From Veillonella seminalis (GTDB lineage Bacteria > Bacillota > Negativicutes > Veillonellales > Veillonellaceae): a DNA stretch of 64,000 nucleotides. Every line of letters begins with the position of its first letter. Position 1 is the stretch's first letter. The stretch is taken from positions 248,001 through 312,000 of the forward strand of contig NZ_RQUZ01000001.1 of assembly GCF_003992065.1 (NCBI RefSeq), written 5' to 3'. The position numbers and the translations under genes are program-made. Below, piece after piece: positions 1 to 64,000 of the stretch. Below the pieces are notes generated by a model. That model had not been told where the DNA came from. It ran no database searches and saw only the letters and a program-made list of their open reading frames with translations.

Positions 1-194
1 AATAAAAATAATACCCTTAATACTTTGATTATATCACGAATAAGAGGAGCTTTAAAGGGATAAAGAAGCGGTTTGAAGCGAACAACAGTTACTATTCAAA
101 TAATTACGTTCTCTGTACAAATATTTTGCTAAATCCTATTTCAAGCATTCTTAAAACGCATATGAGATAGGGCTTTTGCCAATATCGCAATTCT

Positions 195-224
195 TTGGAC
201 AAGGCATTTTTTATTCTATATAAT
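195..224 (+). promoter_or_regulatory. Predicted sigma-70 promoter for lutABC
   Basis: A TTGGAC -35-like box at 195-200 is followed after 18 bases by a perfect TATAAT at 219-224. It lies about 125 bases ahead of lutA and is the best promoter-like match in the otherwise empty first 349 bases. This is inference from consensus only; no operator was recognised. Confidence 0.5.
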
Positions 225-349
225 ATTAGTGATGATTTCCGTGCGATTATACAGTGTAGACCGTTTAATCTTGAAAAGAATGGGAAGTATGCGCAAGTGT
301 GGGTAATCAAGTAAGTGTAAGTACGTAGGAAAGTTGAGGATGTGAGGAA

Positions 350-1087
350 ATGAAAATTCATTTATTTTCACAATGTTTGATTGACATGTTTTATCCCCAC
401 GTGGGGATGGCCGGCGTACAGGTATTAGAACGATTAGGCTGCGATATTACCGTGCCTAAGAAACAGGTATGCTGCGGACAGATGTTTGCGAACTCCGGTT
501 ATAACGACGCGGCTAAAGGCGCAATCAAGAATACGATTGAAGTCTTTGAAAACGCTGAGTACATCGTGAGCATGTCCGGTTCTTGTGCCTTTGCCATTCG
601 TGACGAATATCGTCATATTTTGGCAGATGAGCCCGAATGGATGGCTCGTGCCGCCAAAGTCAGTGAACGCATCTATGAATTCACCGATTTTATCGTGAAT
701 GTATTGGGCGTAACTGATGTAGGAGCTACATTTAACGACAAAGTTACGTACCACAAATCTTGTCACGTAACGCGTTTAATGGGTATCAAAGAACCACCTA
801 TGAAATTATTGGAAAATGTTAAAGGTCTCGAATATTTACCAATGAATCGTGCGGAAGGTTGCTGTGGTTTCGGCGGTACGTTTACTGTTAAAATGCCTGA
901 AATCTCCGCTGTTATGACTCGCGAAAAAGCAATGAATATTTACAATTCCGGTGCTAATGTAGTAGCCGGCGGTGACCAAGCTTGTCTCATGAATATTGAA
1001 GGTATGCTTGATCGTCTTTATAAAGACGGCGAAATCGATCGTCGTATCAAGGTAATGCACATTGCGGAATTATTGAATTCACGCTAG
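350..1087 (+). CDS. lutA: Lactate utilization protein A (CCG-domain Fe-S oxidoreductase)
   Basis: Subunit of the LutABC L-lactate oxidation complex, which converts lactate to pyruvate in the cytoplasm. The 245-residue protein carries two CCG-type cysteine clusters: CCGQMF with HKSCH in the first half, and CCGFGG plus a late ACLMNI motif. This is the usual LutA/GlpC-C-terminal layout and normal family length. The ATG at 350 follows a GAGGA-type Shine-Dalgarno. It is first in a three-gene operon, with lutB 19 bases downstream. Lactate is the main carbon source of Veillonella-like organisms, which fits. The operon order A-B-C makes the assignment firm. Confidence 0.95.
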   Translation: MKIHLFSQCLIDMFYPHVGMAGVQVLERLGCDITVPKKQVCCGQMFANSGYNDAAKGAIKNTIEVFENAEYIVSMSGSCAFAIRDEYRHILADEPEWMARAAKVSERIYEFTDFIVNVLGVTDVGATFNDKVTYHKSCHVTRLMGIKEPPMKLLENVKGLEYLPMNRAEGCCGFGGTFTVKMPEISAVMTREKAMNIYNSGANVVAGGDQACLMNIEGMLDRLYKDGEIDRRIKVMHIAELLNSR

Positions 1088-1106
1088 TCGTTAGGAGGAA
1101 CTGAAC

Positions 1107-2546
1107 ATGGCTATTTTATACGATGAACGTCCGTTTAAAAAACGTGTTGAGGATGTTCTTGCCAATGACTTTAAGGTAAAGGCCATCCAAAAAGCGCAAG
1201 ATGTATTCTATGCAAAACGTAAAGCATTGGTTGATCAAGTGCCTGAATGGGAAGAATTCCGTGATGAAGCGGCTGAACTTCGCGATCATGTATTGAGCAA
1301 CTTGGATTATTATTTGAATCAATTTGCTGAAAACGCCGAAAAAGCCGGTGCTAAAGTGCACTTTGCCCGTGACGCTAAAGAAGCAAATGAATATGTAATG
1401 GAAGTAGTTCGTGCCAAAAACGCCAAAATGGTCGTAAAAGGCAAAACTATGGTGTCCGAAGAAATCAGCCTTAACGAAGTATTGATGAATAACGGCGTAG
1501 AAGTTAACGAAACTGACTTGGCCGAATTCATTTTGCAGACAGCTGACTGGAACCCGCCATCTCATATCGTAGTACCTGCCTTGCACTTTGCTCGTGAACG
1601 TATTCGTGACACGTTCCACGAAAAACTCGGTTATGAAGGTACGGAAGATCCGGAAGAAATGACTCGTTTCGTACGTAAACGTATTCGTGATCGTTTCTTG
1701 CGCGCCGATATCGGTTTTACCGGTTGTAACTTCGGTGTAGCCGAAACCGGTACTATTACTATCGTATCCAATGAAGGTAACGGTCGTATGAGTAGCTCCA
1801 TGCCTAAGACTATGATTTGTCTCATGGGTATGGAACGTCTTGTACCTGACTTTGCCGGTCTTGATATTATGATGGAACTCTTGATTCGCTCCTCCGTAGG
1901 TGCCAAGATTTCCAACTACTACTCCATGATTACAGGTCCTGCTAAACCTGGTGAAGCAGACGGTCCTGAAGAACTTCATATCGTTATTATCGACAATGGT
2001 CGTTCCAATATTTTAGGCGGCGAATTCAACTCCATGCTTCGTTGTATCCGTTGCGGTGCTTGTATGAATATCTGTCCGGTATATCGTCAGATCACCGGCC
2101 ATGCATACGGCTCCATCTATCCGGGTCCAATGGGTGCGGTATTGACTCCATTGTTGGTTGGTTATGAAAAAGCGGGCGACTTACCTTACGCATCCACATT
2201 ATGCGGTGAATGTTGGGAACATTGTCCGGTTAAGATTCCACTCCACGAATTACTTTTGAAACATCGCGTTAACATTGCCGACAAAGCTCATCTTCGTCCG
2301 GCAGCTGAAGAAGCTATTTTCAAAACCGTGGCTACTGTATTCAGTAATTCCTTCCTCTTTGACTATGGTACTAAGTTAGGTGCCATCGGCATGAAACTTA
2401 TGAGTAAGAACGGTAACTTAGCCGATTGGACTAAATTATTGCCGGTAGTTGGCGGCTGGATGAAAGCGAAAGACATGGGTACGATGAAACTCAAGAAATT
2501 CCGCGATGTATATGCTGAATATGAAGCTACTAAAAAACGTAAGTAA
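1107..2546 (+). CDS. lutB: Lactate utilization protein B (ferredoxin-type iron-sulfur subunit)
   Basis: Central subunit of the LutABC lactate dehydrogenase complex, 479 residues, typical for the family. The first about 290 residues form the LUD domain. This is followed by two four-cysteine [4Fe-4S] motifs, CIRCGACMNICP around residue 313 and CGECWEHCP around residue 370, and then a C-terminal tail ending in a lysine/arginine-rich stretch. A strong TTAGGAGG site (1091-1098) precedes the ATG. It lies 19 bases after lutA and 12 bases before lutC, so the three are cotranscribed. LutB passes electrons from lactate toward the quinone or flavin pool; the acceptor here is not visible. Confidence 0.96.
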   Translation: MAILYDERPFKKRVEDVLANDFKVKAIQKAQDVFYAKRKALVDQVPEWEEFRDEAAELRDHVLSNLDYYLNQFAENAEKAGAKVHFARDAKEANEYVMEVVRAKNAKMVVKGKTMVSEEISLNEVLMNNGVEVNETDLAEFILQTADWNPPSHIVVPALHFARERIRDTFHEKLGYEGTEDPEEMTRFVRKRIRDRFLRADIGFTGCNFGVAETGTITIVSNEGNGRMSSSMPKTMICLMGMERLVPDFAGLDIMMELLIRSSVGAKISNYYSMITGPAKPGEADGPEELHIVIIDNGRSNILGGEFNSMLRCIRCGACMNICPVYRQITGHAYGSIYPGPMGAVLTPLLVGYEKAGDLPYASTLCGECWEHCPVKIPLHELLLKHRVNIADKAHLRPAAEEAIFKTVATVFSNSFLFDYGTKLGAIGMKLMSKNGNLADWTKLLPVVGGWMKAKDMGTMKLKKFRDVYAEYEATKKRK

Positions 2547-2558
2547 GGAGACAAGACA

Positions 2559-3269
2559 ATGGATGAAGTAAAACGTAAAGCATTTTTTAGCCGTGTTTCT
2601 CATGCGTTGGGGCGTAAAGAGATTCCTACTTTCGTAGCACCATATCCTTATGAAAAAGGACCTCAAGAGAATATGTACTCCGACCTTTCCCATGAACAAG
2701 TTGTAGAAATGTTCAAAGTGGAATGTGAAAAAGTAGGTACTAAATTTGTAACTACTGATGAAGCGCATGTAGTCGAAACAATCATTAATGAAATTGAATC
2801 TCGTGGCGGCGGTAAAGTAATTTATCCGTGCTGTGAAGAAGCTCAGAAATTCCAGTTGAGAGAAGAATTTGCTAAGGTTGATAAACCGGATATTACATTC
2901 TATCAATGGAATCCGTCAGCCGGTCGTGAAGCCAATATCGATCAGGCTAAAGTAGCTGAAATCGGTATTACCTTCCCAATCATGGGGATTGCCGAAACAG
3001 CAACTGTTATCCAATCTAGCTTTGAAGCCAGCGGCCGTTCTATCGGTTTGTTGCCACTTTGTCACATTGCGGTTATCCGCACAGCTGACATTGTGCCTCG
3101 TATGACACAGTCCATGCGAGCTCTCACTAAAGTGTATAAAGAAAATCCTGCAGGATTCCCATCTAATGTGGTTCATATTTCTGGTCCTTCCAACACAGCC
3201 GATATCGAATTGGTTCGTGTAGTAGGGGTTCATGGTCCTATCAATGTAACGTTTATTCTCGTTGACTAG
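2559..3269 (+). CDS. lutC: Lactate utilization protein C (LUD domain)
   Basis: Third subunit of LutABC, 236 residues, with a LUD (YkgG-type) domain. The conserved glycine-rich segment with GIAETATVI near residue 143 and the GPSNTADIE motif near the C-terminus are family hallmarks. It begins 12 bases after lutB with an AAGGAG site. A strong terminator lies just downstream, so the operon ends here. The family is well established in Bacillus as needed with LutA and LutB for growth on L-lactate. No LutR/GntR regulator or lactate permease of the LctP type sits alongside in this window. Confidence 0.94.
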   Translation: MDEVKRKAFFSRVSHALGRKEIPTFVAPYPYEKGPQENMYSDLSHEQVVEMFKVECEKVGTKFVTTDEAHVVETIINEIESRGGGKVIYPCCEEAQKFQLREEFAKVDKPDITFYQWNPSAGREANIDQAKVAEIGITFPIMGIAETATVIQSSFEASGRSIGLLPLCHIAVIRTADIVPRMTQSMRALTKVYKENPAGFPSNVVHISGPSNTADIELVRVVGVHGPINVTFILVD

Positions 3270-3279
3270 GTAAGGAAAT

Positions 3280-3327
3280 GTCCGACGCCGTAAGCACAAC
3301 TTGTGCACTATGTCGTCGGACTTTTTT
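3280..3327 (+). terminator. Rho-independent terminator after lutC
   Basis: GTCCGAC (3280-3286) pairs with GTCGGAC (3315-3321). Inner pairing is GCACAA/TTGTGC, and a T-run follows at 3322-3327. It ends the lutABC operon. Confidence 0.9.
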
Positions 3328-3570
3328 ATAAGGGCATATTCGTCAAAATCTTTTACAAAATAGGGAGTTCAGTGAATATGCTGATAAGGGAATATGGGTG
3401 AATGAGCTTTGGCCCTTTTATAGTGCGAAAGTCAATCACCTGTAACCCTACAAATTCAGATATCGAAATATTTTTAAAAAATAATTATATTAAAACAGTA
3501 GGAATTTAAAAAATGTTGTGATATAATACCAACGTCACATTCACAATTGAATAAGTAAGGAGGGAAAAAA

Positions 3571-4992
3571 GTGGATATTCCATTTTTCCAAGAGTTTTTA
3601 ATGGTTAGCAATCCGATTACTATCGGTATTCTAATCTTGTTTGTAGCGATGCTTGCGTTCGTTTACTACTTGCAACGCCGTCAAACAGCCTTTGGTAACC
3701 TTGTTATCATCGGTACCTTATTGGGTGCTGTTTTAGGCTTCGTAGTGCAGTTTATTGCACAGTTCCCGGACGACCCTATGAAAGTTGTGTACATTAAGGA
3801 AAGTACTAAATGGTTCTCCTTGATCGGTGGCGGGTTTATCGATTTAATCCGTATGCTCGTTATTCCATTGGTATTTATTTCCATTATTCATGTTATTTTG
3901 CACATGGAACGCGGTGCTGATTTGAAAAAATTAGTCAGCTCTACTGCTTTCGTAGCCTTGGTAATGGTAGCAATTGCTGCTGTGGTAGGCCTTGTGCTTG
4001 GTTCCGTAACTCACTTGGGTGAAGGTATTGCCGCCGGCGGTGCCCCTGCCAAGATGCGTGAAGTAAAACCTGTGGTTGATACCTTGCGTGCCTTGATTCC
4101 GAATAACCCGATTAGCGCTATGGCGGAAACTAACGTTATCGCCGTTGTAGTATTCGGTGTTATCTTGGGTGGTATTGCCCGTTTGATTAAACAAACCGGT
4201 ACCGACAACCTTGAATTGGTTACTAAATTGTTTGATGAACTTCACCTCATTATTTCTTGGGTGGCAGATTTCATCATCGGCCTTATGCCTTACGGCGTAT
4301 TGGGCTTGTTGGCAACAACGTTGGCTCAAAAAGGCTTCCAGGCTATTGCCGACATGGGTCTTTTCATCGTATTGATCTACGTAGGCGTAGTGATTATGTT
4401 AATTGTACAGGCTGTACTTTTAACAATCTTCGGCGTAAGCCCAATCATGTATTTCCGTAAAGCAAGAGCTCCGTTGTTCTTGGCTTTCACATCCCGCTCC
4501 AGTATGGGCGTGTTACCGTTAACGGTAGATACCTTGACTAAACGTTTAGGTGTTAACGCAGCGACTGCCAACACTGTAGGTAGCTTCGGTACTACCGCCG
4601 GTATGCAGGGTTGTGCGGGTGTATTCCCGGCTTTATGTATCGTATACATTGCGAATGTTGCCGGTGTACCACTTGATATGACTATGTACATCATGAGTGT
4701 TATCGTAATTGCCTTGGGTTCCATCGGTATTGCCGGTGTGCCGGGTACAGCTACTATGGCTGCTTCCGTATCCTTGTCAGGTACCGGTCTTGGTGCGTTC
4801 TTCAGCTCCATTTCCCCTGTATTGGCAATCGACCCAATTATCGATATGGGTCGTACGATGCTTAACGTAAGCGGTTCTATGACAAATGCGATTGTGGTAG
4901 ATAAACTTATGGGCACCTTCGATCAGGAAGCATTTAACGATACTTCCACTATTGATCGTCCGGTAAGCAATAAAACGGAAACTGTTCAGTAA
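3571..4992 (+). CDS. DAACS-family symporter (cystine/dicarboxylate type)
   Basis: A 473-residue integral membrane protein of the dicarboxylate/amino acid:cation symporter family (SDF, PF00375), with eight or more hydrophobic segments. The serine-rich hairpin reads TSRSSMGVLPLTV (about residue 308), followed by a GCAGVFPAL loop and the PGTATMAASV region. The GCAG loop and SRSS hairpin resemble the L-cystine branch (TcyP/YdjN) more than classical GltP or DctA, but this is judgement by eye. The start is GTG at 3571 behind AAGGAGGG (3556-). A TATAAT at 3522-3527 marks a likely promoter. It stands alone and closes with its own terminator. Confidence 0.85.
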   Translation: MDIPFFQEFLMVSNPITIGILILFVAMLAFVYYLQRRQTAFGNLVIIGTLLGAVLGFVVQFIAQFPDDPMKVVYIKESTKWFSLIGGGFIDLIRMLVIPLVFISIIHVILHMERGADLKKLVSSTAFVALVMVAIAAVVGLVLGSVTHLGEGIAAGGAPAKMREVKPVVDTLRALIPNNPISAMAETNVIAVVVFGVILGGIARLIKQTGTDNLELVTKLFDELHLIISWVADFIIGLMPYGVLGLLATTLAQKGFQAIADMGLFIVLIYVGVVIMLIVQAVLLTIFGVSPIMYFRKARAPLFLAFTSRSSMGVLPLTVDTLTKRLGVNAATANTVGSFGTTAGMQGCAGVFPALCIVYIANVAGVPLDMTMYIMSVIVIALGSIGIAGVPGTATMAASVSLSGTGLGAFFSSISPVLAIDPIIDMGRTMLNVSGSMTNAIVVDKLMGTFDQEAFNDTSTIDRPVSNKTETVQ

Positions 4993-5042
4993 TTGTAACT
5001 TCAGTTTATAAAACAAAAAGCTATAAGATACTAAAATAAAAA

Positions 5043-5072
5043 CCTCGGCAGAGAAATCTGTCGAGGTTTTTT
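5043..5072. terminator. Bidirectional terminator between symporter and ureohydrolase
   Basis: CCTCGGCAG pairs with CTGTCGAGG over 5043-5066 with one mismatch. T-runs follow on the plus strand (5067-5072) and A-runs precede the stem, giving T's on the minus strand. It can serve both converging genes. Confidence 0.85.
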
Positions 5073-5136
5073 ATGTAAATCAGAGGCTTAAGTTGTTTGG
5101 CAAAATATTGACGCTTTGGTTGCAAGACTCATAATT

Positions 5137-6042
5137 TTATTTAAAAATGTCCAGTTTACTTAATCCGTTGCGGAGATTAATAATATCCCACGGCAGGTAC
5201 TCGGCAATAGATAGGCCTACGATTTCAGCCATGTCGTCGACTGCTTGAAGAATTTGAACTATGTTTGCCAAGTTCATTTCACCAACAGCGTATTCTACCG
5301 GGCCTTGATGTGGCTTATTGCAGAGAAGGCTCCGGAAATCAGCCGAACTGAGAACATCTAAATCCAAATGTACCATTACATGCTCAATGTTGTTATCTTT
5401 GAGCCATTGAGTAACAGGCTGAGCGGATGTTAAATCCTGTGGTGTTAAATACGAAAGCGAATGCTCAGTAATGAAACTTTTTTCATGTGGTAAAAGGCCG
5501 GATTCAATCAAACCTACATAAAGAACTTGGTTTGGTTTAAATGGCGCTTTCACGGTTTTGGCAAAGCTAGGGGCACCGTGACCCAATAAATTACCTAACA
5601 CCATGGCATGTTCGTGGTCAAAGTCCTTTGGGGTCATGATGTCGGGATGAGCATCAATCCAAAGGATGGCCGCATTGTCCGGATACTGCTCATGTAAATA
5701 ATCAAAAGGAACCTGTGAAATGGAGCAATCCCCACCGATAGTAATGATTCTGCGAGGTTGCTTGGTTTTTAAAATTTCACGAGCGGCCGCTTGCTGAGTT
5801 AAAAGGATATCTTCAGCGAAAATTGCTTTATTTGTTTGTGCTTCATAAGCTTTGGCCGTGGTTAATTCATCAGCCATCGGCACATGGACTTTCTCCATCG
5901 ATGGAGACGTAGGGAGCAGTGCATCCAGTACGCGAGCTCCAATTTGATAGTCCGGATTGGCTCCGCCCTGCCATTGCGGATACACGAGTTGCAGCGTTTT
6001 GCCGGGAGTTGTAGTTTTAGTTGGATTAGTTTGTGCGTTCAT
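5137..6042 (-). CDS. Ureohydrolase (arginase/agmatinase family protein)
   Basis: A 301-residue cytosolic member of the arginase/agmatinase/formiminoglutamase family (PF00491). Metal-site motifs seen in order are GGDCSIS, DAHPDIM and HLDLDVLS, supplying the aspartates and His of the binuclear manganese centre. The first motif is usually GGDHS, so a cysteine replaces a conserved metal-ligand histidine. This is odd and may change metal use or substrate. The first 15 residues are Thr/Pro/Lys-rich and look like an extension. AAGGAGG precedes the ATG at 6042. It diverges from a Crp/Fnr regulator, which may control it. Arginase, agmatinase or formimidoylglutamase activity cannot be told apart by eye. 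Confidence 0.8.
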   Translation of the reverse strand: MNAQTNPTKTTTPGKTLQLVYPQWQGGANPDYQIGARVLDALLPTSPSMEKVHVPMADELTTAKAYEAQTNKAIFAEDILLTQQAAAREILKTKQPRRIITIGGDCSISQVPFDYLHEQYPDNAAILWIDAHPDIMTPKDFDHEHAMVLGNLLGHGAPSFAKTVKAPFKPNQVLYVGLIESGLLPHEKSFITEHSLSYLTPQDLTSAQPVTQWLKDNNIEHVMVHLDLDVLSSADFRSLLCNKPHQGPVEYAVGEMNLANIVQILQAVDDMAEIVGLSIAEYLPWDIINLRNGLSKLDIFK

Positions 6043-6130
6043 GGTGTGAAAGACCTCCTTGAAAAATGCTATAATAACAGTAATAGTAGCTGTCGTGATG
6101 TTTGGTTTTGCGTCTCTTTGAGGTAAGAAT

Positions 6131-6808
6131 ATGTTAATACCACGTTATATTTTTACGAATGACTTTGTCGACTTGAGGACCTTATTTGAGGCTCAGTCGC
6201 ATAAAGAAATAAAATTGAAGCCCGGTGAATACTTATGGCAACCGGACGAATTTGTTCAGTCTATTAACTATATAGATGGGGGCTTGGCCAAAACCTATTT
6301 GGTCCATGAAACGGGGCGCCGTAAGATTATTTCCTATCATGGCATGGGCACAATTTTCCCCGGTTTTCACGAGCTGGACTTTAAAATTGAACAAACACTG
6401 GTGACCGAGGCTATTACCCCTATGAAGGTGTGGCGGTTTTCACGGGAGGAATTTGGCCGATTGCTCGAAGAATACCCGAAGCTTAATCGGTATCTGTTAA
6501 ATTCGTATGCCCGCTATATTAATTTGCTTCTTTTTGAAACAGCCCATCAGGAATATAATTCGGGATTTGTTAAGGTATGTAATGCCATCCTGTTGATTCA
6601 TAACGCGCAGACCGAAGTTGGTGAAAATGCACTCTTTTTGTCACAGGAAGAATTGTCCGAGTTAGTGGGCATGAGTCGTGTCAATTTGACGCGCCATATC
6701 GGTCGCTTGAGAGAAGAAGGTGTTATCGATACAGCTCGGAAACAAATAAGAATTCGTAAGCTCGATACCTTGATGCGGTACTGTTCCGGTGAAACAATGC
6801 CAATGTGA
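6131..6808 (+). CDS. Crp/Fnr-family transcriptional regulator
   Basis: A 225-residue regulator with an N-terminal cyclic-nucleotide-binding-type beta-roll (residues about 20-115), a dimer helix, and a C-terminal winged helix. The winged-helix segment LSQEELSELVGMSRVNLTRH (about residues 170-189) is a clear Crp-type recognition unit. There is no cysteine cluster, so it is not an oxygen-sensing FNR. It is transcribed away from the ureohydrolase gene with only 88 bases between, so the two probably share a control region. The TATAAT at 6070-6075 fits its own promoter. The effector is unknown. Confidence 0.85.
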   Translation: MLIPRYIFTNDFVDLRTLFEAQSHKEIKLKPGEYLWQPDEFVQSINYIDGGLAKTYLVHETGRRKIISYHGMGTIFPGFHELDFKIEQTLVTEAITPMKVWRFSREEFGRLLEEYPKLNRYLLNSYARYINLLLFETAHQEYNSGFVKVCNAILLIHNAQTEVGENALFLSQEELSELVGMSRVNLTRHIGRLREEGVIDTARKQIRIRKLDTLMRYCSGETMPM

Positions 6809-6887
6809 ATGAAAACCGCCTATATCCAAATATATTATATGAAAAACACAAATGGGAATTCTGCTACAAAGGATACAGAATAACTGA

Positions 6888-6930
6888 TATAATGAGAGTA
6901 AGTTTTATAAATGCACAATTGTGCATTTAT
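6888..6930 (+). promoter_or_regulatory. Promoter with downstream 24-bp perfect palindrome
   Basis: TATAAT lies at 6888-6893. From 6907 to 6930 the sequence is a perfect palindrome with half-site ATAAATGCACAA. It would start about seven bases after the expected transcription start of the lipoprotein gene at 6973. It could be a repressor operator or an RNA hairpin in the leader; there is no T-run after it, so it is not a classical terminator. Confidence 0.55.
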
Positions 6931-6972
6931 GGGAAATAAATTTTATCTATTAATCAGTAAGGAGTGGAGCGT

Positions 6973-7623
6973 ATGAAGCGGTTAGTGTTTTTATGTTTTG
7001 CCCTGCTCATGCTCGTGTTGGCAGGCTGTGCACAGGTAACTTCGGAGATTGAGGTGAAATCGGATTTCAGTGGGGAATGGAAGGCAACGATTCAATTACC
7101 GGTACCTATCAGTAAAGGAGATTTGCTAAGTGCAGTCACAAAGAACTCGAACGGGCAGATGCCTATCGACATAAACAAAGTGGAGCTTGAACCTATAGGT
7201 CCTGATGGTAAAGAGTTAAAAGGCGATAGTGCGACTATACAGGCTCAGACTTGGAAATTAGAAGCTAAATTTGCCAATAAAGACGAATTGGCCCGGATGA
7301 GCGCGGCAGTATTCGGACGCACTTCTGATGCCAAAATAAACGTTATTTATCCGTACGGTGACGATCCTGATGTGTATACTTTTAATTTAGGCAAAGCATC
7401 CGGAGCTACTACGATTGAAGTAGATGGCAAAATCATCAAGGAAAGTATCGGTAAGGGTATATTGAAAGATGATGATACGGTTATTTACGCGGCCGGGGAT
7501 CCGATTTACTTCCAATTTAAGAAGGGTGGCAATATGGGCCTCTTTATTGGTGGCGCACTTGTTCTTGTTATTTTGGCAGGGGTTGGTTATGTGTTCTATC
7601 GTCGCCGTCAAACCACGGTATAG
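6973..7623 (+). CDS. Membrane-anchored lipoprotein (DUF3153/LppM-like)
   Basis: Exported lipoprotein of 216 residues. It has a type II signal peptide with lipobox LAGC (about residues 15-18), a beta-rich middle, and a C-terminal transmembrane helix (about residues 184-207) ending in RRRQ. It is therefore anchored at both ends. The layout resembles the DUF3153/LppM group, but that is a tentative match. An in-frame GTG at 6964 is possible, yet the ATG at 6973 has an AAGGAG site at correct spacing and gives a normal signal peptide. It forms a pair with the lipoprotein gene 12 bases downstream. The function is unknown. Confidence 0.75.
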   Translation: MKRLVFLCFALLMLVLAGCAQVTSEIEVKSDFSGEWKATIQLPVPISKGDLLSAVTKNSNGQMPIDINKVELEPIGPDGKELKGDSATIQAQTWKLEAKFANKDELARMSAAVFGRTSDAKINVIYPYGDDPDVYTFNLGKASGATTIEVDGKIIKESIGKGILKDDDTVIYAAGDPIYFQFKKGGNMGLFIGGALVLVILAGVGYVFYRRRQTTV

Positions 7624-7635
7624 GGAGGTCTTGCT

Positions 7636-8292
7636 ATGAAAACGAAACGATTGGTAACCTATATGCTGATGGCGTTAGCGGTAGCTCTTATGTTTGTGCT
7701 CACCGGTTGTGGCGGTTTGGGTAGTTCACAAGACTTCTCGGGCACCTGGGGCTATTTGCAAACACCACAAGGGGATAAGGTAAACTATGAGTATAACAGT
7801 GATACGATTTATGTAGTCACCATTGAGAAAAAGACGGAACATACATATACAATAGACAGTAAAGATTATCAGTATAAGCATGAAAAGGGCGAATTCTTAA
7901 ATCAAGCCAGTTATGTACCACGAAATCCGTATTGGAGTTTCTATCTCTCAGGTTATCCTACAGGCCCTGATATTAATGGAGTATTACCTAATATCGTAAT
8001 TACATTTAAATTAACTGATGTGACACCTAAAACTGAAGCCTTATCTATGACGGAACGTGATGACGTATTATACGTAGATAAAAATGGTCTTGAATATACC
8101 TATGATAGTAAAAATGATACACTAGTAAGTGGAAATATTGTGTTACATCGTGTAAAAGATGGTGATATTTCCTCGTTAAAAGAAGAAGCACAAAAACATA
8201 TAAAAGATTTCTATCAAAAAGAATATGTCGAGACAAATAAGTGGAACATTACACAATATAATTTTAGAGATGATGCTCTAACGGCAAAATAA
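7636..8292 (+). CDS. Putative lipoprotein, unknown function
   Basis: A 218-residue exported protein with a signal peptide and lipobox LTGC followed by GGLG (cysteine about residue 25). The mature part is rich in Tyr, Asp and Lys and looks beta-rich, with a charged alpha-helical stretch near residues 175-195. No family is recognised. It sits 12 bases behind another lipoprotein gene and shares GGGAGG as ribosome site, so both are likely cotranscribed and act at the cell envelope. Codon use becomes AT-richer toward the 3' end. Confidence 0.7.
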   Translation: MKTKRLVTYMLMALAVALMFVLTGCGGLGSSQDFSGTWGYLQTPQGDKVNYEYNSDTIYVVTIEKKTEHTYTIDSKDYQYKHEKGEFLNQASYVPRNPYWSFYLSGYPTGPDINGVLPNIVITFKLTDVTPKTEALSMTERDDVLYVDKNGLEYTYDSKNDTLVSGNIVLHRVKDGDISSLKEEAQKHIKDFYQKEYVETNKWNITQYNFRDDALTAK

Positions 8293-8457
8293 GAAGTATT
8301 GCTCGTATGCACTCAGAGTTCGGCGCATTCCCCCAGCAACTCAGCCATGACTAATGTACTGAGGGAACGGCGTAACGCAAAAAAAGAAGAAGGGTATTGC
8401 TCGTAGACGACTTTGTTCGTAAGAACCCGGAGTCCGAGAGCAATACCCTCTTTTTTT
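8293..8457. terminator. Structured region ending in a strong bidirectional terminator
   Basis: GGGTATTGCTC (8392-8402) pairs with GAGCAATACCC (8438-8448), flanked by A-runs and T-runs, so it can stop transcription on both strands (lipoproteins from the left, fetB from the right). A second copy of the 5' arm, GTATTGCTCGTA, lies at 8296-8307 and could compete for pairing. In between is another GC-rich imperfect hairpin (about 8320-8375). Confidence 0.8.
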
Positions 8458-8482
8458 ACTTATGATATCCCGAAGTATTTAG

Positions 8483-9250
8483 TTATAACTGATTGCGTTC
8501 ATTCCATAAAGTGCGTGCCCCAAAGTAGAGCAAGCAGAACGACGATAAACAAACGGTGGTACAGTTGGCTACCATGATGGTAATCTGATACAGCACCGCT
8601 TCATTTGGCATGGCGCCGGCTAAGATCTGACCGGTCATCATGCCGGGAAGGGCGATAATACCCATGCCGACCATCGAGTTCATGGTCGGTAAGAAGGCCG
8701 TTTCTAAAGATTGCACAACAAAAGGATGGATTATCTTGGCAGGTGGTGTGCCGATATTTAAGAGTACCTCAATTTGTTGTTTGTGCGAGTCCAGATTCTC
8801 CTTGAACGACTTCAAGGCCAAAGTGGCACCATTCATAGTAGCACTGACGAGCATACCGCTGATTGGGATAACATATTGCGGCGTCAAAATATCTTTACGG
8901 ATAACAACGAGTAACATAAAGCTCGTGATGCTCACACAGGTGCCGATAACAGATAAAGCCGTAATACACTTAAATTTGCTGTTAAGCCACGGATTCTTAT
9001 GAATCGTACGATAGACCGCAAAGCCGACCATGAGTGTCAGATAAGTTAAGACGAAGATCGGTGACGGGTTTTGAAAAATATAGAGCAGTACATAACCGGC
9101 GATGATTAATTGCACCGTCATTTGCAAAGTGCCCAGCAAGAGAAATTTTGTTTGCGGGATTTTACAATAGGTAAAAATTCCGGCGATTACCAGGAGCAAT
9201 AAATAGATGGATAAGAAACCGCCCAGTTGCATGGAAATAGATTCTGTCAT
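8483..9250 (-). CDS. fetB: FetB-type ABC transporter permease (UPF0014)
   Basis: A 255-residue membrane protein with about seven hydrophobic helices, of the FetB/YbbM (UPF0014) family. Family signs are the GMLVSATMNG segment near residue 133, and the PGMMTGQILAGA motif near residue 203. It is the membrane half of a two-gene ABC system and starts 27 bases after its ATPase partner. In E. coli FetAB exports iron and protects against peroxide; a metal-export role is inferred here from homology. No Fur box was recognised upstream. Confidence 0.85.
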   Translation of the reverse strand: MTESISMQLGGFLSIYLLLLVIAGIFTYCKIPQTKFLLLGTLQMTVQLIIAGYVLLYIFQNPSPIFVLTYLTLMVGFAVYRTIHKNPWLNSKFKCITALSVIGTCVSITSFMLLVVIRKDILTPQYVIPISGMLVSATMNGATLALKSFKENLDSHKQQIEVLLNIGTPPAKIIHPFVVQSLETAFLPTMNSMVGMGIIALPGMMTGQILAGAMPNEAVLYQITIMVANCTTVCLSSFCLLYFGARTLWNERNQL

Positions 9251-9277
9251 AATAAAAGAACTCCAATCTTTTGGATA

Positions 9278-9907
9278 CTATACCTCGTGAAGACTTTTAA
9301 GCTCAATTAAAGCATCGCTGAACTGTGGGTACAGCGAGTCATCATGGGAGATGACGAGGGCTGTTTTGCCATGTTCCGTCATATATTGTTTCATACGCGT
9401 GAAGAAGATGACAGCCGTCGGTGTATCAAGGGCGGCGCTGGGTTCATCCCACATATACACTTCTGCATCGAGTGACAGCATGATAGCGTTAAAAACACGT
9501 TGCCGTTCACCGCCGGACAGGCGTTCTACGGATTGTGAGGGTTCAAACGGTGCGGCTGCAATATAGAGAAACTGTTTCATAGCCTCTTCGTCGGGTGGAG
9601 TTGTTTCCCGATAGCTGTGATATTTTTTGAAATTATCGGCAATGGTGCCGTCAAACAGATAGACTTGCTGATTAACCAGCAAAATTTTGCGACGCAGTTC
9701 CAAAGTATCCATCGTAGCAATATCTACATTATCGTAATAAATCGTTCCTTGTGAAGGGTTTATGGTTGCATTAAAAAGACGAAACAGCGTACTTTTGCCG
9801 GAACCGCTGGCACCTTGTACAAAGGTCATTTCGCCTTTAGGTATTGTTATATCGGGGTAGTGAATCATATCGTTGAAGACTAAGTCTTTAGTAGTAATTA
9901 AGTCCAT
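9278..9907 (-). CDS. fetA: FetA-type ABC transporter ATP-binding protein
   Basis: A short 209-residue ABC ATPase. Walker A is GASGSGKST (about residues 33-41), the Q-loop follows in LVNQQVYLFDG, the signature is LSGGERQR (about residue 128), Walker B is VYMWDEPSA, and the switch histidine is in VISHDD. It is first in the operon with the FetB permease, reading toward 8483. Its ATG at 9907 follows an AAAGGAG-type site. It probably powers metal efflux with FetB. The upstream 600 bases hold no other gene. Confidence 0.87.
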   Translation of the reverse strand: MDLITTKDLVFNDMIHYPDITIPKGEMTFVQGASGSGKSTLFRLFNATINPSQGTIYYDNVDIATMDTLELRRKILLVNQQVYLFDGTIADNFKKYHSYRETTPPDEEAMKQFLYIAAAPFEPSQSVERLSGGERQRVFNAIMLSLDAEVYMWDEPSAALDTPTAVIFFTRMKQYMTEHGKTALVISHDDSLYPQFSDALIELKSLHEV

Positions 9908-10526
9908 AGAAATACTCCTTTCCTCTATATTTTAATTGATTTCGCGGAATATAAATAGTTAAAAATTCTTAAATTTATCATCAGATGGTGAGAGTTGAGA
10001 ATACATTTCATGTTGTTGCAGGGGCGATGAATAAAAGGATAGATTTTAGTATAATTAGTTATGAAAAAGAACGAAAATCGAAAAAGAGATAAATAAGAAA
10101 TACTTTTATTTTAGAAAACCGATTTTGAATTATGGAGTTTATTAGATGAGTTAACCCTTTTATTTTTCCCTGATTCGTGCTATGGTTATGTTTTAAGATT
10201 AGCGTTTACAAAGTGTAATTAATACGATGAAATTCGATATGATTAGACTTTTATTAAGTTGATTACTATTTGAAATTAATTTTATTCGATTTAGTAGCAG
10301 CTATTCTTAATTAATATAGTTAAAGCTGATTTTAATCAAATTGGCGGGTTCTATAATTATTCAATTTAACAGAGACTATATTTATTCAACTATCCTAAAA
10401 AACGCATATATGAGATAACTTTAAATTATAAATACTTTTGTGCGATAGGAATGTACGTTTAGAATGTACAGATTTGATATTTAGGAGTATAATTTAGTCG
10501 TGATATTACGAATGGAGGGCTTTATA
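9908..10526. other. Long AT-rich intergenic region
   Basis: About 620 bases between two divergent genes with no plausible ORF, RNA gene or strong hairpin seen. It is strikingly AT-rich and has many TATAAT- and TTAATT-like stretches, so specific promoters cannot be singled out. Confidence 0.5.
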
Positions 10527-11342
10527 ATGAGCTTTTCGGTGCTTACAGATGTATGTGTCAAGTGTAACATGTGTGTGGCAGAGTGCCCTACAGGATTATT
10601 GGTTATGAAAGAGAACGGTCCGGCCGCAGGGTTTGGCAGCTGTATTTCTTGTGGACATTGCGTAGCAGTTTGTCCTACAGGTGCGATTGATTATACAGTA
10701 ACGCCTCGTGCCGAACAAATTCCTGTTGGTGATTACCATATGCCTGATCCTGAAACGGTAGAAAAATTTTTACGGTATCGTCGATCCATTCGTACATTCC
10801 GCGATACACCGGTTCCCAAAGAGTTGATTACGAGATTGTTGAATGTGGCTCGTATGGCTCCGACAGGTTCCAATAGTCAAGGCGTTTCGTATCGGGTAAT
10901 CCAAAAGAAGGAAACGCTCACGGCTATTAGTGACGCTGTCATGGACTGGATGATCGGATTGGGGAAAGAAAATAGTCGTATGCGAATTTATGCGCATAAC
11001 GCAAAGCGTTATAACAGGACAGGGCGTGATTTTATCTTGCATAAAGCCCCTGCATTGGTATTGGCGATAAGCAAGGATGAATTGGTTGAACGCGGCCGCG
11101 ATAACGGCCATTTCGCTCTTACTTATGCGGAATTGATGGCACCTTCCTTAGGCCTGGGAAGTTGCTGGTCCGGCTTTGTAGAATTTTGTGCACAAGTAGG
11201 TTATGAACCACTGTTACAGTTACTTAATTTACCGGACGGGTATAGGGTTGCCGGTGCAATTATGGTGGGATATCCTAAGTTTAAGTACCACTATATGCTT
11301 GAGAGAGAATCACTGAGAGTTTTCTTTGATGAGGAGGATTAA
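10527..11342 (+). CDS. Nitroreductase-family protein with N-terminal ferredoxin domain
   Basis: A 271-residue fusion. Residues 1-60 hold two [4Fe-4S] motifs, CVKCNMCVAECP and CISCGHCVAVCP. The rest is an FMN-binding nitroreductase fold with RYRRSIRTFRDTPVP and ARMAPTGSNSQG, the usual FMN phosphate-contact region. Such proteins are ferredoxin-linked flavin oxidoreductases of unknown substrate common in anaerobes. An upstream in-frame GTG at 10500 exists, but the ATG at 10527 has GGAGGG at ideal spacing. It ends 4 bases before the threonine deaminase start, so the two are translationally close and probably one operon. Confidence 0.85.
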   Translation: MSFSVLTDVCVKCNMCVAECPTGLLVMKENGPAAGFGSCISCGHCVAVCPTGAIDYTVTPRAEQIPVGDYHMPDPETVEKFLRYRRSIRTFRDTPVPKELITRLLNVARMAPTGSNSQGVSYRVIQKKETLTAISDAVMDWMIGLGKENSRMRIYAHNAKRYNRTGRDFILHKAPALVLAISKDELVERGRDNGHFALTYAELMAPSLGLGSCWSGFVEFCAQVGYEPLLQLLNLPDGYRVAGAIMVGYPKFKYHYMLERESLRVFFDEED

Positions 11343-11346
11343 ACGC

Positions 11347-12561
11347 ATGGCATTAGTAACACTGGAAATGATTAGGGAAGCGGAAGAACATCTGAAAGGG
11401 GTAGCACAACGAACTTCGATGATGCATTCTACCTCTTTGAGTGAACAATGCGGCTGTGAAGTCCATTTGAAAATGGAGAATTTTCAGCGCACCGGTTCTT
11501 TCAAATTACGCGGTGCATATAATAAGGTAGCGTCTTTGACACCGGAAGAACGAGCTCGCGGGATTGTAGCTTCGTCGGCCGGCAATCATGCGCAAGGCGT
11601 AGCTTTGGCGGCTAAAGAATACGGTTGTAAAGCAACGATTTGCATGCCGACCAATGCACCGATTGCAAAAATCGACGCCACTAAAAGTTATGGTGCTGAC
11701 GTTGTGTTAGCAGGCGACTTTTATGCGGATTGTTATGAAAAAGCCTGCCAATTACAGAAAGAAAAGGGATTTACCTTCTGTCATCCATTTGATGATCCGT
11801 TGGTTATTGCCGGTCAAGGTACGATTGGGCTTGAAATTCTTGAAAAATTACCGGAAACGGATGTTATCGTTGTGCCAATTGGCGGGGGCGGTTTAATCTC
11901 CGGCATTGCCGTAGCGGCTAAAGAATTGAAACCAAGTATTCGTATCGTTGGCGTGCAGACACAGAATATGCCGTCCATGAAAGAATCGGTGGCTCACGGT
12001 GAAATCACCACCGTACCGGCTTTAAAAAGCTTGGCCGATGGGATTACCGTAGGTACACCGGGTACATTGACTTTTGATATCGTGTCGAAATACGTAGATG
12101 AAATTGTTACCGTCAGTGAAGCGGAAATTGCGGAAGCTATTTTGTTCCTTTTGGAACGTGTCAAAACGGCTGCTGAAGGTGCCGGCGCTTGTCCGGTAGC
12201 AGCTTTGATGAATCATAAGATTCAAGGCGTTGAAGGCAAAAACGTAGTGGCTTTGGTCAGCGGCGGTAATATCGACGTGAACATGATCGACCGTATCATT
12301 AATAACGGTCTTGTAAAAACATGGCGCCGTGCTTATTTTGATGTTGTGGTACAGGATAAACCGCATGTATTGTCTAAGATTACGAGCATAATCTCTGACA
12401 GTAATGCTAATATTTTGAGTATTTATCACGATCGCAGTCAGCGTGATATTGAAGTCGGTTATGTACATGTAGCCTTAGAAATTGAAACTATGAACGAAAA
12501 ACATGTTAACAGCTTATTGGCTACCTTGTCGGTCAACGGATTCCCGGCTATTTTGCGATAG
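11347..12561 (+). CDS. ilvA: Threonine ammonia-lyase (threonine dehydratase) with ACT domain
   Basis: A PLP enzyme of 404 residues converting threonine to 2-oxobutyrate and ammonia (serine to pyruvate as a side reaction). The PLP lysine lies in SFKLRGAYNK near residue 50; the phosphate loop is GGGGLISG near residue 180. The last 75 residues form an ACT-like regulatory domain. The length fits the short single-ACT class (TIGR01127 type) rather than the two-ACT IlvA, so tdcB-like catabolic use is also possible. The ATG at 11347 follows GAGGAGG inside the end of the preceding gene. An amino acid permease follows. Confidence 0.88.
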   Translation: MALVTLEMIREAEEHLKGVAQRTSMMHSTSLSEQCGCEVHLKMENFQRTGSFKLRGAYNKVASLTPEERARGIVASSAGNHAQGVALAAKEYGCKATICMPTNAPIAKIDATKSYGADVVLAGDFYADCYEKACQLQKEKGFTFCHPFDDPLVIAGQGTIGLEILEKLPETDVIVVPIGGGGLISGIAVAAKELKPSIRIVGVQTQNMPSMKESVAHGEITTVPALKSLADGITVGTPGTLTFDIVSKYVDEIVTVSEAEIAEAILFLLERVKTAAEGAGACPVAALMNHKIQGVEGKNVVALVSGGNIDVNMIDRIINNGLVKTWRRAYFDVVVQDKPHVLSKITSIISDSNANILSIYHDRSQRDIEVGYVHVALEIETMNEKHVNSLLATLSVNGFPAILR

Positions 12562-12650
12562 GTCAGAGAATCCTCAGGTAAAGGTGAGTGTTTTAGGGAG
12601 ATGACACATATAGAGGAGACAGATTAGAAACATAGAGTAGGAGTAAAAAT

Positions 12651-14111
12651 ATGGAATCGGGAAAAAACTTAGAGCGTAATTTAAAACCTCGTCATGTGGA
12701 AATGATCGCCCTGGGCGGTACGATTGGGGTAGGCTTATTTATGGGTTCAGCCAGCACGATACAGACAGCCGGTCCGGCCGTATTATTGTGTTATGCTTTA
12801 TCCGGCGTTGTAATGTTTTTGATTATGCGTATTATGGGTGAAATGTTGTATTTAGAACCGGTACCGGGTTCATTTGCGGCCTATGGGTATCGTTATATTT
12901 CCCCATATATCGGTTATATAACTGCTTGGTGCTACTGGTTTATGTGGATATCGGTAGGGCTTGCCGAAGTAACGGCGGTAGGGATTTACATGAGTTATTG
13001 GTTCCCTGAACTGCCCCACTGGGTATCGGCTTTTGTAGCTATGGCAATTATTGTAGCGGCCAATCTTGCTTCCGTTAAATACTATGGTGAGTTTGAATTC
13101 TGGTTTGCTTTAATTAAAGTGGGGACCATCGTATTCATGCTCGTTATCGGTGCGATGATGATTTTATTCGGCTTCGGCAATGACGGCGTACCTATCGGGT
13201 TCTCCAATTTGTGGGAACACGGCGGTTTTGCACCGCACGGTTTTGGTGGTATGTTGGCAGCCATGTGCGTGGTAGCGGCAGCCTTCCAAGGGGTTGAATT
13301 GGTAGGTATTACAGCCGGTGAAGCTCAAAATCCGCGTCATACCTTAGTTAAAGCGGTAAAAGGCATTGTTTGGCGCATCTTGATTTTCTATGTTGGTGCT
13401 ATTTTTATTATTCTTTGTATTTATCCATGGAATGAATTGGGTTTTGTAGGTAGCCCGTTTGTTACTACATTCTCTCGCGTAGGGATTGCCAGTGCAGCCG
13501 GTATTATCAACTTCGTTGTTTTAACAGCTGCTTTATCCGGTTGTAACAGCGGTATCTATAGCTGCGGTCGTATGTTATATACCTTGGCTAAAAATGGTCA
13601 GGCTCCTAAGATTTTTGCAAAATTATCTAAATCGGGTGTACCGCGTAACGGCATTTATGTATCCATGCTTTCCTTAGTATTCGGGGTTGTGTTGAATTAT
13701 TTAATTCCTGACTCCAAATTGTTCTTATATATTTATAGTGCCAGCGTTTTCCCTGCTATGGTATCCTGGTTTGTATTGGCCGGGGCACAGCGTAAATTCA
13801 GAGAACGTTGGGGCAAAGAAATCATGGATCAGCACCCGTTCAAATCGCCGTTGTATCCATATTCCAACTATTTTTGCTTAGGCTTCTTGGCACTTGTTAC
13901 CATCGGCATGATTTGGAATGAAGATACACGTATATCCTTAGTGGTAGGTTGGTTATTCATCGCCATCGTTACGGCCTTCTACTACGGCCTTGGCATGAAT
14001 AAACGTCCGGTTGTTCACGAAGAATTTGTTCATGAAGACGGTCTTGGTGCAGGCGGCCCTGCCGGCGAAGAACGTGTAATGGAAGAAGGTTCCGTAACGG
14101 CTATTAAATAG
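12651..14111 (+). CDS. Amino acid permease (APC superfamily, AAT family)
   Basis: A 486-residue transporter with about 12 membrane helices. The N-terminus has [20 protein letters not shown], the substrate-binding signature of the AAT family that includes GabP, LysP, CycA and ProY. A TAGGAG site precedes the ATG at 12651. It lies 89 bases after the threonine deaminase without a visible terminator, so it may import threonine or serine for that enzyme; this is inference from position. The C-terminal 30 residues are a hydrophilic Glu/Gly-rich tail. Confidence 0.87.
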
Positions 14112-14442
14112 TTCTGTAGAATCAACGACTTAAATAGGTATATGGGCACTTACTTATATGGGTGGCAGCGTCAGTTGCAGTAAGCAGGTCATATAAATTA
14201 TCAGAAGTATAATCAAATAAAGCCTCACAATAATTATTTTTAGTTATTGTGGGGCTTTTTTATTTCAGGTTTATGTGATAGGATAATAGATAAGCTTGAT
14301 GACGTTGGGGTTTATGAAATTCTTTGTATCAAAATTTTTGGTGAAAAGAGTTTGGCCGGCCGGATTGAGAACCCGGGAGGCACACATCAAGTTTTTTTTG
14401 TGGGGCCCTTAGGGCAGTGTAAATGAGAGAGAGGTAGTACAA
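14112..14442 (+). other. Intergenic region with terminator (14221-14262)
   Basis: AGCCTCACAATAA (14221-14233) pairs with TTATTGTGGGGCT (14244-14256) followed by T's, ending the permease transcript. The remaining about 180 bases before the MetQ-like gene contain short GC-rich palindromes (GGCCGGCC, GGCCCTTAGGGC). No S-box or T-box element was recognised. Confidence 0.8.
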
Positions 14443-15246
14443 ATGAATTTTAAAAAATGGTTAGCACCTGTGTTGGTGGGGATTTTGGCAATCGGCATTG
14501 CCGGTTGCGGTACTGATTCTTCTTCAAAGGAAATTCGTATCGGCGCCACAGCCGGTCCGCATGCGGAAGTTGTTGAGGCAGTTGCAAAAGAAGCAGCTAA
14601 ACAAGGCATCAATGTTAAGGTTGTTGAATTTTCAGACTATGTAACACCTGACAAAGCATTGGCAGAAGGTGATTTGGATCTTAACAGTTACCAACACGTG
14701 CCGTTCATGGAAAACTTTAACAAAAATAATAACGCTCATTTAGTATCAATCGGTAAAACGATCTTGATGCGCATGGGCTTGTACAGTAATAAGGTAAGAA
14801 GTGTCGATGAGATTCCGGATGGTGCCGTTGTGGCCATTCCGAACGATCCGACTAACGGCGGTCGCGGCTTAGCATTGTTGGCTAAGGCCGGTCTCATTAC
14901 CTTAAAAGACGGTGTCGGCTTCAAAGCCACGCCGGCTGATGTAGTGTCAAATCCTAAACATTTGGAAATCAGAGAGCTTGAAGCGGCTCAATTACCGCGT
15001 AGTCTTGATGACGTAACGGTAGCAGCCATTCCGATGAACTATGTAATGAGTGCAGGCATTGATGTAGCTAAACAGGGGATTTTCTTGGAACCTAAGAATG
15101 AACCGTTGGCAGTCATGGTCTTAGCGGCTCGTGAACAGGATAAAGACAATCCGACTTATAAGAAGATTGCCGAAATTTTCCATTCGCCGGCTATTAAGCA
15201 GTTCATTGCCGATAAATTCAAAGGCACGATTGAACCGGCTGAATAA
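14443..15246 (+). CDS. metQ: MetQ/NlpA-family substrate-binding lipoprotein
   Basis: Exported lipoprotein of 267 residues. It has a signal peptide with lipobox IAGC (cysteine about residue 22), then the NlpA fold starting IRIGATAGPHAEVVE. The DLDLNSYQH and IPNDPTNGGRGL motifs typical of D/L-methionine binding proteins are present. Normally it would feed a MetNI ABC importer, but no metN or metI is adjacent, so it works with a distant transporter or binds another substrate. It is a monocistronic unit with a terminator at 15303-15348. The Shine-Dalgarno is weak, GAGAGAGG. Confidence 0.88.
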   Translation: MNFKKWLAPVLVGILAIGIAGCGTDSSSKEIRIGATAGPHAEVVEAVAKEAAKQGINVKVVEFSDYVTPDKALAEGDLDLNSYQHVPFMENFNKNNNAHLVSIGKTILMRMGLYSNKVRSVDEIPDGAVVAIPNDPTNGGRGLALLAKAGLITLKDGVGFKATPADVVSNPKHLEIRELEAAQLPRSLDDVTVAAIPMNYVMSAGIDVAKQGIFLEPKNEPLAVMVLAAREQDKDNPTYKKIAEIFHSPAIKQFIADKFKGTIEPAE

Positions 15247-15576
15247 TTGAAGGTTAATAAATAAATTAAATTGAAGTAAATTGAATTAAAGTAAAGTAAA
15301 TTAAGCCGTGTTGTGATACCGTTTCCGATATTGCAACATGGCTTTTTTGTTTTTTGCGAAAGGTGGGATTATGGCCGTTAATTATAATGGGAATCGGCCC
15401 AATTATAGACTCTTTTGTTGATTTATTGATTGTATTAAATATACCGAATGAAGAAAAATAGGGTATAATAAATAATAAGAGTTTTTTATATTTATATAGA
15501 GTCAGGAAGTCTGTATGGAAATGTAGCAGGCAGAACCTGTTAAATTATTATGAGTAATGGTTAAAGGAGGTTGTAT
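15247..15576 (+). other. Intergenic region with metQ terminator (15303-15348)
   Basis: AAGCCGTGTTG (15303-15313) pairs with CAACATGGCTT (15334-15344), then T's. Upstream of it is a run of GTAAATTGAA-like imperfect repeats (15257-15302). A TATAAT at 15464-15469 may start the decarboxylase transcript. Confidence 0.8.
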
Positions 15577-17790
15577 ATGACCGAGTTAAAAGTAGTAGTA
15601 TCAGAACATGCGGAATCAGTGGTCGGTATATTGACGAAACGCGACGTTATTCGGCCGAATCAAACCGATTTTACCAATGTAGGGGCAGTTATTATTTGTG
15701 ACTGTGAAATAGATATATTGAAAAGTACGCCGGTTAAAGTTTTTGACATTCCCGTATTCGTGGTCCGCACGGGAACCGGGATGGAAGGCTTAAGCCCTAA
15801 CCAAGTATCGCAAGCGGAGGATGCCGTGCTGCGTGATGCCTATGCGGTTTTAGACGATGAGCCGTCGGAACGTGAATTTTACATACGACGTCTTGAAACG
15901 GCTGTTCAAAATTATGAGCATCGTTCATTACCGCCGTTTTTCCGTTCCTTGCGACGCTATGTAGAGCTCGGCAACTCCCAGTTTGATTGTCCGGGGCATC
16001 AAGGCGGTCAATTTTTCCGTAAACATCCGGCCGGTCGGGCTTTTTACGATTATTACGGTGAACACCTTTTTCGTAGTGATTTATGCAATGCCGATGTTCA
16101 ACTAGGCGATTTGTTGATTCATGAAGGCTATGCGTTAGAGGCACAGGAACATGCGGCACAAGTGTTTAATGCAGATAAAACCTACTTTGTGCTCAACGGT
16201 ACTTCCTCATCGAATAAAGTGGTACTCAATGCGTTGTTGGCACCCGGCGATATTGTGCTCTATGATCGCAATAACCATAAATCCGTGTCGCACGGTGCTT
16301 TGGTACAAGCCGGTGCTATTCCGGTGTATCTCGAAACGGCCCGTAATCCGTTCGGTTCCATCGGCGGTATTCCGGAAGCTTGTTTTGATGAAACCGTTCT
16401 TCGTGAGCGCATTGCGGAGCGCAATCTTGAAAAAGCCAAGGCTCAGCGTCCGATTCGTTTGGCCGTGATTCAGCTTGGCACCTATGACGGCACTATTTAT
16501 AATGCGCGTCAGGTGGTCGATAAAATCGGTCACTTATGTGATTATATCTTGTTTGACTCCGCCTGGGTGGGGTATGAACAATTCATTCCGATGATGAAAG
16601 ATTGTTCGCCGCTCCTCTTGGAATTGGGGCCGGAAGATCCGGGCATTTTGGTAACACAATCCGTGCATAAACAAATGGCGGGTTTTTCACAAACATCGCA
16701 AATTCACAAAAAAGATTCGCATATTCGCGGCCAAGTCCGTTATGTGAATCAGAAACGTTTTAACAACGCTTTTATGATGCATGCATCTACATCACCGTTC
16801 TATCCGCTATTTGCGGCACTTGATGTGAATGCGAAAATCCATGCCGGCGAAGGCGGCAGGGCCTTATGGCGTGATTGCGTCATGGTGGGTATTGAAGCCC
16901 GTAAAACGGTGCTGCGCAATTGTAAATATTTGCGACCGCTCGTGCCGCCGATGGTACATGGTAAAGCGTGGGAAGATGGCGAAACGGAAGTTATGGCTGA
17001 TGATGTGTCGTATTTTGCCTTTGAACCGGAAGCCAAATGGCATTCCTTTAAGGGTTACGGCGAGGGGCAATACTTCATTGATCCTTGTAAATTTCAGCTC
17101 ATAACGTCGGGCATCGATATGGAAACCGGCGAATACGAAGATTTCGGTATTCCGGCGACTATCTTGGCAAATTATTTGCGAGAACATCAGGTAGTGCCTG
17201 AGAAATGTGATTTGAATACAATTTTATTCTTGCTCACACCGGCTGAGTCGTATACCAAAATGGATGCACTTATTGCTAAACTATTGCGTTTTGAACAATT
17301 GATTGAAGCGGATGCACCGTTGCAGGATGTATTGCCGAGCGTGTATGCGCAGAACATTGCCCGTTATCGCGGTTATACGATTCGTCAGCTCTGTCAGGAA
17401 ATGCATGATTTTTATAAAGTGCGTCATGTGAGCGAGTTGCAACAACAATTATTTGATAGGGACCATTTCCCGACCTATGTAAAAACACCGCAAGCTGCCA
17501 ATATCGACTTTGTGCGCGGTGAAGGCGAATTGATTCCGATTGCCGATTGCGTAGGCCGTATGGCTCTGGAAGGGGTATTGCCGTATCCGCCGGGCGTTAT
17601 ATGCGTACAGCCGGGGGAACTTTGGTCAGAAGCGGCCCGTGATTACTTTGTGGCACTTGAAGAAGGCATTAATGAACTGCCGGGCTTTGCACCGGAGCTT
17701 CAAGGTGTTTATATTGAAGCGGATGAAACCGGTTACAAACGAGCGTATGCATACGTTTTGAAAGAAACAACCGGGAAAGAAGGGGTATAA
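15577..17790 (+). CDS. Ornithine decarboxylase (Orn/Lys/Arg decarboxylase family)
   Basis: A PLP enzyme of 737 residues with the three expected parts: an N-terminal wing domain (1-110), the PLP core, and a C-terminal domain. The Schiff-base lysine is in SVHKQMAGFSQ near residue 368; NGTSSSNK and DRNNHKS are further PLP contacts. The C-terminal PGFAPELQGVY and length match the ornithine class (SpeC/SpeF) better than arginine or lysine enzymes. It would make putrescine. AAAGGAGG precedes ATG 15577 (the TTG six bases earlier is less likely). Its stop overlaps the next start. Confidence 0.85.
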   Translation: MTELKVVVSEHAESVVGILTKRDVIRPNQTDFTNVGAVIICDCEIDILKSTPVKVFDIPVFVVRTGTGMEGLSPNQVSQAEDAVLRDAYAVLDDEPSEREFYIRRLETAVQNYEHRSLPPFFRSLRRYVELGNSQFDCPGHQGGQFFRKHPAGRAFYDYYGEHLFRSDLCNADVQLGDLLIHEGYALEAQEHAAQVFNADKTYFVLNGTSSSNKVVLNALLAPGDIVLYDRNNHKSVSHGALVQAGAIPVYLETARNPFGSIGGIPEACFDETVLRERIAERNLEKAKAQRPIRLAVIQLGTYDGTIYNARQVVDKIGHLCDYILFDSAWVGYEQFIPMMKDCSPLLLELGPEDPGILVTQSVHKQMAGFSQTSQIHKKDSHIRGQVRYVNQKRFNNAFMMHASTSPFYPLFAALDVNAKIHAGEGGRALWRDCVMVGIEARKTVLRNCKYLRPLVPPMVHGKAWEDGETEVMADDVSYFAFEPEAKWHSFKGYGEGQYFIDPCKFQLITSGIDMETGEYEDFGIPATILANYLREHQVVPEKCDLNTILFLLTPAESYTKMDALIAKLLRFEQLIEADAPLQDVLPSVYAQNIARYRGYTIRQLCQEMHDFYKVRHVSELQQQLFDRDHFPTYVKTPQAANIDFVRGEGELIPIADCVGRMALEGVLPYPPGVICVQPGELWSEAARDYFVALEEGINELPGFAPELQGVYIEADETGYKRAYAYVLKETTGKEGV

Positions 17791-18380
17791 TGGTAACAGA
17801 CGGGTTAACCGAACAGAATGATAACGTGCAGTTGGCAGCTATCGGCGAAGCCGTGACCCAAGCGGTGAGCGAACTGGTGACTATCGCTAAACTGCAAGCC
17901 GGTAATGTATTTGTCATAGGCTGCTCCAGCAGTGAAGTGCGTGGCAGACGTATCGGCACAGATTCAGCAACGGAAGTGGGCGAAACAATTATAAAGGCGG
18001 CTACAGCCGTATTGGAACCGTTAAAGATAAATTTGGCGGTACAATGCTGTGAGCATTTGAATCGTGCTTTGGTTTTGGAAAAAGCCGTAGCCGTTGCACA
18101 TAATTGGCCGATTTGCAATGCCGTACCGCAACTTCATGCGGGCGGCGCGGCCTCTATGGCGGCGTATAAACATTTCAAAGAGCCTGTGGTGGTAGAACGG
18201 GTGGCAGCTGATGCGGCCATTGATATCGGTGATACGCTTATCGGCATGCATTTAAAACCGGTAGCCGTACCGGTTCGTCTGGCCGTTAAAACCATCGGTG
18301 AAGCTCATGTTACGGCCGGCCGTGTGCGCCCTAAATATATCGGCGGCGCACGAGCCGTTTACGATGAAGCATTAATGTAA
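17790..18380 (+). CDS. UPF0340 (YwlG-like) family protein
   Basis: A 196-residue soluble protein of the UPF0340/TIGR01440 family, function unknown. Recognised by IGCSSSEVRG, AVQCCEHLNRALV, HAGGAASMAAYKH and IDIGDTLIGMHLKPVAVPVR, all highly conserved in Bacillus YwlG. The ATG shares one base with the stop of the decarboxylase (TAATG), so it is translationally coupled. The association with polyamine synthesis here is positional only. Confidence 0.87.
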   Translation: MVTDGLTEQNDNVQLAAIGEAVTQAVSELVTIAKLQAGNVFVIGCSSSEVRGRRIGTDSATEVGETIIKAATAVLEPLKINLAVQCCEHLNRALVLEKAVAVAHNWPICNAVPQLHAGGAASMAAYKHFKEPVVVERVAADAAIDIGDTLIGMHLKPVAVPVRLAVKTIGEAHVTAGRVRPKYIGGARAVYDEALM

Positions 18381-18395
18381 CAGCGGTGAGTACGT

Positions 18396-18851
18396 TTGAA
18401 TTTCTACACTTATGCCTATATCGTGTAACAAGGGCAGGTAAATGCTCTTTTACAATATGGCGTATCTTTTTTGCTGTTGGTGGCGTTATTGGGGGTCAGT
18501 ATCTTATTTATGCGTCATCGACTGAACAGTCGTTATCGTGATTTGACGATTCTCTTATCGTTGTTGATTGTGTTTGTTCTGGGCATCCGTTGGAGCGAAT
18601 ATGATTCGTCCATGCGAAACTCGGAAGAAAGCAGCCGTATGGCTAACTTTATTGTGTCCGTGTCAGAACGTTTGGGATCGGACAAGGAAGCCGTAAAGGT
18701 TAATTCTACGCATCTGGATGAAGATGTTATTGTCAATGTGGGCACTCGTTTTTATCGGGCTCATTTTACCAAGGGCTATGGTGCCTATTCATTGACACAG
18801 GTTCATATGATAGATCCGCAGATTAAAGTCATAGATATAGCGAAGGAGTAG
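18396..18851 (+). pseudogene. DUF3290 membrane protein, interrupted by an early stop
   Basis: From 18429 to the stop at 18851 the frame encodes a DUF3290-type protein: a hydrophobic start, RHRLNSRYRDLTIL, then a second hydrophobic segment and a soluble tail. Reading the same frame upstream gives a typical N-terminus (NFYTYAYIV) from a TTG at 18396. Codon 11, however, is TAA (18426-18428), where a CAA glutamine would fit. No ATG lies in frame before the conserved part; the first usable start inside is TTG 18471. Either the gene is dead, or translation restarts inside the first helix. DUF3290 is commonly paired with DUF421, which follows 8 bases later. Confidence 0.7.
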
Positions 18852-18859
18852 CAGCAAAC

Positions 18860-19498
18860 ATGATAACGGGTTATACGTTGATTATGATAAAATTGGTGCT
18901 GGGCATACTGTGTCTGGTGCTGCAAATCAATTTAATGGGTAAGGGGAATTTGGCCCCAAACTTGGCGATTGACCAGGTACAGAACTATGTGCTTGGCGGT
19001 ATTATAGGGGGTGTTATTTATAATGAGGCCATTGGGGTTCTGCAATTTTTGCTGGTTCTCATTGGTTGGACCATCGTAGTTATGGTACTGCATTACTTAT
19101 CGGCCTATAATCACCATGTGAAACGAATTGTTGACGGCAGTCCCACAATTGTCGTGGATTATGGTAAAATTCAAATAGAAGAATGTATGCGTAACGGTAT
19201 CAGTGCCGGCGATTTACATTTGAAACTGCGCGCCAACGGGGTAACGCGCGTGGGGGAAGTTAAACGGGCTGTTTTGGAACAAAACGGACAATTGACGGTG
19301 GTTAAGTTTGGGGAAGATTCGGTACACTATCTGCTTATTGTGGACGGACAGGCCGATGAAAATGTATTGTCTTTAGTAGAAAAAGATAGAGAATGGTTAG
19401 AAACGAGCGTAGTAGAGCAAGGCTATCAAATCTCGGGGATCTATATGGCCGAGCTCGTGCATGGTGAGTTGGTTATAACCCCATATTTGAAAGATTAA
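18860..19498 (+). CDS. DUF421 (YetF-like) membrane protein
   Basis: A 212-residue protein with three N-terminal membrane helices (about residues 5-25, 43-60, 64-84). A cytoplasmic alpha/beta domain follows, containing DGSPTIVVDYGKI and the VKRAVLEQNGQL motif typical of the YetF/YcaP family. It is 8 bases after the damaged DUF3290 gene, its usual partner. Function in the family is not settled. The segment after residue 150 is longer than the minimal YcaP form. Confidence 0.85.
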   Translation: MITGYTLIMIKLVLGILCLVLQINLMGKGNLAPNLAIDQVQNYVLGGIIGGVIYNEAIGVLQFLLVLIGWTIVVMVLHYLSAYNHHVKRIVDGSPTIVVDYGKIQIEECMRNGISAGDLHLKLRANGVTRVGEVKRAVLEQNGQLTVVKFGEDSVHYLLIVDGQADENVLSLVEKDREWLETSVVEQGYQISGIYMAELVHGELVITPYLKD

Positions 19499-19589
19499 TC
19501 TTTTGAAAAATTATAAGTTTGATTCATGAATTTTGAAAACCTGGTTGTAAAAAGATTAATCATACTTGGGGCGATGAAAGGAGCTAGTC

Positions 19590-19871
19590 ATGGTAGGACT
19601 TCAGCGATCTTTATTGGTAATTGCATTTCTCTATATTTTGTATCATATTTACGGGCACGGTTTTACGACGACAAATTTAATAGCCATTGTATTGCTGTTA
19701 TTCTCGTTTGTGTTTGAAGTCACGCGTAAGGCTCGTCGTGAAAAATTAGAAGCCTATTTTGTTCGTAAAGAAGCGGAATTGGCGGCTAAAGAAGCGGCTG
19801 AACGGGGTGAAACTATTGAGGTTGAAGGAAAACCGACAGACACAGTCGATGTTAAACACGAAGTTAAGTAA
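19590..19871 (+). CDS. Small membrane protein, unknown
   Basis: A 93-residue protein with two hydrophobic segments (about residues 5-22 and 27-45) and a charged Lys/Glu/Ala-rich helical tail (residues 47-75). The ATG at 19590 has a good GAAAGGAG site. No family is recognised. Its 3' end runs straight into a 17-bp tandem repeat. An overlapping frame starting at 19526 lacks a ribosome site and was not accepted. Confidence 0.6.
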   Translation: MVGLQRSLLVIAFLYILYHIYGHGFTTTNLIAIVLLLFSFVFEVTRKARREKLEAYFVRKEAELAAKEAAERGETIEVEGKPTDTVDVKHEVK

Positions 19872-19911
19872 TATACGAAGTTAAGTAATATACAAAGTTA
19901 AGTGATATACG
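19861..19911 (+). repeat. Three tandem copies of a 17-bp repeat
   Basis: The unit AAGTTAAGTAATATACG occurs at 19861-19877, 19878-19894 and 19895-19911 with one or two changes each. The first copy contains the stop codon of the preceding gene. Confidence 0.9.
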
Positions 19912-19986
19912 AAGTGAGGAGTGCAGAAAGCCGGGTGACATATGTAATTGAGTGATTCGCTTGGCTTATGATGAAAGGAGTCTTTG

Positions 19987-20742
19987 ATGAAATTAATTTC
20001 TTGGAATGTTAACGGCCTGCGTGCCGCGGTAACCAAAGGTTTTATGGAAAGCTTTGAAAAGCTTGATGCGGATATGTTTTGCTTGCAGGAAACTAAATTG
20101 CAGCCGCACCAGATTGAATTGGAATTGCCGGGTTACGAGCAATATTGGAACAGTGCGGTGAAAAAAGGGTACAGCGGTACGGCTATTTTCACGCGTGTAA
20201 AACCGCTCAACGTAACCTACGGTATCGGTATTGAAGAGCACGACCAGGAAGGCCGCGTGATTACGGCGGAGTACGATAATTTCTACCTCGTAACTTGTTA
20301 CACGCCGAACAGCCAGCGTGAATTGGCTCGTTTGGAATACCGCATGACTTGGGAAGACGCGTTTCGTGCGTACTTATTGGAATTGGATGCGAAAAAGCCG
20401 GTTATTCTTTGCGGTGACCTCAACGTGGCACATAATGAAATCGACTTGAAAAATCCGAAGACAAACCGCAAGAACGCCGGTTTTACCGACGAAGAACGTG
20501 AAAAAATGACGGAACTTTTGAATGCCGGTTTTACCGATACCTTCCGTAAACTCTATCCGGACGTAACCGATGCGTACAGCTGGTGGTCCTATATGGGCAA
20601 AGCGCGCGATAGGAACGTAGGATGGAGAATTGACTACTTCATTACGTCTGCACGTCTTGATAAAGATATCGTAGAAGCTAAAATTCATCCGGACATTTTC
20701 GGCAGCGATCATTGCCCGGTTGAACTTGAAATTAATCTTTAA
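19987..20742 (+). CDS. xth: Exodeoxyribonuclease III
   Basis: A 251-residue AP endonuclease/3'-5' exonuclease acting in base excision repair. Catalytic motifs seen are SWNVNGLR (Asn), CLQETKLQ (metal Glu near residue 34), GDLNVAHNEIDL (Asp/Asn near residue 150) and the terminal GSDHCPVELEI (Asp-His pair). The ATG at 19987 lies behind GAAAGGAG; a TTG three bases upstream is less likely. It is followed by a terminator. The length and motifs fit the ExoA/Xth type rather than Nfo. Confidence 0.93.
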   Translation: MKLISWNVNGLRAAVTKGFMESFEKLDADMFCLQETKLQPHQIELELPGYEQYWNSAVKKGYSGTAIFTRVKPLNVTYGIGIEEHDQEGRVITAEYDNFYLVTCYTPNSQRELARLEYRMTWEDAFRAYLLELDAKKPVILCGDLNVAHNEIDLKNPKTNRKNAGFTDEEREKMTELLNAGFTDTFRKLYPDVTDAYSWWSYMGKARDRNVGWRIDYFITSARLDKDIVEAKIHPDIFGSDHCPVELEINL

Positions 20743-20864
20743 TAAACCGTTGTGGTATACTTTTTTACCGGAAACATTGGTTTATAATCTATAGAATGGC
20801 TTAAAACAAGGCAGTTTGTGGTGTTTTTGCTATATTGAATTATCATATATGCATAAAAATAGTA

Positions 20865-20905
20865 AGAGTTCGCCTCGATAAATTCAGGCGGACTCTTTTA
20901 TTTTC
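20865..20905 (+). terminator. Terminator after exonuclease III
   Basis: AGAGTTCGCCT (20865-20875) pairs with AGGCGGACTCT (20886-20896) and is followed by a T-rich run. The rest of the 330-base gap before glutamate dehydrogenase shows no gene; a TATAGTGTATAC stretch near 20990 may be its promoter. Confidence 0.85.
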
Positions 20906-21074
20906 TAACCTTTATAAATCATGCGTAATAGTTATGATAAAAATGCCTCTTATGAAAAATAATTAGTTATTATTTCGGCGCTGTGGTATAGTGTATACAA
21001 GACATGGATTAGTAATGTTGATTTTAAATTTTTGATTTTTAATAGTGTATGCGTAAGAAGGAGAAACGATTATT

Positions 21075-22331
21075 ATGGCAAATTATAATCCCTACGAAAA
21101 CATGCTTAACACACTTGACCAAGCGGCCGAAAAATTAGGTTTGACGAGAAACGACTATGAAGTTATCCGCCATCCTGAACGCGAAATGCAAGTAGCCGTT
21201 CCTGTACAAATGGACGATGGTCATATTGAAGTATTTAGCGGTTATCGTACGCAACATAGTACAATTATGGGCGCAGCTAAAGGTGGTCTCCGTTTCCATC
21301 CTGATTCCGATGAAAACGAAGTTCGTGCTTTGGCAGCTTGGATGACAATCAAAAACTCTATCGCACACCTTCCATACGGTGGCGGTAAAGGCGGGATCAA
21401 AGTAGATCCTAAGAAATTGAGCCAACGCGAATTAGAACGTTTGACTCGCGGTTTTGTTCGTAAAATTGCTCCAATCATCGGCGTTGATACTGACGTACCG
21501 GCTCCTGATGTTAACACTAATCCTCAAATCATGGCTTGGATCGTGGATGAATTCTCCACATTAAAAGGCGTATGGTCTCCGGGCGTTGTAACCGGTAAAC
21601 CATTGGCAGTCGGCGGTTCCAAAGGCCGTAATGAAGCAACCGGTCGTGGATGCATGTTTACGTTGAAGAGCTACCTTGAAAAGAAAGGTAAGAAAATGAC
21701 CGACGTAACCATCGCTGTTCAAGGTTTCGGTAACGTAGGTAGCGTTGGTGCATTATTGATGCATCGTGAAGGCGCTAAAATCGTTGCTATCGGCGACGTT
21801 CATGGTTCCATTTACAATGAAAACGGTATCGACGTTGAAAAAGCTTACGAATATGCCAACTCTCATGGCCGTTCCTTGGAAGGTTATGAAGAAGCAGGCA
21901 TGAAACGTATTCCTAACCCTGAATTATTACTTCTCGACGTAGATGTATTATATCTCGCCGCTTTGGAAAACCAATTAAACGGCAGCAACATGAAAGAAGT
22001 TAAAGCTAAAACTATCTTGGAAGGTGCTAACGGCCCTACAACTAACGAAGCTGACTTGTACTTCTTCGAAAAAGGCATCGAAATCATTCCTGACGTATTG
22101 GCTAATGGCGGCGGCGTAGTAACTTCTTACTACGAATGGGTACAGAACAAAGCCGGCTTCTACTGGGATGAAGACGAAGTAAATGCTCGCCTCGAAAAGA
22201 ACATGAAAATGAGCTTTGAAGAAGTTTGGGAAATGCAACAACAATACAAAGTATATCCTCGTTTAGCTGCTTACATGGTAGCTTTGAAACGTTTGGTTGA
22301 TGCCAGCAAACTTCGTGGTTTCAACGGCTGA
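21075..22331 (+). CDS. gdhA: Glutamate dehydrogenase
   Basis: A 418-residue hexameric-type Glu/Leu/Phe/Val dehydrogenase interconverting glutamate with 2-oxoglutarate plus ammonia. The catalytic lysine region PYGGGKGGIKVDP is at about residues 98-110. The substrate aspartate is in VPAPDVNTN, and the Rossmann motif is VQGFGNVGS near residue 217. GARG-like coenzyme discrimination cannot be judged by eye, so NAD or NADP use is open. AGAAGGAG precedes the ATG. Monocistronic, with a terminator at 22509. Together with serine and threonine deaminases it points to amino acid fermentation. Confidence 0.93.
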   Translation: MANYNPYENMLNTLDQAAEKLGLTRNDYEVIRHPEREMQVAVPVQMDDGHIEVFSGYRTQHSTIMGAAKGGLRFHPDSDENEVRALAAWMTIKNSIAHLPYGGGKGGIKVDPKKLSQRELERLTRGFVRKIAPIIGVDTDVPAPDVNTNPQIMAWIVDEFSTLKGVWSPGVVTGKPLAVGGSKGRNEATGRGCMFTLKSYLEKKGKKMTDVTIAVQGFGNVGSVGALLMHREGAKIVAIGDVHGSIYNENGIDVEKAYEYANSHGRSLEGYEEAGMKRIPNPELLLLDVDVLYLAALENQLNGSNMKEVKAKTILEGANGPTTNEADLYFFEKGIEIIPDVLANGGGVVTSYYEWVQNKAGFYWDEDEVNARLEKNMKMSFEEVWEMQQQYKVYPRLAAYMVALKRLVDASKLRGFNG

Positions 22332-22759
22332 TTTAGTTGCTGAAGTTAGCTCTTAAAACTTTATTACACTTGCCTTTAACGGCCGAACAGTAGTGAGTAC
22401 TGATTGAGTCCGTACAACTTATAAAACGCTAAGTATGACTGTCTAACAAAGGCTATGCGTAGCCACCACTAATAAATGATAAATACTAGAAGGATACTCA
22501 GCGGAATTGCGGTCAGGTATGTATTGCCTGACCGCTTTTTTATGATTATGTTGGGGGCTTATATTTATCATAGATTAGTCGTTCTTCACCGTCTGTTTGC
22601 TTTGTGCAGTTACTGTTGCCACAGAAAGAGAAAGGTATTAAAGACAGGGGGATATGTGACTTTCGCAACGTATTTAGATTGCGTATAGAATTTGTAAAAA
22701 ATATATAAAAAAGTACTTGCTTTTACTTTGAATTTAGTATAAAATATCTCTTGTACCAT
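22332..22759 (+). other. Intergenic region with terminator and tRNA promoter
   Basis: GCGGTCAGG (22509-22517) pairs with CCTGACCGC (22527-22535) plus T's: terminator of the glutamate dehydrogenase transcript. TTGCTT at 22717-22722 and TAAAAT at 22740-22745, 17 bases apart, form the likely promoter of the tRNA cluster. A 70-codon frame in between was not accepted. Confidence 0.75.
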
Positions 22760-22835
22760 TCCTCGATAGCTCAGTCGGTAGAGCAATCGGCTGTTAACCG
22801 ATCGGTCGTAGGTTCGAGTCCTACTCGGGGAGCCA
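22760..22835 (+). tRNA. tRNA-Asn (anticodon GTT)
   Basis: A 76-base cloverleaf. Acceptor TCCTCGA pairs with TCGGGGA, the anticodon loop reads CTGTTAA, the T-loop is TTCGAGT, and CCA is encoded. It is first in a three-tRNA cluster. Confidence 0.97.
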
Positions 22836-22839
22836 ATGT

Positions 22840-22914
22840 GGCCCGTTGGTCAAGCGGTTAAGACACCGCCCTTTCACGGCGGTATCGGGGGTTCGATTCC
22901 CCCACGGGTCACCA
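22840..22914 (+). tRNA. tRNA-Glu (anticodon TTC)
   Basis: A 75-base cloverleaf. Acceptor GGCCCGT pairs with ACGGGTC, the anticodon loop reads CTTTCAC, the T-loop is TTCGATT, and CCA is encoded. Only four bases separate it from tRNA-Asn. Confidence 0.97.
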
Positions 22915-22919
22915 CATAT

Positions 22920-22995
<76 letters not shown>

Positions 22996-23009
22996 GAAAC
23001 TTTAGAAAA

Positions 23010-23037
23010 AGCACTTGAGAAATCAAGTGCTTTTTTA
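23010..23037 (+). terminator. Terminator of tRNA cluster
   Basis: AGCACTTGA (23010-23018) and TCAAGTGCT (23023-23031) form a perfect stem with a GAAA loop, then a T-run. Confidence 0.92.
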
Positions 23038-23173
23038 TTTTATGGATTAATTTCTTACAAGGCTAATGCGTCCTAAAATTGAGATTACTTCGTAATCGGA
23101 ATGTTGAATTTCTTATTGCCGGAAGTATATTAATTTCACAAAATAATAATTAAAACTGATAAGAATTTACATT

Positions 23174-23205
23174 CAGCCCACTGCAGTTGCAGTGGGCTGT
23201 TTTTT
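23174..23205 (+). terminator. Orphan terminator before the truncated adhesin
   Basis: CAGCCCACTGCA pairs perfectly with TGCAGTGGGCTG (23174-23199), followed by T6. No gene lies between it and the tRNA terminator 137 bases upstream, so it ends an unseen small transcript or is left over from a deleted gene. The region from 23206 to about 23590 is AT-rich, with a repeated TATTTACCAG near 23284-23305, and shows no coding signal. Confidence 0.75.
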
Positions 23206-23496
23206 ATACAAAACCATTTATAAAAATTAATATCGATATGGGAGGTAAAACCTACTTGATAATTAATAAAATGAATATATCTGTATTTACCAGTATTTAC
23301 CAGTGTTTATCTATAAAAATCGATGCCAATTGATAATTATCGAAGTCTATCGAGAAGAATGATAATATGAATAATATTATTATAAGTTTTAAATTGAATC
23401 TTTATATCGAATATTTTCGAATGGCATGCTTAAGGTAGATTCATAAATATCTCATTAATTTTTTAACGGTCAAAGAGATGATAAATAGTTCGAAAA

Positions 23497-25413
23497 GTGT
23501 TTGGAAACGGTGTATTTTGTGAAGTAAATAAATCGTCTCAAATGGAATTATTTTGTTTTTTGATTAACAAAGTGTTCATATTCAAGAGCACGATTAATAT
23601 CGCCGGCGACGGTAATACAGTAACATCTGTTAAAGATGGTAAGATTGAAGTCGGCTTAAATAAAGATGTTAACCTTGGCCAAGATGGTTCCATTGCAGCA
23701 GGTAATACAACTATCGATAAAGATGGCGTTTCTACAGACAAGATTGCAATTAAAGATTCCGGCATTTCCATCGATAAAGATGGCATCAATGCAGGCAATA
23801 CACAAATCAAAGATGTAGCTAGTGGTCTTACCGGTGATGCATATGATACTTCTATTGCAGGTCAGGAAAACTACAACAACGGTGCCAACATTGGGGATGT
23901 GTACAATATTGCTAAGGCTCAATCCGGTAAGAATATTACGGTAGATGCTGATAACAAAGTCAACTTGAACGACAATATCACTCTTGGTGACGATAGTGAT
24001 GCATCTAAACAGGTTAACATTAAGGGCAATGGTGCAACTGTAACAGCCGGCAGTGGTGATAATCAAGTTAAGATGGATGGTTCCAAAGGTCAGATTTCTG
24101 TAGGCGGTGCTGTTCTTGGTAATCAGGAAAACACAGCAGGCGATAGCAATCCGGCAACAGGCAACTATCTCACCGGTTTAGACAATACTACTTGGGAGGG
24201 TGAAAACATCCGGTCCGGCCGTGCAGCAACTGAAGATCAGTTGAAGACTGTTAGCGATAAAGTCAATAAAGGCCGTGTATTCGAAGGCGATGACGGAGCT
24301 GATAATAGCGTTACTGTAGGTCTCGGCGATACCTTGAAACTCAACGGCGGTGCTAATGCTGCTAGATTATCTGATGGTAACATTGGCGTTGTAAGAAACA
24401 GCAACGGTGACGGTCTTGACATTAAACTTGCGGAAGACTTAACCGGTCTTGATAGTGTAACAACCGGTAATACGACTATGGATAGTAGTGGTATCACCAT
24501 TAAGACAGTGGATGACGATCGCAATATCACTATCCAGGATAGCAATATCAACATGGGTAACAACGTAGTAAGCGGGGTTGCTGACGGTACGGTAGCAGCC
24601 GGTTCTACGGAAGCTATTAACGGTAGCCAACTCGCTCAGCGTGACCAAGCTATCAACAACCTCGGTGGTGCGGTTAACAAATTAGATAATCGTATTAATC
24701 GTGTTGGTGCCGGTGCGGCAGCTTTGGCAGCTCTCCATCCACAGGACTTCGATCCGGATGATAAATGGGATTTCGCATTCGGTTATGGTCACTATAGCGG
24801 TGCGAATGTCGGTGTGCTTGGTGCCTTCTATAAACCAAATGAAGATACAACCTTCTCCGTTGGTGGTACAATCGGTGGCGGTGAAAACATGTTCAACGCC
24901 GGTGTATCCTTCAAGATTGGTCAAGGCAACAACGTATCTAATTCCCGCGTAGGTATGGCTAAGAAAATCAAACATCTCCGTGAAGACGTAGCTAAACTTG
25001 AAGAATTAGTAAATCGTCAGAGTCAAATGATTAATCAATTGACCGGCCAGAACCCTGGTACGATTGAGTCTAAAGGCAGTGAACTCTTCCCTGATGTTCC
25101 TTCAAATCACTGGGCTTACGAATATGTAAACAAACTTCATGACCTCGGCATCGTTGAAGGCTATCCTGATGGCAACTTCGACGGTAACCGTATGATGACA
25201 CGTTATGAATTCGCAGCAGTTGTATATCGTGCAATCATGGCAGGTGCAGCATCCAATGCAGCTCTCCAAGGTGATGATACATTAGATCGTTTGGCAAACA
25301 AATTCTCCGACGAACTCAAGTACATACGCGTAGACACTGTGAAGAAGGATAAAGACGGTAATCCGGTTATCCAACGTGTTCGTATCGTTCCTGAAAACAA
25401 GGATAAATACTAA
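23497..25413 (+). pseudogene. 5'-truncated trimeric autotransporter with C-terminal SLH domain
   Basis: The first about 30 codons look non-coding. There is no signal peptide and no good start (GTG 23497 or ATG 23536 lack ribosome sites). From about residue 35 the frame holds YadA/Hia-type stalk sequence rich in NITVDAD and DKDGI-like repeats. A trimeric anchor follows (VVSGVADGTVAAGSTEAING through FKIGQG, about residues 350-490). A coiled coil (about 500-525) and one SLH domain (ELFPDVPSNHWAYEYVNKL to VYRAI, about 530-585) come after the anchor. The SLH would sit in the periplasm and bind peptidoglycan. The head and export signal are missing, so this is a silent remnant or recombination cassette. 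It ends with a good terminator. Confidence 0.75.
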
Positions 25414-25470
25414 GAGTCGTTGATTCTTTAACGAATTGTTAAATGGTCATTGATTAGTTTTTGAGAAATT

Positions 25471-25525
25471 GGGTCGTAACACAATGTAGGTTTTTACTCA
25501 CATTGGGGTTACGGCCCTTTTTTCG
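25471..25525 (+). terminator. Terminator after autotransporter remnant
   Basis: GGGTCGTAACACAATGT pairs with ACATTGGGGTTACGGCCC around a 14-base loop (25471-25517), then T6. Confidence 0.88.
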
Positions 25526-25684
25526 TCATATCTTCATTGGCGAATACCCCAAGATGTGGTAACATAATATAATAAATATAAGAATAATAAGGTCAGTCAA
25601 GGCGTTTTTTCAAAACAGAAATTCATTAACGTTTGAACCGAATGACCTGTGAAATCTAAAATAAATTATGGCAGGAGGAAGAAA

Positions 25685-27292
25685 ATGTCTGCATTTATAC
25701 CGTATTTAGTAGTATTGGGCGTTATCGTCGTGTTTTTCGGAGTATGTTATTTAGTATTCCGTGATAGCGGTAAGTCTAAAGAAGCTGAGGCTTTGGCTAA
25801 TGAAAAGGTGAGCGATGGCGATTATTATGAACGTAAACGTCGTGATCACGGTGCCGCTTACTATCGCGAAGATGCTAAACAAAATAGAGACAACTATCGA
25901 TTCGGCGGTGGGCATCAAGTGACGGATACCAATCATCAAGAAACTTCCGATAAAGAGATGGCCAGCACGTTTGTGCCTTTATCCAATCGTCAAATGGAAT
26001 CCGATTTTAATCATGCGATGACGGGACCGGCAAGCAATCGTTTTGGCGGAGCTCCGGAAGAGGATTTGGACAGTCGTTTAGGTCAAGATATTGTATCTGA
26101 TTTGGATATGACGAAACCAATGCTTAAAATTCCGACGGAACCACCGGCTGAGCCGCTCACTGAAAGTGAATTGACACGTCGCATTCATCGTGTGACGCCG
26201 ACGGAAGCAACTGCCGCTGAAGCAGCTGATGATGCTACCCGCATTATCCCGGTAGTTCGTGACCATAGCAGTGCTGATACATTCGGTCGTGCAGGTCAGA
26301 GTGCAACTCATGCGGCTTATGGTGAGGCTGAAATGCCTGATTTAATTGCTCTTGGTACTTCGCATTTCATGAGCTCTTTTGGTGCGGTTAATGCAAGCAC
26401 TAAGGAACAAGTATTGGATATTACTAAAACAGCCTTAGATCGTTTGGGTATCACCGCCAGTGGTGAATTACACGCCCTTTTGGAAAATATCGTTGTGCAG
26501 GAAGCGCTCCTTTGCATGCAGAAGGCCTATGCAACAACGCCGACGGTTTGGATGAAAGAAACGGCGATTGAAGCGTTTATGGATGTGGTTCAGGAACCTA
26601 AATCCAGCGCACCGTACTTGGTCGCTTTTGACGCCCTTCGCATTTTACCGCATTTGCAGTTAGGCCATTTCCAAATTATGGCGTTGGCGTTGTTATTGCA
26701 GTATTCGCGCAATTCCAACAACTACAGCTTGGAACATTTACAGTATTATGTAGATAAATACATCGAACCGTTCTTGTCCGATTTGCCACGGGAAGAATCT
26801 ATGTATCGTCAATTGGATTACTTGCGTTGTTCCATTCAAGAACCGGAACGCAATACTTTCTGGGATATTATGGTTCATTCCTATCCGTTCGTGTTTGCCT
26901 ATGCCGGTTTTGATAAAGATGAATTGACACGTGCTTTACGCGGCCATGCCTTGGATGGTCGTTATATCGTGAAAAGTGTGAACTCGCCGTTGTTAAAATT
27001 GGCCGTTGTTGATGAAGGTTTGGCACCACGCTACTTCCATATGGCGCATTTGGATAATCCTGAAATTCAACAGCACATTTTGGCCTTGGCAACCGGTAAG
27101 CCGGTTGATTTTAATGCGACTGAACGTAAACAGGTGTTGGAATATATCTCGCCTGTATTGCCTAAAGTGGCTGATATGTATGATTCCATGCCGCTCAGCC
27201 ATTCCAGCTTAACCTTGTTAGGTTTATATTTGGGTCGTGCCCATGTTAAAGTAACCATCGGTGAAGAATTCGACTTATCTCCTTGGTTTTAA
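25685..27292 (+). CDS. Single-pass membrane protein, unknown
   Basis: A 535-residue protein with one N-terminal membrane helix (about residues 3-24) followed by an FRDSGKSKEAE charged segment. Next is a long low-complexity acidic/polar stretch (about 30-215), and then a helical domain (about 225-535) with repeated Leu-rich helices. It probably faces the cytoplasm. No family is recognised. The ATG at 25685 has a strong GGCAGGAGG site; the GTG 36 bases earlier is unlikely. Shares a bidirectional terminator with the converging regulator gene. Confidence 0.7.
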   Translation: MSAFIPYLVVLGVIVVFFGVCYLVFRDSGKSKEAEALANEKVSDGDYYERKRRDHGAAYYREDAKQNRDNYRFGGGHQVTDTNHQETSDKEMASTFVPLSNRQMESDFNHAMTGPASNRFGGAPEEDLDSRLGQDIVSDLDMTKPMLKIPTEPPAEPLTESELTRRIHRVTPTEATAAEAADDATRIIPVVRDHSSADTFGRAGQSATHAAYGEAEMPDLIALGTSHFMSSFGAVNASTKEQVLDITKTALDRLGITASGELHALLENIVVQEALLCMQKAYATTPTVWMKETAIEAFMDVVQEPKSSAPYLVAFDALRILPHLQLGHFQIMALALLLQYSRNSNNYSLEHLQYYVDKYIEPFLSDLPREESMYRQLDYLRCSIQEPERNTFWDIMVHSYPFVFAYAGFDKDELTRALRGHALDGRYIVKSVNSPLLKLAVVDEGLAPRYFHMAHLDNPEIQQHILALATGKPVDFNATERKQVLEYISPVLPKVADMYDSMPLSHSSLTLLGLYLGRAHVKVTIGEEFDLSPWF

Positions 27293-27373
27293 GCTGTAAA
27301 GTTAGAGAATAAGGCTTTTATGATAATTAAAAGCACGGTGACTTGCATAACAAATTAAAATTTATCAAATAAA

Positions 27374-27417
27374 AAAGTGTACCTCCGAGCTGATGATCGA
27401 GGGTACACTTTTTGTTT
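27374..27417. terminator. Bidirectional terminator
   Basis: AAAAGTGTACC pairs with GGTACACTTTT around CTCCGAGCTGATGATCGAG, with A's before and T's after. It serves the membrane protein gene (plus) and the Crp/Fnr gene (minus). Confidence 0.85.
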
Positions 27418-27474
27418 TGCGGTTAATTACCGGTGAGGATTAAGTTTCAGTTATTTAACCGTTTGCGCTCACAC

Positions 27475-28191
27475 TTAAAAACTATATTCGTTAATTGCTT
27501 TTACATCTAATAGTTTTACTTTTTTACCTTCAAACTCGATGATTTTTTCATCCTGTAAGCGACCTAATTCGCGGCTTAAGGATGTGCGCGATACATTGAG
27601 CACATCGGCCATTTCCTGACGATTGTGAGGGAGACGAATCGGGTTTTGTTTTTGATACGTATATAAATCATCAAAGTAGGCGAAGATTCGTTCACGCATG
27701 CCTTTTAGTGAAAGATAGTGAACTTTACGGGTTAATGCCAAGGCTTTTTCAGACATATCATGTAAGAGATTGGTCAAAATTTGCACTTGGCAGGCATCGC
27801 AGTTGTTAAATGAGGTAGTGAAGGCTGCCTTGGGCACGAAGAGCACCGTGCTGTCTTCGGTTGTTTGAATTGTGGCCGGCCAATTCGGCATGTCCGTAAA
27901 GAGAATGGCTTCACCGAACATGGCGGATGGTGTCAGGTCAGTCATGATGGTGCGCTGGCCCAATACGTTTTCGCGCGTCAGATGAGCGTGGCCTTTTAAT
28001 AAAATACCGATGCCTTCCATCGGGTCGCCGGCGATAGCGATGAAACTATTCTTTTTTATATTGGCAATTGTCAAATTCGGAGCAATTAAGAAATTCCGTA
28101 ATTGATCTTCGGAAAGATCGCGGAATAAGGGACTGCTGCTGAGCACAGGCAGATATTCCGTTATTAATTCAGTAGATAATCCGATATGCAT
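27475..28191 (-). CDS. Crp/Fnr-family regulator next to hcp (HcpR-like)
   Basis: A 238-residue regulator with an N-terminal cNMP-type sensor (about residues 20-140) and a C-terminal winged helix, whose NRQEMADVLNVSRTSLSREL segment is the recognition helix region. Only a CDACQ pair is present in the middle, so it is not a canonical four-cysteine FNR. It reads away from hcp with a 212-base shared intergenic region. This is the arrangement of HcpR, which controls hcp in response to nitrosative stress in many anaerobes. The role is therefore inferred from position. An AAGGAGG-type site precedes the ATG. Confidence 0.82.
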   Translation of the reverse strand: MHIGLSTELITEYLPVLSSSPLFRDLSEDQLRNFLIAPNLTIANIKKNSFIAIAGDPMEGIGILLKGHAHLTRENVLGQRTIMTDLTPSAMFGEAILFTDMPNWPATIQTTEDSTVLFVPKAAFTTSFNNCDACQVQILTNLLHDMSEKALALTRKVHYLSLKGMRERIFAYFDDLYTYQKQNPIRLPHNRQEMADVLNVSRTSLSRELGRLQDEKIIEFEGKKVKLLDVKAINEYSF

Positions 28192-28373
28192 AGGAGCCTC
28201 CTTAAAATAAAATTTTTGTAAATGTTGCCATGGCTACAGTTTTTTACCTATAACTATACTATACTTTAAATGTAGTCACAAAGTAAACAACTTGCGGTAA
28301 GTGACAATCTGATTTTGTAATAGGCAAGTGATTTATATTTTTTTACTTTCTTACGAGTGATAGGAAAGTGTAG

Positions 28374-28390
28374 TTCGGGAGAGTCCCGAA
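28374..28390 (+). promoter_or_regulatory. Small hairpin touching the hcp ribosome site
   Basis: TTCGGGA (28374-28380) and TCCCGAA (28384-28390) form a perfect stem with a 3-base loop, ending exactly where the GAAGGAGG Shine-Dalgarno begins. It could be an operator or a leader hairpin that affects translation of hcp. Confidence 0.45.
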
Positions 28391-28403
28391 GAAGGAGGCT
28401 ATT

Positions 28404-29975
28404 ATGAGTATGTTTTGTTTCCAATGTGAACAGTCTGCAAATCCCGGTGGTTGTACCGTACAGGGCGTATGTGGTAAAACAGCGCCGGTAGCAAACAAAC
28501 AGGATGAATTGACTTCCGCCTTGATCGGTTTGGCACGTGCTTGTGATGCAAAAGGTGCTTCCGCTAAGGAATATCAATTGTTAAAACAGGGCTTGTTCAT
28601 GTGCGTAACAAACGTTAACTTCGACGAAGAACGCGTTCAGGAATTCATCAACCGTGTAGAAGCCGCTCGTCAGGCAATTGACGCCAGCGCTCAGGATTTC
28701 GATTGGGAAGCTCTTTGGGTAGGTGAAGAAGACATCATTTCCTTGCGTTCCACTTTATTGCTCGGTATGCGCGGCATGGCTGCTTACGCTTGGCATGCAT
28801 CCGTACTCGGCTATGATGATGCTGAAGTAGACGCTTGGTTCGTAAAAGGCCTTGTTGAATTTGCTAAAGATCACAGTGCTGACGAATGGCTCGCTTTGTT
28901 GATGGAATTCGGTCACATCAACCTCAAATGCATGGCATTGCTTGATTCCGCTAACACTGAAAGCTATGGCACGCCGGTTCCTACTAAAGTTTCCTTGACT
29001 GTAGAACCTGGTCCGTTCATCGTAGTAACCGGTCATGATTTACACGACCTCAAAATGTTATTGGAACAATCCGAAGGTAAAGGTGTTAATATCTATACTC
29101 ACGGTGAAATGCTTCCTTGCCATGCATATCCTGAACTTAAAAAATATGTTCACTTAAAAGGTAACTTCGGTACTGCTTGGCAGAACCAGCAGAACGAATT
29201 CGACGGTGTTCCGGGTGCATTCTTATTCACTACGAACTGCTTAATGCCACCTCGCAAAACGTATGAAGACAACATCTTCACAACTGATATGGTAGGCTTC
29301 CCCGGTTTGAAACATGTGGAAACTAACGAAGACGGCACTAAAGACTTCTCCGCAGTTATTGAAAAAGCTCTTGAACTCGGCGGTTACAGCGAACCTCAAG
29401 AATTCACCGGTATCAACGGTGGTCACGAAGTAACTACCGGTTTCGGTCACGGTACAGTACTCAGCATTGCCGACAAAGTAATCGATGCTGTTAAAGCCGG
29501 TGCTATCAAACACTTCTTCTTGGTAGGCGGTTGCGACGGTGCTAAAGTAGGCCGTAACTACTACACTGAATTCGTAAAACAGACTCCAAAAGACACTGTT
29601 GTATTGACTTTGGCTTGCGGTAAATATCGTTTCAACGACCTTGAAATCGGTGAAATCGGCGGTATTCCTCGTATGCTAGACATGGGTCAGTGTAACGACG
29701 CTTACTCTGCTATTCAGGTAGCCGTAGCTCTTGCCGGTGCTTTCGAATGCGACGTAAACGACTTGCCATTGACTTTGGTATTGTCCTGGTACGAACAAAA
29801 AGCGGTATGTATCTTGTTAACCTTGTTAGCTTTAGGTATCCGCAACATCTACATCGGACCTACTTTGCCAAAATTCTTATCCAGCAACGTATTGGGCATC
29901 TTGGTAGAAAAATTCCAGTTACACCCAATCACTACTCCGGAAGCTGATATGAAAGCGATCCTTGGCAACAACTAA
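28404..29975 (+). CDS. hcp: Hydroxylamine reductase (hybrid cluster protein)
   Basis: A 523-residue cytosolic iron-sulfur enzyme that reduces hydroxylamine and, in later work on E. coli, nitric oxide. The N-terminal cysteine motif FCFQCEQSANPGGCTVQGVCG is typical of the short anaerobe type. The hybrid cluster ligands lie in the later motifs with GHDLHDL, TNCLMPP, LVGGCDG and LACGKYRFN. The length fits the class without the helical insertion. No hcr reductase gene follows. Transcribed divergently from a Crp/Fnr regulator and ended by its own terminator. Confidence 0.95.
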   Translation: MSMFCFQCEQSANPGGCTVQGVCGKTAPVANKQDELTSALIGLARACDAKGASAKEYQLLKQGLFMCVTNVNFDEERVQEFINRVEAARQAIDASAQDFDWEALWVGEEDIISLRSTLLLGMRGMAAYAWHASVLGYDDAEVDAWFVKGLVEFAKDHSADEWLALLMEFGHINLKCMALLDSANTESYGTPVPTKVSLTVEPGPFIVVTGHDLHDLKMLLEQSEGKGVNIYTHGEMLPCHAYPELKKYVHLKGNFGTAWQNQQNEFDGVPGAFLFTTNCLMPPRKTYEDNIFTTDMVGFPGLKHVETNEDGTKDFSAVIEKALELGGYSEPQEFTGINGGHEVTTGFGHGTVLSIADKVIDAVKAGAIKHFFLVGGCDGAKVGRNYYTEFVKQTPKDTVVLTLACGKYRFNDLEIGEIGGIPRMLDMGQCNDAYSAIQVAVALAGAFECDVNDLPLTLVLSWYEQKAVCILLTLLALGIRNIYIGPTLPKFLSSNVLGILVEKFQLHPITTPEADMKAILGNN

Positions 29976-30382
29976 TTGTTGATTGTAACTAATTGAGTAA
30001 TAGTAGGTGGAACATAATTAAATATGAGATGATTCAGTTCGTGTCCTCTCGATAATTACTAATGTTCTCGTCAATTGTCAATTAAAATTTCTCATAGCTC
30101 CCTCGAAAGAGGGAGCTATTTTTTATATTTTTCTATGTCTGCGATACTTTTTTGAATAATTAGTTCGTCCGCGGTGTACCTTATAAAGCTTGTAATTATG
30201 GGCTTTTATGAGCAAATGAGAATCTTAAAAGAAGTAATATGCATAAAAAGTATGGCGGTGTCTATTCTCTGAAAACAAAACATGGTATAATACAAATTAA
30301 GGAAATTCAAGGGTTCGCCTTGAATCAGTTTGTAGAAAATGCACAGTGTAGATGTGAAAAAGTTTTCTGTGGGAGGACATAA
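29976..30382 (+). other. Intergenic region with hcp terminator (30094-30126)
   Basis: ATAGCTCCCTC and GAGGGAGCTAT form a perfect stem with a GAAA loop plus T's. A TATAAT at 30286-30291 is the likely -10 box of the serine dehydratase operon. No gene is seen. Confidence 0.85.
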
Positions 30383-31063
30383 ATGAGTAGTGTTTTTGAG
30401 ATTATCGGACCGGTTATGATTGGTCCATCCAGCTCTCATACAGCCGGAGCTGCCCGTTTAGGTAAAATGGCTCGATCTATTTTCAAGGAGCACATCGAAC
30501 GAGTTGATTTGACTCTGTACGGCTCTTTTGCCAAGACTTATAAAGGTCACGGTACCGATCGTGCTTTAGTAGGCGGTCTTTTGGGATTTGATGCGGAAGA
30601 CGAACGTATTCGTGACGCATTTAAAGATGCCGCCGAAGAAAATCTTCAGTATCAGTTTATTGAATCGTCTGATGAAGGCGGTCATCCGAATGAAGTGAAA
30701 TTCGATCTCTACGGTAAGGATGATTACCACATGAGTATCGTAGGACGCTCTTTAGGCGGCGGCCGTATTTTGGTAACAAATGTAAATAACTTGGAAGTAG
30801 AAATTTCCGGTGAAGATTATACAATTTTGACATTCCATCACGACTGTCCGGGCGTTATTGCGTGGGTAACCAGTCAACTCGGTAAAGCATCGGTTAACAT
30901 TTCGACGATGAAGGTATTCCGCAAACGTAAACACTGCGAAGCAGTTATGTTGATTAACACCGATGAACCGGTGGACGCACAAGTAATGGCGGATATTCAA
31001 GATCATAAGAGTATTTCATCCGTTATGTATTTTGAACCTTTGGAAAAGGCGGTAGCAGAATGA
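30383..31063 (+). CDS. sdaAB: L-serine dehydratase, iron-sulfur-dependent, beta subunit
   Basis: A 226-residue subunit of the oxygen-sensitive [4Fe-4S] L-serine deaminase that turns serine into pyruvate and ammonia. The start MSSVFEIIGPVMIGPSSSHT contains the SSSHT motif of the family. The C-terminal about 70 residues form an ACT domain (FHHDCPGVIAWVTSQLG). The stop overlaps the alpha subunit start by 4 bases (ATGA), so the two are coupled. GTGGGAGGA precedes the ATG. Two-gene organisation is the Bacillus/Clostridium type. Confidence 0.94.
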   Translation: MSSVFEIIGPVMIGPSSSHTAGAARLGKMARSIFKEHIERVDLTLYGSFAKTYKGHGTDRALVGGLLGFDAEDERIRDAFKDAAEENLQYQFIESSDEGGHPNEVKFDLYGKDDYHMSIVGRSLGGGRILVTNVNNLEVEISGEDYTILTFHHDCPGVIAWVTSQLGKASVNISTMKVFRKRKHCEAVMLINTDEPVDAQVMADIQDHKSISSVMYFEPLEKAVAE

Positions 31064-31932
31064 GTTATTTATATGAAACATTAGCCGACTTGGCGCATTT
31101 GAGTGATACTCATAATTTACCAATGTGGGAAGTTGTAATCCGTGCCGAAATGGAAGCGTCCGGTCAAACGCGCGAAGCGATTGAAAAAGAAGCTTTGCGT
31201 CGTATTCAGATTTTTAAAGATTCCGTAACAAACGGTGGTGAAGACCGTAAACGTACGGTAAGCGGCATGTCCGGCGGACAGGCCCATATCTTATTAAAAC
31301 ATACACCGCGTTTAATGAGCCCGGTAGCGTATAAAGCTTTGACGTATGCTGTTGCGGTTAATGAAGCGAACGCTAAAATGTTCCGTGTTGTAGCTTGTCC
31401 GACAGCCGGTTCTTGCGGGGTTATGCCGGGGACTATGTGTGCGGTAGCCGAAGAGTTGCAACTTGATGATGAAGCTATGTTGCGCGGGTTCTTCATGGGC
31501 GCCGGTATCGGCAATGTTATTACCAATCAGGCTTGTGTAGCCGGCGCGGTTGGCGGTTGCCAGGCTGAAGTAGGCTCGGCAGCAGCTATGGCGGCCGGCG
31601 CTGTGGTAGCGATGTTGGAAGGCTCTACGAAAGAAGTCATTAATGCAGTCGCTCTTTGCCTCAAAAACGTATTGGGCTTAGTGTGTGACCCGATAGGCGG
31701 TTTGGTAGAAGTACCTTGTGTAAAACGTAACGGTATTTATGCGGTACATGCTTTAAGTGCTGCCGAAATGGCTATGGCCGGCTTAATCAGCCAGATTCCG
31801 GTTGATGAAGTTATTGAAGCCATGGACCGTATCGGTCGTGCGTTGCCAAGCACATTGCGCGAAACCAGCGAAGGTGGTTTGGCTACGACTGAAACAGGTC
31901 GACGCATTGCTAAACAATTAGCGGAAATGTAA
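31060..31932 (+). CDS. sdaAA: L-serine dehydratase, iron-sulfur-dependent, alpha subunit
   Basis: A 290-residue catalytic subunit that carries the iron-sulfur cluster. Cysteines seen include CPTAGSCGVMPG (about residue 113), NQACVAGAVGGCQAEVGSA (about 155) and VCDPIGGLVEVPC (about 208), the usual cluster and substrate region. It overlaps sdaAB by 4 bases. A terminator (AAACGTCTTTA with TAAAGACGTTT, 31946-31979) follows. Supplies pyruvate, in line with the lactate pathway at the start of the window. Confidence 0.94.
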   Translation: MSYLYETLADLAHLSDTHNLPMWEVVIRAEMEASGQTREAIEKEALRRIQIFKDSVTNGGEDRKRTVSGMSGGQAHILLKHTPRLMSPVAYKALTYAVAVNEANAKMFRVVACPTAGSCGVMPGTMCAVAEELQLDDEAMLRGFFMGAGIGNVITNQACVAGAVGGCQAEVGSAAAMAAGAVVAMLEGSTKEVINAVALCLKNVLGLVCDPIGGLVEVPCVKRNGIYAVHALSAAEMAMAGLISQIPVDEVIEAMDRIGRALPSTLRETSEGGLATTETGRRIAKQLAEM

Positions 31933-31945
31933 TATTACGTCAATG

Positions 31946-31985
31946 AAACGTCTTTATGAGGAAACTTGTAAAGACGTTTTTTTAT
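31946..31985 (+). terminator. Terminator of sdaAB-sdaAA
   Basis: An 11-bp perfect stem with a 12-base loop and T7. Confidence 0.9.
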
Positions 31986-32065
31986 GATTCAACGGCCTTG
32001 AAAGGGTGAATTAGCTACATTGGTATGTTATAATAAATTATCGTGATAAGAGTGAGGTGATGACG

Positions 32066-33538
32066 GTGAGTTGGTTTACATCCAAGAAAATTGTAATGCA
32101 ACCGAGTGGGGAACTTTGGCAGGGTGCTGTGCGCATTTTGCACGCTTTGGCTGATGCCGGTTTTGAAGCGTATGTAATCGGCGGAGCCGTGCGTGATTTG
32201 GTGCTCAAACAATTGCCTCATGATTATGATATTGTGACTAAAGCCAGACCCGATGATATTATGGCCGTTATGGCCAAGGCCGGCTTTGCTACGACTGGAG
32301 TGGTCGGTAAGTCATTCGGTGTCGTTGTGGTAACGGTACCGGAAGGCAGTTATGAAGTCGCTACCTATCGGCGTGAACGGTATGGTGCCGACAGCCATCG
32401 ACCGGAAGAAGTGGTGTATGCCGATACATTGGAAGAAGATGTGACGCGACGCGACTTTACGGTGAACGGCATGGCTATGACCGTTGACGGTGAAGTAATA
32501 GATCTAGTGGCCGGGCTTAAAGATATTAAAAACAAGACCCTGCGCACTATCGGTGAGGCAGAGGAGCGTTTTCAAGAAGATGCATTGCGTTTATTCAGGG
32601 CTTGCCGCTTTGTAGGCAAGCTTGGTTTTTTACCGCATCGCAGTTTATTGGACGGCATGGCATCCAACTTCAAACGGGTTGAAGGATTGTCGTTGGAACG
32701 TGTACGTCAGGAACTGGACGGTTTGCTGATAACGCCACACGTGGCTAAAGGGCTTGACGTATTGGTACAATCCGGTTTGGCTGATTGCCATTGTCGTGTT
32801 TTTGTTAAGGGTGAGTATCAGCCGGTGGCCATTTTGCCGGAATTACATCATTTGGTAGGGTTGCCGCAACAACCGGAATTTCATGCCTATGACGGCTGGG
32901 TTCATACCTTGGCCGTGGTACAGGCCATTAAACCGGATTTGACGCTGCGCTGGGCAGCTTTATTACATGATGTGGCGAAAGGCATGGACGGTATTCGCGG
33001 TTCTAACAAAGGACGCATTACCGATCGCGGTCATGATAAAATGGGCGCTGAAATGGCGGAAACTATTTTAACGCGTTTACAATATCCTAAGAAAATGGTG
33101 GACCGTGTGACCTGGCTTGTCAGCAGTCATATGCGTTTTCACTATTTTGTCAATAATCAGGAAGCAGATCCGTGGAAATGGATGCGTAAAGAGGCGCAAA
33201 GCGGCCATTTCCGTAAAAGCAGTGAGTTAAAAGAAGCGGTGCTGCAAATGGCGGAAGTGTGTGCGGCCGATGTTATCGGTTGCGGCAGACCGAACAGCAG
33301 TACGGACGGTACTTATGCTATGGGGGACTGTCTGGCGGCTATAACCGAGTCAATGCCGATTCATACTCGTGATTTGGCGTATGGTCCGGAATTACCGGCT
33401 CTTTTAGGTGACCAAACAGGGGATATGTTGCAAAAATTGTTAGTTCAAGTGCGCAGCGGCCAGGTGGCGAATGAACGGGAGGCCTTAATGGAATCTGTCA
33501 GACGTAAGCTGGCACGCAAAGCACATAAGGAGTTATAG
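32066..33538 (+). CDS. cca: CCA tRNA nucleotidyltransferase with HD domain
   Basis: A polymerase-beta-like enzyme of 490 residues that adds or repairs the 3' CCA of tRNAs. The N-terminal motif GGAVRDLVLKQLPHDYDI holds the catalytic aspartates, RRDFTVNGMAM is the second motif, and EDALRLFRACRF the third. An HD domain (ALLHDVAKG) lies near residue 300, as in bacterial multi-domain forms. GTG 32066 is favoured because GAGG sits 8 bases before it; ATG 32060 is only 2 bases from that site. All three tRNAs seen here encode their CCA, so repair is the main job for them. A TATAAT at 32029-32034 is the probable promoter. Confidence 0.88.
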   Translation: MSWFTSKKIVMQPSGELWQGAVRILHALADAGFEAYVIGGAVRDLVLKQLPHDYDIVTKARPDDIMAVMAKAGFATTGVVGKSFGVVVVTVPEGSYEVATYRRERYGADSHRPEEVVYADTLEEDVTRRDFTVNGMAMTVDGEVIDLVAGLKDIKNKTLRTIGEAEERFQEDALRLFRACRFVGKLGFLPHRSLLDGMASNFKRVEGLSLERVRQELDGLLITPHVAKGLDVLVQSGLADCHCRVFVKGEYQPVAILPELHHLVGLPQQPEFHAYDGWVHTLAVVQAIKPDLTLRWAALLHDVAKGMDGIRGSNKGRITDRGHDKMGAEMAETILTRLQYPKKMVDRVTWLVSSHMRFHYFVNNQEADPWKWMRKEAQSGHFRKSSELKEAVLQMAEVCAADVIGCGRPNSSTDGTYAMGDCLAAITESMPIHTRDLAYGPELPALLGDQTGDMLQKLLVQVRSGQVANEREALMESVRRKLARKAHKEL

Positions 33539-33544
33539 GGATTC

Positions 33545-35506
33545 ATGATTACCAAAAAAGATCAGAAAGCCTTACAAAATAATATAGCTATACTCATGCT
33601 GATTTTTTCGGTAGTTGCGATTTTTTTAGTAGGCCGTTTATTGCTGTTGCAAGTGTTTGACCGTAACAGCTTGGATACGCAGAATTTGAGCCAAGTAGAG
33701 TCGGAACGTAAATTGCAATCGCCGCGCGGTACGATTTATGACCGCAACGGCAATCCGCTGGCTATCAGTATTGTGACGCGTTCGCTGTATGCGGATCCGA
33801 AGATGATTAAAAAGTCACCTGAAGAGATTGCCTCACTTATTGTACCGTATACGCGCATTAAAGAAGATGTGATTGTGAAACGTCTTAAAGAGGATACGGC
33901 GTTTATTTGGCTTGATCGCATGATGGATCCGGATAAATCCAAAGCCGTGGAAAAAGTCATGAAAGATAATGACATTGAGGGTTTGAACTTCGTTGAAGAA
34001 AGTCGTCGTTTCTATCCTAACGGCAATTTATTGGCTCAGGTCCTGGGCTTTGTAGGAACGGACGATAAGGGCCTTGACGGCCTTGAAATGAAGATGGATG
34101 AAACATTGCGTGGCGGTATTACGGAAGAGTTAATTGCTACCGACCGACATGGTAATGCCATTTTCGGGTCCGTGTTATCGAAGTTTTTACCGGAAAAAGA
34201 AAAGAGTATAACCCTTACTATTGATACAACGGTTCAGTTCATTGCCGAACGGGCGTTGGATAAAGCCATGTCTGAAACGAAGGCGGCCGGAGCCAGCATA
34301 ATTGTTATGGATCCGAAAACCGGCGAAATTTTAGCCATGGCCAATCGACCAACCTATGATCCAAACCATTATGAGAAGGGTAATGATAATTCGTTTAAGA
34401 ACCGTGCAGTTACCGATATGTATGAACCGGGTTCCACCTTTAAGCCGTTGACGGCATCGGCTGCTTTGGCCTCCGGCAAATGGTCGGTGGATACGGTTTA
34501 TAACGATACGGGCAGTATCGTTGTAGGTGATCATACGATTCAAAACTGGAATGGTGAAGGCTACGGTCCGGTTAAATTGCTTGAAATTTTGAAATACTCC
34601 ATCAATACCGGTATGGCCAAGTTGGGGATTACGACCGGTAAAGATATTATGAAACAATACTTGCAAGCTTATGGTTGCGGTAAAGCTACGGGCATTGAAC
34701 TTCCCGGTGAAGCGGAAGGGCAGGTTATTGCGGCTAAGGATATGTCTCAGCTTGATTTGGCAACTATTGCGTTCGGTCAAAGTGTGGCGGTTACGCCGCT
34801 CCAAATGGTACAGGCTTTCAGTGCTATCGCCAACGACGGTAAAATGATGAAACCTCATATCATTAAGAGTATCAATAATCCGGACGGTACCGAAGAAGCC
34901 GTTACTCAAGATATGTCCGCGGGTCAACCGATTCCGGAAGACGTGGCTAAAACGATTTTGGGCATGTTGGAAAAAGAAGTGTCCGAAGGCGGCGGTAATA
35001 AAGCGTCGGTTGACGGATATCACTTTGCAGGTAAAACCGGTACGGCTCAAAAACTTGATGCGGAACATGGCGGTTATTTGGAAGGTCGTTATATTGCGTC
35101 ATTTATCGGCATCGGACCGGTGGAAGATCCGCGTTTTGTAGCGCTTATCGTAATTGACGATCCGAGCGGTACATATTACGGCGGTCAAATTGCGGCTCCG
35201 GTGTTCAAAGATATTATGAGTCAATTGGTGCGTTATTTCCAAATCTCACCATCGGTAACAAAGGAAAAAGATTTGAAAGGCAAACCGGATGAACGTCCGG
35301 CGAAACCACCGGTGAAAAAGAACGCTGATGGCAGTGTAGTAATGCCGGACTTTACGGGCTGGACTACCGGTGAAGTACGCAATTGGCTCCATGAGGCAGG
35401 TTTACAATTTGTACCGGATGGCACCGGTTATGCTATTTCGCAGGGCATACCGGCCGGCGCTGAAGCGGAAGCGGGCGAAGCTATTACGGTTTATTTTAAA
35501 CGCTAA
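33545..35506 (+). CDS. Class B penicillin-binding protein with PASTA domain (FtsI/SpoVD-like)
   Basis: A 653-residue peptidoglycan transpeptidase with an N-terminal membrane helix (about residues 17-37), the PBP dimerisation domain starting at SPRGTIYDRNG, and the transpeptidase domain. The catalytic serine is in EPGSTFKPLT (about residue 298), the second motif is SIN, and the third is KTGTAQ (about residue 496). One PASTA domain (MPDFTGWTTGEVRNWL) closes the protein. This resembles SpoVD or PBP2B-type FtsI, but it is outside a dcw cluster. Starts 6 bases after cca, so the two are probably cotranscribed. Confidence 0.9.
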   Translation: MITKKDQKALQNNIAILMLIFSVVAIFLVGRLLLLQVFDRNSLDTQNLSQVESERKLQSPRGTIYDRNGNPLAISIVTRSLYADPKMIKKSPEEIASLIVPYTRIKEDVIVKRLKEDTAFIWLDRMMDPDKSKAVEKVMKDNDIEGLNFVEESRRFYPNGNLLAQVLGFVGTDDKGLDGLEMKMDETLRGGITEELIATDRHGNAIFGSVLSKFLPEKEKSITLTIDTTVQFIAERALDKAMSETKAAGASIIVMDPKTGEILAMANRPTYDPNHYEKGNDNSFKNRAVTDMYEPGSTFKPLTASAALASGKWSVDTVYNDTGSIVVGDHTIQNWNGEGYGPVKLLEILKYSINTGMAKLGITTGKDIMKQYLQAYGCGKATGIELPGEAEGQVIAAKDMSQLDLATIAFGQSVAVTPLQMVQAFSAIANDGKMMKPHIIKSINNPDGTEEAVTQDMSAGQPIPEDVAKTILGMLEKEVSEGGGNKASVDGYHFAGKTGTAQKLDAEHGGYLEGRYIASFIGIGPVEDPRFVALIVIDDPSGTYYGGQIAAPVFKDIMSQLVRYFQISPSVTKEKDLKGKPDERPAKPPVKKNADGSVVMPDFTGWTTGEVRNWLHEAGLQFVPDGTGYAISQGIPAGAEAEAGEAITVYFKR

Positions 35507-35560
35507 CTGAGAGAACTCTTTTAGCTGATATAAGGTATATATTAATTAGGAGGCGTTGGC

Positions 35561-36409
35561 ATGATTGAATTACGTGGCAAAGCTGTGGCGGATGCCCACA
35601 AGGCAGTGTTAAGTGAGCGTTTGTCAGAACTTCAGGCAAAGGGGATTGTGCTGAGTTTAGGCATTTTGTTGGTTGGTGATGATAAAGCGGCTCAGATGTA
35701 TGCTCGCTTTATGGAAAAAACAGCCAAGAATGCAGGCTTTGGTGTTGAATTGGAACATTTGGCGGCCGATGCATCCGAAGATGAAGTATTAGCCGTGATT
35801 GACCGCTGGAATCGTGCCAATCAAATTTATGGCGTGTTGCCGTTGATGCCGATGCCGGCTCATATTGACCGTGAAAAAGTCATTGAACGTCTGGATCCGG
35901 CGAAAGACATTGATGGTCTTACTTCCCGTAATATCGGCTTGGTCAGTGCCGGCAAAGGCGGTTTCTGGCCATGTACGCCGCGTGCTTGTATGGCCATTCT
36001 TGACTATTACAAAATTCCGTTGGCCGGCAAAAATGTTGTGGTTGTAGGCCGCAGTCAGGTAGTGGGGAAACCGGTAGCATTGCTTTTATTGGAAAAACAG
36101 GCCACCGTTACCATTTGCCATTCAAAGACAGTTGATCTGAAAGTACATTTACAACGGGCCGATGTAGTAGTCGCCGCCGCAGGCCGTGCGCATATGATTA
36201 CCGGAGATATGTTAAAACCGGGTGCCACCGTTATTGATGTGGGCATCAATGATTTAGAGGGTCAGACCGTTGGCGATGTGGAATATGCTTCGGCGGTCGA
36301 AGTGGCCGGTGCTGTTACGCCTGTACCGGGCGGTGTGGGTTCGGTGACGACCGTTATGTTGTTAGAAAATATTTACGAGGCTTATTATGCACGAAATGTC
36401 GATTGCTGA
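35561..36409 (+). CDS. folD: Methylenetetrahydrofolate dehydrogenase/cyclohydrolase
   Basis: A bifunctional one-carbon enzyme of 282 residues. Signatures are the catalytic YxxxMxK-like region (YARFMEKTAKNAGF; the tyrosine and lysine align with family residues), LPLMPMPAHI, and the NADP-binding VVGRSQVVGKPVALLLLE. The end carries TPVPGGVGSVTTVMLLEN. In E. coli-type FolD the second motif usually reads QLPLP; here it reads LPLMPMP. Its last 23 bases overlap the hypA start, so folD and hypA are coupled. A TTAGGAGG site precedes the ATG. Confidence 0.93.
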   Translation: MIELRGKAVADAHKAVLSERLSELQAKGIVLSLGILLVGDDKAAQMYARFMEKTAKNAGFGVELEHLAADASEDEVLAVIDRWNRANQIYGVLPLMPMPAHIDREKVIERLDPAKDIDGLTSRNIGLVSAGKGGFWPCTPRACMAILDYYKIPLAGKNVVVVGRSQVVGKPVALLLLEKQATVTICHSKTVDLKVHLQRADVVVAAAGRAHMITGDMLKPGATVIDVGINDLEGQTVGDVEYASAVEVAGAVTPVPGGVGSVTTVMLLENIYEAYYARNVDC

Positions 36410-36728
36410 GGGAATTGTTGATCTCGCCCTCGACACATTAAAAGCAAATGACGGCCATGTAATTCACGCTATTCAATTAAAACTCGGCGTTATGTCGGGG
36501 GTGGAGCCGGATGCTTTGCTTTTTTGCTTTGATTCGGTGACTAAAAACACGGCGGCGGAGAATGCAGTTTTACAAATCGAAATGATACCGCTTTGCGGCA
36601 AATGCTTGGACTGTGACAAAGAGTTTTCTGTTACCGACTATGTGTTTAAATGTCCCCACTGCGGCAGTTTGGCAATTCAGACCATAACGGGCCGTGAATT
36701 ACAAGTAGCATCGATAGATATGGATTGA
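36387..36728 (+). CDS. hypA: Hydrogenase nickel incorporation protein HypA
   Basis: A 113-residue nickel metallochaperone for [NiFe] hydrogenase maturation. The nickel-binding MHEMSI start is present, and a zinc site is formed by CGKCLDC-type cysteines and CPHC near residues 72-94. It begins inside the last 23 bases of folD. HypB follows 88 bases later. No hydrogenase structural genes or hypCDEF are in the window, so the target must be elsewhere. Confidence 0.93.
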   Translation: MHEMSIAEGIVDLALDTLKANDGHVIHAIQLKLGVMSGVEPDALLFCFDSVTKNTAAENAVLQIEMIPLCGKCLDCDKEFSVTDYVFKCPHCGSLAIQTITGRELQVASIDMD

Positions 36729-36816
36729 GTCCCATGAGATATACGGACTCTGATTAGACAGATTGACGCCGCCGGTTAGCTTGGCGTTGATATAGATAGA
36801 TTGATGTGAGGTACCT

Positions 36817-37476
36817 ATGGAAGTAAAAGTTATGACGAATGTGCTGGCCAAAAATGATGCTATTGCAGCTGATTTGCAGCGCTTGTTCAAAGAAAAAAAT
36901 ATATTTGTCTTTAATTTATTGGGTTCGCCGGGAGCGGGCAAAACCTCACTGCTCGAAGCTACACTTAAAGAGTTGGCCGAAGATTATTCACTCGCTGTTA
37001 TTGAAGGCGATTTATATACCGCTAAAGATGCGGAACGCATCCATAAATTAGGCATCCCCGTATTGCAGATTAATACGGTAGGCGGTTGCCATCTGGATGC
37101 GAAGATGATTGAAGACGCTTTGTCTGAACTTGATTTAGACAAACTTGATATGATTATTATAGAAAATGTAGGGAATTTAGTGTGTCCTGCTGAATTTGCC
37201 ATTGGTGAAGCCATGAAGGTTACGGTGCTGTCTGTAACTGAAGGGGAAGACAAACCACTTAAATATCCTTTGATTTTTAAAGAATCTAAAGCGGTATTGT
37301 TGAATAAGGTGGATTTATTGCCGTATATTCCGTTTGATAAGGAAAAAGCCATTACGGATATTAAGAATTTAAATCCGACAGCCAGTCTCTTTGAAGTGAG
37401 CTGTACGGCTAAAACAGGTTTGACCGAGTGGACCGATTGGCTCAAGACGCAGATTGATGCGGTACGAAAGGGGTAG
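36817..37476 (+). CDS. hypB: Hydrogenase nickel incorporation GTPase HypB
   Basis: A 219-residue SIMIBI-class GTPase that delivers nickel with HypA. Walker A is GSPGAGKTSLLE (about residues 36-47), the metal/GTP region EGDLYTAKDAERI follows, then the switch with GGCHLDAKMIEDAL, and NKVDLLPYI gives guanine specificity. It lacks the His-rich N-terminal store seen in some HypB. It ends 2 bases before the next gene. The hydrogenase it serves is not in this window. Confidence 0.94.
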   Translation: MEVKVMTNVLAKNDAIAADLQRLFKEKNIFVFNLLGSPGAGKTSLLEATLKELAEDYSLAVIEGDLYTAKDAERIHKLGIPVLQINTVGGCHLDAKMIEDALSELDLDKLDMIIIENVGNLVCPAEFAIGEAMKVTVLSVTEGEDKPLKYPLIFKESKAVLLNKVDLLPYIPFDKEKAITDIKNLNPTASLFEVSCTAKTGLTEWTDWLKTQIDAVRKG

Positions 37477-37478
37477 TT

Positions 37479-39218
37479 ATGAAAAAAATGCAGCGTATTT
37501 CATTGGCGGTTCTTATAAGCAGTGCTTTGACCGGCGGTGTTTTTGCAAATGGAACAGCTGAACTCGTTATGGATCCGGCGGATACATGGGCTCCGGAAAA
37601 GGCGGCTGTCAATAAAATGGCGGTGCGTTTGGCGGAAAGTGTTGAAGCTAAGGATAGTGAAAATTCCGGTATTGATTTAAGTGCGATTGGCAAAAGTTAT
37701 ACAGCCGATACATTAGAACCGCTGGAACCAAAGGATTTTACTATCGGATCGCTGAGTTTGGGTGCTAATTTTAAAACATTGACAACTGCTGACCGTAATT
37801 GGGAAGCACTGGTAGGCGGCCCGTTACAGTCCGATTCTTTGGTTGAAAGTGAAACAAAAACAGCTAAGCTTGCAACCGATGAAGCTGAAGCGACAACGAC
37901 TGAAAAAACAGAAAAAACAGAAAAGACCGATGCCAAGGAAGCTTCCGATAAAGAAACGGTGACAAAAGATACGGCAGCTAAAGACGCAGTGCCTGATACC
38001 GATAAAGCTCCTGAGACTAAGGATGCTGTGAATAAAGATAGTGCCGGCAAGGATCATGCTGTTAAAGATGACTCCCATAGTACATCTGCTGAGGTAAAAT
38101 CAGAGGAAACCGGAGCTTCTCAAGACAAGGAAGCGGTTAAGGGCGAAGCATCTAAAGGTGATGGAGCCGTTAAAGGCGAAGAAGGCATTAAATTATTAAT
38201 TGAGGACAAAAAGCCTCGTAAGATTCGTCCGGCTAAACCGGCTGTTTTGCCGATTGCGGTTAGCAATATGTTTACGACTTATACCGGTAAGGATGGCAGT
38301 TTTACGATTTACACCGGTGTGTACGGTGATCAGGGGAGTGCCTTGACAGGTCAGCATGCTGATGGGGATACGTTGCGGCGTGAGGGTTTAGATTATACCT
38401 ATGCACCGCAGACTATTACCAATATTCACATTACCGGCGGCACCGATGAAACAGATCGCGGTATCGGTATCGGTAAGACTCGCGGTACCGTATTGTTTGC
38501 TTACGGGGCTCCGCAGGGCATGTGGCGTGATGTTAAGAATGGTACCGTAGCCCTTATTTATAAATACGAAAAAAGTAAAAATTCTGTAAAAAATAAGCAG
38601 GAATTTAATACGCCTGTGGCGAAAGATAATAAAGAAAGCACACTGCTTACAACTAATAGTAACAGCGCTTCAGCTTCGCAGTATTTAGTATTTACTTTGA
38701 AGAATAACAAAGTAAGTGCGATTGATATGATTGACGGAGAAGTGTGGTCACGACTCAGACTGCCGGCTGTGCAGGAACAGTATTATCGAGCTAACCATTT
38801 GACGGCCGATGACTTCAGTCTTATGGGCTATCGCGTGAACGAGCCGTTTGTTTCTAATCAGGACGAACAATGGCAGCAACGCGGTTTCTTGTATGATGAT
38901 GAATTCATTGCCTATGATGATATTTTGGTGGGTTACGATAAGAAGCAGATGGTAGCGCGAGCTATGATTACCAAGAGCACCGCCTTAACGCGTCGCGGAA
39001 TTTCGATTGGTGACAGTAAGTATTTATTGTTATATTTATATGGCATGCCTACGAGCATGGAAGCCGATACGGCGGCTAACGGCGATCCGCTCATGGTGTA
39101 TACTTACAAGAATCCCGATTCGGCATACAGCTATTTGTTGTTTACAGTGGGTGAGAAAGACAATTTTATAAAAACAGTAATGCTGTCAGACAGACCTAAC
39201 AAAGAATTGAGTAAGTAG
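37479..39218 (+). CDS. Secreted protein with low-complexity linker and two BamE-like repeats
   Basis: A 579-residue protein with a signal peptide (MKKMQRISLAVLISSALTGG, cut near AFANG-type site). A Lys/Thr/Asp/Glu-rich disordered stretch follows (about residues 125-245, with EKTEKTEKTD-like repeats). The two similar globular segments at about 325-425 (GIGIGKTRGTVLFAYGAPQG) and about 505-575 (GISIGDSKYLLLYLYGMPT) each run into a YTYK or YKYE strand and a FT(L/V) strand. This pattern recalls the SmpA/BamE fold, but it is judged by eye. Starts 2 bases after hypB. Location is outside the inner membrane; the job is unknown. Confidence 0.65.
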   Translation: MKKMQRISLAVLISSALTGGVFANGTAELVMDPADTWAPEKAAVNKMAVRLAESVEAKDSENSGIDLSAIGKSYTADTLEPLEPKDFTIGSLSLGANFKTLTTADRNWEALVGGPLQSDSLVESETKTAKLATDEAEATTTEKTEKTEKTDAKEASDKETVTKDTAAKDAVPDTDKAPETKDAVNKDSAGKDHAVKDDSHSTSAEVKSEETGASQDKEAVKGEASKGDGAVKGEEGIKLLIEDKKPRKIRPAKPAVLPIAVSNMFTTYTGKDGSFTIYTGVYGDQGSALTGQHADGDTLRREGLDYTYAPQTITNIHITGGTDETDRGIGIGKTRGTVLFAYGAPQGMWRDVKNGTVALIYKYEKSKNSVKNKQEFNTPVAKDNKESTLLTTNSNSASASQYLVFTLKNNKVSAIDMIDGEVWSRLRLPAVQEQYYRANHLTADDFSLMGYRVNEPFVSNQDEQWQQRGFLYDDEFIAYDDILVGYDKKQMVARAMITKSTALTRRGISIGDSKYLLLYLYGMPTSMEADTAANGDPLMVYTYKNPDSAYSYLLFTVGEKDNFIKTVMLSDRPNKELSK

Positions 39219-39242
39219 GCTTTCGGTAAAGGAGGATGACAC

Positions 39243-39707
39243 ATGGTAACAGCACAGGACATCAAAGAACGATGGGAGTCTCTGCAAGCGGATGAAGAAC
39301 GGATTTTATTTATTGTCGGCGGTCCCGGCTCCGGCAAAAGTAAGCTCATTCGCGAATTGGCAGAACAAGATGGTTGGAAGTACATTGAAGCTAAAGAGCT
39401 GATTGACGATGAATTTTTGGAAATAGCTCGCGACTTACGTCCTGATATGGCCAAGGACGTTATGTGCAAAGCTCTTAAAGCGTGCGGTTCCGATGTAATT
39501 TTACTGGATAATGTTAATGTATTGTTTGCCCCAATCTTAAATTTAAAGCCTATTGAATTATTAAAAACAGTCAGCGCTATGTATCCGATTGTAGTAGGCT
39601 GGCGTGGTCGTTTTGATGGTGACAATTTGTTCTTGGAACACAATAACAATCCTAATTATTTCTCCTTTAAAGTAGAAAAACCGGATCGTATAGTATCTAT
39701 TGACTAA
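39243..39707 (+). CDS. Small P-loop ATPase, BrxF-like
   Basis: A 154-residue soluble protein. Walker A is IVGGPGSGKSKLI (about residues 25-37). A Walker B-like DVILLDNVNVLF (about 81-92) is followed by KPIELLKTVSAMYPIVVGW. This order, with LLDN and the arginine-rich end-strand, resembles BrxF, the small ATPase of type 3 BREX phage defence. No brxC, pglX, pglZ or brxH is nearby, so it is either a lone relative with a cellular role or a wrong match. AAAGGAGG precedes the ATG. A terminator follows (39748-39786). Confidence 0.65.
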   Translation: MVTAQDIKERWESLQADEERILFIVGGPGSGKSKLIRELAEQDGWKYIEAKELIDDEFLEIARDLRPDMAKDVMCKALKACGSDVILLDNVNVLFAPILNLKPIELLKTVSAMYPIVVGWRGRFDGDNLFLEHNNNPNYFSFKVEKPDRIVSID

Positions 39708-39747
39708 TATAGTATAGTAGCGTACGATATAACTGTAAGCAAAGCAA

Positions 39748-39790
39748 AGAGTCTTTGCCGGGGTTAAGCCCTTCGGCAAAGGCTCTTTAT
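39748..39790 (+). terminator. Terminator after BrxF-like gene
   Basis: AGAGTCTTTGCCG pairs with CGGCAAAGGCTCT around GGGTTAAGCCCTT, then TTTAT. Confidence 0.85.
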
Positions 39791-39851
39791 ATTGCTGTGA
39801 ATCTTGTGAAAAAAATAGATTTAAAGTATAGACAGATATGCTAAAGTTTGT

Positions 39852-39934
39852 TATAATAAATCGTCAGGTAGTCGCCTGGCTTTTTTAAGTTGCCTAAAAC
39901 TTGACATGCTTGCCCTGCTGTGGTAGGCTATATA
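39852..39934 (+). promoter_or_regulatory. Promoter/leader region of the rpmG-secE-nusG operon
   Basis: TATAAT at 39852-39857 is followed within 30 bases by a small hairpin (GTCAGG 39863-39868 with CCTGGC 39875-39880) and T6. A second, better promoter is TTGACA at 39901-39906 with TAGGCT at 39924-39929 (17-base spacer) or TATATA just after. The second is the likely operon promoter. Confidence 0.55.
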
Positions 39935-39981
39935 AGCATATTTGTTTAAGGCAAGTTTATTTTGAAGTGAGGTGTATCCGG

Positions 39982-40131
39982 ATGCGTAATGCAGTGACTA
40001 TGGCATGTACTGAATGCAAACAACGTAACTATCAGACGAACAAGAATAAGAAAAACAATCCTGATCGTATTGAAATGATGAAATACTGCAAATTCTGCGG
40101 TAAACATACGTTACATCGCGAAACGAAATAA
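39982..40131 (+). CDS. rpmG: 50S ribosomal protein L33
   Basis: A 49-residue ribosomal protein with two zinc-ribbon CxxC pairs, CTEC and CKFC, so it is the zinc-containing (C+) form. The ATG at 39982 follows GTGAGGTG. The open frame extends upstream to 39901 but has no start signal there. First gene of rpmG-secE-nusG, the common order in Firmicutes. Confidence 0.95.
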
Positions 40132-40171
40132 TTCGTTTCATCCAATTAACCCGATGATTTAAGGATGTGAA

Positions 40172-40402
40172 ATGATGGCAGGATCCAATTCTACAGCACC
40201 GCAGCAGCGTCGTGGCGGCGTAGGTCGTATGGCGCGCGAAATGAAAGCGGAACTCAAAAAAGTAGTCTGGCCGACAAGAAAAGAGCTCATCAATTACACG
40301 ATTGTGGTATTTGTTACTGTAGTATTTGTGGCCGCCTTAATCGGCGTCGTAGATGCTATTTTTAGCGAATTATTCCAGTTGTTGATGCGTGTTGTCGGAT
40401 AG
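40172..40402 (+). CDS. secE: Preprotein translocase subunit SecE
   Basis: A 76-residue inner-membrane subunit of SecYEG with a single helix (about residues 46-68). It is preceded by the conserved amphipathic segment MKAELKKVVWPTRKELINYT. Gly/Arg-rich N-terminus. ATGs at 40172 and 40175 are both possible; AAGGATG is the ribosome site. It lies between rpmG and nusG as usual. Confidence 0.95.
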   Translation: MMAGSNSTAPQQRRGGVGRMAREMKAELKKVVWPTRKELINYTIVVFVTVVFVAALIGVVDAIFSELFQLLMRVVG

Positions 40403-40413
40403 GAGGCCTTTCC

Positions 40414-40950
40414 GTGGAAGCAGAAAAGAAATGGTATGTTATACATACTTACTCAGGCTACGAAAATAAAGTAAAAACTAATCTTGAACGGAAGGTTCAG
40501 TCCATGGGCATGGAAGATACGATTGGTCGTATTTTGGTGCCTGTTGAGGATGAAATCGACGAGAAAGATGGCGTTAAAAAAGTTGTAAAACGCAAAATCT
40601 TCCCCGGCTACGTAATCGTAGAAATGGAAGTAAATGATCGTTCCTGGTATGTAGTTCGTAACACGCCGGGTGTAACAGGCTTTGTAGGCTCTGCTACTAA
40701 ACCGGTACCGTTATCTGATTCCGAGGTTGAATATATCCTCAAATCACAGGGGCTGGATCAAGCGCCGAAGCATACGATTGATGTCGTAGTAGGCGAAACA
40801 GTGCGCATTACTTCCGGTGCCTTTGAAGATAGATTAGGTACAATTACTGAAATCAATCACGAAAAACAAACATTGAAACTTGATGTGGAAATGTTTAATC
40901 GTGAAACGTCGGTAGAGGTAGATTTTTCTCAAGTTGAGAAAGATCTTTAA
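40414..40950 (+). CDS. nusG: Transcription termination/antitermination factor NusG
   Basis: A 178-residue NusG with an N-terminal NGN domain (KKWYVIHTYSGYENKVKTNL) and a C-terminal KOW domain (GETVRITSGAFEDRLGTITE). FPGYVIVEM and NTPGVTGFVG are conserved. GTG start at 40414 with AGGAGG 10 bases upstream. Couples transcription with translation and Rho. Confidence 0.96.
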   Translation: MEAEKKWYVIHTYSGYENKVKTNLERKVQSMGMEDTIGRILVPVEDEIDEKDGVKKVVKRKIFPGYVIVEMEVNDRSWYVVRNTPGVTGFVGSATKPVPLSDSEVEYILKSQGLDQAPKHTIDVVVGETVRITSGAFEDRLGTITEINHEKQTLKLDVEMFNRETSVEVDFSQVEKDL

Positions 40951-40983
40951 TATATACAATATAACTCTAAACTTTTTAGGCGG

Positions 40984-41027
40984 CTTGGTGGTCGCCAGTG
41001 GGAGGAAGTAATTTCCGTTACCACCAC
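40984..41027 (+). promoter_or_regulatory. L1-binding-type leader upstream of rplK
   Basis: The sequence folds with GGTGG near 40988 opposed by CCACC at 41021-41025. It contains GTGGGAGGAA, then TTCCGTTACCACC. A near-copy precedes rplA. This resembles the rRNA-mimic site through which ribosomal protein L1 represses the L11-L1 mRNA. Function is inferred. Confidence 0.6.
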
Positions 41028-41055
41028 ATTTTGAGCGCAAGGAGGTGTAATCACC

Positions 41056-41481
41056 ATGGCTAAAAAAGTTACAAAAATTGTAAAACTTCAGTGTGAAGCA
41101 GGAAAGGCAAGTCCAGCGCCACCTATCGGTCCGGCTCTTGGTCAGGCAGGTGTTAACATTATGGCGTTCGTTAAAGAATTCAACGAACGTACAGCACAGC
41201 AGGCTGGCTTAACTATTCCGGTTGTTATTACTGTATTTGAAGATAGAAGCTTCACTTTCGTTACAAAAACTCCACCGGCAGCTGTTCTTTTATTAAAAGC
41301 AGCTGGTATCCCTAAAGGATCCGGTGTCCCTAACCGTGACAAAGTAGCAAAAGTTAGTCGCGATAAAGTTCGTGAAATCGCTGAACTTAAAATGCCTGAC
41401 TTGAATGCAAATACTGTAGAACAAGGCATGCGTATGGTAGAAGGTACTGCACGCAGCATGGGCATTGTAATCGTTGATTAA
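41056..41481 (+). CDS. rplK: 50S ribosomal protein L11
   Basis: A 141-residue L11 with the flexible proline-rich start [19 protein letters not shown] and a C-terminal rRNA-binding domain ([19 protein letters not shown]). Part of the GTPase-associated centre. AAGGAGGTG precedes the ATG. The upstream leader carries a predicted L1 site. Confidence 0.97.
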
Positions 41482-41515
41482 TTAGCGTACGACGTGTGCC
41501 AATGAGGGCACATAT

Positions 41516-41544
41516 CGGTGGGAGGGAATTCCCGTTAAACCACA
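41516..41544 (+). promoter_or_regulatory. L1-binding-type leader upstream of rplA
   Basis: GGTGGGAGGGAA is followed by TTCCCGTTAAACCAC, ending just before the AAGGAGG of rplA. It matches the motif ahead of rplK. The stem would sit right against the ribosome site, consistent with translational autocontrol by L1. Confidence 0.6.
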
Positions 41545-41560
41545 TAAGGAGGATTTTAGA

Positions 41561-42271
41561 ATGGCAAAAGTAGGTAAGAAATACGCTGAAGCAGCTAAAC
41601 TTATCGAAGCCGGCAAATTCTACGAACCAGTAGAAGCTGTTGAGCTCGTTAAGAAAACTGCTACTGCTAAATTCGACGAAACTGTTGAAATCTCTTTCAA
41701 CTTGAATGTCGATCCTAAATACGCTGATCAACAAGTTCGTGGTGCAGTAGTTTTACCTCATGGTACTGGTAAAACTAAACGCGTCCTCGTATTTGCGAAA
41801 GGCGAAAAAATTAAAGAAGCGGAAGATGCCGGTGCAGATTTCGTAGGTTCTGAAGAATTAGTAGCAAAAATTCAGGGCGGCTGGAGCGACTTCGACGTTG
41901 CTGTAGCAACTCCTGACATGATGGGCCAAGTTGGTCGTTTAGGTAAAATTTTGGGTCCTAAAGGCTTGATGCCAAACCCTAAAGTTGGTACTGTAACGAT
42001 GGACGTTGCTCGTGCTGTTAATGAAATCAAAGCCGGTAAAATTGAGTATCGTACTGATAAAGCAGGTATCATCTCCTGTGCAATCGGTAAGGCTTCTTTC
42101 GATGATGCGAAATTGCTTGACAATTACCGCACAATCGTTGATACTATTATTAAGGCTAAACCGGCTGCAGCTAAAGGTCAGTACATTAAATCTGTAACCT
42201 TGAGCTCCACAATGGGACCTGGTGTTCCTCTTAACGTATTCAAATTGACTACGGTTACGAAGGAACAATAA
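41561..42271 (+). CDS. rplA: 50S ribosomal protein L1
   Basis: A 236-residue L1 with the conserved [17 protein letters not shown] and [21 protein letters not shown] segments. It binds 23S rRNA and, in other bacteria, its own mRNA. AAGGAGG precedes the ATG. A long leader for rplJ follows. Confidence 0.97.
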
Positions 42272-42282
42272 TTAGATATGTT

Positions 42283-42452
42283 CTCTTAGCTGTAGACCGC
42301 AGGTATGTATAATGGATGTAAATCCGCCCGCTGAGGCTGACACCGATTTCTTATTTTAGAACGGTTCCGACCTCATCGTTTTGGCGGTGAGGTCGTTTTT
42401 TACGCTAAGATAGTACATAGAGCATCACCAAAATCTATAAGGAGGTATTCTA
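42283..42452 (+). promoter_or_regulatory. L10 leader with attenuator
   Basis: About 170 bases between rplA and rplJ. The first half is GC-mixed and structured. CGACCTCATCG (42368-42378) then pairs with CGGTGAGGTCG (42385-42395) followed by T6, an intrinsic terminator. The position and arrangement match the L10(L12)4 autoregulatory leader of rplJL operons. Confidence 0.8.
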
Positions 42453-42956
42453 ATGGCTGTCACTACACAGAAACAGGCAATCGTTGCACAGATGAAAGAA
42501 AATCTTTCTGAAGCAAAGGGGGCCGTACTTGTTGGTTACCATGGCTTGACAGTAGCTCAGGTAACTGATTTACGCCGTAAATTCTTGGCTGAAGATGTAG
42601 AGTACAAAGTAATCAAAAATACATTGACTCGCATTGCAGTTAATGAATTAGGTATTGAAGGTTTCGCGGAGCATTTGGAAGGTCCAACAGCGTTGGCAAT
42701 TTCCAAAACTGATGCAGTTGCTCCGGCACGTATCATTGAAAACTTCATTAAAGACACTAAAACTGAAGCAATTGACGTTAAAGTAGGTCTTGTTGAAGGT
42801 AAATTAATCAATGCTGACGAAGTTAAAGCTCTTGCTAAATTGCCTAACCGTGAAGGTATGCTTTCCATGCTCCTTTCCGTACTTCAGGCTCCAATCCGCA
42901 ACGTGGCTTACGCTGTAAAAGCGGTTTCCGAAGCAAAAGACGAAACTGTAGCATAA
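42453..42956 (+). CDS. rplJ: 50S ribosomal protein L10
   Basis: A 167-residue stalk-base protein. The GLTVAQVTDLRRKF and YKVIKNTLTRIA segments bind rRNA; the C-terminal helices bind L12 dimers. AAGGAGG precedes the ATG. Synthesis is probably controlled by the attenuator immediately upstream. Confidence 0.97.
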   Translation: MAVTTQKQAIVAQMKENLSEAKGAVLVGYHGLTVAQVTDLRRKFLAEDVEYKVIKNTLTRIAVNELGIEGFAEHLEGPTALAISKTDAVAPARIIENFIKDTKTEAIDVKVGLVEGKLINADEVKALAKLPNREGMLSMLLSVLQAPIRNVAYAVKAVSEAKDETVA

Positions 42957-43008
42957 TCGGTAATTTAAACATATTACTACCAAATATAATTAGTGGAGGA
43001 ACTAAATC

Positions 43009-43380
43009 ATGGCACTTAACATTGAAAACATCGTTGCTGAATTAGAACAAGCAACAATCCTTGAATTAAATGATCTTGTAAAAGCTATCGAAGACAAATT
43101 TGGCGTAACTGCAGCTGCTCCTGTAGCTGTTGCTGCTGCTGGCGGTGCTGCCGGTGCAGGCGAAGAAAAATCTGAATTCGACGTAATCTTGAAAGACGCT
43201 GGCGCTGGTAAAATCAACGTAATCAAAGTTGTTCGCGAAGTAACCGGTCTTGGCTTGAAAGAAGCTAAAGCTGTTGTTGACGGCGCTCCTGCTCCTGTAA
43301 AAGAAGGAATTGCTAAAGCTGACGCTGAAGCTCTTAAAGCTAAATTGGAAGAAGCTGGCGCAACTGTTGAACTTAAATAA
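43009..43380 (+). CDS. rplL: 50S ribosomal protein L7/L12
   Basis: A 123-residue L12 with an N-terminal dimerisation region, an Ala/Gly-rich hinge (about residues 36-52) and the C-terminal factor-binding domain ([20 protein letters not shown]). A strong terminator follows. rpoB and rpoC, the usual downstream neighbours, do not follow within the window; instead an integrated element begins. Confidence 0.97.
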
Positions 43381-43398
43381 TTTCATTCTTGAAATTAC

Positions 43399-43442
43399 AA
43401 GTCCCACAAACCGCATGTTAATGCGGCTTGTGGGACTTTTTT
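43399..43442 (+). terminator. Terminator after rplL, at the element boundary
   Basis: AAGTCCCACAA (43399-43409) pairs with TTGTGGGACTT (43428-43438), with an inner CCGCAT/ATGCGG stem, then T's. The integrated element begins within about 50 bases. Confidence 0.9.
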
Positions 43443-43460
43443 GATTTCTGGAAAAGGCCT

Positions 43461-43483
43461 GTTTGATACTACTTTGATACTAA
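43461..43483. repeat. Paired TTTGATACTA repeats beside the integrase
   Basis: TTTGATACTA occurs twice, 12 bases apart (43462 and 43474). A similar pair, TGATACTC and TGATACTA, lies at 61682-61700. Such pairs next to an integrase gene can be arm-type binding sites near an attachment site; this is a suggestion only. Confidence 0.4.
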
Positions 43484-43488
43484 AACTT

Positions 43489-44555
43489 CTAAAAATTGAA
43501 ATTAAGGGTATCTAATTTTTCGGAAACTTCGGTTTGTTTATGGGGATATAGGTGAGAGTAGATCTGCAAGGTCGTTGTGATTTTTTCATGTCCTAACCGA
43601 TCGGCGATGACCAAAGGTGAAAATCCCATCTCGATGAGCAGTGATGCATGAGAATGACGCAGGTCATGCAGTCGGATGACTTTAATTCCGGTCTTTTTTG
43701 CCGTCGATTTTAATTTCCGGGAGAGACTACTCTTATTGAGGTTGAAAACAATGCGCTGTTCTGGCGAATAGAGGCGGTTTATGTGAGCTTGAAGGATATG
43801 ACATAGGAAGAGTGGAATACTAATGGTGCGGTAGCTTTTAGCCGTTTTTGGAGTCTGGATTATTTTGGCACCTGTGACTTGAACGTAATTTTTGCTGATT
43901 CGAAGCGTGTGATTTTGGAAATCACAGTCTGCCGGCGTCAGGGCCAATAATTCTCCTAAGCGTAACCCCGTAAAGAAAAGCGTTATAAAAGCGACACGGA
44001 AGCTAATATTCTTTTCATCGGTAAGGCCTTTCAGGAACGTCTTGAATTCGTCTAGGGTCCAGAAGGATAGGTGCGGTGATTGACTGCTGCCGATGGTTCC
44101 TGCTTTGTGTACCGGGTTTTCCGGTAAGTTGTAGTATTTTACAGCATAATTGAAGAGCGCTGATAACTTTGTGTTGATAGAGCGTTGATAGGTAGGGGCC
44201 AAATTGCTGTGCTGCATCAGTTCTGTTTGCCACTTTCGGATCATAAGCGGTGTAATCTGGTTGATGGGCATATTTGAAAAAGCAGGCAGAAGCCAGCGCT
44301 TGATAATATTTTGGCTGGTATACTGCGTCGTTGGCTTTAGACGGCCTTGGTTGTCACTAAGATAGTGCTGGCAGAGATTGTCGAACGTGATCAAACTGCC
44401 CTGAGTCAGCTCGTTGAAAAAATCTCTTTCGTATTTTTTGCTTCCTGGGATCGGTTGAAACCGCGTTTTAGTTTTTGGTGATGCTGGCCGCGCCAGTCCC
44501 GGTAATAAAATTTAGCATAGTATTTTTTTGTCTTTTCATCTCGATAGACAGGCAT
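43489..44555 (-). pseudogene. int: Tyrosine recombinase/integrase, frameshifted
   Basis: A phage-type integrase split by one frameshift. The first piece starts at ATG 44555 (AAGGAAG site) and encodes an arm-binding domain (VYRDEKTKKYYAKFYYRDWRG). It stops early unless the frame changes at an A6 run on the coding strand (44434-44439); one more A would restore a continuous protein of about 355 residues. The second piece has the core and catalytic domains: TGLRLGELL (Arg), HDLRHSHASLL (His-x-x-Arg) and LGHEKITTTLQIYSH (His and Tyr). It is last in the minus-strand mobilization operon and lies beside the rplL terminator, the probable insertion site. Confidence 0.85.
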
Positions 44556-44570
44556 TGTTCTTCCTTTCTG

Positions 44571-45041
44571 CTATTGCCCGGTATCTTCTCGGCTTCTTAC
44601 GTAGAGTTGATGATTGTCAGCATCATACCAAAAAGAGGTATCTCCACGTAAGAGATTATTTATCATGTAGACTCCGTCAAGAGCGTTGCGGGCGGTTTTG
44701 TTGACGGAGTAGGTGAATCCGATATTTAGGAACAGAAGCGCTATGAGAAAAGAGAGTAGCATTTTAAGCACCCATTGTCGTTCATCGACATTGCTCTTAA
44801 TGCGTATTTCTGAATTGAAAATGTCGTCTGAGAGATCTTTTCGTTCGCTTTTTATCGTTTCAATTGTTTGAGAGCAGCTTCTGTCAGTGTCTCTTTGAAA
44901 CACTTTAATCTCTTTCATTAATTCGGTGATATGCGCTTCTAGTGCCGCGTTTTGTGTTTCTAGTGCATTGAACCGGTCGAGAAGTTCTTTTTGTATTGTC
45001 ACTTGGCTTGGTGTAAGCCCGTTTTTGTTTATTAATGCCAT
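44571..45041 (-). CDS. Coiled-coil membrane protein of the mobilization operon
   Basis: A 156-residue protein. An N-terminal coiled coil (about residues 18-70) and a polar helix are followed by one membrane helix (about residues 92-112) and a short C-terminal domain. AAGGAGG precedes the ATG at 45041; an upstream in-frame ATG at 45068 lies before that site and is rejected. It is 14 bases behind the mobA stop and 15 bases ahead of the integrase. By position it could be a MobB/MbeB-like accessory protein that tethers the relaxase, but no family was recognised. Confidence 0.65.
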   Translation of the reverse strand: MALINKNGLTPSQVTIQKELLDRFNALETQNAALEAHITELMKEIKVFQRDTDRSCSQTIETIKSERKDLSDDIFNSEIRIKSNVDERQWVLKMLLSFLIALLFLNIGFTYSVNKTARNALDGVYMINNLLRGDTSFWYDADNHQLYVRSREDTGQ

Positions 45042-45055
45042 GGATGAAACCTCCT

Positions 45056-45907
45056 TTATAGACTCCAACCGCGATATATTTCCTTTTCGATACGTCGAAG
45101 CTTACTTTTCTTTTTCGGATGTTCTTCAGTGTTGGTATGACTGTGGATACGATAAGAATATTCTTGTTCAGACTCAAAAGCCTTAAGTAGGCTTGGTTTA
45201 TCGTAGTTGAGTCCAAATTTCTGACCTCTAACCTTCTTTCCGTTGGGATGGATATAGGTCATACCTCGGCCATGGTCACGTGTGATGATGACGCTCCATT
45301 CGTTTTCCAATATAGTTTTAAAATCGTCGTAATTTTTCGCTTCTTGCTGAACGGCGCTGATGACGTCTCTCAACTCTTGTTTCCAGACGTCTTGTCCTCG
45401 GGCGGATGCCCAATATTCACCATTTGTAATGCCTTCACTACGTTGTGGAATTGGCTGCAGACCTCGATTTTGGCAAATCTCATCGACGTATTCTTTCATC
45501 TGTCTCAGGTCATTCCGGGACGTATGGAGTTTTTGTCCCGTGTCTTGATTGACGGCATTAACCACGATATGGTCGTGGAGGTGATCTGTATCGGTGTGAG
45601 TAATAACGGCGAACTGGAATCCCTTTCTTCCGAAAAACTCTCTGGCTGCTTCGATGCCTAGGGTATTAACCTCAGATGGAGAAAGCGTTTTTGTTTCCTC
45701 TGGACTGAAAGACAAAATGAAATGATAATATCGTCGCCCTTGCGTCTTACCATAGAGCTGCTGCACTTGATTGAATTGCTTTCCAAAATTATCAGCCCTG
45801 ACATTGAATCCGTAGATGACGCTATCTTGGATTTTCTTGTCCTGTAATAAATAGTCCTCGATGGCTTGAGGATTGCGACGACTTGGTAGAGCTTTTAGGA
45901 TTGCCAT
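45056..45907 (-). CDS. mobA: MobA-type relaxase
   Basis: A 283-residue relaxase/mobilization nuclease (PF03432 type) that nicks oriT to start conjugal transfer. A catalytic tyrosine candidate lies in the N-terminal region (IEDYLLQ, about residue 19), and the metal-binding three-histidine motif reads HTDTDHLHDHIVVN (about residues 104-117). The protein is short, without a helicase or primase domain. Its start lies 86 bases inside mobC in another frame. Together with oriT-like repeats upstream it makes this a mobilizable element that needs a helper conjugation system. Confidence 0.88.
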   Translation of the reverse strand: MAILKALPSRRNPQAIEDYLLQDKKIQDSVIYGFNVRADNFGKQFNQVQQLYGKTQGRRYYHFILSFSPEETKTLSPSEVNTLGIEAAREFFGRKGFQFAVITHTDTDHLHDHIVVNAVNQDTGQKLHTSRNDLRQMKEYVDEICQNRGLQPIPQRSEGITNGEYWASARGQDVWKQELRDVISAVQQEAKNYDDFKTILENEWSVIITRDHGRGMTYIHPNGKKVRGQKFGLNYDKPSLLKAFESEQEYSYRIHSHTNTEEHPKKKSKLRRIEKEIYRGWSL

Positions 45908-46367
45908 GCATTATCCCCTCTTTTTGAATTTTCATTTTTTTTAATTCTAGCTTTTTCAGTTGAATAGAAGCGTCGAGTTTTTTCTGCATTTCCTTAGTTT
46001 TATTTTCTTCTCTGCAAAGATTTAAAAAATCGCGATGATACCTTCGGAGTTCACGTAGATATGCCCTTCTTGCGGTCAGAATTTCGTCGCAGCATGTATC
46101 GAGTTTTTGCATTAGCAGATGTAATTCTTTTTCCTGTTCGGCAAAGTGTTTGCCACGGTGGAGCAGATGGGCTATTTGATTTAGATTGATGCCAATGCGA
46201 TGAAGTTCTTTCATGAGTTTTTTGTCTTCATCGTCACGTTCTTTTTCTTCGGCCAGCGTGTGGCGAAGAATGTATGATGTTAAGGTCTGCTGTTCTTCTT
46301 TCGCATGAAGAAGCAGCTGCTGTTTTTGCTCATTTGTGACGCGAAAATAAATGCGGCAATCTTTCAT
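45822..46367 (-). CDS. mobC: MobC-like mobilization protein
   Basis: A 181-residue, highly charged protein. KDCRIYFRVTNEQKQQLLLHA at the start is a ribbon-helix-helix-like segment, GINLNQIAHLLHRG (about residues 60-73) is typical of MobC (PF05713), and the rest is a Lys/Glu-rich coiled coil. The ATG at 46367 follows AAAGGATC; a longer frame to 46418 would run into the oriT repeats and is rejected. Likely helps the relaxase load at oriT. Its last 86 bases overlap mobA. Confidence 0.82.
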   Translation of the reverse strand: MKDCRIYFRVTNEQKQQLLLHAKEEQQTLTSYILRHTLAEEKERDDEDKKLMKELHRIGINLNQIAHLLHRGKHFAEQEKELHLLMQKLDTCCDEILTARRAYLRELRRYHRDFLNLCREENKTKEMQKKLDASIQLKKLELKKMKIQKEGIMHGNPKSSTKSSQSSSHRGLFITGQENPR

Positions 46368-46390
46368 TTTCAGATCCTTTCCGAGGGATT

Positions 46391-46461
46391 CCCAAGGGGG
46401 CAGAGTCCCTTTGGGCAAGATGGCCTATTGCTCGCTGTGCGAACAATAGGCGTATCTTGCC
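46391..46461. other. Putative oriT with two inverted repeats
   Basis: Directly upstream of mobC. The first repeat pairs CCCAAGGG (46391-46398) with CCCTTTGGG (46407-46415). The second pairs GGCAAGAT-GCCTATTG (46414-46429) with CAATAGGC-ATCTTGCC (46444-46461) around CTCGCTGTGCGAA. Position and structure fit a nick region for the MobA relaxase. The nick base is not determined. Confidence 0.65.
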
Positions 46462-46638
46462 ACCCACCTCAAAACACAGATTGACGGTCTGAGAATCTAA
46501 CCACTAGTTGCTGGATGTGTCGAGGATATCTCAGAATTTGTCGCAACAAAATTTCGATAAGGATGCCGTCATGCCTCGCCATAAGATGGTGAATCTTACC
46601 AATAGACTTGCAAGGTGGGTGTAACTCTATCAGATAAG
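46462..46638. other. Noncoding stretch of the mobilizable element
   Basis: CACCCACCTC at 46461-46470 is opposed by AAGGTGGGTG at 46611-46620, a far-spaced inverted repeat enclosing the segment. No gene is seen. It may belong to the oriT or to a replication origin near the Rep-like gene. Confidence 0.4.
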
Positions 46639-46880
46639 TCATAAAGGCTTGTAGTGGTTCATTATGGCCTCATAAAGATATCCCATTGGCTTATCCTTCT
46701 TTTTACTATCCTTGATGTATCGCTGTAATTCTCTTTTAGTGATGGATTCTTTTTGTACGGCATTGACCAGTTTAAAGATACCAGGACTGGCGAAGCCGGC
46801 CTCTTTTAGATCTTCTAGAGTGCAGAGGGAATCATCCTCCCTTTTGTTATGTTGTGTTAATTGGTTTGTATTGAATTGTG
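46639..46880 (-). pseudogene. Detached C-terminal segment of the Rep-like protein
   Basis: Reading the minus strand in the frame that ends at TGA 46641-46639 gives about 65 residues of convincing protein, including LEDLKEAGFASPGIFKLVN and KDKPMGYLYEAIMNHY. It has no start codon. It lies directly after the ORF at 46901-47482, separated by a pentanucleotide repeat (46881-46905), and in a different frame. It is probably the natural C-terminus of that protein. Confidence 0.6.
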
Positions 46881-46905
46881 TTATGTTATGTTATGTTATG
46901 TTATG
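46881..46905. repeat. (TTATG)5 pentanucleotide repeat
   Basis: Five perfect tandem TTATG units at the 3' end of the Rep-like gene. On the coding strand the unit reads CATAA and brings a TAA stop in every frame within 15 bases. A change in copy number would move the frame. Confidence 0.9.
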
Positions 46906-47482
46906 TTGTATTGTCATGTAAATTCATGTCGTCTGTCACGGTATCTGCCATGTTATCCGCCACGACAGCTTCGTGTAATTCCATGGAATTTCCTGTACTC
47001 TCCACGAAATTTCCTGTAATCTCCATGGGCTTTTCTGTAATCTGATTATTTTCAAGGGATAACATATCCATGTTTGACTTCTTCATAACATATTGACTCA
47101 CCGACATAATTCGTTTTATCGTTTTTCCGTTCTTGGTAATTCCGACCATAATTTGAATATCAGGGAATTTTTCGGCTAAAAGTGGCAAGTAATAGCTGTC
47201 TCTTTTGCTGCGGGCATCCATATTTCGGTTATGTTTGCGATAGTCGGGAAGATAACCAATTGCCGGTTTTTCTAAAAATAGAACATATTTTTTTTTTTCC
47301 AGTTCATTTAAGTCGGAAAATTGTGTGTGACTGACCTGCATTGGAAGATATGCATCGACGATACCGTCATCATCAGCATACATTAACAAGTAAAAATAGA
47401 GCAGTTTTGCTGTCGGTGGCAAGGTTAAAAAACGGCCGCTATTTACAGTTAAAATATCTATCATTGTTTGAGATTTACCCAT
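46901..47482 (-). CDS. Replication initiator-like (replisome-organizer) protein, probably C-terminally cut
   Basis: A 193-residue protein starting MGKSQTMIDILTVNSGRFL. Its first about 130 residues look like a winged-helix replisome-organizer domain (LPPTAKLLYFYLLMYADDDGIV), common in plasmid and element Rep or DnaD-like proteins. The tail (about 145-193) is polar and low-complexity. The frame ends inside a TTATG repeat, and the expected C-terminal helical part continues in another frame. AGGAG precedes the ATG at 47482. It probably supports replication of the mobilizable element. Confidence 0.6.
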   Translation of the reverse strand: MGKSQTMIDILTVNSGRFLTLPPTAKLLYFYLLMYADDDGIVDAYLPMQVSHTQFSDLNELEKKKYVLFLEKPAIGYLPDYRKHNRNMDARSKRDSYYLPLLAEKFPDIQIMVGITKNGKTIKRIMSVSQYVMKKSNMDMLSLENNQITEKPMEITGNFVESTGNSMELHEAVVADNMADTVTDDMNLHDNTT

Positions 47483-47525
47483 GATTAACTCCTATCGTAT
47501 AATGTACTTTTTGGCGAAAATTTGC

Positions 47526-47591
47526 TATAATAAAAATGGTAATTTTTGAGAGCTCCGGACCTGTGGTGCAACACGGGGCGGAGCTTTTTTA
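47526..47591 (+). ncRNA. Possible short terminated transcript
   Basis: TATAAT (47526-47531) is followed closely by AGCTCCG (47551-47557) pairing with CGGAGCT (47579-47585) and T6. A plus-strand RNA of about 50 bases would result, in a place typical of small control RNAs near rep genes. The T-tail overlaps the stop of the Xis-like gene on the other strand. It may be only a terminator. Confidence 0.35.
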
Positions 47592-47768
47592 AATGGAAAT
47601 TTTTTCTTCAAAATAACGACGATTGACGCGGCCGCGAAGAACCAGTTTCCCTTTTTTGGTCAACTCGGCATTCATCTGTCAAATGATGCTGTACGCACGG
47701 GATGGTTTGATTTGCAGGATTTTTGCAACATCAGCAGCGGTAAGCATGATTTTTTCGTTGTTTTCCAT
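47589..47768 (-). pseudogene. Excisionase-like HTH gene with an in-frame TGA
   Basis: From ATG 47768 (AAAGGAG site) to TAA 47589 the frame spans 60 codons. It reads MLTAADVAKILQIKPSRAYSII, then TGA at 47681-47679, then QMNAELTKKGKLVLRGRVNR and YFEEKI. It is a small MerR/excisionase-like DNA-binding protein. In similar proteins an arginine would stand where the TGA is (CGA to TGA is one base). Either a point mutation killed it or TGA is read through. It lies between the Rep-like gene and a divergent XRE regulator. Confidence 0.7.
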
Positions 47769-47811
47769 AATAGGATCTCCTTTCGTACGAAATGATACAC
47801 TACCAATTTAC

Positions 47812-47849
47812 ATATTTTAAATAAAAATATTTTAAATAAAAATATTTTT
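47812..47849. repeat. Tandem 15-bp AT repeat in the divergent promoter
   Basis: ATATTTTAAATAAAA occurs twice exactly (47812-47826, 47827-47841) and is followed by a partial third copy. It lies between the Xis-like and XRE genes and may be an operator or an AT-rich unwinding element. Confidence 0.75.
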
Positions 47850-47897
47850 ATTAATACTATTATAACTGATAAACCAAAATATACAAGGGGAACGACT

Positions 47898-48548
47898 ATG
47901 CTTTTTACTATATTTGGGGAAAATTTAAAAAATCTAAGAAATAGCTATCAATTAAGTCAGGTAAAACTAAGCCGATGCTTGTTTTTGAAAAGTCATAATG
48001 GCGTGGCTCGTTGGGAAACGGGGCGTAGCGGCCCAACTGTTGAAAAACTGACTGAAATAGCGGACTTTTTTGCGGTTTCTACTGATTGGCTGTTAGGAAG
48101 ATCATCCGTTATGTATACGGACGATATGGTTAGCCTAGCTGAGGAAAAAGTGCTTGATTTTTTGTATCAAGTTCCTAAGAATAATAATGCCGAGATTTTT
48201 TATGAGGGGTATCTTGGATATTTTTTGAAACAATTAATAGAAACTCTGCCACATTTACCCTATGGAGATAGTGTGAAAAGGAAAAAAGAATATAATTTAG
48301 AAGTAAGAGCTAATCTAGTGGTTTTATTTCAGATTTTATTTGTTAGCTATATAAATGAAGTTAAATTTGCAATCCATCAGTTAAATCAGAATCTTAATGT
48401 AGATGAAGACCGTAAGGTATTAAAAGGATTAATTGTGCCATTTACAACTAACCAAATAGATACATATGGTGATACTATGGAAAAGTTTTTAGCGTTATTT
48501 ACCCAGAAAGAAAAACATGCTCTTTATCATGTCATCCAGAAAAAGTGA
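47898..48548 (+). CDS. XRE-family transcriptional regulator
   Basis: A 216-residue protein. Residues 6-68 form a Cro/CI-type helix-turn-helix (LSQVKLSRCL, GVARWETGRSGP, FFAVSTDWLLG). The rest is a helical effector domain of unknown type. AGGGGAACGACT is a modest ribosome site for the ATG at 47898. It diverges from the Xis/Rep side of the mobilizable element, so it likely represses those genes through the AT repeats between them. It is AT-rich compared with the host genes. Confidence 0.8.
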   Translation: MLFTIFGENLKNLRNSYQLSQVKLSRCLFLKSHNGVARWETGRSGPTVEKLTEIADFFAVSTDWLLGRSSVMYTDDMVSLAEEKVLDFLYQVPKNNNAEIFYEGYLGYFLKQLIETLPHLPYGDSVKRKKEYNLEVRANLVVLFQILFVSYINEVKFAIHQLNQNLNVDEDRKVLKGLIVPFTTNQIDTYGDTMEKFLALFTQKEKHALYHVIQKK

Positions 48549-49056
48549 GTCCTGTTTAAATATATAGAAAATTACCATAATTACCATAATTACCATAGCA
48601 AAGGGGCTTCCCTTGGGATGACGATTACCGACGGGGCGTCAGCCTCAATGGGAATCCCGATGCAAGGTGATTCGCCAGTACAACTTATTCTGCGATGGTG
48701 GACGAAATTATCAAGGTGGCAGGAAAGCGTCGCAGATTCAAGATTAATCATGACAGGGAATAGGCACTGAATCAGTTTATCTTAAGGGGTTATCAAATCA
48801 TGATGACCTCTTTCTTTTATGACTTAACGAATGTCGCATAATCATAAACTTTCATCTGTCGCTGTATAATCTTAAAGAGGTTTCGGTTTGATAAATATAT
48901 GGTGAAACACAAGCTATAATGCGGATATTTAATGATTAAAGAACATTACTTTATGCATTCTATGCTGTTATATTACAATTTATTGAATTTATGTATTGTG
49001 TGTTGTAAAATACAAACATAGTATTCATCGTATATTTAACCGAGGTGAATGGTTCA
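48549..49056 (+). other. Intergenic region with a tpsA relic
   Basis: ATTACCATA is repeated three times at 48571-48597. At 48589-48642 the sequence closely matches 55838-55892 inside tpsA (for example the shared CTTCCCTTGGGATGACGATT), in the same orientation but with no open frame around it. The rest, 48650-49040, shows no gene; TTGTAAAAT near 49003-49011 may be the tpsB promoter. The relic marks an old recombination edge. Confidence 0.65.
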
Positions 49057-50736
49057 ATGAAATTTTCTTTTTCGTCATACGGTCTGGCTTTGGTGCTGGC
49101 TGTACTCCCTTTTTCAGCGTTGGCGGCTAATTCAGTCCTGCAGCAGGAACAATTAGAACAGGCACGGCAGAACGCGGCATTGCGAGAGTCACGTTTACAG
49201 TCTCGTCCGGTAGTTTCGTTTCCAGAAACAGAAATGGGAATCGATACGTCTGCCGGTTTGCCGTCGGGGCCGTCTTTTTTTATTCGCCATGTGGTACTTG
49301 AAACAGAAGGCTCGACATTTTCTTTTCTCTCTTCCTATATTCACGATTGTGAAAATAAGAAGATGAATTTAAAAGATATAAATCAAGTTGTTCACAAGAT
49401 GAATGCGGAACTGCTTAGAAGAGGCTATGTGACCAGCCAGGTCATCATTCCGGAGCAGAATATTGCCGGCGGTACACTGCGGCTTCATGTCCAGGTAGGA
49501 CGGATCCATCACGTGCGTTACAGTGAAGGCAGTGCTCATTTGCCATGGCGAACCTCTTTTCCCATCTGGAAAAGTGATATTTTGAACGTACATCTGCTGG
49601 AACAGGGCATCGAGCAGATGAAACGTCTGAGCTCGCAAGATGTCCATATGGAGCTGGTACCGGCAGATGTCCCGGGAGAAAGCGATATTGTTCTGACAAT
49701 TCAGCGCACTTCCCCGGTCCACGGCATCCTTTCTATCGATGATTCCGGCCTTAGTGAGACTGGGCGTTGGCAGCTCAATGCCGTCCTTGGTATCGACAAT
49801 CCTTTTTATGCGAATGATTATCTTCAAGTAGATCTCAACGGTGATGGCATGGCCGACGGGTATAAACGCGGTACACGGGGAGAGCAGTTCTATTATCGGA
49901 TTCCTTACGGCAAGGAAATATTCTCTATTTCTTACAGCCATTATAAATATCATCAGACTGTTTCCAATACACCGTATGATTTCATCAGCAGTGGGAAGAG
50001 TGACATCAGTATGCTTTCTTGGGAACACCTTATAAGTCGGAACCAGCACCGGAAAACGAACTTCGATGTCAGCCTTCGTAAGCGAAATTCCCATTACTAC
50101 ATCAACGACTTGGAAATTCCGATTCAAACCCTGCATACGACCGCTTTGGAAATAGGGTTATCACAGCAGCTTTACCATGGTGAGGATATGTGGTACGGAC
50201 GCCTCTCTCATCGCATGGGCTTAGGTTGGTTCGGTGCGATGCCGGAAAATACCTATGAAGATGGGCCTAAGACACGCTATCATATGTGGCTTTTGGATAT
50301 GGACTATCGTCATGCTTTTACGATGGGACACCGGCCGGCAGCCTATACTTCGTCTCTTCACGGTCAATGGACAACGAAAGGAGACCGGCTTTACGGGATC
50401 GATATGCTCAGTATCGGCAATCGCTATACCGTACGGGGCTTTGATGGAGAAATGACATTGATGGCTGAAAGCGGATGGTATTGGCGTAATGAGTTTTCCA
50501 CTCGAATTGAGCCTCTACACAGTGATCTATATTTAGGCGTCGATACAGGGGCCGTTTATGGGCCGGCTACCGAAGACTTGTTAGGGCATACGATTGTGGG
50601 TGCTGTCCTTGGGATGAGAGGGGATTTCTCGTCTGGCATTTCTTATGATGCCTTTATCGGCTGCCCCTTGTATAAACCCGATGGATATCGTACAGACCGC
50701 GTCACGACCGGTATTACACTGAGCTGGCGCTTTTAA
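49057..50736 (+). CDS. TpsB-type outer membrane transporter (ShlB/FhaC family)
   Basis: A 559-residue Omp85-like pore that exports the TpsA protein encoded next door. It has a signal peptide ending LPFSALA, an N-terminal helix region rich in Gln/Arg (about residues 28-50), then POTRA domains (about 68-210, including LLRRGYVTSQVIIPEQNI). A 16-strand barrel follows, with the RGFDGE motif (about residue 457) matching the VRGF lid-lock signature. The last residue is Phe, as usual for outer-membrane barrels. ATG 49057 has GAGGTG at good spacing. Ends 30 bases before tpsA. Confidence 0.9.
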   Translation: MKFSFSSYGLALVLAVLPFSALAANSVLQQEQLEQARQNAALRESRLQSRPVVSFPETEMGIDTSAGLPSGPSFFIRHVVLETEGSTFSFLSSYIHDCENKKMNLKDINQVVHKMNAELLRRGYVTSQVIIPEQNIAGGTLRLHVQVGRIHHVRYSEGSAHLPWRTSFPIWKSDILNVHLLEQGIEQMKRLSSQDVHMELVPADVPGESDIVLTIQRTSPVHGILSIDDSGLSETGRWQLNAVLGIDNPFYANDYLQVDLNGDGMADGYKRGTRGEQFYYRIPYGKEIFSISYSHYKYHQTVSNTPYDFISSGKSDISMLSWEHLISRNQHRKTNFDVSLRKRNSHYYINDLEIPIQTLHTTALEIGLSQQLYHGEDMWYGRLSHRMGLGWFGAMPENTYEDGPKTRYHMWLLDMDYRHAFTMGHRPAAYTSSLHGQWTTKGDRLYGIDMLSIGNRYTVRGFDGEMTLMAESGWYWRNEFSTRIEPLHSDLYLGVDTGAVYGPATEDLLGHTIVGAVLGMRGDFSSGISYDAFIGCPLYKPDGYRTDRVTTGITLSWRF

Positions 50737-50766
50737 AAAATATTTGCAAGTAATGGAAGAAACGAG

Positions 50767-53700
50767 ATGACAGAAATGAAATATACAATCTTGACTCGAC
50801 AAATTACAGCCTGGTTGCTCATGGGACTTTTCATTACTGAACCGGCGGCCATCTTTGCAGCAGATGCACCGATTTTGCCGGATCTCAAAGCGCCTGCGGC
50901 CCATCAACCGCTGGTACAGCAGACGTCAAATGGTATTCCTTTAGTCCAGATTACGGCTCCGACGGCCTCTGGCGTATCACGCAATTTGTATACGGATTTC
51001 AACGTCCCGGAAAAGGGGGCGGTCCTGAACAATGCCCATAAGGTGACGAATACCCAGCTTGCCGGATATGTCCAAGCGAACCCCAATTTAGGACGTGGCA
51101 CTGCTAAACTTATTGTCAATGAAGTGACCGGAACGAATAAAACGGCCATGAAGGGCTTTCTGGAAGTAGCGGGCGACCGGGCCGGCGTCATTGTTGCCAA
51201 TCCGAACGGTATCGCTGTCCATGGCGGCGGGTTCCTCAATACATCGCGGGCTATGCTCACGACGGGACGGCCGCGGTATGCAGAAAGTGGGGACGTCGCT
51301 TCGCTTCAGGTAGCGGATGGTACCATCCAAATAGATGGTAAAGGGCTCGACGCCTCAGAAACGAATCAGGTCGATATGCTGGCACGGGCAGTAGAGTTTA
51401 ATGCAGGCGTCTGGGCAAAAGAGGCGCATATCGTAACGGGGCGTAATGAAGTTACTTATGGCTCCTTAGCGGCAACACCAGCGTCCGCGGATGAAGAAGG
51501 CATGCGTACGGCTCCGAAAGTGGCACTGGATGTGGCAGCACTCGGCGGCATGTATGCCAACCGTATTTATCTTGTGGGTACTGAAAAAGGCCTGGGTGTC
51601 AATGTAGCAGGTACGATATCAGCATCTCAGTCCTTATCTCTTGAAAATAACGGGGACCTTCATATTGCTAAGACGGGGACTGCTTATAGTGATGCTGCTT
51701 TAAACATGCATACGACCGGCACCGTGACGAATGAACAGACGCTGGCCAGCGGCAGAGAGGCTGTTATCCAGTCGGACAGCGGGATTGTCAACACAGGTGT
51801 CATCGGGGCTGGTGTCAGTCGGGACGGTAAGGTCCAGCAAACGGGGACGCTCACGGTTAAGACAACTACCCTGAAGAATGATAAAGCTCAAGTAGTCAGC
51901 GGCGGCCGTTTGGACGTACAGGCAAATACGATTTCTAATCGTGAAGGGGAACTCTCGGCTCAGGGGGATGCTGCTATTCAGGCTGCGCAGATACTTGATA
52001 TGGAAAAAGGGAAGATTTCTTCAAAAGGGGATTTGACGATTCACTCAGATGTACTGCCGCTGAATGGTGTCATTGCCAGCGGTGGGGATGCGACGATTAC
52101 CACGCATCAATCTCTGAGCAATGACCATAGTGCAGAAAACATGGGGACGGTTATGGCTGATGGAAACCTTACCCTGCATACCGATGGAACCTTGATGAAC
52201 AGCCGCAGGATAGAAAGCGGTAAGACCCTGATCGTTGAAGTCGGACAGGGAATCAAGAATACTGCGACCGGAGACATGAACGGACAAGATGTTGTCCAAC
52301 AAACGACGACCCTTGATAATACGGGGCTGATTAATGGGACGCATCACGTTGCCGTGACGTCAGAAAGTATCATCAATCACGAAAACGGGCGCATGTATGG
52401 GGATGACGTGGTCATTCAGACAAATCGGTTGGAAAACTACCGTCAGGCTGAGCTGGAAGAACAGCTGGCCGCAGCGATGAAGACCCTGGCTGAAAAAGAA
52501 AAGGCCCTTGAAGCTGCCTATGCGGCAGATGTCACGAAATATACCAGCAGTGCCCAAGAAGCACAGTATAAGACGGCTATTGCCAGTGCCGATAAAGATT
52601 ATGAGGCTCAACTCGCTGTTGTGAAGTCTGTCCGGGCCGAACTGGAGGCACATAAAGCCGGGACGATTGCAGCCCGGAATTCGCTGACCGTACAGGCAAA
52701 ATCTATCGAGAATCGCCATAATGCGATGTTGTACAGTGGCGGAGATATGCAGTTAACGGTTTCTGACACGCTGACCAATCAGGGGGCCTCTATTGAAAGC
52801 ATGGGGAACCTGACGATTCAGGCCGGGCAGATTCGCAATGAAAACGACGTTTTCTCTGCGAAACGCGTCAGCAGCGAATGGGTGGATAATCCAGAGAAAA
52901 TCCGTATCGATCAGGCAGGCCATCCCGAACAGGGAGAAGCCTTTGACCGCAGTGAGTTCTCGAACCTTTCCAGCGGTTATGGGGCTTATCATCACCCGAA
53001 GGCTATGCCTACGTATGCGTCGGCCTATGATACGGTAGAAGCCCCGGAACCCGGAGAAACAGTAGATCCGGATCATCCAGTCGGCAGTCTGATTGCGAAT
53101 TATGAATGGAATGACCCGATTTTTCAGACCTTTGGCTTGGTACCCATGGCGACAAGTCGGCCAGAAACGGCTGGTGACGCACAGAATGCTTGGGACAGCC
53201 AGTTCCAAACGCTCTTGAATCAGCTGGATGAAAAGATTACAGCGTACAATGCACAAGCTGAAAGGCATAATGCGGCCTTAGGCCTGACAGATACCCAAAA
53301 GATTAACAATTATACGATTATCCGCAGCCATTCCCAGACTTCGCATGAAGAAGTACAGTCTACCAATGCTGGCGTTATCCGCAGCGGGCAGGCTATGAAG
53401 CTGGACGGGGCTGTTTATAATACGAACAGCCAGATTACGGCAGGGACGACCCTTGCAGCGTCCGGTACCGTCGTCAATATATCCAAGGAAAATCAGGAAC
53501 GGACCGTAACGTTTGGGACGCCCCAGGGCAGCTATACCTATAAACGACACTGGCCCCATAAATCGAGACGCCGCGGGTATAACTCGGAAGTTTTCATGAC
53601 ACCCCAGGAAGACTTAAGTAATACCTCGTCTTTGGCAGTAGGTGCCTATGCGGATCACGGAACCGTACCGACTCGACAGGATATTACCGAGACGGAACGA

Positions 53701-56700
53701 AATGAGGCCTCTTCGTATTTAGATCCGTTCTCCCTCGATACCAAACACCCTGTATCGACACCGGCTTCCTGGCAGATAACGGCGGCTAATTTAATCAGTT
53801 CCCTTTATATGCTCCACCCGGAAACGACGGCGAAATACCTTGTCGAAACAGATCCGGCCTTTACGAATAAACGGAATTTCCTGTCTTCAGACTATATGTA
53901 TCAGCAGATGCAGTGGGATCCGGATAAAGCACCGAAACGGCTGGGGGACGGATTCTATGAACAGTATCTTATCCGCAGTCAGATCCTTGACCAGACAGGA
54001 CGCCGTTATCTTGGTGATTATACAGACGATATGACGCAGTATAAAGCACTGATGGACGCTGGCATTACCTATGCCAACGCCATGGGCCTGGTTCCCGGTG
54101 TGTCCTTATCGGCGGCTCAGGCAGCTGCGCTTACGAGCGATATGGTCTGGCTGGAATCGAAGACGGTTACCGTAGACGGCCAAAAAGAAACCGTCATTTA
54201 TCCGCATGTCTATCTGCGGGCCGGAAGCAGACAACAACTTTTGGCTGACGGCAGCCTCATCAGCGCTAATACGCTGATTGTGGATACAAAGGATGCCGTC
54301 ACAAACAGTGGGCTCCTTACCGGCAATAACATCCGAATCCAAGCTGGCAATGTAGACAATGCCGGCCATGTTCAGGGACAGGATATAGCCATTGCCAGTG
54401 AAAATAATATCCATCAAACGGGCTTGATTACGGCTGCCGACCGACTCCGGATGCAGGCAAAAGGGGATATTACGCTTGAAAATACGGTCGACCATTTGGC
54501 CAATCAGGATGTCCTTAACCGTACGGCAGGCATTGCTGTTACGGGAAGCCAGGGTGTGGCCGTCATCAGTGCCGGCCGTGATTTGAATCTGGCCGGGGCT
54601 TCCTTGCAGGCTTTAGGTGAAAAAAGGGCTGTGATCTTGCAGGCCGGGAAGGATGTCAATTTGACGTCACAGACACTGAATGCTCGTAAGGATATGACCC
54701 TCAACAAGGATAACTATCTGCGGACACAGCGGCAGACTGAAGTCGGGACATCGATGGATGCTAAAGGCGGCGTTGCGGTCCAGGCTGGTCAGAATATAAA
54801 CGCGCGGGCAGCCTATATCAACAGCGATAACGGTACGGTTGCTATGGCAGCCGGTCGGGATATTAACTTCACGACCGGCCGTGAAACTGCCGTAGACGAC
54901 TATGGCCTGAAGCATAAAGAGTCGGGGTTACTGTCGAGTTCTACGACGACCGTCCGCACCCATGACGATCATCAACGGGTCCTTGGCACGACGGTTACGG
55001 GACAGGCGGTACAGATAGGGGCTGTACAGGATGTGAATATGACAGCGGCTACTGTTGCCGGACAGGATGATGTAACCGTTGCGGTAGGACGGAATGTGAC
55101 GACGACGTCGGATATGCAGTATGACAAGGCTACGGCCTACACGAAGGTCAAATCTTCGGGCGTATTGGGGGCCGGCCTTGGAATCATGGTTGGTACACAG
55201 AAGATGCAGGATAATTACGAAGGCGAGTCCAAGACGCAGATCGGGACGACCCTCGGCTCCTCTGAAGGTAGCGTAACGATTGCGGCCGGTGATACGGCGC
55301 ATTTGACGACCACGGATATTATTGGCAAGACCGGTGTAGATATGGCGGCGCAGGACATTATTCTCGAGGGCAAGCAGAATGAAGCCTATGAACATCAGAC
55401 CCATGAAGAATCCATGTCGGGCCTTACGATCGGACTGAGTAGTCCTGTGATTACGGCAGCGGAAGGCGTGCGCAGCACCATCCGCACGGCCCAGACGCGG
55501 GATAATAAGACCTTGCAGGCTTTGGAAGCCTATGAAGGCGGCAAGACGCTGAACGATCAGATCCAAACCATGAAACAAGGCGGAATCGGTTCTGTCGGGA
55601 TTCATGTAGGTATCGGCTCCAGCTCATTTAAGCAGGAATACCAGAAGGATACGGTCACCTATGCCGGCGGGACGCTGGCAAGTGAAGGGACGATCACGCT
55701 GACTGCCGGCAGTGAAGATGCAGCGAAAGGAAATATTAAAGCCATTGGCGAAACCATACAGGGGCAGAATGTTACTCTGGCAGCGTCTCATGATATTGAC
55801 TTGGGAGCCGCGACCAATACGCAGACCATAGCAGAAAATTACAATAGCAAAGGATCTTCCCTTGGGATGACGATTACCGGCGGGGCCATCAGTGGTGTCG
55901 ACGCCAGCTTCTCGAAGGAAAAAGACGAAGGGACGACGGCAACGACGACCCATGCCGGGACGACGGTGACGGCATCGGATACGCTGACCATGCAGTCCGG
56001 GAACGATATGAATATTACGGGCTCCCAGGTCGGTGGGAATACGGTAAAAGCAGACATAGGTGGAAATCTGCATATCACCAGCTTGCAGGATACGGAAACG
56101 TATCGAGGAAATAGTTCTTCCCTGGGTGGCAGTATATCCAGATCGCTGTCGTCCGGCAGTAAGAAGGAATGGCTGCCAGACTCTTTACGTAAGTATGATT
56201 CCACCCCATATGTCCCGGGAATGACAAGCAGCTCGGCTTTCTGGGGAAAAGGCCGTATGGACAGCGACTATGCCAGCGTAACGAAGCAGGCCGGTATCTA
56301 TGCCGGTGAAGGTGGTTTTACAGTCCATGTTGGAGATAATACGCATCTTACGGGAGCGCTCCTGGACAGTACTGCGGCGGCAGATAAAAATAGCCTGACG
56401 ACGGGGACGCTGACGATGGAAGATATCGGCAATAAGGCAGCCTATGATGTGAAGGATATCGGTGTTTCTTATCATCACTATGACTCAGAAAGTGAGCGCA
56501 ACAGGCTTTTCAATCAGAGTGGCCTTACGCCGTCTATTTCGACAGGTGCTCAGGATGAATCGTCATCTGTCACTCAGTCTGCTATTGCACCTGGGACGAT
56601 CATTACGACGAAAGCACAAACGGATTTGTCTCAGATTAACCGAAATACGGCGGATTCCCTTCATAAACTGGATCAGATTTTCGATAAGAAAGATATCAAG

Positions 56701-57624
56701 GAACGGCAGGAACTGGCGCAGCTATTCTCTAAAAATGCTAATGAACTACTCCATTACTACGACCGTGACGGTAAATTTGATAAAGTCTTAGCTCATGGCC
56801 TCGTAGCAGAAATCTCGTCTCAGATTGCCGGAAATGGAGCAGGCAGTGGCCTTTCTGCTGGATTTGCGAATGAACTGCTCATTAATAAGATAAAAGAATG
56901 GTCCGGAGGCGATCCGGCAAAAGCACAATGGATTAGTGCAGCGCTGGGGGCTACGGTTAATGAAGTTACCGGAAAAGATACAGAAACAGGCAGTGCTACG
57001 GCACAGTATGGGACGAAATGGAATTTATTTGGTGATGGACATCCTGGACAGAAAATTACAGATGTTGCAATTGGGATTGAACATGGAATTATGGGACATA
57101 CATCATTGGTTATGAAATTTGAAGATGGAACATATGAGCAAGCTAATTTTGGTAGATATGGAGGAGATGGAGAACGAATAAGTTTTGGAAGATATCCTGC
57201 CCCTAATGGATCTGGAACATATACATTTGATTATCACTATTCTCCAGGCAAAGATGGGCAAACCTTATATTGGGTGAATTTAAATGCCAATGATATAGCA
57301 TATTATTATAATCAAACAATCCTAAACAATGGCTACTATAGTTATAATCCGCCAAATGGAATAATTATTGGAGAAGATGTCAACGGGAATAAAATTTATT
57401 CAGGTGATTCTTATCGAAATGGAGAAGACTCTGATTATCAGTTACTTGCGAATAATTGTACGACAACTACGATGCTAGCTCTTTATGGACCTAGTGGGAA
57501 AGATAATTGGCTATTGAATGATTTGAGTGATGAAATATCTCCTTATATAGTTAATTGGAAATTGCAGCAATGGGGGTTTGCAAGTGGTTTGGTTTCAGCA
57601 ATTTACGATCCAGAGGAAAATTAA
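50767..57624 (+). CDS. TpsA giant exoprotein (CdiA/filamentous hemagglutinin-like) with variable toxin-like C-terminus
   Basis: A 2285-residue secreted protein partnered with TpsB. The signal peptide ends near AIFAA. A TPS secretion domain follows (about residues 45-190) with NPNGIAVHGGGFLNT. A long beta-helical filament of hemagglutinin-type repeats runs to about 1880. The pre-toxin part ends at the YGTKWN motif (about residue 2080). After it the base composition turns AT-rich, and a new about 200-residue domain begins. It has GHTSLVM (His about 2111) and NNCTTTT (Cys about 2231), in the His-then-Cys order of permuted papain/NlpC-P60-like folds. No VENN motif is seen. This suggests a contact-dependent inhibition toxin; a plain adhesin is the alternative. 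Confidence 0.85.
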   Translation: MTEMKYTILTRQITAWLLMGLFITEPAAIFAADAPILPDLKAPAAHQPLVQQTSNGIPLVQITAPTASGVSRNLYTDFNVPEKGAVLNNAHKVTNTQLAGYVQANPNLGRGTAKLIVNEVTGTNKTAMKGFLEVAGDRAGVIVANPNGIAVHGGGFLNTSRAMLTTGRPRYAESGDVASLQVADGTIQIDGKGLDASETNQVDMLARAVEFNAGVWAKEAHIVTGRNEVTYGSLAATPASADEEGMRTAPKVALDVAALGGMYANRIYLVGTEKGLGVNVAGTISASQSLSLENNGDLHIAKTGTAYSDAALNMHTTGTVTNEQTLASGREAVIQSDSGIVNTGVIGAGVSRDGKVQQTGTLTVKTTTLKNDKAQVVSGGRLDVQANTISNREGELSAQGDAAIQAAQILDMEKGKISSKGDLTIHSDVLPLNGVIASGGDATITTHQSLSNDHSAENMGTVMADGNLTLHTDGTLMNSRRIESGKTLIVEVGQGIKNTATGDMNGQDVVQQTTTLDNTGLINGTHHVAVTSESIINHENGRMYGDDVVIQTNRLENYRQAELEEQLAAAMKTLAEKEKALEAAYAADVTKYTSSAQEAQYKTAIASADKDYEAQLAVVKSVRAELEAHKAGTIAARNSLTVQAKSIENRHNAMLYSGGDMQLTVSDTLTNQGASIESMGNLTIQAGQIRNENDVFSAKRVSSEWVDNPEKIRIDQAGHPEQGEAFDRSEFSNLSSGYGAYHHPKAMPTYASAYDTVEAPEPGETVDPDHPVGSLIANYEWNDPIFQTFGLVPMATSRPETAGDAQNAWDSQFQTLLNQLDEKITAYNAQAERHNAALGLTDTQKINNYTIIRSHSQTSHEEVQSTNAGVIRSGQAMKLDGAVYNTNSQITAGTTLAASGTVVNISKENQERTVTFGTPQGSYTYKRHWPHKSRRRGYNSEVFMTPQEDLSNTSSLAVGAYADHGTVPTRQDITETERNEASSYLDPFSLDTKHPVSTPASWQITAANLISSLYMLHPETTAKYLVETDPAFTNKRNFLSSDYMYQQMQWDPDKAPKRLGDGFYEQYLIRSQILDQTGRRYLGDYTDDMTQYKALMDAGITYANAMGLVPGVSLSAAQAAALTSDMVWLESKTVTVDGQKETVIYPHVYLRAGSRQQLLADGSLISANTLIVDTKDAVTNSGLLTGNNIRIQAGNVDNAGHVQGQDIAIASENNIHQTGLITAADRLRMQAKGDITLENTVDHLANQDVLNRTAGIAVTGSQGVAVISAGRDLNLAGASLQALGEKRAVILQAGKDVNLTSQTLNARKDMTLNKDNYLRTQRQTEVGTSMDAKGGVAVQAGQNINARAAYINSDNGTVAMAAGRDINFTTGRETAVDDYGLKHKESGLLSSSTTTVRTHDDHQRVLGTTVTGQAVQIGAVQDVNMTAATVAGQDDVTVAVGRNVTTTSDMQYDKATAYTKVKSSGVLGAGLGIMVGTQKMQDNYEGESKTQIGTTLGSSEGSVTIAAGDTAHLTTTDIIGKTGVDMAAQDIILEGKQNEAYEHQTHEESMSGLTIGLSSPVITAAEGVRSTIRTAQTRDNKTLQALEAYEGGKTLNDQIQTMKQGGIGSVGIHVGIGSSSFKQEYQKDTVTYAGGTLASEGTITLTAGSEDAAKGNIKAIGETIQGQNVTLAASHDIDLGAATNTQTIAENYNSKGSSLGMTITGGAISGVDASFSKEKDEGTTATTTHAGTTVTASDTLTMQSGNDMNITGSQVGGNTVKADIGGNLHITSLQDTETYRGNSSSLGGSISRSLSSGSKKEWLPDSLRKYDSTPYVPGMTSSSAFWGKGRMDSDYASVTKQAGIYAGEGGFTVHVGDNTHLTGALLDSTAAADKNSLTTGTLTMEDIGNKAAYDVKDIGVSYHHYDSESERNRLFNQSGLTPSISTGAQDESSSVTQSAIAPGTIITTKAQTDLSQINRNTADSLHKLDQIFDKKDIKERQELAQLFSKNANELLHYYDRDGKFDKVLAHGLVAEISSQIAGNGAGSGLSAGFANELLINKIKEWSGGDPAKAQWISAALGATVNEVTGKDTETGSATAQYGTKWNLFGDGHPGQKITDVAIGIEHGIMGHTSLVMKFEDGTYEQANFGRYGGDGERISFGRYPAPNGSGTYTFDYHYSPGKDGQTLYWVNLNANDIAYYYNQTILNNGYYSYNPPNGIIIGEDVNGNKIYSGDSYRNGEDSDYQLLANNCTTTTMLALYGPSGKDNWLLNDLSDEISPYIVNWKLQQWGFASGLVSAIYDPEEN

Positions 57625-57634
57625 ATTTAAAGTA

Positions 57635-58624
57635 ATGGTTTTTATCTTTATACTGGCAGGCCTTTTTACTGGGGGGCTTTTATTCAGCCGTGGCAAGGAA
57701 GGAGTAGAGTGGGGACCGCTTACTGTTCTTGAGATTAATTCAGGTGATTCTTGTACTTTTGTTTATCCTCAGGAAAGGTATTATCATGTCACGTTGGATA
57801 GAAACAAGCTTGTATTTCCGGAAATAATCAATCATCAGGCTTGTGATTGTAAAATTGATGATGATAAAATTCTTGTTGCTTATATCAATACGAAATCTCC
57901 CAGTGAATTAATTTTTAAAGTGATTACCGAAGGTAATAGCCAGCGGCGGATTATATTGGAAACATTAAGCAATCAACGAATAGAAGAAGGTGCTTATCCT
58001 AAAATTTATATTACTGAGAAATCCTATTATGTTTTGTCTGGGCGTTTTCTGTATAAACTAAGTAAAGCGAATTTGAAAATAGAAAAAATACAATTGGAAA
58101 GTTATGAAACTCCATTGATTACGAGGGATGGGAGGTTATTTTTTAGACAGGGTGATTTCCTTGTTTTGGATGACGATTATGGTGATAAAAAGATGTTACC
58201 GTTATCCTCTAAGGAAAGAGTTCGTGGATGGGGAATTGAAGGAGAATCGGTTATTATCGAGAGGAAAGATATGGCGAAAATGGTATCGTTAAAAGATGAA
58301 ACGCAAACCAAACTTAGAACTCCTAGCTATGGGAGATTGAACGTTGTTGGAAATATGGGCCATATTGCTATTATTCTATTTTCTCACACAAGTGGTGAAG
58401 TTCCCCTATTCGATCCGGCGTTGGCAGCTTATTCGATAATTGACCATGTCGACTATTGGTATTATTCTCCGTATTTATATGATGCTGTGCAACATAAATT
58501 TTATGATATACCTGACGAAGTCAAACAATTATTTCCTAGCCATGATGCCTCACTAACGGGGTATTGCGCTCCTCTGAATCTAAAGTTAATTGAAGCAGAA
58601 TTTCATCAATACATGGATAATTGA
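57635..58624 (+). CDS. Membrane-tethered protein after the toxin, candidate immunity protein
   Basis: A 329-residue protein with a single N-terminal membrane helix (about residues 1-18), so most of it faces the periplasm. The rest is beta-rich with repeating aromatic/Asp strands, reminiscent of a propeller; no family is recognised. It starts 10 bases after tpsA. The ribosome site is weak: GAGGA lies 17 bases upstream of ATG 57635. Position directly after a variable toxin end and AT-rich composition like the toxin domain suggest the cognate immunity protein. A periplasmic site would suit a wall-attacking toxin. Confidence 0.6.
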   Translation: MVFIFILAGLFTGGLLFSRGKEGVEWGPLTVLEINSGDSCTFVYPQERYYHVTLDRNKLVFPEIINHQACDCKIDDDKILVAYINTKSPSELIFKVITEGNSQRRIILETLSNQRIEEGAYPKIYITEKSYYVLSGRFLYKLSKANLKIEKIQLESYETPLITRDGRLFFRQGDFLVLDDDYGDKKMLPLSSKERVRGWGIEGESVIIERKDMAKMVSLKDETQTKLRTPSYGRLNVVGNMGHIAIILFSHTSGEVPLFDPALAAYSIIDHVDYWYYSPYLYDAVQHKFYDIPDEVKQLFPSHDASLTGYCAPLNLKLIEAEFHQYMDN

Positions 58625-58679
58625 GGGAACAATAGGGTATATACCGTACATACCGTAAGATGGTATCTGTTCTGGATAA

Positions 58680-59591
58680 GGAATCTGCGATGAAGAAAAA
58701 GAAATTAGGCAGATTTTAACGCAAGACTCTTATTTCTCAAAAAATGATTTTAAGTTTAGCGTACGCGTTCTTGTTTCCTCAGATGGAACCTATCAACAGA
58801 CGAATACATTTGAAGCAGGAGGAGACATTTATACTATTGCCGGTATCGATCAATATAATCGGATTTATGGTGTTGATGCAAACGGAAATACGGCGTATTT
58901 AGACAAACAATATAATATAGGAGGCAATCGAACCGCTACTTCTGCCGGAAAGCGTGATGAATTTGGACACCTTATTGGTATTGCCAATGATACGGGAGAA
59001 ACGGTTAAACTAAATGATTGGGTATTGCCGGGTGGTATCCATGCATGGTATGACAGAACTAATCGGAAAACGGGAGAAGTTATTGTCACAGACGGTATTG
59101 GTGAATACACGACGGCGCAAATAAAAAATCCGGGTATTTCTTCTGGAGTGACAGAAGGAGCGATGATGCCGCCGAACAATACGCCCGACCCGTCCGACTT
59201 GGCCGATTTACTGTTACAGAGCCAGCAGCACAATAATAATAAGCCTGATTATTCGAATGATACGTCGTTTCTATATGCAAAGAATGTAAGCAAAGCCCTG
59301 TTAGAACAGGCATTGAATCGTATAGGCGGAAAATATGGTGCATCTCATTTAGGGACGGCAGCCATTACTGGCAGTGGTGTTGTGACTGATTATATGCAAG
59401 GTAAAAGTGCTGAAGAGATTGTTTTGAACTCAATATTCTCTGCGGGTGTAGGGAAATTTGGTCAATATAATAGTGAACGAACCAAGACCAATCCTGATAT
59501 TATGTCCGCTTTATTTGCAGCAGGGGCTGATACCATGATAGACAAAAATGATGCAGAAGAAGAGAAAAAGCGAGTAGACTTTAATAAGTGA
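58680..59591 (+). pseudogene. Orphan TpsA/CdiA C-terminal fragment
   Basis: An open frame of about 303 codons without a start codon or ribosome site. It contains FSVRVLVSSDGTYQQTNTF and then YTIAGIDQYNRIYGVDANG. DEFGHLIGIANDTGE and a tail with TPDPSDLADLLLQSQQ follow. This is the look of a displaced polymorphic-toxin end. It follows the candidate immunity gene by 55 bases. Orphan cdiA-CT fragments behind the main gene are known from CDI loci and serve as recombination stock; that reading is inferred here. The first in-frame ATG is only at 59162. Confidence 0.6.
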
Positions 59592-59599
59592 GGTAATAT

Positions 59600-59991
59600 A
59601 TGATTTCTATTCATAATGTTAAAGAAATACTTATAATCAGCGGGCTTTCAGCTTTCTTTTTATATGCTTTAAAAACAGAGTTGCAGAAAAACTTTGATAA
59701 AAAATGTTGCGTGTTTATCAATATAGTATTCTCTTTTTTTTAGGAATATTTATAACTTTGATTTCATGGTTCGGATGTGTGTATTCATTTTACTATGCCG
59801 CAAAATATGCCCCCTGGTTGTTGATATCAACTTGCATGGGATATTCGCTTGTGATTTATAGTGATGGTATTTTGGCAAAATACCAAAATGATGAAAGAAA
59901 ATATAAAAAGATAATGAATATGACAAAGAATTCGGCAAAATATCTAATCATTGCTTTATTTGCCCTTATTTTGAAGGAGTGGTTTATTTAG
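59600..59991 (+). pseudogene. Small membrane protein, frameshifted; possible orphan immunity gene
   Basis: ATG 59600 (GTGAGG site) opens a frame with one membrane helix (EILIISGLSAFFLYAL). It goes out of frame at an A6 run (59699-59704). One more A would join it to the frame 59704-59991, which encodes three further hydrophobic segments (ILFFLGIFITLISWF and others). The joined protein would be about 130 residues with four helices. It lies 8 bases after the orphan toxin tail, where an immunity gene is expected. No family is recognised. Confidence 0.5.
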
Positions 59992-60138
59992 AAAATGTTT
60001 CTCTTCTGTTTTACGATAGTAGGTAGTTTTCTAATTCAGTAATGGTAGTGAGGTTGTACAATGCAAAAGCATATTATTATAGCAGATGCTGTAAGATATG
60101 CTTTTGCTGGTACGGTTTTGTAAAAGGAGAGTTTTTTT

Positions 60139-61464
60139 ATGAGACGAAGGCTTTTTATTCTATGGGGACTCTTGGTTTTTATGATGATGCAGTGCTTTTG
60201 GGTCATGGGGTACTCTACACGAGATAATCCGCCAGTATTTGGTATAGTACATCAGAATGATTCGAGCATTGTGTTTGCCAGGGAACATTTAGATTATAAC
60301 GAGTATTATTTTGTAGAATTACAGAAGGTTCAAAAGAACGGAAATACGCAGACGCTGCTCCGTATTTGGGGTCCTTCTGACTATGATAAGGTGGAAATCC
60401 GCTCTCCAAAAGGAAAATCTGTTTTTCTGATTGAGGATACGAGCATTCCTATTCCTACACCCCAAATCGGTGAAGATCGGTGGTATACGGTCGATTTAAA
60501 TGAGTGGATACAGTTACCCAATCCAGATTCCTGCCAGATTCGGCTGCATCGTCCGAACGGGAAATATTATACAGTAACCGCCAAGCGTCTGTTGGCATGT
60601 GCCCGACAACTGACAGGAAACATGCTGCCGCAAGATAAAGTAAAAGAGCCAAAGCCATATGGGCCATTTTACAGTATATTTTATCCTAATGTTTCGTTAG
60701 AACAAGTACGTAATACATTTGCTTATTATTTGAACGGGCCCTCTAAAATAGGGAATAGTAAAATATATCGCAAAGGAAATTGCCATTATCTAATGAGCAC
60801 GAAACTGCCGCTGATTGCTTTTTTGCTGGAAGGCCAAAGCGGTCATGGGCTGGCAACTTTTAAAGAGGTAGCTGGCGGAGTCTGGATGGATATGGATTTT
60901 TGGAGCATAGGTTATACCCAGTATGGCTATTACTGTTCAACTCTGGTAGATGACGAAGTAAAAAATATTGGCATGGAGGCCGTTGCAATGACGTATAGGC
61001 ACTTAGTGCCATTTGCGGATTATGGAATCGCATTAAACGGAGGATATAACAAAAGTAATCCGACGATTGACACAGTGAATTTAACTAAGCATCCAGAGTT
61101 AGCAGCAGTACAACATGGTGATAAAGTCTTATCAATTAATGGTATAGATCTAAAGGCAAGCAAAAACTATTCTGTGGAATACATGCTGACGTATGGAAAT
61201 GCTCCCTTGTCTATTACATTACAGCGCAAAGATAATCCGCCTTATACTGTGGAAGTTATACCTCAAATGAATGTCCCTATGCATGCAGATGTTGATGTTA
61301 CCGCAGAAGTAATGAAAGAAGAAAGGCAACATATAAAAGAAGAAAAATTATGGCAATTTTGGCCGCAAATGCCTCTTCCGGAAGTATTTGATCCTATGCA
61401 GTCCCCAGACACTCATATGGATTCGCCGCTTACGACACCATTGTTGAAAGGTGCTAGAACATAA
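60139..61464 (+). CDS. Exported protein with PDZ-like domain, unknown
   Basis: A 441-residue protein with an N-terminal signal anchor (LFILWGLLVFMMMQCFWVMG). A beta-rich middle with RHRPNGK-like strands follows (about residues 30-300). A PDZ-like segment (about 295-375) includes FADYGIALNGGY and HGDKVLSINGIDL, and the tail is polar and proline-rich. AAAGGAG precedes the ATG. It is the last gene of the toxin region. It may be linked to secretion or immunity, but that is based only on place. Confidence 0.6.
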   Translation: MRRRLFILWGLLVFMMMQCFWVMGYSTRDNPPVFGIVHQNDSSIVFAREHLDYNEYYFVELQKVQKNGNTQTLLRIWGPSDYDKVEIRSPKGKSVFLIEDTSIPIPTPQIGEDRWYTVDLNEWIQLPNPDSCQIRLHRPNGKYYTVTAKRLLACARQLTGNMLPQDKVKEPKPYGPFYSIFYPNVSLEQVRNTFAYYLNGPSKIGNSKIYRKGNCHYLMSTKLPLIAFLLEGQSGHGLATFKEVAGGVWMDMDFWSIGYTQYGYYCSTLVDDEVKNIGMEAVAMTYRHLVPFADYGIALNGGYNKSNPTIDTVNLTKHPELAAVQHGDKVLSINGIDLKASKNYSVEYMLTYGNAPLSITLQRKDNPPYTVEVIPQMNVPMHADVDVTAEVMKEERQHIKEEKLWQFWPQMPLPEVFDPMQSPDTHMDSPLTTPLLKGART

Positions 61465-62334
61465 GCGGAAACTGAACCCGTTGGGGGATCTTTAACCCGA
61501 AAGATTTGGAAGGACGGTAAAAATCTACTAGCGACATTTTTGAAAAAACTTAAAGTGGTGGGTCATCTGCAAATTTGTATTTGGCTATTGAGGTTGAAAA
61601 ATCGAGAAAAGCTTTATCAGAAAAATGCCGTTGATTGAAGGGCAAAAAACATGCTGACGGATCGTAAAGAATACCGGAGCGTGATACTCAAATGATACTA
61701 TTTTTTTAAAAACTGCTCAAATGAGGATGATTTTGAAAAACTGATGCCATAAAAATGGCTTAGTGAAGCCATTCTCATTTTTACGAAATGCCGATGGAGT
61801 AGAACTTAAATAATTTAAGTTTAGCATCATAGTTTAACAAATCAAACACCCTGTAGCTTAGGCCATAGGGTGTTTTTTTGTGGAGTGAAAATGAATTTAA
61901 CGAAGTGCATCATACAGCCTTCTGGAATAAAATTAACAGTGAATATCAGGAAAAATAGTGTGTAGCTTGGTAAGTATTTTGAAATACTTAGATTAAAAAC
62001 ACTTCAATATTTAAATTATAAATTGACCTTTTAACGTTAGACGTAAACACTAATGTTAGAAGGCCTTTTTATTATGGAAATTTTTAAGAGTCTTATCATA
62101 AAAGACGTATGTTCATTATAATACCCCCTTGTTGAATATTTCCTACAATCATGGTATGATTATATGGTGAAATAAGTCGATATACCGGTAGGGGTACACG
62201 CTATGCCTGCGTAATTATGAAAAAATGCAGGTGCCGGCTGTATTATATTGGTATAAGAACACGTATACCCTGTATTTTCAGGTAAAATATTTAAGATGTG
62301 TTGTAGTAAAAATGTAAGTATTGGAGACGGTGAA
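61465..62334 (+). other. Long noncoding stretch with two terminators and MCO leader
   Basis: No convincing gene. TGATACTC/TGATACTA repeats lie at 61682-61700, like those beside the integrase. Terminators: AACACCCT (61845) with AGGGTGTT (61867) plus T7; and CCTTTTAACGTTA (62027) with TAATGTTAGAAGG (62051) plus T5. ATACCGGTAGGGGTAC (62180-62195) ahead of the multicopper oxidase resembles a copper-responsive (CsoR-type) operator, low certainty. Confidence 0.55.
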
Positions 62335-63942
62335 ATGAAGAAGTATTCAAACTATGTAAAGGCGCTTTTAGTAGCGACTATTTTAGTGGGGGGCACTACC
62401 ATTGCTTCCGCTGCTGACACAGCGAATACATGCTGTACCGGCAGTACAACAAGTACAATGGGTCAAAACATGACAGCCAATATGAGTTCCATGATGAACG
62501 GCGGTATGATGGGGATGACCGGAACTAACATGATGAACGGTATGAGTGGCATGATGGGCCATATGCACGGTGTTGATGATGTACCTGTTTTGAAACAGGT
62601 TCAGCAGGTTGAAAAACCATTGGCTATACCCCCTATGCAAAAAGGTACGGTAGATGGAAACGGCGTTCGCCATTTGGAAGTTGATGCTCAAGTCGGCAAA
62701 ACAGCCATTAAAGACGGTGCTCTCACCGATACTTATGGCTATAACGGCAGCGTACTCGGTTCTACTTTATACATGAAACAAGGTGAAAAAGTAGCGATTA
62801 AATTGAAAAATGATTTGCCTGAAAAAACTACGTTCCATTGGCATGGCATGGTAGTTCGTTCCGATGTTGACGGCGGTCCTCATTATTCGATTGCCGCTAA
62901 CGGCGGTACCGGTGAAGTAGACTTTACCGTAGACCAGGTTGCCAATACCGCTTGGTATCATCCGCATGCTATGGGCTTTACGGCCAGCCAGGTATATAAA
63001 GGCTTAGCCGGTTTTATCTATGTGGATGACAACAAAGAAGGTGCTTTGAACTTACCGCACACTTATGGCGTTGATGATATTCCGGTAGCGATTCAGGATC
63101 GTAACTTCACATCGGATAATCAATGGGATTACCGGAAAGATTACAATGCGGACGGTGTATATGGTGATACTCTCGTAGTAAACGGCACCATCAATCCGTA
63201 CTTCGATGTAAAAACTAACGTAGTTCGTCTTCGTTTGTTGAACGGTTCCAATGCACGTACTTATACTTTGCAGTTGTCCGATATGGGCACGATGATGCAG
63301 GTAGCCGGTGACGGTGGCGTATTGCCGTGGCCGGTACCAAAACAATCTATTACCATTGCTCCGGGTGAACGTGTTGAAGTATTGGTAGACTTCTCCCAAT
63401 ATAAAGATGCTTTGCCAAGCTTAGTAACTCAGAACGGTAAAAACGGTACAGCTACAGTATTAGCATTTAAACGTGGTGCTGATACCCTGGCTGCAGAAGC
63501 TAAAGTAAATACGGACATGGCTGCTTGGAACTATAATAAAATTAATTCATCAGACGATTTGACAAAAACGGCTGACAAATCCATTGTGATGTCCGGCATG
63601 GCTCAAAATGTGTTGATTAACGGTAAGAAATTTGACATGGGTCGTATTGATTTCACCAGCAAATTGGGCTCTACTGAAATCTGGGACGTATCTAATGCGG
63701 ATCCGGGCATGATGGGTATGATGCATCCGTTCCATGTTCACGGCGTACAGTTTGAAGTATTGTCCCGCAACGGTCAACCGGTAGATCCTTCTGAAAAAGG
63801 TCTCAAAGACACTATCCAGGTAAATCCGGGCGAACACGTTCGTATCAGACTCCACTTCACAAAACCGGGCGTATTCATGGTTCATTGTCATATCTTGGAA
63901 CATGAAGAAAACGGCATGATGTTGCAGTTGGAAGTTAAATAA
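62335..63942 (+). CDS. Multicopper oxidase (CueO-like) with Met-rich N-terminus
   Basis: A 535-residue exported oxidase with a signal peptide ending IASAA. Next comes a Met/Gly/Asn-rich stretch (about residues 40-80, with NGGMMGMTG and GMMGHMHG) that could bind copper. Three cupredoxin domains follow. Copper ligands: HWHG (about 168), WYHPH (about 207), HPFHVHG (about 464) and HCHILEHEENGM (about 517), giving the type 1 and trinuclear sites. Family members oxidise Cu(I) or other metals/phenols using O2, unusual in a strict anaerobe. The ATG at 62335 has TTGGAG at 9 bases. A longer frame from 62296 lacks a signal peptide start. Confidence 0.9.
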   Translation: MKKYSNYVKALLVATILVGGTTIASAADTANTCCTGSTTSTMGQNMTANMSSMMNGGMMGMTGTNMMNGMSGMMGHMHGVDDVPVLKQVQQVEKPLAIPPMQKGTVDGNGVRHLEVDAQVGKTAIKDGALTDTYGYNGSVLGSTLYMKQGEKVAIKLKNDLPEKTTFHWHGMVVRSDVDGGPHYSIAANGGTGEVDFTVDQVANTAWYHPHAMGFTASQVYKGLAGFIYVDDNKEGALNLPHTYGVDDIPVAIQDRNFTSDNQWDYRKDYNADGVYGDTLVVNGTINPYFDVKTNVVRLRLLNGSNARTYTLQLSDMGTMMQVAGDGGVLPWPVPKQSITIAPGERVEVLVDFSQYKDALPSLVTQNGKNGTATVLAFKRGADTLAAEAKVNTDMAAWNYNKINSSDDLTKTADKSIVMSGMAQNVLINGKKFDMGRIDFTSKLGSTEIWDVSNADPGMMGMMHPFHVHGVQFEVLSRNGQPVDPSEKGLKDTIQVNPGEHVRIRLHFTKPGVFMVHCHILEHEENGMMLQLEVK

Positions 63943-64000
63943 TGTACAATGAAGAAGATTCAAACATTTTCAGAAATTCTCTAAACAGAATGGAGTACAT

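Follow-up and report, generated by a model that had tools for sequence, protein, structure and literature searches.

A 5′-truncated gene for an SLH-tethered trimeric autotransporter beside a tRNA array in Veillonella seminalis is most likely a pseudogene

Introduction

What is an adhesin gene that has kept its membrane anchor and lost the parts that would carry it out of the cell? The question is raised by an open reading frame (ORF) at positions 23497–25413 of a 64,000-nucleotide stretch of Veillonella seminalis DNA, hereafter called the window. The first-pass annotation, made from the letters alone, described it as a headless trimeric autotransporter with a periplasmic SLH domain and suggested that it might be a silent donor for recombination into expressed adhesin genes.

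Related proteins have been described. In V. parvula, the parts of PMC5491611 that deal with these adhesins place an SLH domain beyond the YadA anchor in three proteins, suggest periplasmic contact with peptidoglycan, and give Vpar_0045 as an anchor only. PMC7549365, in its sections on the same family, reports an SLH domain or a coil past the anchor in all V. parvula trimeric autotransporters it covers, as well as split genes with a separate anchor/SLH piece and domain swaps. As to distribution, the earlier paper (2017) restricts the anchor-SLH arrangement to the Negativicutes, and the later one (2020) extends additional domains after the anchor, notably SLH, to other Negativicutes and additional domains to related diderm phyla (PMC5491611, PMC7549365; relevant sections).

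Here we analyze the architecture of the ORF, its surroundings, the same site in other Veillonella genomes, and its relatives within and outside its own genome. The results favor a 5′-truncated orthologue of an SLH-tethered adhesin.

Results

The ORF lies on the forward strand and, in the ORF list, encodes 638 amino acids from a GTG start codon. Pfam assigns a YadA_anchor domain (PF03895) to residues 419–472 (E 5e-05), with a score that passes the curated cut-off, and one SLH domain (PF00395) to residues 531–573 (E 6e-14), with weak matches of coiled-coil type between them; the order is anchor, coil, SLH. The anchor (24751–24912) resembles the solved anchors of YadA and Hia. It is followed by a predicted coiled coil (24949–25044), placed by alignment and by helix 124–155 of an AlphaFold model of low confidence (monomer, mean pLDDT 54), in which four predicted strands, themselves preceded by a helix, lead into this helix and then into SLH-like helices. 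The SLH domain (25087–25215) carries W-A-Y and TRYE motifs, and the C-terminal tail beyond it (25216–25413) resembles, in its first part, the segment that follows the SLH domain in OmpM, as judged by alignment and by sequence search of the structure database. PDB 9gh4, a solved structure named “cell surface protein” in which a further coil follows a YadA-type anchor, matches the anchor-coil part of the window at 24580–25410.

Similarity to relatives, in both DNA and protein, sets in abruptly at nucleotide 23590, which is codon 32, and we therefore take the coding remnant to be 23590–25413 and the leading 31 codons (23497–23589) to be a non-homologous chance extension, in which no signal peptide is encoded. 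Nor can a ribosome-binding site be seen ahead of the GTG. The passenger is reduced to a piece of stalk (23590–24640), with no Pfam match to YadA_head anywhere in the ORF. None of the nine ORFs of at least 20 amino acids that overlap 22996–23600 has, when read by eye, a type V signal peptide; a frameshifted upstream start with a signal peptide, which the first-pass annotation had named among the observations that would count against it, was thus not found. The ORF thus has the anchor of a type Vc (trimeric) autotransporter and, C-terminal to it, the SLH domain that marks the SLH-tethered autotransporters of the Negativicutes, but neither a signal peptide (in this class often with an ESPR) nor a passenger of head and stalk. 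The annotated architecture near tRNAs was accordingly confirmed, and the reported loss of signal peptide and head was borne out.

The remaining codons still show constraint. The remnant of about 605 codons shares 81–88% amino acid identity with five relatives at only 53–59% third-position identity, which suggests that constraint on the codons lasted until recently and that decay, if any, is young. All 605 codons are open, with no internal stop.

Upstream, an array of tRNA-Asn, tRNA-Glu, and tRNA-Val genes (22760–22995, forward strand; ARAGORN and Rfam), kept in all seven Veillonella genomes searched, ends about 500 bp before the ORF. It is closed by its own terminator (23005–23036, forward strand; a 14-pair stem with a T-run), and V. 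ratti ATCC 17746 and Veillonella sp. KGMB01456 match the window from 22990 to 23041, that is, over the tRNA end and this terminator. The place of the adhesin's 5′ part is then taken by an AT-rich stretch (23042–23589, 26.9% GC) for which our searches detected no homologue: 23060–23585 matches only its own genome among the seven and none of the six other Veillonella genomes, and the joining stretch of about 550 bp occurs in its own genome once, as itself, and is not part of another adhesin. Phage records gave no match to 23042–23589 and a 34-mer taken from it is absent from viral contigs, so a phage origin found no support. Within this stretch lies the orphan terminator noted in the first-pass annotation (23174–23199, forward strand; a 12-bp perfect stem with a T-run), which is real as a pattern and distinct from that of the tRNA array. 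It suits a deletion scar and a silent donor equally well. A search of 2.7 kb turned up only short inverted repeats, which resemble chance matches or terminators.

The same site was compared in other Veillonella genomes. KGMB01456 has a full-length orthologue (L098) of 2,888 amino acids with ESPR, YadA_head, YadA_stalk, YadA_anchor, and SLH domains. A homologue of the gene at 25685–27292 of the window (forward strand), whose position in relatives marks the conserved context, follows it 2.6 kb further on. Its linkage to the tRNAs is inferred from this downstream side, as the adhesin contig stops short of them and a separate contig carries them, next to an inserted element. That element (L087:4436–5973, its other junction on L088) sits in the 3′ end of the equivalent tRNA-Val gene and has ORFs that, on reading their sequences, we named serine-recombinase-like, repressor-like, and IS30-like; it has only the tRNA end and terminator in common with the window.

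In V. ratti, collinearity with the window extends over the 3′ part of the adhesin and every downstream gene examined, but the adhesin gene begins right at a repeat end that also occurs at the end of the tRNA-bearing contig. This repeat end is present in 13 copies in V. ratti, mostly near contig ends, and in 10 in KGMB01456, and we read it as a probable insertion sequence. The genome of the window has four copies, none of them at the adhesin locus, and a repeat of this type was rejected as the direct cause of the truncation seen there. Four further genomes, G001, G002 (V. intestinalis), G003, and G006 (Veillonella sp. R32), have an empty site, where the downstream gene follows the tRNAs without an adhesin after a gap of about 140 bp (about 270 bp in G003).

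The missing 5′ part was not found elsewhere in the assembly. Searched against the 26 contigs of the window's genome, the head of L098 gave only background, with 41% identity over part of the query in the best-scoring match, as did a longer, 645-residue head query, for which the best-scoring match had 34% identity there and 37% in V. ratti. Taken together, the full-length copy in KGMB01456, the two differing truncations, and the collinear context suggest that the ancestor of the V. ratti group probably carried the gene intact and that its head was lost on no fewer than two occasions, with the cuts at different points.

To place the remnant among the adhesins of its own genome, we searched with an anchor-SLH query, which matched 22 places, four with SLH only and 18 that include an anchor. 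A signal-like segment and the anchor share one frame in seven of the 18; three have the signal and a break toward the 3′ end, seven (the window ORF included) have no signal in frame, and one is cut by a contig end. These calls combine a hydrophobicity rule with reading by eye, 17 of the places coming from one survey and the window's frame from the ORF list; some of the breaks may be sequencing errors. Genes that are broken or lack an in-frame signal peptide include L195 (G000:C12), L200 and L201 (both G000:C10), and L196 (G000:C9). In a further anchor gene, L197 (G000:C8:14246-14710), the query match ends before any SLH domain, and the C-terminal tail, RIRVDRISGEDNDRNKIDRVRVN, resembles the tail that follows the SLH domain elsewhere. 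Across 77 related loci, a simple threshold found a signal-like segment in 40 and none in 18 (two of these, L134 and L149, look like near-misses), while 13 run off a contig edge and six contain N gaps.

The genome therefore holds the sister adhesins that the first-pass annotation had asked after, 17 anchor places besides the window ORF, of which only one (on contig C16, 60% amino acid identity) also has an SLH domain. Gene-conversion tracts, which it had also proposed to look for, were absent: elsewhere, the genome offers no DNA match better than 76% over 229 bp, and exact tracts that the remnant has in common with 13 stretches of its own genome reach no more than 26 bp, or 16 bp for the sole SLH-bearing sister.

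Among solved structures, the SLH part is most similar to 8bz2, 8bym, and 8bys (E 3e-22 with a profile and 3e-15 with the single sequence), which outrank Deinococcus radiodurans SlpA and Bacillus anthracis Sap. The three entries are named “S-layer homology domain-containing protein”, and we take them to be V. parvula OmpM. An alignment of 24 sequences, picked from the 77 loci plus the window, has W178, Y180, R208, Y209, and E210 invariant in 24 of 24, although W-A-Y belonged to a search seed and its conservation is partly selected, which is not so for TRYE; a simple pattern for RYE finds 57 of the 77 loci and misses 20. The invariant residues include both tyrosines, Y36 (of W-A-Y) and Y65 (of TRYE), that were proposed as possible contacts for polyaminated peptidoglycan (PMC10628300, section on the SLH domain). 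Like the OmpM proteins of Negativicutes (8bym, 8bys, 8bz2), the adhesin would have one SLH domain per chain in a trimer on a coiled coil, and it shares the TRYE motif and the tyrosine after W-A. It differs in that OmpM has an N-terminal SLH domain and a porin barrel in each chain, whereas the ORF has its SLH domain C-terminal to the YadA anchor.

Over anchor, coil, and SLH domain, the closest proteins come from another genus. Adhesins of Megasphaera massiliensis and related Megasphaera (L094–L096) have 90% identity to the remnant in the alignment and 91% in tblastn segments, compared to 83–84% and 81–82%, respectively, for V. ratti and KGMB01456; DnaK of the window's genome has 79% identity to that of a Megasphaera. 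The Megasphaera genes have other neighbors, and L095, the gap-free example, has kept a far longer stalk in a frame of 2,565 amino acids. At sites that discriminate between L095 and L098, the share at which the window follows L095 is 39/51 for the first module, 65/175 for the stalk, 17/44 for the anchor, 68/98 for coil and SLH, and 6/13 for the tail. The contrast is weaker with L094 and L097 as references (27/49, 90/167, 22/47, 60/87, and 5/13 in the same order). Fourfold sites are near saturation relative to Megasphaera (44% identical, against 40% in DnaK) and the third-position GC content of the remnant is the Veillonella value (37.9% versus 61.7%), which together give a recent transfer no support; an exchange with Megasphaera, likely from the protein identities, would therefore be old. 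The remnant gene thus appears to be an old mosaic with a 3′ module closest to Megasphaera.

Discussion

We consider it probable that ORF 23497–25413 is a 5′-truncated orthologue of an SLH-tethered trimeric autotransporter. It would represent about the last fifth of a once full-length type Vc adhesin. In the intact product, an extended signal peptide would have been followed by a YadA-type head, a long stalk, the trimeric barrel, and a periplasmic coiled coil, with a single SLH domain at the end of each chain. Presumably, the DNA from the tRNA array to the stalk was deleted or rearranged; the promoter would have gone with the signal peptide, the head, and most of the stalk, to be replaced by some 550 bp of AT-rich DNA unrelated to them. 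Because a product without a signal peptide should not be exportable, the remnant is most likely a recent pseudogene.

The 605 open codons would, however, also suit a gene in use or an assembly fault, and the joint itself rests on one draft assembly of 26 contigs from one strain. A true gene of full length, with a repeat-rich 5′ part dropped or misjoined in assembly, would agree with the draft state of the genome, with the full-length KGMB01456 orthologue, with the remark in PMC5491611 (section on scaffolds) that Negativicutes scaffolds often end in such genes, and with the absence of a signal-like segment, by the simple threshold, from 18 of the 58 loci free of contig edges and N gaps. Yet a 331-kb contig runs straight through the site, the orthologue's head is absent from every contig, and the joining DNA is a unique stretch rather than another adhesin, and we regard an artefact as unlikely. 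Continued production of the headless protein for a role within the cell, or its activation by a reversible rearrangement, could draw on the open frame and on a constraint similar to that of relatives, but is very improbable given the lack of a signal peptide and of a visible ribosome-binding site, the terminator upstream, the chance-like or terminator-like nature of the inverted repeats, and the failure to find a separate 5′ part.

The silent donor proposed in the first-pass annotation, a cassette that would pass its headless 3′ part by recombination to adhesin genes that are expressed, is not supported either, and we hold it to be very unlikely. Anchor-bearing sisters do exist, the remnant gene is itself a mosaic, and domain swaps through homologous recombination have been proposed for Veillonella (PMC7549365, section on domain swaps); but sisters as divergent as those found here offer little substrate for homologous exchange, and no past conversion is visible. 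A search of titles on adhesin gene conversion and Veillonella autotransporter pseudogenes returned nothing on this locus. More speculatively, and with little confidence, anchor, coil, and SLH might form an exchangeable tethering unit derived from an OmpM-like SLH segment that moved between Megasphaera and Veillonella, in which case beheaded copies could be reservoirs whose 3′ ends are exchanged with DNA arriving from other strains and not with the cell's own genes.

As a truncated member of its family, the window ORF is not alone. V. parvula VtaG, VtaH, and VtaI (Vpar_0041, Vpar_0100, and Vpar_1664) likewise carry a C-terminal SLH domain beyond their YadA anchor, with predicted periplasmic contact to peptidoglycan (PMC5491611, PMC7549365; descriptions of these proteins), whereas the window gene has no signal peptide or head and lies beside a tRNA array; the relative in V. 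parvula SKV38 (L129) has 55% identity in its best segment. Headless 3′ fragments are also represented by FNLLGLLA_00037, the anchor/SLH piece of the split Vpar_0041, and by Vpar_0045, which is almost only an anchor (same sources), but in the split gene of SKV38 the 5′ part adjoins, while for the window ORF the assembly contains no such part. Both the anchor-SLH architecture and the view of it as a peptidoglycan tether are thus already in print, and the window ORF adds one more member, in a decayed state, to a known kind.

The idea that the SLH domain follows the barrel, lies in the periplasm, and probably links an outer-membrane adhesin to peptidoglycan is supported by this published work. Its stated restriction to diderm Firmicutes held in part: our anchor-SLH scan gave Negativicutes throughout, except for one contig of a metagenome-assembled genome (MAG) labelled Phoenicibacter, and of the two papers cited above one is narrower and the other adds extra domains in related diderm phyla. 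The exception (L131, labelled Phoenicibacter congonensis) comes from an actinobacterial MAG, in which a contig of 8.5 kb encodes an anchor-SLH protein resembling those of Negativicutes; contamination is the likeliest explanation. Four IMG/VR contigs (L191–L194) carry anchor-type adhesin relatives of 46–64% identity and are probably host DNA beside prophages.

In intact relatives, three SLH domains gathered by the coil would probably hold peptidoglycan in the manner of the OmpM SLH trimer, with the order of parts reversed, that is, barrel-coil-SLH instead of SLH-coil-barrel. What is added here is that the SLH domain resembles that of OmpM and carries both tyrosines proposed for polyamine binding, which provides a concrete, testable link, down to the residues of the proposed contact, between the SLH tail of the adhesin and the OmpM tether. 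The locus also illustrates clearly how readily SLH-tethered adhesins disappear, since of three related Veillonella one has the gene intact and two have it beheaded in different ways, and four others have no adhesin at the site.
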